Shown here piece by piece: positions 1-44,891 of a stretch of DNA of 44,891 bases; positions within the stretch are counted from its first letter, which is position 1; each line of letters opens with the position of its first letter. The position numbers were made by a program, and so were the translations under genes. Below the pieces are notes generated by a model that worked only from the letters and a program-made list of their open reading frames with translations, ran no database searches and had not been told where the DNA came from. Source of the DNA: Candidatus Omnitrophota bacterium (lineage in GTDB: Bacteria > Omnitrophota > Gorgyraeia > 2-01-FULL-45-10); the NCBI GenBank assembly GCA_028715345.1, contig JAQUSB010000014.1, positions 1 through 44,891 of the forward strand. Reading direction: 5' to 3'.

Positions 1-1595
1 CCGAGCCTTAGATCGCCGCCCGTCCTGGTCTCGTCATAGGACCAGCCGACGTCCGAATCCTTGTCATGCGCCGTCCTGTAAACGTCAAAACCTCCGAGGA
101 ACGGGAAACCGAATATCCACGGGTCGGTCCAGCCCAAATTGTAATTGGTCCTGACCATGCCTATTTCGCCTTTTATCGTAAGGTTCTGCCCGCCGCCCGT
201 GAATGTCGGGAAGTTCATGATGTCGAAATTTCTCTGCGTTATTTCCGCGAAGCCCATCAACATATCCACGGAGCTGTAACCGCCGCCGAAGGAGAATTCT
301 CCCGTCTTCGTCTCTTTAACGTTCACCACTAAATTCTGAACGTTCGGATCATCCGTAGGCTCCGTATCGAAACTGACATTCTCGAAAAACCCGAGGTTAT
401 AAAGACGCTCTTTCGACCGGCGTATCTTGTCACCGCTGAACTTATCCCCCGGGAATAGCCTGAGCTCTCGCCTGACGACGACATCCCGCGTTTTCAGATT
501 GCCGCGGACATCGATCTTACCGACGTAGACTATCTCTTTGGGGTCGATATTGTAGATGAGGTTAACGGTGCCTGTCTGTATGTCGAGGTTCTTCTCGACA
601 TCCACTATGACGTTCATGTAGCCGTATTTATAATAGAACTGTCTTATAGAAAAGACGTCTTCGCGCAGCGCCCTGGTCGAGAACGGCTTGCCTTTTTTCA
701 TCGCAATATTGGCCCTGACCTCTTTTTCTTTATAAATAAGGTTCCCTCTCAGGGTTATATCGCCGACGATATATTGTTTGCCTTCATTGACCTCGAACGT
801 AACATTGAGTATGTTCCCGTCCTTAGAATAATCCAGCTTGGGCGTGACCTCCACATCCATGAAACCTATATCGTCATAAAGGGATTTTATCTTGTCGATA
901 TCGTCCTGCATCGTTTCATCATTGAATATGCCGGGATTGAAAAGCCAGGCGGGTTTCGTCCCCAGGATCTTCCTTAATTCATTCGTCTTTATCGCCTTAT
1001 TGCCGGATACTTTCACACTTGCGACTTTGACGTGCGTCTTTTCGTCTATGGTTATGGTAATAATGGCTTTGTTGTTATCTTTGTCGGAGTCGATGTCGTA
1101 CTTTATATCTATCTGCGGATATCCCTTTTTTACGTACATCGCCCTTATTTCCGCCATATCCTGGGCCAGTAATGCCAAGTTCAGCATCTCGTTAGGCTTC
1201 GTCTTCATGGAGGATTTCAGTTTCTGCGGACGGAACTCGTTATTGCCTTTAAATACGATGTCCTCGACGATAGGCTTTTCCTCGACTACAAACGTTACGG
1301 CTACCCCTTCCTTGTCGGGGACGACGTCGATCGATATATCGGTGAAGAACTGGGTCGCGTACAATTTTTTCAGGTCGTCGTTCAGCACTTCCTGGCTGAA
1401 CCTGTCCCCTACCTTCGTCCTGATCTTCGATAAAATTATTTCGGTGCTTATGGTCCTGTTGTTCTTTATGCCTATAGCGGTTATCTCTTTCCCGTCGTTA
1501 GACGGCGGCGGCGTGGGCGCCTGAGAATAGGCCGTGCCGGTAATGAATAAAAATAGCGCGGTTAAAAACGCTGCTGTTACCTTTCGGTATCTCAT
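1..1595 (-). CDS. bamA: Outer membrane protein assembly factor BamA (3' end outside window)
   Basis: Central subunit of the machine that folds and inserts beta-barrel proteins in the outer membrane. The reading frame opens with ATG at 1595 and is still open at base 1, so the C-terminal barrel is cut off. The first ~25 residues form a signal peptide (basic MRYRK start, hydrophobic stretch, cleavage near AYSQA). Five POTRA-like repeats follow at roughly residues 37-107, 108-189, 190-270, 275-350 and 355-430, with recurring features such as V.GN..., 'LY..GFF' and 'VNVKE'. After ~435 glycine-rich strand sequence (GEFSFGGGYSS) marks the start of the barrel. The start codon overlaps the dnaB stop (ATGA), so it is the last visible gene of the rpsF-ssb-rpsR-rplI-dnaB operon. 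BamA rather than TamA is chosen because of the five repeats; good certainty. Confidence 0.93.
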   Translation of the reverse strand, partial: MRYRKVTAAFLTALFLFITGTAYSQAPTPPPSNDGKEITAIGIKNNRTISTEIILSKIRTKVGDRFSQEVLNDDLKKLYATQFFTDISIDVVPDKEGVAVTFVVEEKPIVEDIVFKGNNEFRPQKLKSSMKTKPNEMLNLALLAQDMAEIRAMYVKKGYPQIDIKYDIDSDKDNNKAIITITIDEKTHVKVASVKVSGNKAIKTNELRKILGTKPAWLFNPGIFNDETMQDDIDKIKSLYDDIGFMDVEVTPKLDYSKDGNILNVTFEVNEGKQYIVGDITLRGNLIYKEKEVRANIAMKKGKPFSTRALREDVFSIRQFYYKYGYMNVIVDVEKNLDIQTGTVNLIYNIDPKEIVYVGKIDVRGNLKTRDVVVRRELRLFPGDKFSGDKIRRSKERLYNLGFFENVSFDTEPTDDPNVQNLVVNVKETKTGEFSFGGGYSSVDMLMGFAEITQRNFDIMNFPTFTGGGQNLTIKGEIGMVRTNYNLGWTDPWIFGFPFLGGFDVYRTAHDKDSDVGWSYDETRTGGDLRL

Positions 1596-2962
1596 GCATT
1601 CTCCATATCTACGCTTACGAACTCTTCGCTCTTGGGCGCAAGATTTTCAAATCTCATATATTCGCCTAAAAATGCCAGGTTAAGGCTGCCAACCGGGCCG
1701 TTCCTCTGCTTAGCGATTATTACCTCGGCCACGCCCTTATTCTCGTCGGTCTGGTTATAGTACTCTTCCCTGAGAAGAAGCAGCACAAGATCCGCATCCT
1801 GCTCTATGGCTCCCGACTCTCTTAAGTCCGAAAGCTGGGGCCTGTGGTCCGAACGCTGTTCGACCGCGCGCGACAGCTGGCTTATCGCTATGATAGGCAC
1901 ATTAAGCTCCCTGGCGAGCGCTTTAAGCGACCGCGATATCTCCGATATCTCCTGCTGCCTGTTATCTGCATTGCTGGGGCCCTGCATAAGCTGTAAATAG
2001 TCGAGGACGATGAGCTTTATATCGAATTGCGCTTTGAGGCGGCGGGCTTTAGTGCGTATCTCCAATACCGTGGAACCGGGCGAATCGTCTATGTATATCG
2101 GCGCTTCCGATAATTTTCCGGCGGCGCTTACGAGCCTGGGCCAATCCGCCTGGGATAAAAATCCCGTCCTCACTTTGTGCGCATCGACTCTCGCGTGCGA
2201 ACAGAGCATCCTCTGAACGAGCTGCTCTTTCGACATTTCCAAAGAGAAGAACGCGACGGGCTCTTTTTCTATGACGCCGATATGCTCGACGATGCATGAT
2301 GCCAGGGCGCTCTTACCCATCGACGGGCGTCCTGCCACGACTATGAGGTCGGACGGCTGGAATCCCGCCGTCTTTATATCGAGGTCCCTGTAGCCTGTAG
2401 CAAGGCCCGTGATATTCTCTTTGCGCTGGTATAGATTATCGATCGTTTCTATCGAATTCTTTATTACTTCCCTAAGGGGAGAGAAACGCGACTCCACTTT
2501 TTTCGAGCTCACATCGAATATGAGCTGTTCGGATTTATCGAGAAGGGTATCGATGTCCTGGGAAGTATCATAACAGCTTGAAACTATTTTCGTAGCAGTA
2601 GCGATAAGGTTGCGCAGGAGAGCTTTCTCTTTAACTATCTTGGCGTAATGGATGAAATTCGCGGTGGTCGGGACGCTCGAGGAAATATTGGTAATATAAG
2701 CCGGGCCGCCGGCCGCGTCGAGCGAATTCGTCTTTTTAAGCTCTTCTATCAGGATGACCAGGTCGACGCCTTTATTTTCGTCAAATAGCTGGATGGCGGC
2801 GGAGAATATCTTCTTATGGGCGTCTTTATAAAAGTAGGAAACATCGAGCATCTCGATGGCCTGCGAAATGGCGTCGCGGTCCAGAAGCATCGAACCTAAC
2901 ACGGCCATTTCAGCCTCTATATTTTGGGGCGGGAGTTTCTCGACAACTTCTTGTGCTGGCAT
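1592..2962 (-). CDS. dnaB: Replicative DNA helicase DnaB
   Basis: Hexameric 5'-3' helicase that unwinds the chromosome at the replication fork and binds primase. The 456 residues match the usual family length. The N-terminal helical domain (about 10-112) begins with the typical 'LPPQNIEAE...VLGSMLLD'. The RecA-like domain carries Walker A GRPSMGKS at 211-218, the following 'FSLEMSKEQLVQRM' helix, 'IVLDYLQLM' as the Walker B region and 'AISQLSRAVEQR' near the arginine finger region. No intein interrupts the P-loop, a frequent insertion site in this gene. The start ATG at 2962 has AAGG upstream. It follows rplI after a 10-bp gap and overlaps bamA by 4 bp, the common rpsF-ssb-rpsR-rplI-dnaB order. 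Confidence 0.97.
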   Translation of the reverse strand: MPAQEVVEKLPPQNIEAEMAVLGSMLLDRDAISQAIEMLDVSYFYKDAHKKIFSAAIQLFDENKGVDLVILIEELKKTNSLDAAGGPAYITNISSSVPTTANFIHYAKIVKEKALLRNLIATATKIVSSCYDTSQDIDTLLDKSEQLIFDVSSKKVESRFSPLREVIKNSIETIDNLYQRKENITGLATGYRDLDIKTAGFQPSDLIVVAGRPSMGKSALASCIVEHIGVIEKEPVAFFSLEMSKEQLVQRMLCSHARVDAHKVRTGFLSQADWPRLVSAAGKLSEAPIYIDDSPGSTVLEIRTKARRLKAQFDIKLIVLDYLQLMQGPSNADNRQQEISEISRSLKALARELNVPIIAISQLSRAVEQRSDHRPQLSDLRESGAIEQDADLVLLLLREEYYNQTDENKGVAEVIIAKQRNGPVGSLNLAFLGEYMRFENLAPKSEEFVSVDMENA

Positions 2963-2972
2963 TTAACCTTGC

Positions 2973-3416
2973 CTATTTTTTAACGATCGAGACCTTTACG
3001 CTTACCTTCACTTCCGGGTGCAATTTCACGACTGCCTGGTATTCGCCTAGTTTCTTTATGGGTTCGGATAAAGTTATATCTCGCTTCTCCGCTTTAACGC
3101 CTTCGGCCAGCAAGGCCTTGGCGATATCTTCTCCCGAAACGGATCCGAACAATTTATCCTCTTCGCCCGCCTGAGCGGGGATCGTCAGGGAGAGCGCCGA
3201 TATCTTTTCCGCGACGACTTTCGCTTCCGCCAGCCTCTTGGCGTCTTCCTCGGCCTGTTTCTTTTTCAGGGATTCAAGTATCTTCGTATTTCCCGCCGTT
3301 GCTTCTTTGGCGGCATTCTTCGGGATGAGAAAATTCCTGGCATATCCTTCTTTGACGGTAACGACATCTCCCGCCTTGCCCAATTTGTCTATGGTTTGCA
3401 ATAATATAACCTTCAT
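2973..3416 (-). CDS. rplI: 50S ribosomal protein bL9
   Basis: Large-subunit protein that binds 23S rRNA near the base of the L1 stalk. The 147-residue length is standard. The N-terminal RNA-binding domain shows the family pattern MKVILLQ...LGKAGDVV.VK.GYARNFLIPK.A (residues 1-37). A lysine/alanine/glutamate-rich connecting helix (about 45-75) leads to the C-terminal domain 'LFGSVS..DIA.AL' and 'LGEYQAVVKLHPEVKVSVKVSIVKK'. ATG at 3416 is preceded by a strong AGGAAGGG Shine-Dalgarno. It lies between rpsR and dnaB in the same operon. Confidence 0.97.
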   Translation of the reverse strand: MKVILLQTIDKLGKAGDVVTVKEGYARNFLIPKNAAKEATAGNTKILESLKKKQAEEDAKRLAEAKVVAEKISALSLTIPAQAGEEDKLFGSVSGEDIAKALLAEGVKAEKRDITLSEPIKKLGEYQAVVKLHPEVKVSVKVSIVKK

Positions 3417-3442
3417 TTTAAATCCCTTCCTAATAAATAGAA

Positions 3443-3730
3443 TTATTCTGCGACGAAAGGCAAAAGAGCCATTACCCGGGCTTTTCTGATAGCCCTGGCA
3501 AGCTGTCTCTGGTGCTTGGCGCAGTTGCCGGAGATCCTCGACGGTACCATCTTGCCGCGCTCGGTCAGGAATTTCTGGAACCTGAGATATTCTATGAAGT
3601 CGAGATTCTTAACCTTGTCCGCGCAGAAGCGGCACGGCCTTTTTTTGAATACCTTCTTTTTCGAAGGATCTCTTTTGACTTTTTTCTTTTCCGGTTTTCC
3701 GAATGGTTTCTTAAACGACGGTTTGAACAT
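3443..3730 (-). CDS. rpsR: 30S ribosomal protein bS18
   Basis: Small-subunit protein that pairs with bS6 on the platform. The ATG at 3730 is chosen (95 residues) because it has a good ribosome-binding site (AGGGAG six bases upstream) and gives the usual length; the frame is open further upstream but that part would overlap ssb. The basic N-terminal tail (residues 1-31, Lys-rich) is followed by the family core with CRFC at 33-36, 'IEYLRFQKFLTERGKMVPSR' spanning 47-65, and C70..H73, a set of Cys/His consistent with the zinc-binding C+ form of S18. 'RQLARAIRKARVMALLPF' closes the protein. Confidence 0.96.
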   Translation of the reverse strand: MFKPSFKKPFGKPEKKKVKRDPSKKKVFKKRPCRFCADKVKNLDFIEYLRFQKFLTERGKMVPSRISGNCAKHQRQLARAIRKARVMALLPFVAE

Positions 3731-3743
3731 TTTTTCTCCCTGG

Positions 3744-4229
3744 TTAGAACGGAACTTCCTCGTCCGTATTTTGCGGCCCTCCTGCCGGGCCGGCCTTGGT
3801 TGCTCCCGGCACAGCCGGTTCATCACTCAAATTGATCGTCTCGATATCTTCCGGCGCCGGGCCCTGCGATTTTGCCTGCGATCCCTGTTTTGCCCCCGCG
3901 CCGCGCAAGAACTGTATATTGTCTGCTACTACCTCGACGGTAGAGCGCTTCTGCCCTTCCTGCGTCTCCCACTCCCTCGACTGAAGCCTGCCTTCGACGA
4001 ATACGGGGCTCCCCTTCGAGAGATATTCTCCGCAAACTTCGGCCCTCCTGCCCCAGACGACCACGCGTATAAAAGACGTCTGCTCTTTCTTCTCTCCGGC
4101 CTGGTCTTTGTAAACCCTGTTCACGGCAACGGTGAACGTCGCCACAGCCGACCCGCTCGGTATGTAACGTAATTCCGGGTCTCTGGTAAGATTTCCTATC
4201 AAAAGCACTTTATTAAGGTTTGCAGCCAT
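3744..4229 (-). CDS. ssb: Single-stranded DNA-binding protein SSB
   Basis: Coats single-stranded DNA in replication, repair and recombination and recruits partner enzymes through its C-terminal tip. Residues 1-110 form the OB fold, with the family start 'NKVLLIGNLTRDPELRY.PSG..VATFTVAVNR' and 'FVEGRLQSREWE..EG.KR...EVVAD'. A Gln/Pro/Ala-rich disordered linker (about 113-152) ends in the acidic tip DEEVPF, equivalent to DDDIPF of E. coli. The length of 161 is typical. It sits between rpsF and rpsR, as in many bacteria. Confidence 0.97.
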   Translation of the reverse strand: MAANLNKVLLIGNLTRDPELRYIPSGSAVATFTVAVNRVYKDQAGEKKEQTSFIRVVVWGRRAEVCGEYLSKGSPVFVEGRLQSREWETQEGQKRSTVEVVADNIQFLRGAGAKQGSQAKSQGPAPEDIETINLSDEPAVPGATKAGPAGGPQNTDEEVPF

Positions 4230-4239
4230 AGGATCCGCC

Positions 4240-4521
4240 TTATCTCTTTGTTACCATCGTCCTTAATATATTGTCATTCAGCCTGTAGCCGGCTTCGAGC
4301 TTTTCTACAGCGCTCGGCGGCGCCGTAAAATCGAGCTTGTAATAATAGCCTTCTTTGGCCTTTTTCACCGGGTACACCAGCTGTTTCTTTCCCCAGCTCT
4401 CTTCTTTTTTTATGGTGCCGCCGTTCTTCGTCACGGAGTCGGTGATCGTCTTGGTGACGTTCTTTATGTCTTCTTCTTTAAGATCCGATTTGATTATGAA
4501 CAGAATTTCATAGTTATTCAT
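4240..4521 (-). CDS. rpsF: 30S ribosomal protein bS6
   Basis: Small-subunit platform protein, partner of bS18. The 93 residues follow the family pattern: 'MNNYEILFIIKSDLKEEDI', 'GGTI.K.E.WGKK.L.YPVKKAKEGYYY.L.F', and 'LN..ILRTMVTKR'. No long C-terminal acidic tail is present. First gene of the operon; an AGGAGAAAG ribosome-binding site precedes ATG 4521, and a promoter lies just upstream. Confidence 0.97.
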   Translation of the reverse strand: MNNYEILFIIKSDLKEEDIKNVTKTITDSVTKNGGTIKKEESWGKKQLVYPVKKAKEGYYYKLDFTAPPSAVEKLEAGYRLNDNILRTMVTKR

Positions 4522-4550
4522 CGTTTATCTTTCTCCTGTCTATTTTGATT

Positions 4551-4579
4551 AGATTACCACACTATCGTTATTTTATCAA
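4551..4579 (-). promoter_or_regulatory. Predicted sigma70-type promoter of the rpsF operon
   Basis: On the minus strand TTGATA (4574-4579) is followed after exactly 17 bp by TAATCT (4551-4556), about 30 bp upstream of the rpsF start. The 79-bp gap between pth and rpsF is AT-rich and has no other gene. It would drive rpsF-ssb-rpsR-rplI-dnaB-bamA. Seen as a pattern only; the transcription start is not known. Confidence 0.6.
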
Positions 4580-4600
4580 AGAATAAATAATAGCCCTATT

Positions 4601-5179
4601 CTACGATGTCCCTATTTTACGCTTATTGAATTTGGTCATGGCCTTTTCCATGCCCTCTTCTATCATACAAATAAGGGCATCTTTGGCCAAATTGACCACA
4701 TGCGCTACGTTACGCTTCTCCTTGTGCTTGAAAGGGCTTAGCACATAACGGGTTATGTCGCCTTTGTGAACGTCCGTCGCTATCCCTACCCTGAGGCGCG
4801 GGAAGTCATCGCGGCCTAAAGTGCCGATGATGGACGTAAGCCCCTTATGCCCGCCCGAAGAACCCGATCTTCGCAGCCTTATCCTCCCGAGCTCTATATT
4901 TATGTCATCGCAAACGACTATGAGGTCGCAGCCTTCTTTCATCTCGCGGCCGCATATTTCTCCTGCGGCGTGGCCGGAAAGGTTCATGTAGGTCTGCGGC
5001 AGGGCCAGGATGACGTCCTCGCCCGCTATCTTCCCTTTTCCGGCGACGGAAAAATGGAGGCGCTTATTCATTTTTATGCCGTGCTCTTTTGCAAGCGCGC
5101 TTACTACCTCGAAGCCTATATTGTGCTTCGTGCCTTTATATTCAGGGCCGGGGTTGCCCAGCCCGATTATTATCTTCAT
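4601..5179 (-). CDS. pth: Peptidyl-tRNA hydrolase Pth
   Basis: Cleaves the ester bond of peptidyl-tRNAs released from stalled ribosomes and so recycles tRNA. The 192-residue protein carries the bacterial Pth signatures: 'IIGLGNPGPEY..TKHNIGF' with N9 and catalytic H19 (N10 and H20 in E. coli), 'PQTYMNLSG' with N66, the acidic 'VCDDINIELG' (D91/D92) and 'GSSGGHKGL.SI...LG...F.RLRVGI'. It lies downstream of rplY, as in the Firmicutes glmU-prs-ctc-pth order. Confidence 0.96.
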   Translation of the reverse strand: MKIIIGLGNPGPEYKGTKHNIGFEVVSALAKEHGIKMNKRLHFSVAGKGKIAGEDVILALPQTYMNLSGHAAGEICGREMKEGCDLIVVCDDINIELGRIRLRRSGSSGGHKGLTSIIGTLGRDDFPRLRVGIATDVHKGDITRYVLSPFKHKEKRNVAHVVNLAKDALICMIEEGMEKAMTKFNKRKIGTS

Positions 5180-5201
5180 AGCTTCGTCGATCTCCGGCGG
5201 A

Positions 5202-5927
5202 TTATTTCTTCTCTTCTTTCTTCTCTGCCGGCTTCGCCGCAGCAGGTTTCGCCTCTTCCTTAGGCGCTTCTTCGCCTTCAGCCGCCTCTTCTTTCTTCTT
5301 CCTTATAAGCTCTGGTTCGGCGGCGCCTTCAGCGGCTGCCTCAGCGACGGGCACTTCGGCCTTAGGCGGTTTCACTATCATTACGATAAGCTCGGCGTCG
5401 TTCAATATCTTGACACCTTCCGGGGTCTTCACGTCTTTAACGTGTATCGTTTCGTTTATCTTGAGATTAGTAACGTCGACCTCGATCTTTTCCGGTATGG
5501 CTGTAGGCAAGCACTCTACCTGCAGTTCGCGTATGATGTGCTCGAGTATGCCGCCGTCAACCTTAACTCCGACGGGATCGCCGTGAGAAACGAGAGGAAC
5601 GTTGACCTTTAGCGTTTCCGTCAGCGATATCTCGTTAAAATCGACGTGCAGTATCTGATCTTTGATCGGCTCGCGCTGGATCTCTTTAATAACGACCGTT
5701 TTGTCTTTGGCCGCGTCTTCTCCGGATATCTTAAGCGTGATGATGACGTTCTCTCCGGCCTTTGTGTGGAGGATGCTTAACAGGTCGGTCACCGCCACCT
5801 GCAGGCTCGTAGCGCCTTTACCGCCCTTATAGACATTCGCGGGGACCAGGCCTTTATTCCTTAAGTCCTTCGCTACTTTTTTTCCTACACCGGACCTTGT
5901 TTCCGCTTTCAATATTATCTTTTCCAT
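5202..5927 (-). CDS. rplY: 50S ribosomal protein bL25, long CTC form
   Basis: Binds 5S rRNA in the central protuberance. The 241-residue protein has the L25 domain (about 1-95: 'LKAETRSGVGKKVAKDLR.KG.VPANVYGG'-like start, 'PIKDQILHVDF'), then the TL5/CTC beta domain (about 97-185: 'VNVPLVSHGDPVGVK.DGGILEH...ELQVECLP..IPE.IEVDV..L.I...I'). The last ~50 residues are a low-complexity Ala/Glu/Lys tail, probably disordered. The CTC form and the position between prs and pth match the arrangement described in Bacillus. Confidence 0.94.
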   Translation of the reverse strand: MEKIILKAETRSGVGKKVAKDLRNKGLVPANVYKGGKGATSLQVAVTDLLSILHTKAGENVIITLKISGEDAAKDKTVVIKEIQREPIKDQILHVDFNEISLTETLKVNVPLVSHGDPVGVKVDGGILEHIIRELQVECLPTAIPEKIEVDVTNLKINETIHVKDVKTPEGVKILNDAELIVMIVKPPKAEVPVAEAAAEGAAEPELIRKKKEEAAEGEEAPKEEAKPAAAKPAEKKEEKK

Positions 5928-5949
5928 AACAAATTACGCTCCTTTTCCT

Positions 5950-6891
5950 TTAGCTGAATAACACGCTGATAGATTCTTCCTCGTGTATCCTTTTTATCGC
6001 CTCACCAAGAAGAGACGCGACCGAAAGCACTTTTATGTTTTTCAGTTTCTTCTCTTTTGGTAAAGGTATTGTGTCCGTCACTACTAACTCTTTGAGTTTA
6101 GACTTTTTCAATCTCTCTATCGCCGGGCCGCACAGGACCGGGTGCGTAATAGCCGCGTACACATCTTTGGCGCCGGCTTTCTTTATCGCTTCGACCGCTT
6201 CGACCAGCGACCCGGCCGTCGCGACCATGTCGTCGGTGATAACGGCGTTCTTGCCTCTTACATCACCCATTATGTGCATGACCTCGGCCTGCCTGTCGTT
6301 CACGCGCCTCTTATCGACTATGGCGAGCGAGCATTTCAGGCGTTTGGCGTAAGCTCTCGCCGTCTTTATGCCGCCGACGTCTGGAGAGACTATGACGAGG
6401 TTGCTGTCCAGTTTTAGTTTTTTAATGTATTCCGAAAATATCGTGAAAGCGAAAAGATGGTCGAGAGGTATGTCGAAAAATCCCTGTATCTGTCCGGCGT
6501 GCAGGTCTATCGTCAATATCCTGTCGGCGCCGGCGGTCGTAAGCAGGTTCGCTACGAGCTTGGCCGTGATCGGGACCCTCGGCTGGTCTTTCCTGTCCTG
6601 CCTGGCGTACCCGAAATAAGGAAGCACCGCCGTTATCCTCTGGGCCGAGGCGCGTTTAAGCGCATCTATCATTATTAAAAGTTCCATGAGATTCTCGTTC
6701 GAGGGCAGGCAGGTCGGCTGCACTACGAATACATCGTGCCCGCGCACGTTCTCGTTTATCTTTACGCGTATTTCCCCGTCGGAAAAATGGTCGACTGCGG
6801 CGTCGGCGAGTTTCACTTTCAGGAATTTGCATATATCGTTCGCGAGAGCTTTATTGGAATTACCGCTGAAGATCAATAAGTTATTTTTCAT
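5950..6891 (-). CDS. prs: Ribose-phosphate pyrophosphokinase (PRPP synthetase)
   Basis: Makes PRPP from ribose 5-phosphate and ATP; PRPP feeds the purine genes (pur cluster) and hisG found elsewhere in this window. The 313 residues are typical of class I enzymes. Visible motifs: 'LLIFSGNSNKALA', 'FSDGEI.V.I.ENVRGHDVFVVQPT', the flexible-loop region 'RITAVLPYFGYARQDRK', 'TIDLHAGQIQGFFDIP.DHL', 'VIVSPDVGG..RA..' and the PRPP-binding 'AVITDDMVATAGSL'. It follows glmU with only 4 bp between. Confidence 0.97.
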   Translation of the reverse strand: MKNNLLIFSGNSNKALANDICKFLKVKLADAAVDHFSDGEIRVKINENVRGHDVFVVQPTCLPSNENLMELLIMIDALKRASAQRITAVLPYFGYARQDRKDQPRVPITAKLVANLLTTAGADRILTIDLHAGQIQGFFDIPLDHLFAFTIFSEYIKKLKLDSNLVIVSPDVGGIKTARAYAKRLKCSLAIVDKRRVNDRQAEVMHIMGDVRGKNAVITDDMVATAGSLVEAVEAIKKAGAKDVYAAITHPVLCGPAIERLKKSKLKELVVTDTIPLPKEKKLKNIKVLSVASLLGEAIKRIHEEESISVLFS

Positions 6892-6895
6892 CGCC

Positions 6896-8185
6896 TTATT
6901 CCCTTCTATTTTTCTTTATCCGCCTGTCGGCAGGTTTTCGCTTTTTGTATATCCTCGCGGGTACGCCGACCACGATCTTGCCTTTCGGCACATCGTGATT
7001 TTTCGGCACTACCGAGCCCGCTCCGACCATCGCCATGGCGCCTATCTTTATGGGCGCTATAAGAACCGCTCCGACGCCTATGAACGCGCCGTCCTCTATT
7101 ATCGTCTTATTTTTATTCTTACCGTCGTAATTCGCGGTTATCGTTCCCGCGCCGATATTCACTTTTTTACCTATGACCGCGTCGCCGAGATACGAGTGGT
7201 GTTTGATCTTCGAATCGCTGCCGACCGTCGTCCTGTTCAATTCCACGAAGTTCCCGACTTCGACATTATCGCCTATCGAAACTTTGGGCCTTATCCTCGT
7301 GAAGGGCCCTATGGTACAGCCTTCGCCTATTTCGACGCCCGCTTCTATCACCGTATTGGACCTTATCGTAGTATCTTTCCCTATCTTCACGCCGGGGTAT
7401 ATTACCGTCGAGGCCGGATCTTCGATCGTAACACCGCCCAGCATCAGTTCTTTGGCGATCCTGCCCTTCATTACGGCTGTGGAATAAGCGAGATCTATCC
7501 GCGTGTTCACGCCTATGGCTTCATCCGGGTCTTGCGTTAAATAGGACTCTATCAACTTGCCTTTGTTTTTTAAAATACTTATCGTGTCGGTAAGAAATAT
7601 CTCTTTTTTCTTATTATCGGGCTTTACGGCGTCAAGCGCCTCGAATAATTCCGCGGCTTTGAAACAATACGTACCGACATTTATCTCATTTATGACTTCC
7701 TGGCAAAGATCGGCCTTCTCCTGTTCCACGATGCCCGTAACGGCTCCCTTATCATCCCTGATTATCCTGCCGTAACCCGTCGGGTCGCTCAGTTTAGCCG
7801 TCAGGATAGTCACGCTCGCGCCGGATGACTTATGCTTCTGCAGCATATTCCTTATGGTCCGGGCGCGGATAAGCGGCGTATCGCCGCATATGACGAGGAT
7901 ATCGCCGGAATAATCTTTAAGGGCCCTGCCGGCCGTATTGACCGCGTCACCGGAACCGAGGAGCTCTTCCTGGACGACGATCTTCGCTTCGACAAGCTCT
8001 TCACGCAGAAGCTCATGCCCAAAACCGGCGACCACGATAGCGTCGGAGATGCCGGCATCGTTAACCGAATCGAGCACATAACGGATGATCGGTTTGCCCA
8101 ATATGGTGTGCAGCACCTTAGGCATGTCGGATCTCATCCTTGTGCCCCTGCCTGCCGCCAATATTATCGCTACCGGGTCTTTCAT
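6896..8185 (-). CDS. glmU: Bifunctional GlmU: GlcNAc-1-P uridyltransferase / GlcN-1-P acetyltransferase
   Basis: Makes UDP-GlcNAc, precursor of peptidoglycan and lipopolysaccharide. The N-terminal uridyltransferase domain opens with LAAGRGTRM (9-17) then 'PKVLH', and shows 'GDTPLI' and 'YGRIIRD..G.V..IVE...A' further on. The C-terminal half is a left-handed beta helix of hexapeptide repeats with the acetyltransferase residues in 'GPFTRIRP', 'VGNFVE', 'HHSYLGDA' (catalytic His) and 'NIGAGTITANYDG'. At 429 residues it is slightly shorter than the ~456 of E. coli, and ends in a basic tail. It lies directly downstream of tRNA-Gln and upstream of prs. Confidence 0.95.
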   Translation of the reverse strand: MKDPVAIILAAGRGTRMRSDMPKVLHTILGKPIIRYVLDSVNDAGISDAIVVAGFGHELLREELVEAKIVVQEELLGSGDAVNTAGRALKDYSGDILVICGDTPLIRARTIRNMLQKHKSSGASVTILTAKLSDPTGYGRIIRDDKGAVTGIVEQEKADLCQEVINEINVGTYCFKAAELFEALDAVKPDNKKKEIFLTDTISILKNKGKLIESYLTQDPDEAIGVNTRIDLAYSTAVMKGRIAKELMLGGVTIEDPASTVIYPGVKIGKDTTIRSNTVIEAGVEIGEGCTIGPFTRIRPKVSIGDNVEVGNFVELNRTTVGSDSKIKHHSYLGDAVIGKKVNIGAGTITANYDGKNKNKTIIEDGAFIGVGAVLIAPIKIGAMAMVGAGSVVPKNHDVPKGKIVVGVPARIYKKRKPADRRIKKNRRE

Positions 8186-8224
8186 GTGCTTACCTTGTTT
8201 TCTACTTTACTGACTTAAAATAAC

Positions 8225-8298
8225 TGGTTGCCCAGCTAGGATTCGAACCTAGACCCTCAGCTCCAAAGGCTGGTGTGCTACCATTACACCACCGGGCA
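8225..8298 (-). tRNA. tRNA-Gln, anticodon TTG, with encoded CCA
   Basis: The minus strand folds as a full cloverleaf. Acceptor TGCCCGG pairs with CTGGGCA (one G-T pair), D stem GTGT with GCAC-type pairs, anticodon loop CTTTGGA (T33, anticodon TTG at 34-36, G37), T arm CTAGG-TTCGAAT-CCTAG, discriminator A and genomically encoded CCA (8225-8227). The weak T1-A72 pair is typical of tRNA-Gln. The outermost anticodon-stem pair is a C-A mismatch. It sits between spoVG and glmU on the same strand and is probably co-transcribed. Confidence 0.93.
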
Positions 8299-8320
8299 AT
8301 CCACAGCTGGCAATATTCGG

Positions 8321-8788
8321 TTACAACTCTATATCTGTATCTTCCTCGATCTCGCGCGACGAACTTCGCGTTACGGCGCTATAGACAGGCGCGCCCTGAG
8401 ACGACGGAGACTTTCTGTCGTTTTCGTAAGCTTCCAGGACTTTCTTCTGGATGTAGTCCCTGCATTCGGCGGTGATCGGGTGGGCTATATCCTTGTGCTC
8501 GGATTGCCTCGCCGCATCTTCGCCGGGCTGGGACGATCTCGGCTCGCTCATCGGTAAAGTGGCTCCGCACTGGTTGCAGAATTTCGACCGGACCGCGTTC
8601 CTGAAACCGCATTTCGGGCACGGATCTTTTATCTTCCTCGAAGGCATAGCCACGAACATACCCTTATTCCCTTCGATTACTTTCACGTTCCTGACGACGA
8701 AACAGTTGTCGAAAGTTATGGTCGCGTAAGCCTTTAACTTCTTGTCCTGCCCTTCTTTCAAAAAGATCTTTACTTCCGTAATATCCAT
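8321..8788 (-). CDS. spoVG: SpoVG-family protein with an inserted zinc ribbon
   Basis: SpoVG proteins are small nucleic-acid-binding regulators (septation and gene control in Firmicutes). Residues 1-54 match the family start ('MDITEV.I....K.LKAYA.ITFDNCFVVR.VKVIEG..G.FVAMPSRK') and residues 99-125 the family end ('KDIAHPIT...R..I...VL.AYE'). Between them lies an insertion of about 40 residues holding four cysteines, C57-x2-C60 and C71-x2-C74, a classic zinc ribbon, plus a polar linker. Usual SpoVG is ~85-100 residues with only a short loop here; this one is 155 with a Ser/Glu-rich tail. AGGAG precedes the start. Its place before glmU matches Bacillus gene order. The zinc ribbon suggests changed nucleic-acid or protein contacts (inference). 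Confidence 0.9.
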   Translation of the reverse strand: MDITEVKIFLKEGQDKKLKAYATITFDNCFVVRNVKVIEGNKGMFVAMPSRKIKDPCPKCGFRNAVRSKFCNQCGATLPMSEPRSSQPGEDAARQSEHKDIAHPITAECRDYIQKKVLEAYENDRKSPSSQGAPVYSAVTRSSSREIEEDTDIEL

Positions 8789-8816
8789 GATGTGTGTACT
8801 CTCCTAAAAGGTTTAC

Positions 8817-9701
8817 TTACTTTGTTCTTGCTATGAATACCTGCCACTCTTTACGCTCACCTGCCGGCACTGCCTTAAAAAGCTCTCTTTTAGCCGCCAT
8901 CGCCTCCTTTCCGGTACTGCACAGACAAAATACGCTCGGCCCACTTCCTGAAACAATAGCCTTCTTGCCAAGAGATGAGGCCAAGCGTTCTATAATAATT
9001 TTTAAACCCAAGTTTTTTGATATCGCTGCATCTTCCAGGTCGTTGCAGAGCATTTTTTCCAGTACCCCGCGATCAAAAGAACCGCTCAAATAACGAGGTA
9101 TTTTATCATCCGCACCGTCAAATGTCAAGCGCTTAGCCTTAAGGTCAAATGCGTCATATATGTCCCTGGTAGAGGTCTTTGAACCTGTATATATTATAAG
9201 GTGCCAAAGCTTTATATTGCTCTTTATGCGGGTAAGATCGCCGCCTTTCCCCTTTCCTAAGGCAAAATCGCTGTTCAATACGAAAAACGGCACATCCGCG
9301 CCCAATTTTTCCGCTAAAAATAGCAGTTTATTCTCTGGAAACCGTAATGAGAAAAGCTTATTTATGCCTATCAGCGTGCTTGCAGCATCGGAACTGCCCC
9401 CTCCAAGGCCTGCGGCTATCGGGATGACCTTTTTTATCCTGATATTCACGCCTTTTGCGATCTTTGCATGCTTAAGGATAAGCTCGGCGGCTTTGTAAAC
9501 CAGGTTATCTTTGGGATCTGCGGTGATCGATTTGTCGGATGAGACGCGAATGCCTTTTGGGATCGCGGTAATGGTGATCTTGTCGGCAAGGGATATCCGT
9601 TCAAAGAGGGTAAAGATGTTATGATAGCCGTCTTCGCGTTTATTCAGGACCTTCAGGAACAGATTTACTTTGGCAGGCGCAGTTAATGTAATTGATCTCA
9701 T
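8817..9701 (-). CDS. ispE: 4-diphosphocytidyl-2-C-methyl-D-erythritol kinase IspE
   Basis: ATP-dependent kinase of the MEP pathway to isoprenoids. A GHMP kinase of 294 residues: 'APAKVNLFLKVLNKREDGYH' at the start (substrate-binding N- and K-residues), the GHMP ATP loop 'IPIAAGLGGGSSDAAS' (about 92-107) and the C-terminal 'VSGSGPSVFCL' glycine loop. The start lies 13 bp after the tktC stop, with no clear Shine-Dalgarno, so translational coupling is likely. ispE before spoVG is another Firmicutes-like adjacency. Confidence 0.95.
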   Translation of the reverse strand: MRSITLTAPAKVNLFLKVLNKREDGYHNIFTLFERISLADKITITAIPKGIRVSSDKSITADPKDNLVYKAAELILKHAKIAKGVNIRIKKVIPIAAGLGGGSSDAASTLIGINKLFSLRFPENKLLFLAEKLGADVPFFVLNSDFALGKGKGGDLTRIKSNIKLWHLIIYTGSKTSTRDIYDAFDLKAKRLTFDGADDKIPRYLSGSFDRGVLEKMLCNDLEDAAISKNLGLKIIIERLASSLGKKAIVSGSGPSVFCLCSTGKEAMAAKRELFKAVPAGERKEWQVFIARTK

Positions 9702-9714
9702 ATGCCGGGAGCCG

Positions 9715-10668
9715 TTATTTTTTCATCTTCAGGACTTCTTTGGACGCTTTGACGATATCGCCGGCCGTAAGCCCGAAATGTTTAAAAAGCTCGTCGGGCT
9801 CGCCCGAGACACCGAAGCGGTTCTGAACGCCCACCATCTTTATCGGGACAGGGCATGACTCGACCACGACCTCCGCCACGGCGCTGCCCATGCCGCCCAT
9901 GATCGTGTGCTCTTCGGCCGTTACGATTGCGCCTGTTTCGAATGCGGCCTTTATTATAGCGTCGCGATCGATCGGTTTGGGTGTGTGGAGATTTATGACG
10001 CGGGCTTTTATACCTTCTCCGGCCAGCTCTTCGCTTGCCTTTAAAGCTTCGGAAACCATCTGCCCGCACGCTATTATCGACAGGTCTTTGCCTTCTTTGA
10101 GCGTATTGGCCTGCCCTATCTTAAAACTGTCTTCGGGCTTCGTTACAACCGGCACCCCCGATCGTCCGAGCCTTAAATAAACGGGCCCTTTTATCCGCGC
10201 GGCCTCGATCGTAGCGCGCCTGGCCTCCAACGCATCGCACGGCACTATCACCGTCATATTCGGGATTATCCTCATCAGCGCTATCTCTTCGACGGCCTGG
10301 TGCGTAGCGCCGTCGGGACCTACGGAAATGCCGCCGTGCGTTCCGGCGATCTTCACATTCAAATTCATGTACGCTATAGACACCCTTATCTGGTCCCAGG
10401 CCCTGCCCGAGGCAAAAACTCCGAACGTGCACGCGAACGGTATCTTGCCCATAAGCGCGAAACCGGCCGCCGCGCCGAACATATCCTGCTCGGCTACGCC
10501 CAGGCCGAAGAACCTGTCCGGAAATTGTTCCTTGAACCACGCCGCTCTCGTCGAATCGGTAAGGTCCGCCGAAAGCACGACTATATTTTTATTTTCTTTG
10601 CCCAGCTCGACCAGCCCTTCGCCGAATCCGTCCCTCGTTGACGCCTTCTTCACTTTATTTTCCGCCAT
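9715..10668 (-). CDS. Transketolase, C-terminal subunit
   Basis: Second half of a two-gene transketolase (ketol transfer in the pentose phosphate pathway). The 317 residues hold the pyrimidine-binding domain (about 8-170: 'STRDGFGEGLVELGKENKNIVVLSADLTDST', 'FGLGVAEQDMFGAAAGFAL.GKIPF..TFGVFASGRAWDQIRVSIAY' with the TPP-activating Glu in AEQDM) and the C-terminal transketolase domain (about 185-310: 'SIIACGQMVSEALKA', 'INLHTPKPIDRDAI'). ATG 10668 has GGGGAGAAA upstream. The partner N-terminal gene is not adjacent: an FtsH-like gene and a lipoprotein gene lie between (10738-13436). DXS-like enzymes were considered, but the split and the lengths favour transketolase. Confidence 0.9.
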   Translation of the reverse strand: MAENKVKKASTRDGFGEGLVELGKENKNIVVLSADLTDSTRAAWFKEQFPDRFFGLGVAEQDMFGAAAGFALMGKIPFACTFGVFASGRAWDQIRVSIAYMNLNVKIAGTHGGISVGPDGATHQAVEEIALMRIIPNMTVIVPCDALEARRATIEAARIKGPVYLRLGRSGVPVVTKPEDSFKIGQANTLKEGKDLSIIACGQMVSEALKASEELAGEGIKARVINLHTPKPIDRDAIIKAAFETGAIVTAEEHTIMGGMGSAVAEVVVESCPVPIKMVGVQNRFGVSGEPDELFKHFGLTAGDIVKASKEVLKMKK

Positions 10669-10690
10669 TTTCTCCCCTACTGTACTCTTA

Positions 10691-10716
10691 GTAGCGCACC
10701 CTTAAGGGTGCGCTAC
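10691..10716. repeat. 26-bp perfect palindrome between lipoprotein and tktC
   Basis: The half-site GTAGCGCACCCTT is followed directly by its exact reverse complement. As RNA it would form a GC-rich hairpin, but neither side has the T-run of an intrinsic terminator. It lies in the 69-bp gap between two co-oriented genes, so it could be an extragenic repetitive palindrome, an mRNA-stabilising or attenuating hairpin, or a protein site. No second copy is seen in this window. Confidence 0.7.
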
Positions 10717-10737
10717 ATTGTGGATAACTAATTGCCC

Positions 10738-11730
10738 CTAAATATTAGTGCTGAGTATGTTATCGAACGTAAGCTTTTTTAGCCGGAATTTTTCGGCCTG
10801 ATCTTTTGTAGCTTTGAACGACCTGCCCGATGTTTCATCCGCTATTTCTATATAATCGTAATCCTTGAATTGATACCCATGCAGGACATGAGCGGCAACT
10901 TCAAGGCTTTTCTTAAAAACCGAGTTTACCATTTCGACTGTGCCTAACTGCGAGAACGACTTCGGCTCCGGTAAAACCTCTATGCGGAAATAGCGCTTGT
11001 TCCCTTCGGAGAGGTAGGACCCTTTGGAAGCTTTTATCACTATCGTCTCGGAAAGAACTTTGTCCTCAAAAAAATCCATCCGTACCCTGGTCGCTATCTG
11101 CTCGGCCAAAAATTCCGGCTTCGAAATATCTTTTATATAGAACCTGTCGTTCCAGTAACCGATGTCGCCGAGAGCGGCAGGCTGGGCGCGGAAGAAATCG
11201 TTCATCACCGAATCCTGCCACTTCTTATCGAGGCCCATCTTCTCGAAGACCTCTTTGACAGCGTGCTCTTTCTTGGCCTGCGGATTTATCCGCTTGTCTA
11301 TGAGCATCCTCTTCGCGAATTCACCGCGGGATATGTCGTTAAGCATAAAGCGTTTAACGTCTTCGACGGACTTTATTATGATTATCTGTATCTCGGGTAT
11401 GCGGACATCGTATGCTATAACGACGTAAAAATTATAATCCGCGTCCGTCGATAACGATACCCGCGACACTGTCAGTATAACGTCATTTATCTCTTCGCCG
11501 GCGCGCTTTGTGAGCGCAAAGGTCATGTCCCACAATTCCTGGAGCGGCACATAGATCGCCACCGTCTTGCCCATAGTGGCCACTTTAACGTCAAGCTTAT
11601 ATTCCCGCTTGCATACCCGCACTATGGAATCGGCGAATTTTTCCTTCGGATAAGTCGGCCCGCAGCCGGTCAATATAGCGGCTGATAAAGCGCAGCTCAT
11701 TATCAGGAAGAAGAAAGGTTTTCTCTTCAT
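10738..11730 (-). CDS. Lipoprotein of unknown function
   Basis: 330 residues with a lipoprotein signal: basic MKRK, hydrophobic helix (6-20) and lipobox LTGC with C23, followed by GPTYPKEKF. The Gly rather than Asp at +2 suggests transport to the outer membrane if E. coli rules apply. The rest is a mixed alpha/beta protein with repeated 'KFADSIV...CK.EYKLDV' and 'RVSLSTDADYNFYVVIAYDVRIPE' segments and no motif I recognise. The C-terminal part (KSLEVAAHVLHGYQFKDYDY...) is rich in aromatic residues. It overlaps the FtsH-like gene by 4 bp, suggesting joint work at the envelope, and sits between the two transketolase halves. Confidence 0.8.
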   Translation of the reverse strand: MKRKPFFFLIMSCALSAAILTGCGPTYPKEKFADSIVRVCKREYKLDVKVATMGKTVAIYVPLQELWDMTFALTKRAGEEINDVILTVSRVSLSTDADYNFYVVIAYDVRIPEIQIIIIKSVEDVKRFMLNDISRGEFAKRMLIDKRINPQAKKEHAVKEVFEKMGLDKKWQDSVMNDFFRAQPAALGDIGYWNDRFYIKDISKPEFLAEQIATRVRMDFFEDKVLSETIVIKASKGSYLSEGNKRYFRIEVLPEPKSFSQLGTVEMVNSVFKKSLEVAAHVLHGYQFKDYDYIEIADETSGRSFKATKDQAEKFRLKKLTFDNILSTNI

Positions 11731-13436
11731 GCCACCTTTATGTGCGATTTCCCGAATTCGGTGAATATATTCTCGATCTCGTCGTAGTCCAGCTCTTCTT
11801 TTTCAAGAAGTTCTTTAACGAAACGCTCTAATAACGGCTTCTCTTTGATCAGCAGGGCTTCGACGTCTTTAAGACAAGCCCTGAATATCTTGTCCACCTC
11901 TTCATTAAGCGTCTCTTTTAGCTTATCGGACAATTGCGTCTCGGGTATAGCGGTATAATCGCCGAGGTATTCGGAATCTCCCATCCCGAATCTCCAGACC
12001 ATATTATGCGCTACCGTCATTGCCTGCCTGAAATCCGCGGCCACGCCGTCGCTCGTCGTGCCGAAACGCATCTTCTCGGCGACATATCCTCCGAGCGATA
12101 CCTTTATATCGGCTAAAAGCCTCTCTTTGTTATGAGTGAAGACTTCTTCCCGGGGCTGATGGTAAACGACGCCCAGAGTATCCCTCCTCGAAGCTATCGA
12201 CGCTTTGAAAACGTCGTCGACGGGATGGAGGATGTAAAGGACTATGAGGTGGCCCGATTCGTGATACGCTACCATCTCGCGCTCTTTAGGCTGCATCGTC
12301 CGTTTGTGTTTCATTCCCATGTCGACCCTCTCGATCGCTTCCGATATATCGTCGAGCCTTACCACGTCGCGTCCCGACCGCGTAGCGATAAGGGCGGCTT
12401 CTTTGATTATATTTTCGATGTCGGCCGGTGATTTATACACAGCCTTACGCGCGAGTTTGCCTACATTTATGGAAGAGTCGTGCTGGATCTTTCCGAGGTA
12501 ATATGCGAAAAGTTTTTCTCTGTCTTCAAGGCCGGGCCTGTCGATATACAATTTTCTGTCAAATCGGCCGGGCCTCAGGAGAGCCTGGTCTATATTGCTC
12601 TCCGGCGCGTTCGTAGCGCCTATTACGATGACGTTCTGTTCCGGGCTGGGATTCCCCTTCTTATCTTTTTTCTCGGCAAGGCCGTCCATCTCCGCGAGAA
12701 GCTGGTTCTGCGTGGAGTTCGTCTCTTCGGTGCCGCCGAATACCGAGAAGACCCTCTTCCTGGCTATGGCGTCGAGCTCGTCTATGAACACTATGCATCC
12801 GCCGTGGGCTTCGGCAAGCTGGCGGGCCTGTTTGAATAATTTCCTCACCCTCGATGCGCCTACGCCGACGAAAACTTCGACGAACTCGCTTCCAGACATT
12901 GCCAAAAACGGCAACCCGGTCTCCGTAGCTATCGCTTTCGCAAGGTACGTTTTACCGCACCCCGGGGGCCCGAACATGAGTATGCCGCGTAAAATCTTAC
13001 CGCCTATCTTCTTTACGCGGGCGCGGTCGCTTATAAGCTGGACGACTTCCTTGGCTTCTTCTTTGACATTTTCCATACCTATTACATCGGACCATTTCAC
13101 GTCGACCAGCTCGCCCTTTATCTTCGACTTCGATATCTTCGCCATGCCGCCCTGCAGGAACATCGTATACATCAGGACGAATATCGTGGCGTTCAAGGCG
13201 ACCATTATCAGCTGAATGGGCATCGTAGCAAGAGTTATTTTCTGGTAAAAGGACTCTAACGACATAAGTCCCCATATCGCCAATCGCACCAGGATGTATA
13301 GGCCGGTAAGGACGGCTATCAGGACCCAATGAGATTTTATCCATAGCCTCGACGGCCTGTAAATCTTGTATATGGCCCCCGCCGCCAGGCAAATGATCAG
13401 GTAAGTAAGCAATTCAAAGATAAGCCATGTTTCCAT
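11727..13436 (-). CDS. FtsH-like membrane AAA+ zinc metalloprotease
   Basis: 569 residues: three predicted membrane helices (about 7-24, 37-58, 72-93), an AAA+ module and a peptidase. The ATPase shows Walker A GPPGCGKT (156-163), pore loop FVEVFVGVG (185-193), Walker B IVFIDELDAI (215-224) and second region of homology 'IGATNAPESNIDQALLRPGRFDR' with paired arginines. The M41 peptidase has zinc motif HESGH (392-396) and a third ligand candidate D468 in 'SDGVAADF'. It degrades membrane and regulatory proteins if it acts like FtsH. It differs from canonical FtsH in its extra N-terminal helix, lack of a clear periplasmic domain, and Ser in place of Ala in the usual HEAGH. A standard ftsH may exist elsewhere. 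The 3' end overlaps the lipoprotein gene. Confidence 0.88.
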   Translation of the reverse strand: METWLIFELLTYLIICLAAGAIYKIYRPSRLWIKSHWVLIAVLTGLYILVRLAIWGLMSLESFYQKITLATMPIQLIMVALNATIFVLMYTMFLQGGMAKISKSKIKGELVDVKWSDVIGMENVKEEAKEVVQLISDRARVKKIGGKILRGILMFGPPGCGKTYLAKAIATETGLPFLAMSGSEFVEVFVGVGASRVRKLFKQARQLAEAHGGCIVFIDELDAIARKRVFSVFGGTEETNSTQNQLLAEMDGLAEKKDKKGNPSPEQNVIVIGATNAPESNIDQALLRPGRFDRKLYIDRPGLEDREKLFAYYLGKIQHDSSINVGKLARKAVYKSPADIENIIKEAALIATRSGRDVVRLDDISEAIERVDMGMKHKRTMQPKEREMVAYHESGHLIVLYILHPVDDVFKASIASRRDTLGVVYHQPREEVFTHNKERLLADIKVSLGGYVAEKMRFGTTSDGVAADFRQAMTVAHNMVWRFGMGDSEYLGDYTAIPETQLSDKLKETLNEEVDKIFRACLKDVEALLIKEKPLLERFVKELLEKEELDYDEIENIFTEFGKSHIKVA

Positions 13437-13449
13437 AATACACCTTCCT

Positions 13450-14286
13450 TTATTTTATTTTCGCCGATTCCGCGTCGAGCTCTTTAATGGCGCGCTCGTA
13501 TTCTTCCTGCTTCGGAGCTACGCCGTGCCACTGCGCTTTATTCTCTACGAATGAAACGCCTTTGCCTTTTACGGTGTGAGCTATTATCGCGGTGGGCTTG
13601 CCTTTAGTCTGTTCTGCCTTATCGAGCGCATTCATCAATTGTTCTATATCGTGGCCGTCGACCTCGATAGCATTCCATCCAAAATCCGCCCATTTGCGGA
13701 CATAAGGGCCCATATCTTTTATATCACAGCAGAACCCGTCTATCTGCAGCTTGTTGAAATCTATGATGGCGCACACGTTATCGAGCTTGTAATGCGCGGA
13801 TGTCATGGCCGCTTCCCATACCTGCCCTTCGTTCGTTTCTCCGTCGCCCATAAGGCAATACACTCTCACATTTTTTTTGTCCAGGCGCGAAGCAAGGGCA
13901 ATACCGTTCGCTATCGACAATCCCTGGCCAAGGGACCCGCTCGATATTTCTACCCCGGCCAGCCCTTTCTGCGGATGGCCCTGCAGCTGGCTGCCGAATT
14001 TACGCAGCGTCCACAATTTGTCTTTCGCGAAGTATCCTTTGTCGGCCAAAACGGCGTAAAGCGCCGGGCAGGCGTGGCCTTTCGAAAGCAAGAACCTGTC
14101 GCGGCCGTCCCAATCCGGGTTCTTCGGGTCGTGGTTCAATTTATAGTAATATAGCGCGATCAATATCTCGACGATGGAAAGGCTGCCGCCGGTATGGCCC
14201 GAGCCGGCCATGGTCAGCATCTTCAATATATCTTTTCGGATCTCTACCGCTTTTTTCTTAAGTTCCGCGATCTCGGGTCTATTCAT
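13450..14286 (-). CDS. Transketolase, N-terminal subunit
   Basis: First half of the split transketolase; binds the pyrophosphate end of thiamine diphosphate. The 278 residues carry 'MLTMAGSGHTGGSLS..EILIALYY', 'DRFLLSKGHACPALYA', 'LQGHP', 'SSGSLGQGLSIANGIALA' and the TPP/Mg motif GDGETNEGQVWEA ending in 'AIIDFN' (GDG-x~25-N), then 'TVKGKGVSF'. Its start overlaps the TPR gene stop (ATGA). The C-terminal partner is at 9715-10668, separated by two other genes, which is unusual since the halves normally adjoin. Confidence 0.92.
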   Translation of the reverse strand: MNRPEIAELKKKAVEIRKDILKMLTMAGSGHTGGSLSIVEILIALYYYKLNHDPKNPDWDGRDRFLLSKGHACPALYAVLADKGYFAKDKLWTLRKFGSQLQGHPQKGLAGVEISSGSLGQGLSIANGIALASRLDKKNVRVYCLMGDGETNEGQVWEAAMTSAHYKLDNVCAIIDFNKLQIDGFCCDIKDMGPYVRKWADFGWNAIEVDGHDIEQLMNALDKAEQTKGKPTAIIAHTVKGKGVSFVENKAQWHGVAPKQEEYERAIKELDAESAKIK

Positions 14287-15161
14287 TTCTTCATCATCTT
14301 TCTGACTGTTTCCAAATGGTCTTTTATTTCCGGTTCATCGGGCGCAAGCTCTACGGCCCTCTCCAGTTCTTTGAGCGCCTCTTCCGGACGCCCTTTTTTG
14401 AAATAAGCCCAGCCGAGCGAATCTATATACGCTCCGTTCTCCGGGTCTATCTCAAGCGCTTTTTTTATGAGCTTCACCGCCTCGTCCAGGTTCTGTCCGG
14501 ACTCGGCGAACATGTATCCTAAGTAATTGTAAGCCTCCGCGAATTCCGGGTCGGCCTTTATGGCCTCCCTGAACTTCTTTATAGCGGCAGGCCTGTTCTT
14601 CATTTTATCATACAGAGCGCCGATGTGGAAATATATGGCCGGTTCGTTCTTATTGCGCTCCAATACCGCATTGTAAAATTTCAATGCCCGGGGATAATCT
14701 TTCTGCAATTCATAAAGCATCCCCAGCCCCAGGTAAGCTTCGCTTTTATCGGGGGCGATATGCGTTATGTCCGAATATTCTTTCCTTGCATCCTCGAATT
14801 TTCCCTGCGACGTATAAGCAAGGGCCGTAAGGAACCGGGGTTTAAGGTCCCGCGGGTCAAGGGTTCTGGCTATTTTAAGTTCGCTGACAGCATCTTCATT
14901 TTTGCCGGTAAGTATATAATCTACCGCCAGGCGCGTATGGACATAACTTACATCGGGCTCCAGCGATACAGCCTCGCGATACTCGCGTATCGCGTCTTCG
15001 AACTTCTCTTCGTTATCATAAATAATGCCCATGGTGTAATGGGCTAGTGATCTTGAGGCGGTGCGGCCCCTTGCAGATATATCCGTTGTCCCGTCTGAAC
15101 CGGTGATAACGCCGGCCAGGAGGGCAACAAAAACTGCAAGGGGGATTAAAATTTTCCGCAT
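14283..15161 (-). CDS. TPR-repeat protein with signal peptide
   Basis: 292 residues. An N-terminal hydrophobic helix (about 4-22) acts as signal peptide or anchor, with no lipobox. From about residue 38 to the end there are seven to eight tetratricopeptide repeats (e.g. 'AHYTMGIIYDNEEKFEDAIREY', 'AYLGLGMLYELQKDYPRALKFY', 'AYIDSLGWAYFKKGRPEEALKEL'). TPR arrays are protein-binding scaffolds, so this is probably an exported assembly or envelope adaptor; the partner is unknown. ATG 15161 follows the Cox24-like stop by one base and its own stop overlaps tktN, so translation is coupled. Confidence 0.88.
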   Translation of the reverse strand: MRKILIPLAVFVALLAGVITGSDGTTDISARGRTASRSLAHYTMGIIYDNEEKFEDAIREYREAVSLEPDVSYVHTRLAVDYILTGKNEDAVSELKIARTLDPRDLKPRFLTALAYTSQGKFEDARKEYSDITHIAPDKSEAYLGLGMLYELQKDYPRALKFYNAVLERNKNEPAIYFHIGALYDKMKNRPAAIKKFREAIKADPEFAEAYNYLGYMFAESGQNLDEAVKLIKKALEIDPENGAYIDSLGWAYFKKGRPEEALKELERAVELAPDEPEIKDHLETVRKMMKK

Positions 15162-15162
15162 C

Positions 15163-15252
15163 CTATTTCTTCTTGTGGCGATCTCTTCGCATCCTCTTCT
15201 TTCTCTTATGCTTCGCCATCTTTGCTCTTTTTCTTTTACGGCCGCAGGGCAT
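15163..15252 (-). CDS. Tiny basic AURKAIP1/Cox24-domain protein
   Basis: 29 codons, almost entirely Lys/Arg/His: starts MPCGRKRKRAKMAKHKRKK and ends RHKKK. This matches the short AURKAIP1/Cox24 (mitochondrial mS38-like) family found in several bacterial phyla including PVC and Bacteroidota, thought to be a ribosomal small-subunit component. The reading frame is backed by an exceptionally strong Shine-Dalgarno, GGGAGGTGAT, 8 bases before the ATG at 15252, and by tight packing between hisG and the TPR gene (one base from the TPR start). Too short for standard gene finding. Confidence 0.82.
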   Translation of the reverse strand: MPCGRKRKRAKMAKHKRKKRMRRDRHKKK

Positions 15253-15287
15253 CAGATCATCACCTCCCTACTTTTAAATTAGCTGGA

Positions 15288-16181
15288 TCAATAAATAACT
15301 TTGTTCAACGGGTACTCGATGATACCCTGAGCACCGGCTCTTTTTAATTGCGGGATCAGGTATTTAACGGTCTTCTCGTCGATGATCGTATCGACATCCG
15401 CCCACTGGGGATCGGAAAGTTCGGATATGGTCGGCTTCTTCATGGCCGGCAAAAGGCCCAATACGGCTTTAAGGTCTTTCTTCAGGACATTCATCTTCAA
15501 TCCCACTTTATCTTCGGCGAGTATCGCGCCTTTTAAAAGCATGGCTAAATTTTCTATCTTGGCGCGCTTCCAGGGGACCATCCAGCTTTTCCTGTTAGAT
15601 ATCAATTGGGTCGTGGACTCGCATACCGTCGCCACTTCCCGGAGCTTATTTGCCCTCAGGCTCGACCCTGTCTCGGTAACTTCCACTATGGCGTCGACGC
15701 CCACTATCGCTTTTACTTCGGTAGCTCCCCAGCTGAATTCAACGTCCGCCTTAACGCCGCTCTTCTTCAGGTAATCTTTCGTGACGTTCACCAGCTCCGT
15801 GGCGACTCTCTTGCCTTTCAGGTCTTTCACCTTCTTTATCCGCGACGCCTCGGGTACGGCCAGGACCCATCTGACCGGGCGCATGCTCTGTTTGGCGTAG
15901 ATCAGCTCCGCCACCCTTACGACGTTGGAAGAATTTTCCATTATCCAGTCATTTCCGGTAATGCCTACATCGAGTATACCGTCTTCGACATAACGGCTCA
16001 TCTCCTGCGCGCGGAAGAGTATCACTTCGATCTCATCGTCGTCTATCGACGGGAAATAAGACCTCGCGCTTATGCCGAGATTGAACCCTGCCTTCTTGAA
16101 CATCCTGACGGTCGCCTCCTGGAGGCTGCCTTTAGGGATGCCGAGCTTCAGTTTTTTCGATCTATTCGTATCGGGTTTCAC
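15288..16181 (-). CDS. hisG: ATP phosphoribosyltransferase HisG, long form
   Basis: First, committed step of histidine synthesis: PRPP plus ATP to phosphoribosyl-ATP. The 297 residues are the long form with a C-terminal regulatory ACT-like domain (about 225-297), so HisZ is not needed. Motifs: '[15 protein letters not shown]', '[13 protein letters not shown]', '[12 protein letters not shown]' and the PRPP loop region '[17 protein letters not shown]'. The start is GTG at 16181 with GGAAGGA upstream. No other his gene is in the window. First gene after the promoter at 16244-16272. Confidence 0.95.
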
Positions 16182-16243
16182 TTTATCCTTCCTTTTTCTA
16201 TGTCTATCGCTTTTAAGCCTTTTATTTATATTTACATCATCTA

Positions 16244-16272
16244 ATTCTACATAATATAATTATAAAAGTCAA
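16244..16272 (-). promoter_or_regulatory. Predicted promoter of the hisG operon
   Basis: Minus strand TTGACT (16267-16272), 17-bp spacer, TAGAAT (16244-16249), in a 92-bp AT-rich gap between the coiled-coil gene and hisG. This would start transcription about 55-60 bases before the hisG GTG and could cover hisG through tktC. Confidence 0.6.
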
Positions 16273-16273
16273 C

Positions 16274-16807
16274 CTATTGGGACTTTTGATCCACCACTAT
16301 AGTCCCCAGCGAAACGCCTTCTTTTTCCATTATCTCTTTGGATCTCTTATTACGGTCTTCTTTGGACTTGGTTTCATTTTCTATCTGGAGTTTGATGCTT
16401 TGATAATCTTCGCTCAATTTTGCCAGTTTCTTTGAAAGGCTGTCTTTTTCGGCCAGCTCGGAGGCAAGCCTATCTTTGAGCGAACGGATCTCGCTGTCGC
16501 GCTCGCCCAGCTTAACAAGATTGCCGCCGTGGGCGGTCTTTTCGTCGGCCAGCTGCCGCGTCATATCCGCTATCGTATCTTCCTGCGTCTTAAGGCGGGC
16601 CTTAAGCTCTACGGTGAGGGCATCCGCTTCTTTCAGCCTGCTTTCAAGATCCTGCTTTTCCGCGGTGATATCCGCGACTTTTTTCTGCAGGATGACTTTT
16701 TTACTTTTTTCACCCTCTTCCATTACGTAAAATGCCACCGTCGAATAGAGAAGGATAAAACATGCGACAGAAAAAGATATTATTATTACTTTAGTGTCTT
16801 TATTCAT
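16274..16807 (-). CDS. Membrane-anchored coiled-coil protein
   Basis: 177 residues: one N-terminal membrane helix (about 7-29) and a long heptad-rich coiled coil (about 33-150, dense in Glu/Lys/Leu with 'LESRLKEADALTVELKARL' type repeats). The tail (155-177) is charged, ending 'SLGTIVVDQKSQ'. No enzyme motif. It is the last gene of the merR-exeA-gspC-secretin unit, 12 bp after the secretin gene, so a structural role in the secretion apparatus is a reasonable guess, not shown. Confidence 0.78.
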   Translation of the reverse strand: MNKDTKVIIISFSVACFILLYSTVAFYVMEEGEKSKKVILQKKVADITAEKQDLESRLKEADALTVELKARLKTQEDTIADMTRQLADEKTAHGGNLVKLGERDSEIRSLKDRLASELAEKDSLSKKLAKLSEDYQSIKLQIENETKSKEDRNKRSKEIMEKEGVSLGTIVVDQKSQ

Positions 16808-16819
16808 GATCTACCTTTC

Positions 16820-18808
16820 TTATTGTTCGTTCGATATATCTATACTGAAACGTTTATTGCCGCCCCCCATGGATTTGGGGAACGCCGGGAAAGGCGCCGC
16901 TTTTCTTACCGCATTCACAGCCGGCTCCTCCAATACTGGATTGGTCGATTTTACGACACTGGGTATGCCTACAAGCTCCCCTTTAGGGGACAACACAAAT
17001 GTTACCTTAACGCTGCCTTTGGTCGAGGTGCCTTTGGTAGCTTTGGGCAATTCGCAATTACCGACGATGCTCGCCCTTACCGCGTAAAAATAATCGTCCT
17101 GCGTTTTTATCACGAGTTTTTTCGGGGCCGGCCCTGCCTTCTTCGCCTTAGCTGCCGCGGATTTGGATTTTTTGAAAATACCGGGATCCATTTCGGTTTC
17201 GTTCCTTCTTTCGAAAGTAGGCTTCTCGCCTTCCGTGAACATACGGGTGTTGATCGGGTATGTCTTTGGCTGTTCCAGTAGATCATATTCGCCCGTAACG
17301 ATATGCGGGGTCAAAAATACGACAAGCTCCTGTTTAATGACCTCTTTTACCGTCCTGCGGAAAGCCTGGCCGGCTATCGGTATGTCGCCTAAGTAAGGGA
17401 TCTTATCTACTGTGCTCGTCCTCTGGTCTTTTATAAGCCCGCCGATTATTATCGTAGTGCCGTCTTTTACCGTAACGCTCGTTTCGGCTTGCGTCGTGGT
17501 AACGATCGGGACCGTCGTCGACGGGCTGCCGTAAGTGTAATTGCTCGTCGAGGAACTGACCTCCGGCTTTATCTTCATAGTGATGAAGCCGTCCTTATTG
17601 ATGGTCGGGGTAACGTATAATTTCACGCCTATATCTATAAATGTAAGGTTCGTGGCTGTCGTCGCGAGCCCTGTGGTCTGGGTAACGGTATTTGTAGCGT
17701 AAGGCTGTGAAGTACCGACCAGTATCTTCGCTTCCTGGTTGTTAAGCGCCGTTATCCTCGGGCTGGACAAAAGATCCGTATCGCCTATGGTCTTTAAGAC
17801 CTGGACCATGACAGACCAGTCCGAACTGCCGAGCGCGCCGATGACGATCTGCGCTCCCGGAGGCCCGAAAGCATTCTGAGCGGCGATCTGAAAAGCGCTC
17901 GACAAATTCATATCCTTCATTACCGTTCCTACTTTTTGTATCACAGACTGCCAGTCAACCCCTAACTTATAATTATCGTCGAGGGTGATCTGCACTATCT
18001 TAGCCTCTATGAGTACCTGCTGCAGTTTGTCGTCGAACGCCGTCACCATCGTCTCTATCTCGCCCATCTTCCTGTCCAGGTCCGTGATCGCGACTTTATT
18101 TGTCCGCTCGTCTATCTGGATGGACCCTACGCCCTTTGTAAGTATATCCGTTATTTTTGCTTTAATATCGGCGGCCCTGGCATACTGCAATTCGAATACT
18201 TTCGTTACTGTCGGCATATCCAGTTCACGGATCGCTTCTGCTATCTGCGCTATCGTCTGGGGCGAGTCTATCACTACTACTGTATTGGAACCTTCGTCCA
18301 CTACCACTTTGCCTATCTTCGTCTTCATCTGGTTCAGGGCTTTGCTGACCTCGGCGGCCTTGGCATATTTCAAGTGGAAAGTTTTTACCTCTTTCCTGTC
18401 GCCGTACTTCTCCCCGTATATCGCCTCATATTCCCGCTGGGCCATTACATATATAATATCGCCGCGCTTGTCGTAAGCCAGGCCGTTGGCGGCAAGTATG
18501 ATCTCGAAAGCGTCCATTATATTCACGCTTTTTAAAAATATGGTGACCCGCCCTTTGACATCGTTCGACAGGATGACATTAAGGTTGCCTTTTGTCGCCA
18601 GCATCTTCACGACTTCCACGATATCCATGCCTTTAAGATCGAGGGAAACTTTATCGGAGCTTCCCACCCGCGGCATTGGACTATTGGCGCCTGAAGCAAG
18701 CGTATTCGCGGCATCCATCTGTATTTCGCCCCGGGCGAGAGAAATATCGCCGGCGAGCGAAAAGACGGTAAAGACCGTTATCATAAAACTCGAGATGATC
18801 TTTTTCAT
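16820..18808 (-). CDS. Secretin (GspD/PilQ family) with C-terminal TonB domain
   Basis: Outer-membrane gate of a type II secretion or type IV pilus-like system. 662 residues: signal peptide (1-27), a STN/N0 domain (about 52-118, 'VSLDLKGMDIVEVVKMLATKGNLNVILS'), two secretin_N repeats (about 142-195 and 205-262, 'TKVFELQYARAADIKAKI'), and the secretin channel domain (about 265-520) with 'VLIEAKIVQI', 'LSSPRITALNNQEAKI' and 'TIIIGGLIKDQ......PYLGDIPIAGQAFR'. After a Lys/Ala linker, the last ~95 residues look like a TonB/TolA C-terminal domain: 'YFYAVRASIVGNCELP', 'GSVKVTFVLSPKGELV' and 'AVRKAAPFPAFPKSM'. That fusion is unusual. It follows a GspC-like gene. Confidence 0.9.
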   Translation of the reverse strand: MKKIISSFMITVFTVFSLAGDISLARGEIQMDAANTLASGANSPMPRVGSSDKVSLDLKGMDIVEVVKMLATKGNLNVILSNDVKGRVTIFLKSVNIMDAFEIILAANGLAYDKRGDIIYVMAQREYEAIYGEKYGDRKEVKTFHLKYAKAAEVSKALNQMKTKIGKVVVDEGSNTVVVIDSPQTIAQIAEAIRELDMPTVTKVFELQYARAADIKAKITDILTKGVGSIQIDERTNKVAITDLDRKMGEIETMVTAFDDKLQQVLIEAKIVQITLDDNYKLGVDWQSVIQKVGTVMKDMNLSSAFQIAAQNAFGPPGAQIVIGALGSSDWSVMVQVLKTIGDTDLLSSPRITALNNQEAKILVGTSQPYATNTVTQTTGLATTATNLTFIDIGVKLYVTPTINKDGFITMKIKPEVSSSTSNYTYGSPSTTVPIVTTTQAETSVTVKDGTTIIIGGLIKDQRTSTVDKIPYLGDIPIAGQAFRRTVKEVIKQELVVFLTPHIVTGEYDLLEQPKTYPINTRMFTEGEKPTFERRNETEMDPGIFKKSKSAAAKAKKAGPAPKKLVIKTQDDYFYAVRASIVGNCELPKATKGTSTKGSVKVTFVLSPKGELVGIPSVVKSTNPVLEEPAVNAVRKAAPFPAFPKSMGGGNKRFSIDISNEQ

Positions 18809-18818
18809 GTGAGGCTCC

Positions 18819-19553
18819 TTATAAAAATAATGATATTTTTTTACCTTGGTAATCGAGGATCACTTTATCATCGGCTATTTCTTCGACGACATACCCGTCG
18901 AACGACTGCCCTCTCCTAAGGTAGTATGTCTTCTGCACTTTCTTGTCTTCTATGATGGCCTGCGGATCGTCGCCTGCCATTATCCCGACAAGGCCTATCC
19001 TTTCGGGTAAATTATCTTCTGTCGTTATGTTATCGCCGGCGCCTGAAGCCCCCGCCGACTTGCCGAATACCGACTTGCCGGAAACGGCGCCCGAATAAGA
19101 GGAATAATCCTTCACCACCGTAGTATCTTTATAACCGGCCCGTATGCCGTTGCCGGACTCGGATAGGCCGGCCTTCGAAACGATGGACTGCACATTTTTA
19201 TACGGCCGGACAAATATGAGATCGATGAAAAAATATAAAGACAATATCCCCAGAACTATAATAAGGTACCTGTTCACCGCCTTAAGCCTGGACGGTTCGA
19301 ACACTTTACTTTTAAATATCTCGTTTTTCAATATCCCGGAAACGCGCTCTTCTGTTTTCGAAATTACAGCCCGGGCTTGAGCGGCATCCTGCTCTTTGAC
19401 CGGGTCGGGACCGGGGATCTTCGACGGTGTTTCGTCAAATACGGCTGCGGCCGTCTTCCCGGGCGCCTCGTTATGCGCGGCCGGGGATGAGTGTTTCTTA
19501 TTCTTTATAAGGTTAAGCAGTTTCTCTTCGGGCGATATGTCTTTTTTCTTCAT
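18819..19553 (-). CDS. GspC/PilP-like inner-membrane linker protein
   Basis: 244 residues: a cytoplasmic Ala/Pro/Lys-rich stretch (1-88), one membrane helix (about 93-112), a Gly/Ser-rich periplasmic linker (120-180), and a C-terminal homology-region-like domain (about 185-244) with 'RIGLVGIMAGDDPQAIIEDKK.QKTYYLRRGQSFDGYVVEEI..DKVIL.YQGK'. GspC binds the secretin N0 domain and links it to the inner-membrane platform; placement directly upstream of the secretin fits. The call rests on architecture and position; sequence identity is low. Confidence 0.8.
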   Translation of the reverse strand: MKKKDISPEEKLLNLIKNKKHSSPAAHNEAPGKTAAAVFDETPSKIPGPDPVKEQDAAQARAVISKTEERVSGILKNEIFKSKVFEPSRLKAVNRYLIIVLGILSLYFFIDLIFVRPYKNVQSIVSKAGLSESGNGIRAGYKDTTVVKDYSSYSGAVSGKSVFGKSAGASGAGDNITTEDNLPERIGLVGIMAGDDPQAIIEDKKVQKTYYLRRGQSFDGYVVEEIADDKVILDYQGKKISLFL

Positions 19554-20369
19554 TTATATTATCTCTCTGTCTATTATCCTGGAAACCAAAGCGCTGTCGA
19601 CTATCGACTTATCGTGCATTACCAGCGCCTCCAGGGCATTGTGGCATATGATAGATGTCTTTCTCGGGTAGCCCTGAGTGTAGTCAAATATACGCCCGAT
19701 GGCCTCGTCCGTAAATATCTTTCTCGACGGGTCGAGCCCGGCTTCGGCGAGCCTGAACTCTATCATCTCCTTGGTCTCTTCCATGTCGAGCGGGTTGATT
19801 ATATATTTAAGGGATATCCTGTCGTAAAAATTTTTGATCTTCTTTATTCTCGGCAAAAGCTCCATCTGCGAAACCATCACAAGCTGTAACAATTTATATT
19901 CATTCGTTTCGTAATTCAAAAGCGTCCTCAATATCTCGAGAAAGGGCGTCGAGAGCTTCTGGCATTCGTCTATCAATAGGACCACCGTCTTCTTTTCATC
20001 CACGCCCTTCCTGAAAAGGTATTTCTGGATCTCTTCCCTGTAATCCAGGGTCGAGCGCGTATCCGGCTTTATGCCGAACATCTTGGCCAGGCTTGTGAGG
20101 AACTGGAACTCGGATGTGTATGAAGGGTCGAGCACTATGTGGAATACGTAATCTTCGTCGTTCGCGAATATCTGCAGGAGGGCCCGCGACATAGTGGTCT
20201 TGCCTATACCGACGTCACCGAGTATAACGCTCAATCCCCGTTTCAGCCTTATCGCTATTTCGAGCCTCTGTATCGCCGTGGAGTGAGCCGATGAGTGGTA
20301 GAAGAAAGCGGGGTCGGGGCTTGTAGAAAAAGGCTCTCTCGTCAATCCAAGCGCTTCGTAGTAACTCAT
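19554..20369 (-). CDS. ExeA/GspA-like AAA ATPase
   Basis: 271 residues of the ExeA family: starts 'YYEALGLTREPFSTSPDPAFFY' (family N-terminal signature), Walker A GDVGIGKT (51-58), Walker B VVLLIDECQ (129-137), sensor region 'LLQLVMVSQMEL', and 'ISLKYIINPLDMEET..MIEFRL..AG' and 'GYPRKTSIICHNAL' in the lid. In Aeromonas, ExeA with ExeB helps place the secretin across peptidoglycan; here no peptidoglycan-binding domain or membrane helix is attached. It overlaps the merR stop by 4 bp and abuts gspC with no gap. Role in secretin assembly is inferred. Confidence 0.88.
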   Translation of the reverse strand: MSYYEALGLTREPFSTSPDPAFFYHSSAHSTAIQRLEIAIRLKRGLSVILGDVGIGKTTMSRALLQIFANDEDYVFHIVLDPSYTSEFQFLTSLAKMFGIKPDTRSTLDYREEIQKYLFRKGVDEKKTVVLLIDECQKLSTPFLEILRTLLNYETNEYKLLQLVMVSQMELLPRIKKIKNFYDRISLKYIINPLDMEETKEMIEFRLAEAGLDPSRKIFTDEAIGRIFDYTQGYPRKTSIICHNALEALVMHDKSIVDSALVSRIIDREII

Positions 20370-20608
20370 GATATGCTCGCCTCGTTCATAATACCCTGCA
20401 TCTTCTTCAGAGGAACTTTGTCATGCCTGAGAGATATGATCTTCTGCAATCTTTCGAGAGTGGAGTCATCGAAATACCTGAAATTCGTCTCCTGGCTTCT
20501 CGATATCTCTTTCACAAGCCCTAATTTAAGGTAGTATTTGATAGTGTAGACAGAAAGGCCCGAAAGGCGGGATAGGTCTTTGATCAAGTATATGTTTTTT
20601 TCGTTCAT
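20366..20608 (-). CDS. Minimal MerR-type DNA-binding regulator
   Basis: 80 residues covering little more than a winged helix: 'YLIKDLSRLSGLSVYTIKYYLKLGLV' (helix-turn-helix) then 'ETNFRYFDDSTLERLQKIISLRHDKVPLKKMQGIM'. There is no effector domain and no metal-binding cysteine, so it probably acts as a dimer on DNA without a small ligand of its own. First gene of the exeA-gspC-secretin unit; tandem palindromes lie 5 bp upstream of its ATG and overlap the promoter, suggesting autoregulation. The ribosome-binding site (GAGAG) is weak. Confidence 0.85.
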   Translation of the reverse strand: MNEKNIYLIKDLSRLSGLSVYTIKYYLKLGLVKEISRSQETNFRYFDDSTLERLQKIISLRHDKVPLKKMQGIMNEASIS

Positions 20609-20612
20609 AGTG

Positions 20613-20654
20613 CTCTCTGGGTAGAGAGTAATATGTTACTCTCTATGCAGAGAG
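20613..20654. promoter_or_regulatory. Tandem palindromic operator upstream of merR
   Basis: Two copies of CTCTCT-N4-AGAGAG, at 20613-20628 and 20639-20654, start 26 bp apart. The segment between them creates a third inverted repeat (AGAGAGTAA / TTACTCTCT, 20623-20644). The upstream copy overlaps the -10 element at 20653-20658 and the other covers the early transcribed region, the placement expected of a repressor site. The MerR-type protein encoded 5 bp away is the natural candidate. Confidence 0.72.
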
Positions 20655-20680
20655 TATATCATAACGTTAGATATTGTCAA
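20653..20680 (-). promoter_or_regulatory. Predicted promoter of merR-exeA-gspC-secretin unit
   Basis: Minus strand TTGACA (20675-20680, full consensus) and TATACT (20653-20658) separated by 16 bp. Transcription would begin about 40 bases before the merR ATG, inside the palindromic operator. It makes the second secretion unit separable from the gspE-M unit that ends at 20694. Confidence 0.65.
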
Positions 20681-20693
20681 GCATTATGTTATT

Positions 20694-21230
20694 TTATTCT
20701 ATTATGACTTTGCTGATTAGAAAAGAGCCTTTCAGGGCGCCTTCCTGCCCTGCTTTCGAGGTGAGGATGAAGTGGCGGACTTTCAGTATCATGTTCTTCG
20801 TGTTTTCGATGTCATACAAGAATTTAGTGAATTGGCTTATACTGCCGTCGCATGTAAGGTCTATCAATAATTCTTTATATGTACCGTAGTCTTTTGTCCC
20901 GATAGGTTTTATGTTCTGCAAAACGCACGAATCGGCCCTGGACAGGTTTTCCAGGTACGAGAGGGCTTCGGACACTGTTTCTTCTTCGCTCTTACCGCTC
21001 ATCACATATTTGGAAAATTTTTCATAATTGGCTTCCAGGGTCTTGCGTGAGGCGAGCATCGCGAGGTCTTTTTTAAGCACTGCCGCCTTAGATCTCATCT
21101 CGTTATTCAGCCCCTGCCAGCCGCGCAAGACCGGGTCGAGCACAAAACTATAAAGGATCGCGAGCGATACGAATGAAACCGTCGCTATCGCGATCACCCT
21201 CTCTCTTTTATTCATATTTTTCATCAGCAT
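20694..21230 (-). CDS. GspM/PilO-like assembly platform protein
   Basis: 178 residues from ATG 21230, two bases after the GspL-like stop; an ATG 27 bases upstream inside gspL is also possible. A short basic N-terminus, one membrane helix (about 11-29), then a coiled segment (40-75) and a periplasmic ferredoxin-like domain (about 85-178) with 'LSYLENLSRADSCVLQNIKPI', 'LTCDGSISQFTKFLYDIENT' and a final 'LISKVIIE' strand. This is the PilO/GspM architecture. It pairs with the GspL/PilM protein to form the inner-membrane platform. Last gene of the gspE-M unit. Confidence 0.83.
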   Translation of the reverse strand: MLMKNMNKRERVIAIATVSFVSLAILYSFVLDPVLRGWQGLNNEMRSKAAVLKKDLAMLASRKTLEANYEKFSKYVMSGKSEEETVSEALSYLENLSRADSCVLQNIKPIGTKDYGTYKELLIDLTCDGSISQFTKFLYDIENTKNMILKVRHFILTSKAGQEGALKGSFLISKVIIE

Positions 21231-21232
21231 AC

Positions 21233-22609
21233 TTATTTCGCCTTCGCGATAGGGCATATGATCTCGAAATCCGCCGCTTCGGCCGACTGGGCCGTTCTCT
21301 TATTGGCATACCTGACCTTAACGTTCTCGAAATACTGCGACTTTTCCAGGATCGCGATATATTTAAAGACATCGCTTAAGTTAAGCGCCGTGCCTTTTAG
21401 AGTAACGGTCTTGCCCTTTTCATACTCCATCGTCGAGAGCCCTATCCCCGGCGGCGTTATTTTAAATACCTCGGTCACCAGGTCTATCGCAAGCGGCCGC
21501 TCGGCTATTTTCGAGGTAACGAGGTCTATCGTCTTGGCCATCTTCTTCGCTGATCTTACCTGGGGCTCTATCTTCGCAAGTTCGGTCTTTACATACGCTA
21601 CATAGGCGTTCTTATCGTGAAGTTTCTTTATAACGGCGCCGAAAGCTATCAAGATTATCAATGCCGACACGGACAGGCCTACTACTATATTGTTCTTGAT
21701 AAGGCCGAGTCTGTATTCGGCCCGGGTCGTTTCAGGCAAAAGATCCACTTTCACCTCTTCGCTCTTCAATATGAGGCCTATGAGCTCTATATACGACGCT
21801 TCTTCATCTCCCGGAGAAGGCCCTTCCGCCACAGGCACGGCTTCCATCTGGGCCATCACCTCTACCGGGACCTTCACTCTTTCGGCAAGGAAGGCCTTCA
21901 GTTCACCGGCTTTCGCCGGAATACCGCTTAAGCATATCTTATCTATCGATATGCCTGATTCTTTCCTGTAAGCGGCCATAGATAAGTGGATCTGCTCGAT
22001 CATGCGTTCGGAAGATATGGGCTTGCCGGGATCATACGATACGCCTCTCGTAAATACCAGTTCGTCGCCTTTCGTGATATTTATATCTATATGGTCCGAG
22101 TCTATATTGGCCAATAATACCGTTTTGCCGTCCGCGGCCTCCCGGCCGGCCGAGTACCACAAAGAAAGGGCCTCGGATCCCAGCGCGGCGCTTTCTACGG
22201 ATATGCCCGCCTTTTTTAAAAGTTCCGCTTCCTTTTTAACGGTTTCGGCCTGCGCCACCGCTATAAGCACAGTAGAATACCCGTCGGGAAATTTCTCTAT
22301 GATCTTGCATCCGGATATCATCTCTTCGTCGGCATACGGTATATGCTTAAGCGACTCTATCTTGGACATCTTCAGGATCTCGGCGTCATCCGTCGAGGGC
22401 AGTTTAAGGAACCTGATCGTTACGAGGTGGCGGGGGATGTTCAGCATTACGCGGCGATACCCGATATCAAGCCTTTCGAATATGCCGTTTATCTCGGCGG
22501 CGAGCGCATCGTCTTCTTTCGCTTCAAGCGGCTCTTTTGTAAGCCGCGTCACGATCCTTTTCCCGCGGACGAAGCGGGCTTGGGCTATCTTTATAAAACC
22601 CGCGCCCAT
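21233..22609 (-). CDS. GspL/PilM-PilN-like platform protein (start uncertain)
   Basis: 458 residues from the first ATG. An actin-like PilM/GspL cytoplasmic domain (about 1-275: 'RRVMLNIPRHLVTIRFLKLPS', 'MSKIESLKHIPYADEEM', 'VLLANIDSDHIDINI'), a membrane helix (about 310-330), and a periplasmic PilN/GspL-type ferredoxin-like domain (about 345-455: 'ERPLAIDLVTEVFKITPPGIGLSTMEYEKGKTVTLKGTA'). The ATG at 22609 falls inside the first beta strand: in the same frame upstream there is ILEYFRGIFDLNKDSVAVE, which looks like genuine PilM N-terminus, but contains no ATG, GTG or TTG. Real initiation is probably at CTG 22636 or ATA 22666, or there is a sequence error. It links the GspE ATPase to the pseudopilus machinery. 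Confidence 0.82.
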   Translation of the reverse strand: MGAGFIKIAQARFVRGKRIVTRLTKEPLEAKEDDALAAEINGIFERLDIGYRRVMLNIPRHLVTIRFLKLPSTDDAEILKMSKIESLKHIPYADEEMISGCKIIEKFPDGYSTVLIAVAQAETVKKEAELLKKAGISVESAALGSEALSLWYSAGREAADGKTVLLANIDSDHIDINITKGDELVFTRGVSYDPGKPISSERMIEQIHLSMAAYRKESGISIDKICLSGIPAKAGELKAFLAERVKVPVEVMAQMEAVPVAEGPSPGDEEASYIELIGLILKSEEVKVDLLPETTRAEYRLGLIKNNIVVGLSVSALIILIAFGAVIKKLHDKNAYVAYVKTELAKIEPQVRSAKKMAKTIDLVTSKIAERPLAIDLVTEVFKITPPGIGLSTMEYEKGKTVTLKGTALNLSDVFKYIAILEKSQYFENVKVRYANKRTAQSAEAADFEIICPIAKAK

Positions 22610-22659
22610 TTCGACGGCAACGGAATCTTTATTCAGATCGAATATACCCCGAAAGTATT

Positions 22660-23679
22660 CTAATATTCGCGATAGGCTGATGGTTTTGGCGCCTTTCCCT
22701 GTTCTTTGCGGACAATATACACTACTCTCTTCTCGGCCTTGCTCTTTTTGACAATACCTTTCGAATCAATTCTAAAGTAGACGGAACTTATTGTAAAGTC
22801 TTTTGTGAGGTTGGCCGATTGCGTGGCGGACAACGCGCCCTGCGATATCTGTTCCAGGTTGACCTGGGCGGTCGTGAATTTGTTGTCGTCCTTGGTGCCC
22901 GGCCTGGCATCATATCCGCTGCGCAATGCGATTATTTTATCGGCGCAGAAATCCGCCGTTATCTTATCGATACTCGAATCAGTGGAAGCGTCGGCCATTA
23001 TTATGGTACTGAGGACCGTTTTCGGCGCCGTATTTATATTCACGGCGAATGTGTCCGGGCCGAACACCGTTATATGATCTTTTATCTTGTTAAAAATATC
23101 GGCGTTCATGCCTTTCACAAGAAGAAGCTCTTCCGGCGCGCTGAATCGCGCGTGTTTACTCTTATAAGGGGACGGCAAAGACTCATAGTATCCGTCGTCG
23201 AGGCCCGGCCCCGGGCTGCGCCACTGTACTATGCCGGAGGCGATCGTAGGGTCTTCGCCGACGTATATGAGCAGGTTCTTCAGTATATTCTCCGAGGCGG
23301 TATTTATGTTTATCCTGCGCTCTTCATCGGACATCCCGGGATACGTTATGCCGTCCTCGTTATACGCGACGTTAAAATACCCTTCGCCGAGGAGATCGCT
23401 GAATATCGCCGCGGCTTTCGCCGGATCGGACCGCTCCTCATAAGAGAACGCGGTGCCGCATTCATATAACGTATCGCCGCTGGCGGGATTTTTTGCCAGC
23501 CTGTACATCGCTTTGGCCGCGCCCGCTTTCGCAATGTATAATGCTTTGAGGCTATCCATGTTATACTTCGCCAGGCGCGCCTCGATCGATACCCTGAAAC
23601 CTATGCCGACGGCGAAGATCGACAATATGGCAAGTATCCACAGGGAAGTTATAAGCACTGTGCCTTCTGTCTTACGCAT
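22660..23679 (-). CDS. gspK: Minor pseudopilin GspK
   Basis: 339 residues. Prepilin leader MRKTEG then TVLITSLWILAILSIFAVGIGF as the hydrophobic helix. Position +5 is Thr, not Glu, which is the hallmark of GspK at the pseudopilus tip. The large soluble domain has the GspK helical (SAM-like) signatures 'RRININTASENILKNLL', 'FSAPEELLLVKGM' and 'VNINTAPKTVLSTII', and 'QISQGALSAT'. Its stop codon overlaps or abuts the in-frame extension of the GspL-like gene. Confidence 0.92.
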   Translation of the reverse strand: MRKTEGTVLITSLWILAILSIFAVGIGFRVSIEARLAKYNMDSLKALYIAKAGAAKAMYRLAKNPASGDTLYECGTAFSYEERSDPAKAAAIFSDLLGEGYFNVAYNEDGITYPGMSDEERRININTASENILKNLLIYVGEDPTIASGIVQWRSPGPGLDDGYYESLPSPYKSKHARFSAPEELLLVKGMNADIFNKIKDHITVFGPDTFAVNINTAPKTVLSTIIMADASTDSSIDKITADFCADKIIALRSGYDARPGTKDDNKFTTAQVNLEQISQGALSATQSANLTKDFTISSVYFRIDSKGIVKKSKAEKRVVYIVRKEQGKAPKPSAYREY

Positions 23680-24347
23680 CAGGTCTCCTCGCCCAGCTCA
23701 CCCGACGGGATAAAGACCGTCTTCGTGAAACCGCCCGCTCTTATCTTCACGCCGCGCGGGATATTCACCACGTTTTTCTCTTCCCAGGCGTCTTTCCATT
23801 CATATTCGTACTCGGAATTCGATATCATATCTTTGTAGCAATACAAGAAGCCGAGATCTTTTTCTTCGACGCCGTAAAGCATATCGAAAGCCTTCGCGTT
23901 CGCCTCATCCAGCCCTTCCGCCCTTGTCGCGACGAGCCGCTTGACGGTCTTATTTGCCTTGTCATAGAGATAAGTGACCCTGGCAAGTTCATCATGCATG
24001 CCCGCTCCCGGACCGGATACACTGATGACCGTTATGAACGATATCCTGTCGGGCGCGCCTTCGAAATTTATCTTGCCCTCGTACTCCTGCCCGAAGCCGG
24101 GTTTACTAAGCACCTCTTCCTTCCCGTAATACGCCACTGCGTTCTTAAGGTCCAGCGAGACGGTATTAAAGAATACCCGCAAGGCCTGGTTGGCCTCTAT
24201 CATAGGCGACGTCTTCAGCCACACTTTTATGCCGGCGTGAAAAGTGGAATAAATACTCACCGCTATTATCGAAAATATGGTCACTGCGATGATAAGTTCG
24301 ATGAAAGTAAAACCCGCCGGCGGTTTTTCGCGCTTTTTTGTCGTCAT
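23679..24347 (-). CDS. gspJ: Minor pseudopilin GspJ
   Basis: 222 residues with a class III signal, ...PPAG (12) before FTFIELIIAVTIFSIIAVSIYSTF, with Glu at +5. The soluble part has 'NQALRVFFNTVSLDLKNAV' and 'ISFITVIS...ARVTYLYD', as in GspJ and its relatives. It starts 4 bp inside gspI and ends at gspK. GspJ joins GspI and GspK in the pseudopilus tip complex. GspJ rather than another minor pilin is supported by the order H-I-J-K. Confidence 0.88.
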   Translation of the reverse strand: MTTKKREKPPAGFTFIELIIAVTIFSIIAVSIYSTFHAGIKVWLKTSPMIEANQALRVFFNTVSLDLKNAVAYYGKEEVLSKPGFGQEYEGKINFEGAPDRISFITVISVSGPGAGMHDELARVTYLYDKANKTVKRLVATRAEGLDEANAKAFDMLYGVEEKDLGFLYCYKDMISNSEYEYEWKDAWEEKNVVNIPRGVKIRAGGFTKTVFIPSGELGEET

Positions 24348-24721
24348 CTTTTCTTCCCGATATATGTGAATAAGGAATACTTGTCCGGGCTCGAAACCTT
24401 ATTATAGAATACATCTAATTTAACGCTGCAAAGGTCGCTCATGTTCTGGCCCTCGGGCGCCAGGCTGGCGGAATCGGCCGACCAGGAATAGTCCCTCGCC
24501 TCGGGGAAATGGTCTTCGGCCCTGCCCTCTTCGATAACTCCCCTCTCTTCGAAGCCATACATCTTCTCTTCCAGCAGAAAAGAATATTTGAACATGTCCC
24601 GCGAGCGGTCCAGCGCTTCCTTCGCCGTGGAATATACCCTCATGACAAAAAGCAGGCCGCTCGTTATCACGACGATGCTCACCATGACTTCCAGGAGCAG
24701 TATCCCTTTTTTACCTTTCAA
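24344..24721 (-). CDS. gspI: Minor pseudopilin GspI
   Basis: 125 residues. Leader MKGKKG then ILLLEVMVSIVVITSGLLFVMRVY: processing after Gly6 with Glu at +5. The short soluble domain ('SFLLEEKMYGFEERGVIEEG') matches GspI in length and position. It overlaps gspH and gspJ at its ends. Confidence 0.87.
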   Translation of the reverse strand: MKGKKGILLLEVMVSIVVITSGLLFVMRVYSTAKEALDRSRDMFKYSFLLEEKMYGFEERGVIEEGRAEDHFPEARDYSWSADSASLAPEGQNMSDLCSVKLDVFYNKVSSPDKYSLFTYIGKKR

Positions 24722-25226
24722 CTTTAACCTCTTTTATCTGGACAAAGCTGCCGAACCCTTTTAACGCAATAGTGTAGCCGGCCCCGCCTTTATCTATAAT
24801 GCCTATGAAGAGCTCGTCGCAATGGCCGTCCGGATAGAATACGACCTGTTTCTTGAATTCTCCTTCGGCGTTCTCGGTCATCCCGGTTTTTGGGTCATAG
24901 AACGACAGCCCCTGCGGCAGGCCGAAACTTTTGCCGAAGCGGCTCTTTTCTTTCACATACACGGGCCCCTTGGCCGACGGGCCGGATTCGAACAATTGAT
25001 ATTTTCGCCCGTTAAGGTCGAATATCACTTTATAAGTTTTCCTGTTTATAATGGATTTTTCCCGGGCATAGCTCACAAGTTTCGAGATATTGAACGCGGC
25101 ATCTTTTGAAGAGAGGTCAGAGAAGGTATGCCTGAACAGGGGGATGGACAGCCCGGCGATCGCCAGGATTATCACGGTAACGAGCGTAAGCTCGATCAAT
25201 GTGAAGGCCGGCCTCTTTTGCGTCAT
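24711..25226 (-). CDS. gspH: Minor pseudopilin GspH
   Basis: 171 residues. Leader MTQKRPA then FTLIELTLVTVIILAIAGLSIP; Ala instead of the usual Gly precedes the cleavage site, while Phe +1 and Glu +5 are kept. Prepilin peptidases tolerate Ala at this position. The soluble domain has the GspH pattern 'NISKLVSYAREKSIINRKTYKVIFDL' and a C-terminal 'VVFYPDGHCDELFIGI' strand pair. It overlaps gspG by 4 bp and gspI by 11 bp. Confidence 0.88.
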   Translation of the reverse strand: MTQKRPAFTLIELTLVTVIILAIAGLSIPLFRHTFSDLSSKDAAFNISKLVSYAREKSIINRKTYKVIFDLNGRKYQLFESGPSAKGPVYVKEKSRFGKSFGLPQGLSFYDPKTGMTENAEGEFKKQVVFYPDGHCDELFIGIIDKGGAGYTIALKGFGSFVQIKEVKVER

Positions 25227-25645
25227 TGCTCCCGGCTTTCACCTGTATTGCCGGCAGCCTCCCAGTTCGTAACATCGTCACCTTCGCCGTTATTATCGAC
25301 GCCGTCTTTGCCGAAAGAGTAGAGGTCGTAGTCGCCGTGCGCGCCGGGGTATACGTATTTATACGGATGGCCCCAGGGATCTATCGCGCTCTTTTTAAGA
25401 TACGGCCCTTTGCCGTCCTTCTTCTCTAAAAGGATGTCGAGATTATCCGGGTAAGAGCCGTGGTCTATCTCGTAAAGATCGAGCGCGGAAGCGATGTTCG
25501 CTTCTATGTCCGCTTTGGCGGCGGCGGCCTTTGCCTGTTCCGCGCGGCCGGCAAGGCGCGGCATTACCATCGCGACCAGCGTTCCGATGATTATGACTAC
25601 GAGCATAAGCTCGACGAGCGTGAAGCCTTTGGCGCATTTACGCAT
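25223..25645 (-). CDS. gspG: Major pseudopilin GspG
   Basis: 140 residues. Leader MRKCAKG then FTLVELMLVVIIIGTLVAMVMPRL (Glu at +5). The soluble domain is unmistakable: 'AKADIEANIASALDLYEIDHGSYP', 'GPYLKKSAIDPWGHPYKYVYPG.HGDYDLYSFGKDGV' and the calcium-site-like 'DNNGEGDDVTNW'. It forms the shaft of the pseudopilus, and strongly supports type II secretion over type IV pili. Confidence 0.96.
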   Translation of the reverse strand: MRKCAKGFTLVELMLVVIIIGTLVAMVMPRLAGRAEQAKAAAAKADIEANIASALDLYEIDHGSYPDNLDILLEKKDGKGPYLKKSAIDPWGHPYKYVYPGAHGDYDLYSFGKDGVDNNGEGDDVTNWEAAGNTGESREQ

Positions 25646-25662
25646 GATGCTCTCCTTATTTT

Positions 25663-26880
25663 TTAACGCGTCATGAAATTTATTTCGAATATCGGCAGCA
25701 GCATGGATATCACTATGAAACCCACGACGACGCCGAGTGTCAGTATAAGCATCGGTTCTAAAAGCGACATCATTACTTTTATGGCCTCGTCCGATTCCCT
25801 GTCGTAGCTCTGCGCCACCTTAAATAATGAGCGCTCCAGGTGGCCGGCCTCTTCCCCGATCGATATCATATTTATTACGGAGCCGGGAATGACGGCGCTC
25901 GCAAAAAAACCGTTCGCGAGCGACGATCCTTCCCTCACCGCATCGTACGCTTTTTCGATCTCTTTTTTTATGACTGCATTATCTATCGTATCCGAAGTGA
26001 CCTTAAGGGATTCGAGTATCGGGACGCCGTTCTCCAAAAGCGTCGCCAGAGTCCTGGCGAACCTGGCCAGCTCCACTTTCATACCAAGTTCCCCGAATAT
26101 CGGGACCTTCAGTTTTAAATTGTCCAGGGACAGACGCCCTTCGGGAGTAGCATAGACTTTGGCAAGGAAAGCGCCGGCAAAAAAAGCCGCTATCACTAAT
26201 GCCCACCAGTAATTTTTCACAGCCGTGCTTATCACCAGCAGGATCTGCGTCGGTAAAGGAAGGGCCTGGCCGAGATCGGCGAACATCACCATCATCTTCG
26301 GTATCACGAATGTCATGAGAATTATTATCGTTGCCAGCCCGACGAGAGACATGAGGACGGGATAAGCCAGCGCCGTCCTTATCTTCGTCTGTATATCGAG
26401 CTGTTTTTCGCTGAAATCGGATAGCCGGTGCAGTATCTTCTCAAGCGCCCCGCCCGTCTCGCCCGAGCGTACCATGCTGACATAGAGGTTCGAGAACACT
26501 TTCGGATGGCGCGCGAGCGCGTCCGACAACGGGCTGCCGCCTATGCAGAAATCGCGTATATCCATTATGACGCTTTTAAGTTTTTTGTTCGGGGTCTGGT
26601 TATATAAGATATCGAGGGCCTTGACGATCGTAATGCCGGATTCCATAAGGTCCGAAAGCTGCCGGGTAAAGCTTGCCACGTCCTTTAAAGCGATCCGGCC
26701 TAAGACCTGGCTTGCGACGCCTTGAGCAGCTTGGGCCGCCGATGCTTCTTCGTCCAAAGATACGAGAAAATAGCCCATATGAGCTATTTTCTGGACAGCC
26801 GCAGCTTTGTTATCGGCCACAAGAACGCCCTTTATTATTTCCTGCGGGCTTTTTTTGGCCTCATATGCGAATCGCGCCAT
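25663..26880 (-). CDS. gspF: Type II secretion platform protein GspF
   Basis: 405 residues, polytopic inner-membrane protein that binds the GspE ATPase. Two T2SSF domains (about 70-195 and 272-394) with the repeated 'FTRQLSDLMESGITIVKALDIL' / 'FARTLATLLENGVPILESLKV' motif and 'MVRSGETGGALEKIL' / 'MISIGEEAGHLERSL'. Membrane helices lie at about 168-190, 220-240 and 375-398. The N-terminal 'FAYEAK....I.G.L.ADNKAAAVQKI' is also typical. Confidence 0.95.
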   Translation of the reverse strand: MARFAYEAKKSPQEIIKGVLVADNKAAAVQKIAHMGYFLVSLDEEASAAQAAQGVASQVLGRIALKDVASFTRQLSDLMESGITIVKALDILYNQTPNKKLKSVIMDIRDFCIGGSPLSDALARHPKVFSNLYVSMVRSGETGGALEKILHRLSDFSEKQLDIQTKIRTALAYPVLMSLVGLATIIILMTFVIPKMMVMFADLGQALPLPTQILLVISTAVKNYWWALVIAAFFAGAFLAKVYATPEGRLSLDNLKLKVPIFGELGMKVELARFARTLATLLENGVPILESLKVTSDTIDNAVIKKEIEKAYDAVREGSSLANGFFASAVIPGSVINMISIGEEAGHLERSLFKVAQSYDRESDEAIKVMMSLLEPMLILTLGVVVGFIVISMLLPIFEINFMTR

Positions 26881-26886
26881 GTCGGA

Positions 26887-28608
26887 TTACTCTTCTATCT
26901 CGTCGAGCTCTTCCTGCTGGGTGACCCTTATGACTTCGCTCGGCGTCGTAATTCCCATCATTATTTTTTCCCAGCCGTCCTGCCTGAGCGTCCTCATGCC
27001 TAATTCTACGGCTTTCTTTTTGATCTGGTCGGACGAAGACCTTTTAAGGACAAGCTCCCTTATCGGTTCGGTCATTTCAAGGAACTCATATATAGCGGTC
27101 CTGCCTTTGTACCCGGTGAACCTGCATGCGTCGCAGCCTTTGCCCTCGTATATCTTAACCTTGGAAAGGTTGCGGCCGGATACGCCCAGCTCGGCGAGCA
27201 ATTCTTTGTCCGGCTTCACCTCGCGTTTACACTTCGGGCATATGACGCGCACTAGGCGCTGGGCGATAAAACATTCCACCGCGCTCGCCACAAGGAACGG
27301 CTCCACGCCCATGTCTACAAGCCTTGTGACGCCGCCCGCGGCATCGTTAGTGTGGATAGTGGAAAATACGAGATGGCCCGTGAGCGCGACCCTTATCGTG
27401 ATCTCCGCCGTTTCGTAATCCCTGACCTCTCCGACCATCATAACGTCCGGGTCGTGGCGCAGCATGGACCGCAGGGCATTCGCGAAAGTGAGATTTATTT
27501 TGGGCTGTACCTGTATCTGTGTAATGCCTTTGAGCTGGTATTCGATAGGATCTTCTATGGTTATTATCTTTTTATCGATGGTATTTATTTTGCTCAAAGA
27601 CGCGTAAAGCGTGGTGGTCTTGCCGGATCCCGTCGGGCCGGTGACGAATATTATGCCGTGCGGGATCTTTATCATACGCTCCAGGATGGCAAGGTCTCTT
27701 TTTAAGAGGCCCAGGTTCTCCAGGCCGAAACGGACATTCGTCGAGAGTATCCTTATGACGACCGACTCCCCGAACGGGGTGGGGAGTATCGACACCCTGA
27801 GGTCGACCTCTTCGCCGCTTACGCGTATCTTCATTCTGCCGTCCTGAGGAAGCCTGCGTTCGGCGATGTCGAGGTTCGCCATGATCTTTATGCGCGAGAT
27901 TATAGCCGACTGGAATTTTTTTATCGACGGCGGGACTTTAGTCTCGTGGAGTACGCCGTCTATCCTGTATCTGACCGAAAGTTCGTCTTCATACGGCTCG
28001 ATATGTATGTCCGTCGCCCTGTCTTTATATGCCTGGGCCAGCACCTGGTTAACGAATTTTATGATCGACGCGTCCTCGGCCGACCCGGCGACGTCCTGCG
28101 TTTCCTGGGCCTGGACGCTCATTATCCTCTCGGGCCCTCCGGCTTCCGGGGCCATCTTCTCTATCGTTTCCGCGCCGACGCCGTAGTATTTCTTTATCGC
28201 TTCTAGTATGTCCCTTTTCGACGCCAGTACCGCCTTTATCTCTTTCTTCAAGAGAAGCCTCAGGTCGTCTATGGTATGTATGTCGAGAGGGTTGGTCATG
28301 GCGACCGTTATCGAACTGTCCGTTATCTCGATCGGTATCAATTCATAATGGCATGCGAATTTCGCGGGGATCTCGTCTATTACTTTGGGGTTTATTCTTA
28401 TGTCTTTAAGTTTTATATAACCGACGCCCGACTGCTGGGACAGGATGTTGTAAAAATCATCCTCTGCTATAAGCCCTGTCTTTACCAATATGTCGCCTAT
28501 GCGCTCCTGCGAATGCTCCTGCTCCGAAAGCGCCCTTTCGAGCGCCTCCATGGTTATGAGGCCCTTTTGTACTAAAAGCTGCCCTATCAGGCTGGAATCT
28601 TTAGGCAT
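26887..28608 (-). CDS. gspE: Type II secretion ATPase GspE
   Basis: 573 residues, the cytoplasmic motor of pseudopilus assembly. An N-terminal MshEN/T2SSE_N-type region (about 1-150) precedes the ATPase. Seen motifs: 'DIHIEPYEDELSVRYRIDGVL' (about 200-220), Walker A GPTGSGKT (324-331), Asp box 'ITIEDPIEYQL', Walker B 'DVMMVGEVRDYETAE', His box 'GHLVFSTIHTNDA', and a zinc-binding tetracysteine C457-x2-C460 and C492-x2-C495. No PilT-like retraction ATPase is present. First gene of its unit; AAGGGG lies six bases before ATG 28608. Confidence 0.96.
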   Translation of the reverse strand: MPKDSSLIGQLLVQKGLITMEALERALSEQEHSQERIGDILVKTGLIAEDDFYNILSQQSGVGYIKLKDIRINPKVIDEIPAKFACHYELIPIEITDSSITVAMTNPLDIHTIDDLRLLLKKEIKAVLASKRDILEAIKKYYGVGAETIEKMAPEAGGPERIMSVQAQETQDVAGSAEDASIIKFVNQVLAQAYKDRATDIHIEPYEDELSVRYRIDGVLHETKVPPSIKKFQSAIISRIKIMANLDIAERRLPQDGRMKIRVSGEEVDLRVSILPTPFGESVVIRILSTNVRFGLENLGLLKRDLAILERMIKIPHGIIFVTGPTGSGKTTTLYASLSKINTIDKKIITIEDPIEYQLKGITQIQVQPKINLTFANALRSMLRHDPDVMMVGEVRDYETAEITIRVALTGHLVFSTIHTNDAAGGVTRLVDMGVEPFLVASAVECFIAQRLVRVICPKCKREVKPDKELLAELGVSGRNLSKVKIYEGKGCDACRFTGYKGRTAIYEFLEMTEPIRELVLKRSSSDQIKKKAVELGMRTLRQDGWEKIMMGITTPSEVIRVTQQEELDEIEE

Positions 28609-28633
28609 AATATTCCCCTTTATATTATAATAT

Positions 28634-28662
28634 AGTATACTTCCCTATTTACCTAAAAGCAA
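28634..28662 (-). promoter_or_regulatory. Predicted promoter of gspE-M operon
   Basis: Minus strand TTGCTT (28657-28662), 17-bp spacer, TATACT (28634-28639), about 26 bases upstream of the gspE ATG. It faces away from the plus-strand promoter at 28684-28712; the 125-bp divergent gap contains both. Confidence 0.58.
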
Positions 28663-28683
28663 GTATGCCAAAATTAATTTAAC

Positions 28684-28712
28684 TTGAATTAGGATAGACG
28701 ATAAAATATAAT
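28684..28712 (+). promoter_or_regulatory. Predicted promoter of the PpiD/SurA-like gene
   Basis: TTGAAT (28684-28689), exact 17-bp spacer, TATAAT (28707-28712), then about 21 bp to the ATG with GGAGAGG in between. It implies a very short leader. The strongest-looking promoter in the window. Confidence 0.65.
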
Positions 28713-28733
28713 CTACTAAACCGAGGAGAGGAC

Positions 28734-29942
28734 ATGCTAAAGGTATTCAGGCATAAAAACGTAACCAAGATAGTGCTATGGGCGCTGCTCATATTGATAC
28801 TTCCGGCATTCGTACTGTGGGGCGTCGGATCGTTCGGACGAGCCGGTAAAAAAGGCCCTGCTTACGCCGGAACGATAGACGGCAAAAAAGTCTCTTTCGA
28901 GGATTTCGCCAAGAGCCTGGTAAGCATACGATGCCAGATAGTCCTCAATTACTTCAATAACCAAAAAACGCTGGAAGGCCTGCTGCAAAATAAGCCGTTT
29001 TTGGGCAGGTTGGCGTGGGACAGGCTGATAATCCTGAAGAGAGCCCATATGGCAAAGATAAAAATGTCGGACAAAGACGTCATAAACTTTATACGGAACC
29101 ATCCTCTATTCCTGAATAAGGACGGTAAATTCGAGAACCGCGCCTATGAGTATTTTTTACGTAATTCGCTCGGCATATACCCGAGGAACTTCGAAGAGCT
29201 CGTCCGGGAAAATCTTATGATCCAGAAACTGACCGACGACCTGGCCAAAGACGTAAAGATCACCGATGATGAAGTGGTCCGGGCTTATGAAAAATCAAAT
29301 TCTAAATTCCAGATCTCCTACGTCTTTGTGCCGTACGCGTCGTTCAACGACCAGGTAAAAGCGACTGACGAAGAGGTCAAGGATATTTATCAAAAAAATA
29401 TCGATAAATTCACCACCCGGACCAAAGGGGCGGAAGGTAAGGAGCCTGTGACCAAGACGGCTTCTTTCGATGAGGTGAAAGCAAAGATAAAAACGCTTCT
29501 TGTGGATGCCAGGTCAAGGCCTCTGGCGTTCGAATCCGCGAAAAAGACATACGAAAAATTGCAGGACCTGATCACTAAAGAAAAATTGTCTTTCGAGTCG
29601 GCCGCCGCGAAGCTCGGCCTGAAGATCCAGGGATCAAAACCCGTCGGCAGGGGTGATTATATCGAGGGCGTCGGCGAAGCGGACCTGGTAGCGGCGGTAG
29701 CGGCGGACCTTAAAAAAGATGAGATATCCAAACCCGTTGAAACAAGAAGAGGCATTTTGATATTCAGGGTGGTGTCCAAGGAACCTTTCGACCAGGGCAT
29801 ATTCCAGAAACAGAAAGCCGATTTTACGAAGCAGGCGCTGGCCAATAAAAAGACCGCTTACACGGAAAACTGGCTGAGAGAGCAGGAAAAGAAGACCCGG
29901 CTGAATATAGACCTTAACGACTACGACAAGTATTACCGGTAA
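28734..29942 (+). CDS. PpiD/SurA-like membrane-anchored periplasmic folding factor
   Basis: 402 residues. One N-terminal membrane helix (about 13-31, 'IVLWALLILILPAFVLWGVGSF') as in PpiD, followed by 'AGTIDGKKVSFEDFAKSL' and a SurA_N-type helical chaperone domain (about 40-175). The region 175-365 has 'FQISYVFVPYASF', 'FESAAAKLGL' and 'LKKDEISKPVETRRGILIFRVVSKEPFD', resembling a degenerate parvulin fold without a clear PPIase active site. Likely helps fold exported proteins near the Sec translocon and possibly pseudopilins (inference from the neighbourhood). Only two regions of the window are on this strand. Confidence 0.82.
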   Translation: MLKVFRHKNVTKIVLWALLILILPAFVLWGVGSFGRAGKKGPAYAGTIDGKKVSFEDFAKSLVSIRCQIVLNYFNNQKTLEGLLQNKPFLGRLAWDRLIILKRAHMAKIKMSDKDVINFIRNHPLFLNKDGKFENRAYEYFLRNSLGIYPRNFEELVRENLMIQKLTDDLAKDVKITDDEVVRAYEKSNSKFQISYVFVPYASFNDQVKATDEEVKDIYQKNIDKFTTRTKGAEGKEPVTKTASFDEVKAKIKTLLVDARSRPLAFESAKKTYEKLQDLITKEKLSFESAAAKLGLKIQGSKPVGRGDYIEGVGEADLVAAVAADLKKDEISKPVETRRGILIFRVVSKEPFDQGIFQKQKADFTKQALANKKTAYTENWLREQEKKTRLNIDLNDYDKYYR

Positions 29943-29956
29943 GCTTCAATGGGTTT

Positions 29957-30811
29957 TTATCGGACATTGCCCAGGTAGACGTATTTGAGTTTCGCTTTTG
30001 CTATTTTTTCGGCCTTTTTAAGCGTTTCGACGGGCGTCGGAGGTATCGTCATCCGGTAACACGGGAAATACCTCGAAAAATGCAGCGGCACTTCATTCCC
30101 CAAGTTCTCGACTATCCAATCCACCATCTTCTTTATAGTCTCTTCGGAATCGTTCATCGTGGGTATTATCAGGTTCGTCAGCTCTATGTGGCAGCTCTTA
30201 TGCGCGCGTTTTATCACGTCGAGAACGGGCTTCAGGGCGCCTTTACAGGTTTTAACATAAAATTCGTTGTCGAATGATTTAAGGTCTATGTTCATGGCAT
30301 CGATATAAGGCAGCATGCCTTCCAGGGGATCCATATTTACATAACCGTTGGTAACGAGGACGTTCTCGAGGCCGTTCTGTTTCGCCAGCTTCGCCGTTTC
30401 CAGGACGAATTCGTACCATATGAACGGTTCGTTGTATGTATAAGCGATGCCGAACGATCTCGCGGACCTGGCCTTTTCGATGACTTCCGCCGAAGTGATA
30501 TCGCGCGCCGGCGCGCCTATCTCCTGGGATATGTGCCAGTTCTGGCAGAAATCGCAGTGGAGGTTACATCCTTTCGTCCCCAGCGACAGGATGAATTCTC
30601 CGGGATGATAATGGTAGAGGGGTTTCTTTTCTATTGGATCGAGGGCGATACCGGTGGTCTTATTGTAAACTTCCGTGTAGAGCGTCCCGGCCTTATTTAC
30701 CCTGACGCCGCAGGCACCGCGCATCCCGTCGGAAATTACGCAATTATACGGACATAGATGGCACCTGACTTTTTTCCCGTCGAGCGGTTCGTAATAGAGG
30801 GCCTCTTTCAT
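29957..30811 (-). CDS. amrS: AmrS-type radical SAM enzyme (AmmeMemoRadiSam), short C-terminus
   Basis: 284 residues. N-terminal Cys cluster 'CHLCPYNCVISDGMRGACGVR' region (C17, C20, C24, C34), then the radical SAM motif CNLHCDFC (C82, C86, C89) after 'FILSLGTKG'. Further family motifs: 'GIAYTYNEPFIWYE', 'VLVTNGYVN', 'NIDLKSFD', 'HIELTNLIIPTMND' and 'PLHFSRYFPCYRM'. The family belongs to the AmmeMemoRadiSam set (with MEMO and AMMECR1 proteins, not in this window); the reaction is unknown. The protein ends at 'YVYLGNVR', where other members usually continue ~45 residues with a CPxCG zinc element, so it is short. Last gene of the pur operon. Confidence 0.88.
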   Translation of the reverse strand: MKEALYYEPLDGKKVRCHLCPYNCVISDGMRGACGVRVNKAGTLYTEVYNKTTGIALDPIEKKPLYHYHPGEFILSLGTKGCNLHCDFCQNWHISQEIGAPARDITSAEVIEKARSARSFGIAYTYNEPFIWYEFVLETAKLAKQNGLENVLVTNGYVNMDPLEGMLPYIDAMNIDLKSFDNEFYVKTCKGALKPVLDVIKRAHKSCHIELTNLIIPTMNDSEETIKKMVDWIVENLGNEVPLHFSRYFPCYRMTIPPTPVETLKKAEKIAKAKLKYVYLGNVR

Positions 30812-30831
30812 TTCAAGCCTCCGCTATCGCC

Positions 30832-31281
30832 TTATCTTAGGAAAGTCTTCAGCTCCCGCATGAATTGGCCGACATCCCTGAACTGCCTGTAAACAGAGGC
30901 GAACCTGACGTACGCTATCTCGTCGATCTCATGCAAGCCCCGCATCACGAGCTCGCCTATGTCCTTCGAAGCTACTTCGCTCGTCTGCTTCTTTTCGATC
31001 TTTCGTTCGATATCGTCGACCAGTTTCTCGATACGCTTGACGCTGATCGGCCGCTTCTCGCAGGCGACGAGTATACCGTTCATCAGCTTCTCTCTGCCGA
31101 ACGGTTCGCGCCGCCCGTCTTTTTTAATGACCATGAGCGGGATGCGCTCGACATATTCGTAAGTCGTAAACCGCTTCTTGCATTTGAGACACTGCCTGCG
31201 GCGGCGCACACTCGAGCCGTTCTTCGACCGCCTCGAATCTATTACGCTATCTTTTCTGCTGCCGCAGTATGGGCATCTCAT
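30832..31281 (-). CDS. nrdR: Transcriptional repressor NrdR
   Basis: 149 residues. A zinc ribbon (MRCPYCGS...[12 protein letters not shown], cysteines at 3, 6, 31 and 34) and an ATP-cone (about 49-139, '[29 protein letters not shown]'). NrdR binds NrdR boxes and represses ribonucleotide reductase according to ATP/dATP. It is in the same operon as dCMP deaminase and the pur genes. No nrd gene is in the window. Confidence 0.97.
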
Positions 31282-31285
31282 TGTT

Positions 31286-31828
31286 TTATTTCAGGTACGC
31301 TTTAACGATCTTCTGGTCGGTAACGGGCTTGTCGCCGTAACCGGTCGGCGTATTCTCGATCTTCGTGACTACATCGTAACCGGAGACGACTTCGCCGAAT
31401 ATCGTGTGGTGCATATCGAGCCACGGCGTAGGCGCGACCGTAATGAAGAACTGGCTGCCGTTCGTGCCGGGGCCCGCGTTCGCCATCGCAAGTAAGCCCT
31501 TACGGTCGAACGTCACGCCCTTTTTGAATTCGTCTTCGAACGGTTTGCCCCAGATCGAAGCGCCGCCGCGGCCTGTGCCGGTCGGATCCCCGCCCTGTAT
31601 CATGAATTCTTTTATGACCCTGTGAAATATCGTGCCGTTATAATAGCCTTTCTCGACGAGCTTCGTGAAATTTTCGCACGCGCGAGGCGCAGCTTCCGGC
31701 ATCAATTTGATCTCGATGTTCCCTTGAGTCGTTTCCAGCACTACGGTATTCTTATCCATACAAAATGCCCCTCCGCAAAAAATGTTGACGAAAAATAACG
31801 ATACGATAATTGCCGCCCACCTCTTCAT
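31286..31828 (-). CDS. Secreted cyclophilin-type peptidyl-prolyl isomerase
   Basis: 180 residues. A signal peptide (about 1-22, MKRW then a hydrophobic stretch) precedes a compact bacterial cyclophilin domain: '[14 protein letters not shown]', '[15 protein letters not shown]' (catalytic Arg in FHR), '[34 protein letters not shown]' and a C-terminal strand. It catalyses proline isomerisation in the periplasm. Fully conserved active-site residues are visible. Confidence 0.94.
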
Positions 31829-31843
31829 GATACCCCCTTTAAC

Positions 31844-32014
31844 TTAAAACTGCCGTGTCAGCCTGCCGACGCCGAGATCGTCGATGCCGGCTGTCGTATC
31901 CTTGCTTATCTCAAGGCCGCCCTCTTTCAGCGGCAAACCGGAGCAACCGGCAAAATAAATGCACACGCATACCGCCAGCGCGACCCAGATAATATTGACC
32001 GCGATCTTTCTCAC
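31844..32014 (-). CDS. Small lipoprotein, unknown function
   Basis: 56 residues from GTG 32014, whose GTGA overlaps the comEB stop. The N-terminus [24 protein letters not shown] is a lipoprotein signal with lipobox FAGC (C24); mature part is only ~32 residues ([19 protein letters not shown]...). A longer in-frame reading up to 32140 exists, but lies inside comEB and would bury the signal, so the GTG is preferred. No known family. Confidence 0.66.
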
Positions 32015-32460
32015 TTTAACGTTCTTACTTTGACTTTCGCTTCGCGCAAAAGATCTTTCGACATCTTGTCCGGGTAATCTCCCTTTATCACTATCTCTCT
32101 TATGCCCGCGTTTATTATCATCTTCGCGCAGATTATGCACGGCTGCGTCGTCGAATAGAGGCTCGCGCCTTTAAGGCTCGTGCCGTGAAGCGCCGCCTGG
32201 AGGAACGCGTTCTGCTCGCCGTGCAGCCCGCGGCACAGCTCATGCCTCTGGCCCGACGGTATCTTCAGCTTTTCGCGTATGCATCCCGTTTCGGCGCAAT
32301 GTTTCACGCCGCTCGGGGCGCCGTTGTAGCCTGTGGCGAGTATGCGTTTATCTCTGACAAGGACCGCGCCCACGCGCCTGCGAAGGCATGTGGAACGCTT
32401 GGAAACGAGATCCGCGATGCTTAAAAAGTATTCATCCCAGCTCGGCCTGTTCGTCTTCAC
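32011..32460 (-). CDS. comEB: dCMP deaminase (ComEB family)
   Basis: 149 residues. Deaminates dCMP to dUMP for thymidylate synthesis. It starts '[47 protein letters not shown]', and has zinc-site motifs HGEQN (usually HAEQN, H and E kept) and PCIIC (PCxxC), with an additional 'CAETGC' and '[11 protein letters not shown]' allosteric-type zinc cysteine set. GTG start at 32460 overlaps the glyA stop. Linked to glyA and nrdR as in many bacteria. Confidence 0.95.
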
Positions 32461-33719
32461 TCTTTTTCGATCCTCCTGATCAGATTTTTATACAACGGGA
32501 ATTTTTTGACAAGTTTCTTTACCTCGCCGCTCACGCCTTTAAGATTCTTATCGCCGGAAGGATCGGAGATGACCTCGTCTATCAGGCGGGCTATGAGGCG
32601 CATTTCGGCTTCTTTCATGCCGCGCGTCGTTACGGCGGGCGTGCCTATGCGTATGCCGCTGGTAACGAAAGGAGACCTGGTATCGAACGGTATCAGGTTC
32701 TTATTGATCGTTATCCCGACCTTGTCGAGGACCGCCGCGGCGTCTTTGCCGGTCATGTTCCTATTCGACAGGTCCACTAAAAATAGGTGCGTATCAGTTC
32801 CTCCGGCCACGATCCTGTAACCCAATTTCGAAAGCTCGTCGGAGAAAGCCTTGGCGTTCTTCATGATCTGCTTCTGGTACACTTTGAACCCCGGCGTAAG
32901 CGCTTCCTTGAAGCACACGGCTTTCGCGGCGATGACGTGCATCAGCGGCCCGCCCTGAAGTCCCGGGAATATCCCCATGTCTATGTCTTTGGCAAATTCT
33001 TCTTTGCACATTATGAACCCGCCCCTGGGCCCTCTCATAGTCTTGTGGGTCGTAGAGGTGACGAACTGCGAATACGGGACGGGGCTCTGGTGAAGCCCGG
33101 CTGCCACGAGGCCAGCTATGTGCGCTATATCGACGAAGAGATATGCGCCGACGGAATCCGCTATCTCTTTGAACCTTTTGAAATCGATCGCCCTCGGATA
33201 AGCGGACGCGCCGGCAAGTATCATTTTAGGTTTATGTTCCGCGGCCAGGCGCGCGATCTCGTCGTAGTCCAGCATTTCGGTATCGCGGTTCACCCCGTAA
33301 GGCACGATGTTATAAAATTTCCCGGAAAAATTATGGGGGTTGCCGTGGGACAGGTGGCCGCCGCAGGCAAGGCTCATCGCCATGACGGTATCGCCCAATT
33401 TCAGCGCGGCGAAATATATGGCCATGTTGGCCTGCGTGCCGGAATGCGGCTGGACATTTACGTATTCCGCGCCAAAAAGTTTTTTCGCTCTCTCGATCGC
33501 TATGTCTTCGACTATATCGACATTGCGGCAGCCGTTATACCAACGGGCGCGGGGATAACCTTCCGCGTATTTATTGGTAAGGGCGGACCCCTGAGCCTCG
33601 AGCACCTCTTCCGATACAAAATTCTCGCTGGCGATAAGCTCGATATTGTCGTTCTCGCGCTTAGTTTCGTCCAGTATTGCCTTGTAAACCTGCGGATCTT
33701 TCTTCTTTAGATTGCCCAC
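32457..33719 (-). CDS. glyA: Serine hydroxymethyltransferase
   Basis: 420 residues. PLP enzyme converting serine and THF to glycine and methylene-THF, the one-carbon source for purine and thymidylate synthesis. Motifs: '[32 protein letters not shown]', '[16 protein letters not shown]', '[14 protein letters not shown]', '[15 protein letters not shown]' with the PLP lysine, and '[18 protein letters not shown]'. GTG at 33719 is chosen with GGAG upstream. It overlaps comEB. Confidence 0.97.
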
Positions 33720-33751
33720 GTCACTTTCTCCGATTTATGATCTGGTCTAAT

Positions 33752-34204
33752 TTACAGTTTCAACCTGGCTTCTATATCTTTGATCTGTTTTACGCGTTTT
33801 TCATGGCGTTCACCGGCGTGCTCCGTCTTCAGCCACACCTTCAACATCTCTTTGGCTTTGGCTATGTCTGCATAATTCGCCGCGAGCACTATTATATTGC
33901 AGTCGTTATGTTCCCTGGACGACTTGGCCATCTCTTTATCGTAGCACGCCGCCGCGCGCACACCGCGCACTTTATTCGCAATTATCGCCATGCCCACGCC
34001 CGTCTTGCATATCAGGATCCCTTTGTCGGCTCTGCCGTCGGACACGGCCTTGGCCACCTCGAACCCTATAACAGGGTAATCGCACGAATCTTTCGAATGC
34101 GTGCCCATATCCTCGACCGCGTATTTTTCATTTTTCAGGAATTTTATAATATCGTCTTTTAATTCGTAACCGCCGTGATCGCTTCCTATAGCAATTTTTG
34201 TCAT
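33752..34204 (-). CDS. rpiB: Ribose-5-phosphate isomerase B
   Basis: 150 residues from ATG 34204, which overlaps the phosphatase stop (ATGA); an upstream in-frame start would lie inside that gene. RpiB interconverts ribulose and ribose 5-phosphate, feeding PRPP and purine synthesis. Motifs: 'KIAIGSDHGGYELK', 'DMGTHS.DSCDYP' (catalytic Cys), 'GILICKTGVGMAIIANKVRGVRAA' and 'EHNDCNIIVLAA'. It follows the tsaC-phosphatase pair as in Bacillus (ywlC-ywlE-ywlF). Confidence 0.95.
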   Translation of the reverse strand: MTKIAIGSDHGGYELKDDIIKFLKNEKYAVEDMGTHSKDSCDYPVIGFEVAKAVSDGRADKGILICKTGVGMAIIANKVRGVRAAACYDKEMAKSSREHNDCNIIVLAANYADIAKAKEMLKVWLKTEHAGERHEKRVKQIKDIEARLKL

Positions 34205-34674
34205 AAAATATTTGCCACCCTCTCTATGTCTTCTTTTATCATATCCAAACATTCCTTGTAACTTGAAACCGGCAATCCTATAGGATCCGGGATATCGACA
34301 ACATCCGGCTTAGGGCTTCCTTCCGTCCTCCCGTATTCTCTTAAGAGAAAAGTTTTCGAATCTGCCGACGGCACACACTTTACCACATCCTCTTTATGGG
34401 ACCGCGACATGACAAGTATGAGATCCGCCGCCTCTATCAATTCTTTGCTCATGGCGGTAGATTTAAAATCATTCAGGTCCACGCCCGACTGTTTCATCAC
34501 CTCTACCGTCTCGTAAGTCGGAGGGAAGCCGGTGATCGCCCTGACCCCCGCGGAGCTGACCGTTATAGAAGTCTTACCTAATTCTTTAAGCCGTTTTTTC
34601 ATTAAACCTTCCGCCATAACAGACCTGCAGGAATTGCCCGTGCATACAAATAGAACGGAATGTATATTACTCAT
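34201..34674 (-). CDS. Low-molecular-weight protein phosphatase (YwlE-like)
   Basis: 157 residues. LMW-PTP fold: P-loop VLFVCTGNSCRS (CX5R, about 8-19) near the N-terminus and the acid loop 'IPDPIG' (about 130). Its position between tsaC and rpiB matches the Bacillus protein-arginine phosphatase YwlE, whose P-loop is CTGNTCRS; here Ser replaces the Thr. The loop is also like ArsC arsenate reductase, but the paired Cys of ArsC is not seen. Substrate (pTyr, pArg or other) is open. Confidence 0.87.
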   Translation of the reverse strand: MSNIHSVLFVCTGNSCRSVMAEGLMKKRLKELGKTSITVSSAGVRAITGFPPTYETVEVMKQSGVDLNDFKSTAMSKELIEAADLILVMSRSHKEDVVKCVPSADSKTFLLREYGRTEGSPKPDVVDIPDPIGLPVSSYKECLDMIKEDIERVANIL

Positions 34675-35290
34675 ATATCGTTTTCAGTATCTCTTTTTCT
34701 TTTATGGCGCCTTCGCGTAATATGACCGGCGGCGTGACGGACATATCCACTACCGTCGATTCCACACCGACTTTCGCCGGGCCTGAATCCAATAAAATAT
34801 CGATCTTCCCGTCCAATTGTTTGAGAACATCTTCCGCCCTGACCGGAGGAATGTCACCGCTCACATTGGCGCTTGGCGCCGCGACAGGAACGCCCGCATT
34901 TTTTATGAGGCTCAAGGCTACGGCGTTATCCGGCATCCTGAAACCTATCTTGCCGCCGCGTTTACAATTTAAGATCAATGTCAAAGGACCGGGCCAATAT
35001 TTTTTGATAAGCCTGTCCGCCTCTTTCGTAACTTCGCATCCGGCCTTCTCTATCCAGGCGGTATCCGCTATATGCATCGTGAAAGGCTTGCCCTGAGGGC
35101 GATTTTTAACGGCGCATAAGAGCTCGATCGCTTTATCGTCCAGGGCATTAACGCCCAGGCCGTATACAGTTTCCGTCGGGAACGCCACGAGCCCGCCCGC
35201 GCGGATAACTTCCGCGGCGCGCGATATCATCTTTTCGTCGGGATGTTCCGGATCTATCTTTAAAAGAACCGTCTTTTTTAAATGGCTCAT
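34667..35290 (-). CDS. tsaC: Threonylcarbamoyl-AMP synthase (TsaC/Sua5 family)
   Basis: 207 residues. Makes threonylcarbamoyl-AMP for the t6A37 tRNA modification. YrdC-domain motifs: 'AAEVIRAGGLVAFPTETVYGLGVNA', 'IELLCAVKNRPQGKPFTMHIA', 'WPGPLTLIL', 'APSANVSGDIPPV' and 'STVVDM....ILREGAI'. It is the short TsaC form without the Sua5 C-terminal domain. Its start overlaps the purE stop (TAATG). Confidence 0.95.
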   Translation of the reverse strand: MSHLKKTVLLKIDPEHPDEKMISRAAEVIRAGGLVAFPTETVYGLGVNALDDKAIELLCAVKNRPQGKPFTMHIADTAWIEKAGCEVTKEADRLIKKYWPGPLTLILNCKRGGKIGFRMPDNAVALSLIKNAGVPVAAPSANVSGDIPPVRAEDVLKQLDGKIDILLDSGPAKVGVESTVVDMSVTPPVILREGAIKEKEILKTIYE

Positions 35291-35781
35291 TAAATATTTC
35301 TGTTCTTCCGGCGGATATTCTCGACTAGCTCTCGCTTGAACCCGTTCAAACGTTTTTCGAGCCGCGCGTCGTTCAAGCTCAATATCTGCAATGCCAATAT
35401 GCCGGCGTTCTTCGCGCCTGATCTTCCTATGCTCATTGTCGCCACAGGAACACCCGACGGCATCTGCACCGTCGATAGGAGCGAGTCGAGCCCCTTCAGC
35501 TCCTTAGTCTCCATGGGAACGCCTATCACCGGCAGCGTAGTGTGGCTGGCGATGACTCCCGCCAGGTGCGCCGCGCCGCCCGCCCCCGCTATTATGACTT
35601 TAAAGCCTTTCCCCCTGGCAGCCTTAACGAACTTAGCGACGTCGTCGGGCGAACGATGCGCCGAGAGTATCTTCATTTCATACACCGTGCCGTTCTCTTT
35701 AAGGACTTTCGCCGCGTCTTTCATCACTTCCAGGTCGGAATCACTTCCCATAAGGATCGCAACTTCAGGCCGTTTTGTCAT
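35290..35781 (-). CDS. purE: N5-CAIR mutase PurE
   Basis: 163 residues. Carboxylates aminoimidazole ribonucleotide in purine synthesis. 'VAILMGSDSDLEVM', 'ILSAHRSPD' with the catalytic His, 'VIIAGAGGAAHLAGVIA' and 'LDSLLSTVQMPSGVPVATMSIG' are class I-like, which would require PurK for N5-CAIR; no purK lies in this window. Confidence 0.94.
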   Translation of the reverse strand: MTKRPEVAILMGSDSDLEVMKDAAKVLKENGTVYEMKILSAHRSPDDVAKFVKAARGKGFKVIIAGAGGAAHLAGVIASHTTLPVIGVPMETKELKGLDSLLSTVQMPSGVPVATMSIGRSGAKNAGILALQILSLNDARLEKRLNGFKRELVENIRRKNRNI

Positions 35782-35784
35782 TTT

Positions 35785-37086
35785 CTAAGCTCCTAGCTTG
35801 CGGGATATGGCTCTGGCGCCTATATCCCGGCGGTAATGCATCTTGTCGAAATGTATTGCCCGGACAGCGTTATAACAATTGTCTATCGCCTTCTGCATGT
35901 CATCGCCGAGGGCCGTGATGTTCAGGACCCTGCCGCCCGACGTTATGAGCAGCTTGTCGCTGTCCGCGGCCCGCCTGCCCTTGCGCGTGCCGGCGTGAAA
36001 GATCATCACATCCTTCATTGCCGAGGTCTCTTCGAGGCCTTTTATCTCCATGCCTTTATCGTATTTTTTCGGATAGCCTCCCGACGCCAATACCACAGAC
36101 ACGCACGGCCTCGGGTCCCATTCTACGGAATATCCGCCCAGGTTGCCGTTCACCGCCCTTTCCATGATATCCAATAAGTCGCTTCTTAAGCGCGGCATTA
36201 TCGCCTGCGTCTCGGGATCCCCGAACCTGGCATTGAATTCCAGGACGAACGGGCCGTCTTTGGTTACCATGATGCCGGCGTAGAGGACCCCTTTGTAAGG
36301 CATGCCGTCCTTGGCAAGGGTATTTATGACAGGGTATATTACCGTGTCGATTATCTTTTTAAAGAGTTCGTTCGTGATGACGGGCGCCGGTGAATAAGCG
36401 CCCATGCCGCCTGTATTGGATCCCATGTCGCCGTCGAATATTCTCTTGTGGTCCTGGCTGGAGGCCATAGGAACGATATTCTTACCGTCGGATATGACTA
36501 TTATCGACGCTTCTTCCCCGACCAGGCAGTCTTCTATTATGACCTTTTCTCCCGCCGGGCCGAAAACCTTATCGACGAGCATGCTCTCCAAGGCGGATTG
36601 CAGCTCATCTTTGGTCTTGCAAACTACAACGCCTTTACCTGCGCATAAGCCGTCCGCTTTCACTACAAGCGGCAGCTTTTTAGTCGCGGCGTATTTCAGC
36701 GCTTCGTCTATATTGTCGAATTCCCTGAAATCGGCCGTGGGAACGCCCGCTTTTTTCATCAGCGACTTCGCGAATATCTTACTGCCTTCTATGGCGGCGA
36801 GTTTCGCGTTAGGGCCGAATATCTTCAGGCCTTCTTTCTGGAATTTATCCACGATGCCTTTTACAAGCGGCACTTCGGGCCCGACGACCGTAAAATCGAT
36901 CTTATTATCTTTGGCAAATTTCAGGAGTTTGTCGACGTCATCGGATTCTATATTGACGGTCTCTGCTATTTTGGCAATGCCGCCGTTACCCGGGGCGCAG
37001 TATATCTTGGAGCATTTCACGCTCTGCGATATCTTCCAGCAAAGCGCATGCTCTCTCCCGCCCGAACCTATTACTAATACTCTCAT
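35785..37086 (-). CDS. purD: Phosphoribosylamine-glycine ligase PurD
   Basis: 433 residues from ATG 37086, two bases after the purM stop; a longer in-frame reading extends into purM and is rejected. ATP-grasp enzyme forming GAR. 'MRVLVIGSGGREHALCWKI', 'VVGPEVPLVKGIVD', 'PLVVKADGLCAGKGVVVC', 'GEEASIIVISDGKN', 'DHKRIFDGDMGSNTGGMGAYSPAP' and 'VLEFNARFGDPETQAIMPRL' are all visible. Confidence 0.96.
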   Translation of the reverse strand: MRVLVIGSGGREHALCWKISQSVKCSKIYCAPGNGGIAKIAETVNIESDDVDKLLKFAKDNKIDFTVVGPEVPLVKGIVDKFQKEGLKIFGPNAKLAAIEGSKIFAKSLMKKAGVPTADFREFDNIDEALKYAATKKLPLVVKADGLCAGKGVVVCKTKDELQSALESMLVDKVFGPAGEKVIIEDCLVGEEASIIVISDGKNIVPMASSQDHKRIFDGDMGSNTGGMGAYSPAPVITNELFKKIIDTVIYPVINTLAKDGMPYKGVLYAGIMVTKDGPFVLEFNARFGDPETQAIMPRLRSDLLDIMERAVNGNLGGYSVEWDPRPCVSVVLASGGYPKKYDKGMEIKGLEETSAMKDVMIFHAGTRKGRRAADSDKLLITSGGRVLNITALGDDMQKAIDNCYNAVRAIHFDKMHYRRDIGARAISRKLGA

Positions 37087-37088
37087 CT

Positions 37089-38090
37089 TCAGCCCTTTAT
37101 AGTGACTTCTCTTCTGCCTTTTATTACCTTGCCTATGACATGCGCCCCGACGCCGCCTGCGCATAAAATATTTATCGCTTTGTCGGCGTCCCTCTTCGAC
37201 AGGACGGCTACCATCCCTATACCCATATTGAGCGTCCTGTACATCTCCTTGTCGTCGACGTTGCCAGCCTTTTTGATCTCTGAGAATATCTCCGGCACAC
37301 GCCACGAATTTTTATTTATCTCGATGGCCATGCCTTCCGGTATTATGCGCGGTATCTTGTCATAGAACGCGCCGCCCGTTATATTCGCTATGCCTTTTAT
37401 TTTTATCTTCTTTTTAAGGCTTAATATCGCCCTGCTGTAAAGCCTCGTCGGAGCGAGCAATTTCTTCGAATGCGCCTTCAGCTCTTTCCTGTTAAAGACT
37501 TTTCGGATCAAAGAATAACCGTTCGAGTGCGGCCCGGTCGACTCAAGGCCCACGACGACATCGCCTATCCGGGTCGAGCGTCCGTCGATCACTTCGTCTT
37601 TATCGACGATACCCACGCCGAACCCGGCCAGGTCGTATTCGTTCGCGTTGTAAAGCCCCGGCATCTCCGCCGTCTCGCCGCCGACAAGCGCGTACCGCGC
37701 CTCGCGGCAGCCGTCGGCAATGCCTTTGACGATATCTTTCAGAACGTATGATTTGATCGAGCCTGTGGAAATGTAGTCGAGGAAGAAGAGGCCTTCCGCT
37801 CCCGAGCAGAGTATGTCGTTCGCGCTCATCGCTACGAGGTCTATACCGATGGTGTCGTGTTTATCGGCGAGAAACGCTATTTTAAGTTTAGTGCCGACGC
37901 CGTCGGTGGAGGAGACCAGGACCGGGTCTTTGAATTTTTTGAAGTCGGGCCTGAAGAGCGCGCCGAAACTTCCGACATCGCTTATCACGCCTTTTATATT
38001 TGTAGAAGCGGCGAACCGGCGATAAGACTTCACAAGCTCATTGGCTTTGTCTATGTCGACGCCCGCGCTCTTATAAGTTACTTTTCTCAT
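37089..38090 (-). CDS. purM: Phosphoribosylformylglycinamidine cyclo-ligase PurM
   Basis: 333 residues. Makes AIR from FGAM. Family start 'TYKSAGVDIDKANELV', 'DPVLVSSTDGVGTKLKIA', 'HDTIGIDLVAMSANDILCSGAEGLFFLDY', 'LVGGETAEMPGLY', 'GLESTGPHSNGYSLIRKV' and 'MGIGMV'. Start overlaps purC by 4 bp. Confidence 0.96.
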   Translation of the reverse strand: MRKVTYKSAGVDIDKANELVKSYRRFAASTNIKGVISDVGSFGALFRPDFKKFKDPVLVSSTDGVGTKLKIAFLADKHDTIGIDLVAMSANDILCSGAEGLFFLDYISTGSIKSYVLKDIVKGIADGCREARYALVGGETAEMPGLYNANEYDLAGFGVGIVDKDEVIDGRSTRIGDVVVGLESTGPHSNGYSLIRKVFNRKELKAHSKKLLAPTRLYSRAILSLKKKIKIKGIANITGGAFYDKIPRIIPEGMAIEINKNSWRVPEIFSEIKKAGNVDDKEMYRTLNMGIGMVAVLSKRDADKAINILCAGGVGAHVIGKVIKGRREVTIKG

Positions 38091-38794
38091 TGCAGTACTC
38101 TGCGAAGCACCTCTTGGTATGCCTCTTCGACGCCGCCCAGGTCGCGGCGGAAACGGTCTTTGTCCAGCTTCTCGTTAGTCTCTTTATCCCAAAGCCTGCA
38201 CGTGTCGGGCGATATCTCGTCGGCCAGGATTATCCTGTTCTTGCACCTTCCGAATTCGAGCTTAAAATCGACGAGCGTCAGCCCTTTCGAAGCGAAGAAA
38301 GCGGTCAGCGCTTTATTCACCATAAATGAATATTTCTTTATGGTATCGAGCTCTTTATCCGTCGCTATCTTCAGCGCTTTAATATGGTAATCGTTTATCA
38401 GCGGGTCGTGGAGCTTATCTTCTTTATAATGGTATTCGAGGACCGGCTCTTTTAGGACGATCCCCTCTTCGAGCCCGAGCAGCTTAGCCATCCCGCCGGC
38501 GACTATATTCCGTATCGTAACCTCGATAGGGACTATCTCCACCCGTTTAACGAGCATTTCGCGGTCGCTGAGCCGTTTGACAAAATGCGTCGGGATGCCT
38601 TTATCGGTGAGCATTATGAAAAGTTTCTCGGACAGCTTATTATTTATTATGCCTTTGTTCACTATGGTGCCGCGCTTGGTGGCGTCGAAAGCCGTCGCAT
38701 CGTCCTTGAATTCCTGTATCAAAAGGTCCGGGTCATCGGTTTCGAATAATATCTTCGCTTTGCCTTCGTAGATCTGTTTTTGTTTCTTCATCAT
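38087..38794 (-). CDS. purC: SAICAR synthetase PurC
   Basis: 235 residues. Joins CAIR and aspartate. 'IYEGKAKILFETDDPDLLIQEFKDDATAFD', 'PTHFVKRLSDREMLVKRVEIVPIEVTIRNIVAG', 'LVDFKLEFG' and 'ILADEISPDTCRLWDKET' are the standard signatures. Two ATGs in tandem (38794 and 38791) follow AAAGGG; the second has better spacing. Confidence 0.96.
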   Translation of the reverse strand: MMKKQKQIYEGKAKILFETDDPDLLIQEFKDDATAFDATKRGTIVNKGIINNKLSEKLFIMLTDKGIPTHFVKRLSDREMLVKRVEIVPIEVTIRNIVAGGMAKLLGLEEGIVLKEPVLEYHYKEDKLHDPLINDYHIKALKIATDKELDTIKKYSFMVNKALTAFFASKGLTLVDFKLEFGRCKNRIILADEISPDTCRLWDKETNEKLDKDRFRRDLGGVEEAYQEVLRRVLQ

Positions 38795-38809
38795 TTTACC
38801 CTTTCAGTC

Positions 38810-40102
38810 TTAGATGCCGACGTGCCTGAATATTTTATCCACGTTCTTCATGTAATATTTTATATCGAATATCTCTTCGACCTCTTTCGCGCTCAGGACC
38901 GAACGTATGCCGTCGTCGCGCAAAACGGCGTCCTTAAACTCTATGGCGTCCCTCTTCGAGGCGAACGCGCAGGCCTGTATCTTGTCGTAGGCTTCGTTGC
39001 GTGTAAGGCCTTTATCTATCAAATTTACCAGGAGCCTGCCCGAAAACATCGCGCCTTTGGACATGTTCAGGTTTTCCGACATCCTGTCCTCGCGCACTAC
39101 CAGGTGGCTTACTATATCCATGAATTTATTGAGCATGTAATCGAGTAAGATCGTCGAGTCCGGCAATATCACGCGTTCCGCGGACGAATGTGATATGTCG
39201 CGCTCGTGCCAGAGCACCATATTCTCCATCGAGACGATCGCGTTCGCCCTGAGTATACGGGCAAGCCCGGCTATCCGCTCGCATGTGATCGGGTTCTTCT
39301 TATGCGGCATCGCGCTCGAACCTTTCTGGCCCTTCGCGAAATGTTCCTCGACCTCCCCTATCTCCGTGTGCTGGAGGTTCCTGAACTCCGTGGCAAATTT
39401 TTCCAGCGAAGTCCCCGCGATAGCTATAGCGTTCAAAAATTCCGCGTGGCGGTCGCGCTGTAATACCTGGTTCGATACTTTTGCGGGGCGGAGTTTCAGT
39501 TTTTTGCAGGTATATGCCTCGACGAAAGGGTCGATGTTCGCGTAAGTCCCGACGGCGCCCGATATCTTGCCGACGGAGATGACTTCGCGGGCGCGCACCA
39601 GGCGCTCGAGGCCCCTCTTCGTCTCGTCGTAATAAAGCGCTATCTTGAGCCCGAAAGTGGTCGGCTCGGCGTGGACCGAATGCGTCCTGCCGGCCATCAG
39701 CGTACGCTTGTGGAGCCTGGCTTTTCTCGCGAGTATTTTGAGCAATTTCCGCATATCCTCGATGAGAATATCGCACGCTTCCCGCATCTGGACGGAAAGG
39801 GCCGTGTCGAGGACGTCGCTCGAGGTAAGGCCCATGTGAACGTATTTGGCGTCTTCCCCGATATATTCGCTGACATTTTTTATGAAGGCTATGACGTCGT
39901 GATTAGTCGCAAGCTCTATTTCGCGGATCCTTTCGACGCTAAAACGCGCTTTTTTCTGTATCTGGAAGAGCGAACTTTTGGGTATCTTTCCGAGTTTCGC
40001 CAGCGCCTCACAGGCAAATAGTTCGACGTCGAGCATCTTCCTGAAGCGGTTCTCGTCGCTCCAAATGGCCGACATCCTGGGTAGTGAGTACCTCTGTATC
40101 AT
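38810..40102 (-). CDS. purB: Adenylosuccinate lyase PurB
   Basis: 430 residues. Fumarase-superfamily enzyme acting twice in purine synthesis. 'YVHMGLTSSDVLDTALSVQ', 'AGRTHSVHAEPTTFGLK', 'GAVGTYANIDP' and the signature 'GSSAMPHKKNPITCERIAGLAR'. First gene of the operon, with GAGGT before ATG 40102 and a promoter upstream. Confidence 0.97.
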   Translation of the reverse strand: MIQRYSLPRMSAIWSDENRFRKMLDVELFACEALAKLGKIPKSSLFQIQKKARFSVERIREIELATNHDVIAFIKNVSEYIGEDAKYVHMGLTSSDVLDTALSVQMREACDILIEDMRKLLKILARKARLHKRTLMAGRTHSVHAEPTTFGLKIALYYDETKRGLERLVRAREVISVGKISGAVGTYANIDPFVEAYTCKKLKLRPAKVSNQVLQRDRHAEFLNAIAIAGTSLEKFATEFRNLQHTEIGEVEEHFAKGQKGSSAMPHKKNPITCERIAGLARILRANAIVSMENMVLWHERDISHSSAERVILPDSTILLDYMLNKFMDIVSHLVVREDRMSENLNMSKGAMFSGRLLVNLIDKGLTRNEAYDKIQACAFASKRDAIEFKDAVLRDDGIRSVLSAKEVEEIFDIKYYMKNVDKIFRHVGI

Positions 40103-40145
40103 GCGGTTACCTCGTATTATTATAATGATAATGTTAGAAGGTAAT

Positions 40146-40174
40146 ATTTTATATTATATCGGGAAAGGTGTCAA
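40146..40174 (-). promoter_or_regulatory. Predicted promoter of the pur operon
   Basis: Minus strand TTGACA (40169-40174, full consensus), 17-bp spacer, TAAAAT (40146-40151), about 40 bp upstream of purB and just outside the end of the membrane protein gene. No purine riboswitch structure is evident in the short leader. Confidence 0.65.
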
Positions 40175-41644
40175 TTATTGTTTCGGCAGGCGGCCGACCC
40201 AGGTATTGGTGGCGGCGTAATCCCATTCAAGGCCGGAAATGGCGGGCCTGGCATTGTATGAACCGCGGACTATCAGCCTGTCGGCGGGTTTCATCTTTTT
40301 GACCCACGGCTCGAAGGCTTTGCCCGATTCGAAATTCCAATGTATCTTGCGCAAGATGGCCAGGTCTTCGGGGAGCATCATGACGGGCTCGAACCCCAAT
40401 ATGTAGCGCCACTGCGCTTTGGGGTTTTTGAAGAATGTCTGGTAGAAAACGTTCATGTCGTCGCTGTAAACTATGCCGCCGGGTTCGGGAAGCCACCCGG
40501 CCTGCTTCGGTTCGTCCGAAGAGAGATATTCTGTGGTCAGATTATATGTCCACCGGCTGTTGGTATCCGCGTTCATGGCCAAAAAGAGCGTGACCGCTAT
40601 GGCGAACGCTATAAAAGCCCTGCGCCACGACGCCATCGCCGCTTTTTCGTTAAATAGATCGTTGATCTCGGCCATTATCCAGAATATCGCCGCGGGCATC
40701 CCCCAATCCGTCCAGAAACGCGACGCCGCAAAACCGAGCGCCCAGCCCGCCGCCGCTAAAATGAATATCGGGTTATCGATAACGTGGATATTCCATCGGC
40801 CGCGGATCTTGCGCCAGGCGATGAGGCCGAGCATGAACAGCACTATAAGGGCATCCCCGCCGAACGGCTGAAATTCTCCGACGAGAAGGCGCCTGGCCGC
40901 TACCCCGCTGAAAGCGAGCGTGGCGAGCGTCCATGTCTGTTTTAATAATAGGAAAGGATGTCCGGTCAGGGACATGCCTATGATGATGCCGATAACGGCC
41001 GAGACGGCAAAACGCGTCCCGGCGCGGAATTCCCGCGCTATGAAGAAGCACGCGACCGGCAGCGCGAAGAGATACCATGACGTAGAGTGTATCCAGGCCG
41101 ACAGCGCGACCAGGGCGGTCAATATCCCCATTGCCGCGTAGGGTGTTTTTTTGTCTTTAAGCCGCGGCCATATAAAACAGAGCGCCAATATCACCGCCAT
41201 GGTAAAAATGAACGGCCGGCCGAGTAAGAGGCGCATGATAAGATGCGGCGCGAAGACCACTGCCGCAAGGAGCGAAGCAAGCCATGCCTCCGGGAAATCC
41301 AGGAAGAAGATCGGGATGATGCAGAACAGAATGAACAGGAAAATGACCGAAAAAAATACGAGGGCGTCCTGGTCGCACCCGCCTATGCGCTGGACGGCCC
41401 CCAGTATCGCGTGCCAACCGGGATGGCAGTCCGCTTTGAACCCGGGACGCAGGACGAGTATCTCGTCCCAGTTTTTCTGCGAGATCACTTTCGCGGCGTG
41501 GCGCTGGGCGTCGTCGGGCGGGATGAAACCGTATGACATGACCCGGAGCGGGATCAATATGATAACCGCCATGGCGAGGCAAAAAATGATCACGGGTATC
41601 ATCTCTTTAAGCCCGTCGGCGGTATTTATACTTTTGTGTCTCAT
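40175..41644 (-). CDS. Polytopic membrane protein, possibly GT-C glycosyltransferase-like
   Basis: 489 residues from ATG 41644, preceded by GGAG with 5-base spacing; an upstream in-frame start is less likely. About ten membrane helices (first at about 15-35, others between 85 and 370) and a soluble C-terminal domain of ~110 residues ('PEPGGIVYSDDMNVFYQTFF'...). A conserved-looking 'GFIPPDDAQRHA' with D44 and D45 falls in the first periplasmic loop, the place where GT-C enzymes carry their acidic catalytic residues. No other motif is recognised, so function is open. Confidence 0.72.
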   Translation of the reverse strand: MRHKSINTADGLKEMIPVIIFCLAMAVIILIPLRVMSYGFIPPDDAQRHAAKVISQKNWDEILVLRPGFKADCHPGWHAILGAVQRIGGCDQDALVFFSVIFLFILFCIIPIFFLDFPEAWLASLLAAVVFAPHLIMRLLLGRPFIFTMAVILALCFIWPRLKDKKTPYAAMGILTALVALSAWIHSTSWYLFALPVACFFIAREFRAGTRFAVSAVIGIIIGMSLTGHPFLLLKQTWTLATLAFSGVAARRLLVGEFQPFGGDALIVLFMLGLIAWRKIRGRWNIHVIDNPIFILAAAGWALGFAASRFWTDWGMPAAIFWIMAEINDLFNEKAAMASWRRAFIAFAIAVTLFLAMNADTNSRWTYNLTTEYLSSDEPKQAGWLPEPGGIVYSDDMNVFYQTFFKNPKAQWRYILGFEPVMMLPEDLAILRKIHWNFESGKAFEPWVKKMKPADRLIVRGSYNARPAISGLEWDYAATNTWVGRLPKQ

Positions 41645-41664
41645 TTTTTCTCCGGTCGACAAAT

Positions 41665-41693
41665 ATGTTACACTCATAACAAAATATTGTCAA
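41665..41693 (-). promoter_or_regulatory. Predicted promoter of the membrane protein gene
   Basis: Minus strand TTGACA (41688-41693), 17-bp spacer, TAACAT (41665-41670), ~20 bp before the ATG. Its -35 lies 5 bp from the -35 of the opposite promoter, the two forming an inverted repeat TGTCAA-N5-TTGACA. Confidence 0.58.
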
Positions 41694-41698
41694 GACGG

Positions 41699-41727
41699 TT
41701 GACATAAATAACCTTATCTATTAAAAT
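41699..41727 (+). promoter_or_regulatory. Predicted promoter of the hss-odc operon
   Basis: TTGACA (41699-41704), 17-bp spacer, TAAAAT (41722-41727). Predicted transcription start near 41734, giving a structured leader of about 120 bases before hss. Confidence 0.62.
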
Positions 41728-41741
41728 GTAAATACTTTTAG

Positions 41742-41833
41742 GCCGGCGTCGGAGACGCCGGCATTTAAATTACACTGTGGTTGAATGAGCTTGGCCGATA
41801 TCGGAGATATTGGCACTTAGCCAACTCGTGGCT
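41742..41833 (+). promoter_or_regulatory. Three-hairpin leader of the polyamine operon
   Basis: Hairpin 1 is GCCGGCGTC-GGA-GACGCCGGC (41742-41762); hairpin 2 GCCGATATC-GGA-GATATTGGC (41794-41814); hairpin 3 pairs AGCCA (41819-41823) with TGGCT (41829-41833). Hairpins 1 and 2 share a 9-bp stem with a GGA loop and differ by paired substitutions, which suggests selection on structure. None has a following T-run. A 11-codon frame (41785-41820, ATG AGC TTG ... TAG) covers hairpin 2. May be a regulatory leader; no known riboswitch is recognised. Confidence 0.5.
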
Positions 41834-41855
41834 TAATAGACTTGGAGAAAAAATA

Positions 41856-43304
41856 ATGGTAGAATTCAAGAATAAGGTTTTGGTCATAGGATACGGTTCG
41901 GTTTCGAAATGCACCCTGCCCATATTTTTCAAACACATCAAGGTCCCGTATAAAAATGTCACCGTCATAGATTTCGCGGATAAACGCCGTGAGCTGCATC
42001 CGTGGATCAAAAAAGGCGTTCAATATTTCCAGGAAAAGATAACACCTATCAATATTTCCCAGGTACTTGCCAAACACGTCGCGCCCGGCGGGCTCATAAT
42101 AGACCTCGCCTGGAACATAAGCTGCATAGACATCATAAACTGGTGCCATGACAATAAAATACTTTACGTGAATACCTCCGTGGAGGAATGGGACCCTTAC
42201 GCTAATATCCATAATAAATCGCCGTTCAAAAAATCCCTCTATTTCAGGCAGATGCTTATACGTGAGATCACCGCCAAATGGAACAGCTCGACGACGGCGG
42301 TCCTGGATCACGGCGCGAACCCGGGGATGATCTCGCATTTCACGAAGAAAGGGCTCATAGATATAGCGCACGCCGAGGTAAAAGACCCTACCACCCCGAA
42401 GAAGACCGTAAAGATACTCGAGAAACTGATCCACGAAAAAGATTTCGCCAAACTCGCCATGAATATGGGAGTGAAGGTCATACATTGTTCCGAGCGCGAT
42501 ACGCAGATAACGAACAGGCCCAAGGAAGTGGACGAATTCGTCGGCACCTGGTCGATAGAAGGCCTGCGCGAGGAAGGCATATCCCCGGCGGAGATGGGTT
42601 GGGGCACCCACGAAAAAGATATCCCTCTGATGATGAACTACCCCGAATACGGCCCGAAGAACCAGGTATTCCTGTCGCAGATGGGCATGAACACCTGGGT
42701 CCGTTCATGGATACCCGACCAGGAAATAATCGGCATGGTCATACGCCACGGGGAAGCTTTCTCGATCTCCGACGACCTCACGGTCTGGAAGAACGGCAGG
42801 GCGATCTACAGGCCCACCGTCCATTACGCGTATATGCCGTGCCACGAGACGCTCTCCAGTATGCACGAACTCCGCTGCCGCAACTACGAGCTCCAGCCTA
42901 AACTGCGCATAATGTCCGACGAGATAACGGGCGGCGAGGATATCCTCGGCGCGCTTATCATGGGCCATAAGTACAATTCCTGGTGGACGGGCAGCATGCT
43001 TTCCATCGAGGAATCGAGACGGCTCGTCCCCCACCAGAACGCGACGACGATGCAGGTAGCGATAGGCGTCGTCTCCGCCGTCATGTGGATGATCGAGCAC
43101 CCGGAACAGGGCGTGTGCCTGGCCGATGACCTTCCCTATGACTACATACTCAATATCGCCAAGCCGTACCTCGGCAGGTTCGTGTCCAAGCCGTCGGACT
43201 GGACACCGTTCAAAAATTACAGGATATTTTTCAAAGAGAACCCGAAATCATATCTCGATAAGAAAAATGTGTGGGGCTTCAACAACTTCCTATTCAAAGA
43301 CTAA
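41856..43304 (+). CDS. hss: Homospermidine synthase (bacterial HSS)
   Basis: 482 residues from ATG 41856 with GGAG upstream; an earlier TTG in frame lies within the leader hairpins. NAD-dependent enzyme of the saccharopine dehydrogenase-like fold that joins two putrescines to homospermidine. Nucleotide-binding 'VLVIGYGSVSKC', 'ELHPWIKKGVQYF', 'DLAWNISCIDIINWC', 'VLDHGANPGMISHF', 'GWGTHEKDIP' and 'SDEITGGEDILGALIMGH' fit the bacterial HSS family. The next gene supplies putrescine. Homospermidine rather than spermidine is the expected main polyamine. Confidence 0.9.
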   Translation: MVEFKNKVLVIGYGSVSKCTLPIFFKHIKVPYKNVTVIDFADKRRELHPWIKKGVQYFQEKITPINISQVLAKHVAPGGLIIDLAWNISCIDIINWCHDNKILYVNTSVEEWDPYANIHNKSPFKKSLYFRQMLIREITAKWNSSTTAVLDHGANPGMISHFTKKGLIDIAHAEVKDPTTPKKTVKILEKLIHEKDFAKLAMNMGVKVIHCSERDTQITNRPKEVDEFVGTWSIEGLREEGISPAEMGWGTHEKDIPLMMNYPEYGPKNQVFLSQMGMNTWVRSWIPDQEIIGMVIRHGEAFSISDDLTVWKNGRAIYRPTVHYAYMPCHETLSSMHELRCRNYELQPKLRIMSDEITGGEDILGALIMGHKYNSWWTGSMLSIEESRRLVPHQNATTMQVAIGVVSAVMWMIEHPEQGVCLADDLPYDYILNIAKPYLGRFVSKPSDWTPFKNYRIFFKENPKSYLDKKNVWGFNNFLFKD

Positions 43305-43313
43305 AAAAGGACT

Positions 43314-44501
43314 ATGATGAAACAGGCAACTACAGAGAACGGTAAGGATACGAACGGCGCTTCCAAAGAAACCCTCAATAACTTAAAAAAGATAGCGGCA
43401 AAGAACGGCACTCCGGTATTCGTGATAGACCACGAAAAGATCCGCCGGAATTACAGGGAGTTCGAAGAGGCCCTGCCCCGCGTCCAGGTGTATTTCGCGG
43501 TAAAATCGAATTCGGATCCCGAGATCGTAAGGACATTATATAAGGAAGGCGCGAGTTTCGACGTCGCGTCGATGCCGGAATTCATGATCGTCCATGAGAA
43601 TATCAAAAACCTGCCGGCTAAAGAACGGCAGGATTTCATCTGGGACAAGATAATTTACGCAAATACGATAAAGCGGATAGAGACGCTCAAGGAGCTCGAC
43701 CGGTATAAGCCGCTCGTCACCTACGATAATATCGAAGAGTTAAAGAAGATCAAAAAATACGCTCCTCACGCCGGCCTTGTACTTAGGATACGCGTCCCGA
43801 ACACAGGTTCGATGGTCGAGCTTTCGTCCAAATTCGGCGCGGATGCCGGCGAGGCAGTCGACCTCATACTCGAAGCGTTCAAGAGAGGCCTTGTGGTCGA
43901 AGGCATCAGCTTCCACGTCGGGAGCCAGTGCAATAATTTCGAAAATTACATGCAGGCGCTGCAGCTCTCCGCCAATATAATGAAAGAGGCCGAGTCGCGC
44001 GGGCATAAAATAAACATAATCGACATAGGCGGCGGCTTTCCCGTAAAATATAACAACAAGGTGAAGAGCTTCAAGACGCTTGCGCACAAATTGAATACCG
44101 AATTCGACAGGCTATTCCCTAAAGATATCGAGATATTGGCGGAGCCGGGGCGCTTCATGGTGGCCAATGCCGCTACGCTGGTCGCTAAAATAATCGGCAA
44201 AGCGGTCCGCGACGATAAGACATGCTATTACCTCGATGACGGTGTTTATCACACATTCTCCGGGATAGTTTTCGACCACTGCGTATATCCTCTGAAAGCG
44301 TTCAAGCCCGGACCTTTAAAGGTCTCGGCGGTCTTCGGACCTACCTGCGACGCTTTCGATACCATCTCGGTGGCAGAGGAACTGCCCGAGCTCGAGATAG
44401 GCGACCTCGTTTACGCGGAGAACATCGGTGCGTATTCGATAGCTTCCTCTACTTATTTCAACGGTTTCCCGCCTGCTAAAGTCGTACACATTAATAAATA
44501 A
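43314..44501 (+). CDS. Ornithine decarboxylase, alanine-racemase fold (group IV)
   Basis: 395 residues. PLP lysine K64 in 'YFAVKSNSDPEIV', 'FHVGSQCNNF', 'IDIGGGFPV', 'ILAEPGRFMVA', 'YYLDDGVYHTFSG' and the catalytic 'GPTCDAFD' (C345, D346) as in eukaryotic-type ODC; 'IGAYSIASSTYFNGF' closes the active site. The first ~20 residues are a charged extension. Makes putrescine for hss, 9 bp upstream. Tandem ATGs (43314, 43317) after AAGGA; the second has better spacing. Some family members also act on lysine, so substrate range is not certain. Confidence 0.9.
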   Translation: MMKQATTENGKDTNGASKETLNNLKKIAAKNGTPVFVIDHEKIRRNYREFEEALPRVQVYFAVKSNSDPEIVRTLYKEGASFDVASMPEFMIVHENIKNLPAKERQDFIWDKIIYANTIKRIETLKELDRYKPLVTYDNIEELKKIKKYAPHAGLVLRIRVPNTGSMVELSSKFGADAGEAVDLILEAFKRGLVVEGISFHVGSQCNNFENYMQALQLSANIMKEAESRGHKINIIDIGGGFPVKYNNKVKSFKTLAHKLNTEFDRLFPKDIEILAEPGRFMVANAATLVAKIIGKAVRDDKTCYYLDDGVYHTFSGIVFDHCVYPLKAFKPGPLKVSAVFGPTCDAFDTISVAEELPELEIGDLVYAENIGAYSIASSTYFNGFPPAKVVHINK

Positions 44502-44546
44502 AATTAGGGACAGTTACCTTTTTAATATGGTATCTGTCCCTAATTT
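44501..44546. terminator. Long inverted repeat between odc and tRNA-fMet
   Basis: Arms 44501-44518 (AAATTAGGGACAGTTACC) and 44529-44546 are complementary except one T-T mismatch, with a 10-base T/A-rich loop. The arm begins at the last base of the odc stop. The A/T-rich ends (AAATT...AATTT) make it plausible as a bidirectional terminator between converging transcripts, or a REP-type element. Confidence 0.55.
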
Positions 44547-44551
44547 TAAAT

Positions 44552-44594
44552 TGGTAGCGGGGGTCCGATTCGAACGGACGACCTTTGGGTTATG
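44552..44594 (-). tRNA. Initiator tRNA-Met, 3' exon only (intron-interrupted)
   Basis: The minus strand reads CATAACCCAAAGGTC, then GTCCG-TTCGAAT-CGGAC (T arm), CCCCGCT and ACCA, i.e. tRNA positions 34-76 with encoded CCA (44552-44554). Anticodon CAT is followed by AA and CCC at 39-41, the mark of initiator tRNA. The bases before CAT do not form a tRNA 5' half; they are group I intron sequence. The 5' exon must lie beyond 44891. Confidence 0.85.
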
Positions 44595-44891
44595 CTTGCT
44601 ACTACGGCTTTCGCCGCTCCACAGTGTGAATTTGTAGTCTGGACTATACCTCCACCCGCCGCAAAATTTTGGCGAGTGCCTGCCGTCTAGTCTCTACACC
44701 TTCCTGCTATTTTTTTAACAGGCTTGGCTCGGTATTACCATTTCAGGCTTCACCGAATTTGACAGGTTTTCATCTAATCGTTACCGACTAGATAGCCCTT
44801 TTGGACAACAAATCCCATCGCTCTTTATATATTGCCGACTTAGGTTTACGTTGCCGTTTCTTTGTTTCTACTAAGCTGATACCGCTTTTAT
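44595..44891 (-). ncRNA. Group I intron in tRNA-fMet (continues past right edge)
   Basis: Immediately before CAT of the tRNA, ending in G. Catalytic-core pairings are visible: P3 GCCTG (44744-44748) with CAGGC (44678-44682), P6/P6a hairpin (44703-44722), P7 GACTA (44688-44692) with TAGTC (44642-44646), P8 CACTCGCC (44671-44678) with GGCGGGTG (44653-44660), and a P9 region ACTAC/GTAGT (44634-44638, 44601-44605) with a GAAA-capped GGC/GCC hairpin. Conserved 'ACCGAGCCAAGCC' and 'AGAGACTAGACGG' strings resemble subgroup IC3 tRNA introns. The 5' part with P1 is outside. Confidence 0.85.
44788..44891 (-). CDS. Possible C-terminus of an intron-encoded homing endonuclease (partial)
   Basis: One frame is open from the edge to TAG at 44788-44790 for 33 codons: KSGISLVETKKRQRKP then KSAIYKERWDLLSKRAI. 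The other two frames are closed quickly. A basic tail inside a group I intron fits an endonuclease gene, and the Synechocystis tRNA-fMet intron carries one (I-Ssp6803I), but too little is visible to name a family. Confidence 0.35.
   Translation of the reverse strand, partial: KSGISLVETKKRQRKPKSAIYKERWDLLSKRAI

Follow-up and report, generated by a model that had tools for sequence, protein, structure and literature searches.

A TonB/TolA-type C-terminal domain on secretins of Omnitrophota and its possible role in periplasmic docking

The window, a 44,891-nucleotide stretch of DNA from a Candidatus Omnitrophota MAG, carries a T2SS-like operon on its reverse strand in the order GspE, GspF, pseudopilin, GspJ, GspK, a GspL/PilM-PilN fusion, GspM, a MerR-type protein, an ATPase, GspC and a secretin. 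The GspE, GspF and pseudopilin genes (24711..28608) were recognized with NCBIfam models, and those for GspJ, GspK, the GspL fusion and GspM (20694..24347) from their open reading frames, profile matches and conservation. These are followed by the conserved gene for a small MerR-type DNA-binding protein (20366..20608; profile match), a GspA/ExeA-like AAA ATPase (19554..20369; AAA_22, TIGR03015) and a GspC/GspB-like protein with an HR domain (18819..19553; T2SSC 28.8 bits, T2SSB 19.9 bits), which lies directly upstream of the secretin gene (16820..18808). The order is kept in named Omnitrophota genomes, as is the placement of GspC next to GspD. Beyond the secretin, on the same strand, an open reading frame (16274..16807) conserved only in close relatives encodes a coiled-coil protein with one membrane segment. 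The first-pass annotation had named this protein as a possible contact of the secretin C-terminus; the gene is real, but it is missing from most loci that carry the C-terminal domain described below and was rejected as a general partner.

The open reading frame, its Pfam matches and an AlphaFold model identify the product of 16820..18808 as a T2SS/T4P-type secretin of 662 residues. Its beta-barrel domain (residues 338-504; 17297..17797) matched PF00263 with 165.1 bits in hmmscan (cut-off 27.5); STN and Secretin_N (two stretches) were also above their cut-offs, and the N0 model was just under its own. The GspD equivalog TIGR02517 scored 277.4 against a cut-off of 351.35 and the PilQ model TIGR02515 scored 272.2 against 284.35, and the protein is a GspD/PilQ-like secretin assigned to neither. 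PF13629, the pilus-type N-terminal domain of Tad RcpA/CpaC, is absent from it.

The full-length model, built from an alignment of 48 sequences, has the order signal region, N0, further ring domains, barrel to residue 504, disorder up to 569, and a TonB/TolA domain at residues 570-660; with a pTM of 0.47, the domains of this monomer model can be trusted, though not their arrangement. The N-terminus is modeled as a hydrophobic helix (residues 2-18) followed by a disordered stretch, and the sequence contains no S-x3-H motif; residues 1 to about 25 (18734..18808) were read from model and sequence as a signal peptide region and not a TonB-type anchor. An N0/STN-like domain follows at residues 53-123 (18440..18652; STN at 76-123, GspD N0 at 56-112, and the model). 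Behind the barrel lies a linker (residues 505-570; 17099..17296) that is disordered by pLDDT, with values below 50 at 515-541 and 543-563; the linkers of 72 homologues have a median length of 47.5 residues and are rich in Lys and Glu. No S-domain helices were seen in residues 505-570 of the model, and the reading of the C-terminus as an S-domain was therefore rejected, in agreement with the first-pass annotation. Solved secretin structures match the protein only up to about residue 507, and tail-less relatives stop shortly after the barrel.

The remainder of the protein is a TonB/TolA-like domain (residues about 571-660; 16829..17098). In hmmscan, TonB_C (PF03544) matched residues 588-646 with 29.2 bits (cut-off 24.6) and TonB_2 (PF13103) residues 571-651 with 28.0 bits (cut-off 22), and the NCBIfam model TIGR01352 (tonB_Cterm) gave 32.8 bits (cut-off 27.1). 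Twenty homologous tails from Omnitrophota, 19 of which match TonB_C in isolation, were combined into a profile that retrieved TonB structures from the PDB (6sly, 5.8e-07; 5lw8, 7.4e-07). The 102-residue tail was predicted by AlphaFold2 with a pLDDT of 86 and the order helix-strand-strand-helix-strand, and the closest Foldseek matches of this model were the H. pylori TonB C-terminal domain (TM 0.72), FusB, TolA-III and HasB. Chance resemblance to TonB was rejected on the combined Pfam and NCBIfam scores, PDB profile matches and Foldseek matches. The TonB-like end and fold proposed by the first-pass annotation are thus confirmed; the range it had given, 16820-17170, covers residues about 547-662 and includes the folded domain, which is itself narrower. 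In the model only two residues follow the last strand. As the protein ends right behind this strand, the strand may stay free, and its position at the very C-terminus is compatible with partner binding by strand addition.

The nearest relatives of the tail are the phylum's own TonBs, and, compared column by column, the core positions of T2SS-type tails are mostly common to the phylum's anchored TonBs. Pro616 (codon at 16961..16963), located by a column table of the tails in the second beta-strand of the domain, is present in 97% of T2SS-type tails and is not among the commonest residues in phylum TonBs or Tad tails. When near relatives were held out, the best-scoring model for 72 of 73 tails was that of the other tails. 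By these sequence comparisons, the tails form a domain family that is stable across the phylum.

A scan of genome contigs returned 273 relatives of the secretin, the best 80 of which are nearly all labelled Omnitrophota. The tail is in frame in 61 of these 80, while 15 lack it, three have a tail broken by a stop and one runs off the end of its contig; as the 80 were chosen by their similarity to a tailed query, 61/80 is not an unbiased frequency. The tail is no peculiarity of one protein but is found in many related secretins. At least 26 of 145 Omnitrophota genomes contain a tailed T2SS-type secretin. No tailed secretins outside Omnitrophota turned up in the plasmid collection, where 770 and 896 records had secretin matches and at no site was as much as 80% of either query covered, and none were seen in viral contigs. 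The second secretin of the window's own genome is tail-less, which indicates that a tail is not needed by every secretin to reach the outer membrane; it lies in a second operon (L145, 4637-10415 in G000:C6) with an AAA ATPase, GspC and a 991-residue coiled-coil/TPR protein.

With the tail left out of the secretin tree and the three broken tails scored as present, tail presence or absence changes 10 times, compared with 20.9 times in shuffles. The tail is, by its distribution, a conserved domain of Omnitrophota T2SS-type secretins that has been lost several times. The three broken tails are from three MAGs (L099, L100 and L118), each with a single in-frame stop (TAA, TAA and TAG, respectively) inside the tail or immediately ahead of it and the tail otherwise intact, and represent sequencing errors, early loss or split expression. 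These stops, together with clean loss in several lineages (L106, L130), are what would be expected if the tail were a tolerated fusion of no important function. That explanation is highly improbable, however, given the deep conservation of the domain with invariant columns, its clustered inheritance and its recruitment onto more than one secretin class.

Secretins are usually placed by an S-domain and its pilotin, by GspAB, or by peptidoglycan-binding N-terminal domains. In addition to the missing S-domain, a search limited to the PulS/OutS family found no such pilotin in any of the 145 Omnitrophota genomes, the window's own included, with E. coli as the positive control. The GspA-like ATPase of the operon lacks a periplasmic or peptidoglycan-binding part, and its homologues are 266-292 residues long when intact. 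The GspA of Aeromonas and Vibrio has a periplasmic peptidoglycan-binding part (PMC9239104), and in other T2SSs the anchoring of the secretin to peptidoglycan is supplied by GspB or GspA (PMC9239104, PMC4098917). GspB makes this tie through its own C-terminal extension (PMC9239104), and ExeB has been called TonB-like (PMC4098917). TolA and TonB domains are described as binding their targets by beta-strand addition (PMC12204202).

Strand addition by known TonB/TolA domains and peptidoglycan anchoring by GspB favor an explanation in which the tail is a periplasmic docking or anchoring module of the secretin ring, to which we assign a probability of about 0.48. The absence of an S-domain, of a PulS/OutS pilotin and of a peptidoglycan-binding part on the GspA-like ATPase supports this explanation, as do the TolA/TonB fold and sequence of the domain, the stability of the tail family, and the use of such domains on a second secretin class, a lipoprotein and giant coiled-coil proteins; the existence of tail-less secretins with the same operon, in which the tail is replaced by nothing recognizable, speaks against it. 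In known structures, secretin rings have 12-15 subunits and the C-terminus is on the periplasmic side. Each subunit would thus contribute one TonB/TolA-type domain, tethered by a flexible linker some 50-60 residues long, and these domains, in a number and on a side presumably set by the ring, would hang in the periplasm around it. Each would most likely grip a short partner peptide by beta-strand addition, as in TolA/TonB, or hold peptidoglycan directly; the partner could be a lipoprotein of the outer membrane, a protein associated with peptidoglycan or some other component of the machine. The tail would in this way place or stabilize the channel, and its anchoring role would be one that falls elsewhere to pilotins, GspB, or AMIN or LysM domains. 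Two suggestions of the first-pass annotation, contact with peptidoglycan and an unusual way of placing the channel, may accordingly hold.

An alignment of GspCs from 54 tailed and 15 tail-less loci revealed no obvious tail-specific binding motif, and GspC gained no obvious support as the carrier of one. Several other proteins of the phylum also end in a TonB/TolA-type domain (L177, 440-8449; L178, 3350-6514; L183, 2210-4444): these non-secretin proteins comprise giant coiled-coil proteins (2670 and over 1055 residues), a lipoprotein and a possible outer-membrane barrel.

A rival explanation is that the tail couples the channel to TonB-dependent receptors, for uptake or outer-membrane signalling, by binding their TonB box. 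The tail's nearest relatives, the phylum TonBs, do adjoin receptor genes in several genomes, and PopC secretion in Myxococcus is described as needing a receptor (PMC6434023). However, four genomes that are 92-97% complete (G013, G124, G102 and G122) encode a tailed secretin but lack any match to Plug or to the receptor barrel, which weakens the case for a TonB-dependent receptor as the tail's general partner and for the receptor contact suggested by the first-pass annotation, and 72 of 73 tails differ consistently from TonBs (Pro616). Receptor coupling is consequently considered improbable. The window's own genome has only one TonB-dependent receptor, which is cut by a contig start; directly behind it is the gene for a 150-residue protein that combines a signal peptide with a TonB-type domain and has no spacer (L144, 1461-1913 in G000:C1). 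In genomes without detectable TonB-dependent receptors, an anchored TonB gene adjoins cobalamin-biosynthesis-like genes (L164, L165 and L166).

Alternatively, the tail might pair with a motor-driven TonB or TolA, as a heterodimer or by strand exchange, so that force from ExbB/ExbD gates or remodels the channel. The components for such pairing are widespread: ExbD-family genes are present in 119 of the 145 genomes, and anchored TonBs with the S-x3-H motif are common in Omnitrophota. The tail itself, however, lacks the S-x3-H membrane anchor, and so cannot directly take force from ExbB/ExbD and is itself no force transducer. A candidate for the missing half was an anchored TolA/TonB-like protein adjoining TolQ/TolR-type genes (L143, 4590-5003 in the own genome, G000:C58; also L234-L237), a protein of about 136 residues with the S-x3-H motif and no C-terminal domain, conserved in the family. 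It was rejected, as relatives carry it equally whether or not they have a tailed secretin, and motor pairing is likewise regarded as improbable.

The tail profile also retrieved, in a search of the phylum, a second class of tailed secretins: Tad/RcpA-type proteins of ~540 residues (PF13629 plus PF00263), in which TonB_C matches at or after the barrel with 52-80 bits. In a phylum search with their own profile, about 50 of 53 such secretins have a TonB tail; 46 matches reach the tail end, another two reach it as split matches in two pieces, and two lack the tail, whilst in three the TonB domain is internal to a longer protein, which Pfam confirmed for two. Tailed loci of this type include L174, L175, L176, L179, L180, L181, L184 and L194-L223, and the secretin at L180 has two TonB_C copies. 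A PilQ-like secretin of G004 is tailed too, with a score slightly under the Pfam cut-off.

The canonical TonB YP..A motif is kept in Tad tails and missing from T2SS-type tails, and on the free tree the Tad tails cluster with HasB and the TonB of H. pylori, separately from the T2SS-type tails and phylum TonBs (99% SH-aLRT). Both observations disfavor a single origin of all secretin tails; a single clade was not rejected by the AU test (p 0.27), and separate origins are therefore likely, not proven. One T2SS-type secretin (L027) is an exception within its class: its tail scores 101 bits with the phylum TonB model versus 67 with the tail model, and on the secretin tree its neighbors are tail-less, which makes a separate recruitment likely. 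The different subtype of the Tad tails and the phylum TonB subtype of L027 point to repeated recruitment.

That two unrelated classes of secretin have such a tail suggests a function tied to the ring rather than to one substrate. A substrate-directed explanation would be that the tails form a vestibule in which beta-strand addition serves to recognize substrates, pilins or intermediates of assembly. Many peptide-grabbing domains ringed near the channel would be well suited to this function, and pilin-like fibres are handled by both Tad and T2SS secretins, but the surroundings of the operons revealed no substrate gene linked to the tail, and the two tail subtypes differ yet are placed identically at the end of a linker; this explanation is unlikely. 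It is possible, and is offered as a tentative extension, that the TonB/TolA domain is a general outer-membrane docking module in Omnitrophota that was added to secretins of different machines (T2SS-type and predation-linked Tad) on at least two or three occasions, has a common envelope partner, and replaces the S-domain/pilotin pair.

A fusion of a secretin with a TonB-type domain was not described in the papers searched, as the first-pass annotation had anticipated, although domain-architecture databases may list such proteins. A survey of Omnitrophota treats the Tad complex as a predation trait and mentions neither TonB nor "secretin"; the RcpAs of Velamenicoccia group there with those of Stigmatella, Vulgatibacter and Lysobacter (PMC10066038). 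Both parts are already known; their combination and its repeated occurrence appear, as far as we are aware, to be new. A built-in TonB/TolA end on two unrelated secretin classes suggests a further way of tying the ring to the envelope and a use of the TonB/TolA domain away from motor-driven force transduction. The hosts are uncultured, probably predatory nanobacteria, and since Omnitrophota Tad machines are linked to predation (PMC10066038), the tail would be a testable handle on how contact machines are built. In the Velamenicoccus archaeovorus enrichment, the Tad complex is expressed.

The window secretin resembles GspD and PilQ (PF00263; PDB 5wln, 6i1x) in its signal peptide, N0/STN and N1-type domains and secretin beta-barrel, and its operon resembles those of GspD systems in containing GspC, E, F, J, K, L and M; unlike GspD and PilQ, it has no S-domain and ends in a disordered linker and a TonB/TolA-type domain. 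That domain shares its fold, glycines, PFP-type motif and terminal last strand with the C-terminal domains of TonB and TolA (PF03544, PF13103; 6sly, 5lw8, 2m2k), but it has no transmembrane motor anchor and is attached to a channel of the outer membrane, where the domains of TonB and TolA belong to inner-membrane proteins. The Omnitrophota Tad RcpA/CpaC secretins (PF13629 plus PF00263; PDB 8odn, 8jvb) likewise have a TonB domain C-terminal to the barrel, although they belong to another secretin class and their tail has the canonical YP..A motif. The proposed role is the same as that of GspA/GspB (ExeAB, OutB) and PulS/OutS, bringing the secretin to the outer membrane and tying it to peptidoglycan; those are separate proteins acting on the N0 or S-domain, whereas in the window secretin the C-terminus itself bears the TonB-like part as a fusion.

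Follow-up and report, generated by a model that had tools for sequence, protein, structure and literature searches.

We found that the initiator tRNA gene of an Omnitrophota bacterium is split by a group I intron, which lies at the right-hand end of the DNA analysed here, a complete contig (C13) of 44,891 bases which we call the window. Very probably this is a mobile tRNA-fMet intron of the Synechocystis kind, putatively self-splicing and endonuclease-bearing, on whose splicing the host relies. A sequence-only reading of the window had supposed an Omnitrophota host, a 3' exon of tRNA-fMet from 44552 onward, a ribozyme with group I pairings P3, P6, P7, P8 and P9 and a possible endonuclease tail at 44788-44891, and each of these held up in the analysis described below. 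The named close relatives recovered in a scan of named genomes belong to Omnitrophota; the genome itself comprises 1.6 Mb in 65 contigs and is 93.6% complete, with a contamination estimate of 0.29%. On the minus strand the window carries, in order, an open frame, a group I intron core, the terminal G of the intron (44595), C34 of the tRNA (44594) and the tRNA 3' half. The intron thus occupies 44595-44891 (minus strand), from its terminal G to the contig end, with its 5' part beyond the contig and its limits set by homology with complete introns. The 3' exon, CATAACCC...CGCTACCA (44594-44552, minus strand), supplies C34 A35 U36, C39-C41, the variable loop, the T arm, the acceptor strand and an encoded CCA. 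Initiator tRNAs are marked by a CAU anticodon, three C residues at 39-41 which pair with G29-31, and a mismatch at 1-72. The CAU anticodon, C39-C41 and U72 are all present in the window, and the 5' halves found in the same family start with U1 and carry GGG, which together with the U72 of the window would give U1 x U72. Letter for letter the exon agrees with the 3' half seen in intact as well as split fMet genes of this family, and over the 29 matched bases (G000:C13:44567-44595, minus strand, the match of our split-gene pattern) it is identical in the window and in G007, G188 and G027. ARAGORN by itself missed the gene: its output for the window lists no fMet. Between the split tRNA and a convergent gene ending at 44501 there is a directly abutting 25-nt inverted repeat (44499-44548, 88%), probably a terminator shared by the two.

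The ribozyme was recognized by cmscan, which matched RF00028 at 44619-44814 (minus strand) with 58.7 bits against a gathering score of 50 (E 1.8e-12), over the full model (1-253) and not truncated; the genome gave no other RF00028 match. We modelled its fold as eleven helices (P2, P3, P4, P5, P6, P6a, P7, P8, P9, P9.1 and P9.2, the last three labels being assigned in the present analysis) with 58 pairs, four of them in P9, and aligned the window with 36 homologous introns, which omitted two of 39 split loci (L209, which had no anchor, and L079, with a long insert). All 58 modelled pairs form in the core of the window itself. Across the alignment 95.4% of 2112 cells were standard pairs, compared with 81.7% in shuffles, and for 42 of the 58 pairs at least one of the 37 introns had both partners changed; the covariation score was 0.445 as against 0.189 in shuffles, none of 500 reaching it. 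With the partners displaced by 1-3 columns, pairing fell to 30.5-43.8%, in a control which favours the model to the extent that the model was drawn from one row. None of 200 shuffles folded as well as the intron strand (z -4.9), in a type of fold which cannot represent P7. All helices are on the minus strand. P2 (44772-44793; 44793-44786 with 44779-44772) had both-side changes in 8/8 pairs and 85.1% of its cells paired in the 37 sequences, and P8 (44653-44678; 44678-44671 with 44660-44653) likewise in 8/8 pairs with 89.8% paired. P3 (44679-44766; 44766-44761 with 44684-44679), which encloses P4, P5, P6 and P6a, and P7 (44642-44692; 44692-44688 with 44646-44642), the pseudoknotted catalytic helix, were paired in 100% of cells, with both-side changes in 4/6 and 2/5 pairs, respectively. 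P9 (44637-44634 with 44602-44599), P9.1 and P9.2, the latter with a GAAA loop, fill 44599-44637, and have 94.9-99.3% of cells paired and both-side changes in each. The internal guide sequence GGGCT, the 3' strand of P1, lies at 44794-44798 (minus strand) and its GGG is invariant in the 37 cores; judging from the complete relatives, the guide would pair with GGCT at the end of the 5' exon, outside the contig. The 5' exon ends in GGCT in those relatives which show it, and the window shows the intron's terminal G. The guide sequence is preceded by AAAA in the window, as against ATG in several relatives, and P10 may therefore be weak in this copy.

The open frame at 44788-44889 (minus strand) represents the last 33 codons and stop of an I-Ssp6803I-type endonuclease gene, in which the final codons extend across the guide sequence and the reading frame terminates in P2. 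The 33-aa tail alone had no match in Pfam, while over 29 aa it was 79% identical to a full-length relative of 147 aa in G027 (L056 465-908, minus strand), a genome of the same family. This relative matched PF11645 with 148.2 bits against a cut-off of 26.1 (E 2e-43), and also the solved structure 2OST (E 1.8e-47), which is titled 'Putative endonuclease' in its record and which we take to be I-Ssp6803I. Residues E11, D36, Q49 and K51, presumably the active site of the enzyme, were invariant in 26 homologues, at positions N-terminal of the point where the contig of the window ends. By its similarity to that relative, the tail very probably closes an I-Ssp6803I-family homing endonuclease of the PD-(D/E)XK type. 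Endonuclease matches at E 1e-8 or better occurred in 63/384 genomes of the phylum, and the scan of named genomes gave at least 80 endonuclease loci, which among the matches listed were mostly from Omnitrophota; the other hosts among these matches were Bacteroidota, Melainabacteria, Margulisbacteria, Planctomycetota, Patescibacteria, 'Deltaproteobacteria', Desulfococcaceae and one Nostoc. Out of 50,697 phage records, 17 had distant endonuclease matches, none covering 80% of the query. Four viral contigs (L203-L206) have an I-Ssp6803I-like gene whose 3' end meets, or stops just short of, a co-oriented intact tRNA-Met (CAT) gene. Phages could be carriers of the endonuclease.

To see both halves of the split gene we turned to relatives, among 384 sampled Omnitrophota genomes. 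Split genes were defined by a 3' half preceded by G in place of U33, so that the counts refer to genes bearing the exon letters of the pattern. A strict form with CCC at 39-41 found 18 genomes and was too strict, many Omnitrophota initiators having CCT there; the relaxed form found 77 genomes (79 places), while the pattern for an intact gene matched in 239 and neither pattern in 73. The 5' half had been expected within about 1 kb of the 3' half, and this is where the relatives have it: in 37 of 39 inspected loci (of the 79 places) a matching 5' half was located 239-967 nt upstream. The other two, namely the window and L214, which retains a partial 5' half, are both cut by a contig end. RF00028 scored above gathering in 31 of the 39 loci. 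In the relatives the insertion point lies between U33 and C34, and when the exons were joined in a script, ARAGORN called all of the 36 resulting pairs tRNA-Met(cat), three of the 39 loci being left out as their exons were not cut out by the regular expression. Five complete ORF-bearing introns measured 617-648 nt, and three of their proteins 140-147 aa; the complete intron of G027 is short, at 221 nt. In the family of the window, the 18 genomes comprised 5 with split genes, 11 with intact genes and 2 with neither, and in 8 of 9 intact loci the exon halves, with the same letters, stood at zero gap at the intron site, the ninth having no match to the 5' expression. In one genus (g2) both states occur, the gene being split in G007 and intact in G370; the two loci are homologous, and around the gene are 89.5% identical over 153 nt, 82% over 85 nt and 78.5% over 907 nt. 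With introns allowed, ARAGORN named the complete split fMet gene at L056 1174-1471 (minus strand) tRNA-Leu(caa), a misnaming which is a likely source of wrong annotations. It may be noted that RF00028 matches at E 0.001 or better, in any host gene, were present in 201/384 Omnitrophota genomes, up to 5 per genome, several of them near tRNAs and one within 23S rRNA (L058).

An intact tRNA-fMet elsewhere in the genome, which the sequence-only reading had named, in combination with a copy here lacking P1, as evidence against its proposal, was looked for and none was found: of the 39 other tRNAs two have CAT, neither with initiator features, and the intact-gene pattern also had no match. The genome being 93.6% complete, a gap in the assembly could conceal an intact initiator, and this leads to the proposition that what the window holds is a dead, unspliced relic, the real initiator tRNA being intact in such a gap. 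In line with it, the contig ends here, within the endonuclease gene (44891) and 77 bases beyond the Rfam match, and the assembly contains no 5' half; moreover the endonuclease genes of some relatives have in-frame stops. We consider it improbable, as the core of the window forms every modelled pair and, of the 77 split genomes, just 5 matched the intact pattern as well (G218, G257, G346, G032 and G084; an overlap counted by eye, in which the intact match of G257 looks like a different tRNA), leaving 72 of 77 with a split gene and, as far as these patterns see, no intact copy. The gene order around the break speaks to the same point. G027 has, one after another, enolase, a small gene, the split tRNA, the endonuclease and a further gene, whose product resembles, by eye, that of the window gene ending at 44501. 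The 5' exon, the exon strand of P1 and most of the endonuclease gene are absent from the window because the contig stops at 44891. The assembly as a whole yielded no 5' exon (pattern search allowing one mismatch, with a single mismatched match on another contig), no N-terminal part of the endonuclease by protein search beyond one weak match (G000:C35, E 0.0016, 38% over residues 3-55), and no enolase, the expected neighbour. The joint absence of these three leads us to read the break as an assembly gap; the loss of enolase, upstream of the split tRNA in G027, is what one expects if the right-hand piece was lost in assembly.

The same neighbourhood bears on whether the intron came into the assembly from another organism, such as a cyanobacterium, by chimerism or contamination. 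The feature does sit at a contig end, and the best known example is cyanobacterial (PMC1995217). We hold such an origin to be very improbable, less likely still than a dead relic, since the 3' exon agrees with G007, G188 and G027 in every matched base, the gene neighbouring it in the window also flanks the split tRNA in G027 (compared by eye), and the closeness of the endonuclease tail is to a protein of G027, from an Omnitrophota family, in an assembly with so low a contamination estimate.

The preferred reading remains the mobile, putatively self-splicing intron. Going by homology and structure, a precursor RNA would span both tRNA halves, the intron would fold and its guide GGGCU would pair with the 5' exon end GGCU; it would then excise itself and the exons would join into a normal tRNA-Met(CAU), with a junction reading ...GGGCU followed by CAUAACCC. 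In this copy the stretch from the 5' splice site to the catalytic core is predicted to hold the PD-(D/E)XK homing endonuclease gene, and the enzyme, by analogy with I-Ssp6803I, would cut intronless tRNA-fMet at the anticodon region, whereupon repair would copy the intron in. Since no intact initiator tRNA was found, the host would depend on splicing for translation initiation, and this dependence would keep the ribozyme under selection. As the 5' exon, a complete P1 and the N-terminus of the endonuclease are absent from the assembly, a degenerate endonuclease or a damaged 5' side is conceivable in this particular genome.

Furthermore, we examined where the endonuclease gene lies, by a script which classed 80 loci among the matches listed and 5 viral contigs. 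Among these matches the gene was inside a split tRNA-fMet at no fewer than 39 loci (and 2 more by the 5' exon alone) and downstream of the split tRNA at 22 or more (with 4 by the 3' exon alone and 2 far); 3 were beside an intact tRNA-fMet, 2 were viral by the 3' pattern and 11 were classed as other. The copy in the window has the intron-encoded arrangement. In 31 of the 39 intron-encoded cases listed the start codon came 2-9 nt after the 5' exon, the remainder starting 17-30 nt in or having no start codon at the aligned start, and the gene ended around the guide sequence, in P2 or further on. An SD-core match of 5 or more preceded 1/25 intron-encoded genes of Omnitrophota compared with 3/8 downstream ones, a contrast in ribosome-binding sites which is suggestive only, the cases being too few to claim it. 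In-frame stops were noticed in the intron-encoded endonucleases of L099 and L121, and apparently a short remnant in a short intron in L221 and L227, as expected of decaying homing genes. At L195, L196 and L200 an endonuclease gene or fragment stands beside an intact, intronless tRNA-fMet; these may be what intron loss left behind, or enzymes whose targets have changed.

A tree of the endonucleases (78 sequences and 140 columns, with many open forks and a midpoint root, from which no direction of transfer was inferred) was built without the 33 residues of the window, L207, L198 and loci with under 120 aa of match. One branch with 100/100 support placed 40 Omnitrophota rows on one side and 2 cyanobacterial rows on the other, the 36 rows of other groups not being counted; in a quick tree of the endonucleases, as drawn, sequences of Melainabacteria, Margulisbacteria, a Planctomycete and others were interspersed among those of Omnitrophota. 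A cyanobacterial origin of the intron finds no support in the endonuclease tree, as far as 140 columns with many forks left open can tell. Horizontal spread or old retention had been offered as alternatives for an intron of this kind outside cyanobacteria; the 100/100 branch favours old residence in the phylum, and close genomes differ in carrying the intron, so that the evidence leans to an old resident of Omnitrophota with repeated gain or loss. Scored as inside or downstream for 65 rows, the position of the gene required 12 changes on the 78-sequence tree, 10-12 on bootstrap trees and no fewer than 4 when starred branches alone were counted, as against about 19.6 with shuffled labels; place is thus inherited, yet it changed several times, in counts which give no direction. 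This raises the tentative idea, to which we give slightly less than even credence, of one orthologous tRNA-fMet intron system whose endonuclease gene has moved repeatedly between the intron, with a start 2-9 nt in, and a free-standing site downstream of the split tRNA. The tRNA 5' half would then act as the leader, and perhaps the ribosome-binding site, of the intron-encoded gene, and the downstream form would have its own start region.

A tRNA-fMet intron with an I-Ssp6803I-family endonuclease is an already known kind of element, from Synechocystis, for which Biniszkiewicz 1994 and Bonocora & Shub 2001 are reportedly the references; a preprint on group I introns in tRNA genes of Patescibacteria is also said to exist. 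Bacterial group I introns are found mainly in tRNA and rRNA genes, according to the accessible part of one account (PMC3984707). As given in the excerpt available, the tRNA-fMet of Synechocystis sp. PCC 6803 has a 655-nt intron encoding the 150-aa I-Ssp6803I (PMC1995217), and agrees with the Omnitrophota introns in host gene, group I ribozyme and endonuclease family, being also similar in size (617-648 nt and 140-147 aa). It differs in host phylum, in the incompleteness of the window's copy, and by the 100/100 branch between the Omnitrophota and cyanobacterial endonucleases. The available portion of the tRNAscan-SE 2.0 paper attributes the lack of fMet or Ile2 in 36 genomes to group I introns (PMC8450103); the cases are alike in having a group I intron in the anticodon loop behind a missing fMet gene, but the genomes named in that portion include Gloeobacter and Synechocystis and not Omnitrophota. 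Our literature search, over the parts of the sources it returned, found no report linking group I introns with Omnitrophota; one paper mentions both, but the parts returned do not connect them. The switching place of the endonuclease gene resembles collaborative homing as outlined in partly available sources, where the free-standing F-CphI adjoins the intron-bearing cyanophage psbA gene (PMC6083498, PMC3984707). There too the endonuclease gene is outside the intron and next to the split gene, as it is in those relatives with the downstream arrangement; F-CphI, in contrast, belongs to another endonuclease family (Endo VII motif) and targets a phage protein gene, and the gene in the window is intron-encoded.

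What is new is the prevalence of this element in Omnitrophota, and the finding that its endonuclease gene has two sites, one within the intron and one directly downstream of the split tRNA, between which it has switched repeatedly. An essential tRNA appears to be reliant on a selfish ribozyme in about one-fifth of the sampled genomes of the phylum (77/384, of which 72 have no detected intact copy), and as ordinary tRNA finders miss or misname the split fMet, such genomes look as though they had no initiator tRNA. That the endonuclease gene occupies one or the other of two positions, in several phyla, is relevant to how mobile introns come by their endonucleases. If the proposed movement of the gene is true, the intron-encoded endonuclease would be translated only from unspliced precursor, and its output would therefore report a lack of initiator tRNA splicing. 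Together with the sister genomes which have and lack the intron, it would make Omnitrophota a natural experiment on the formation and decay of composite mobile introns.
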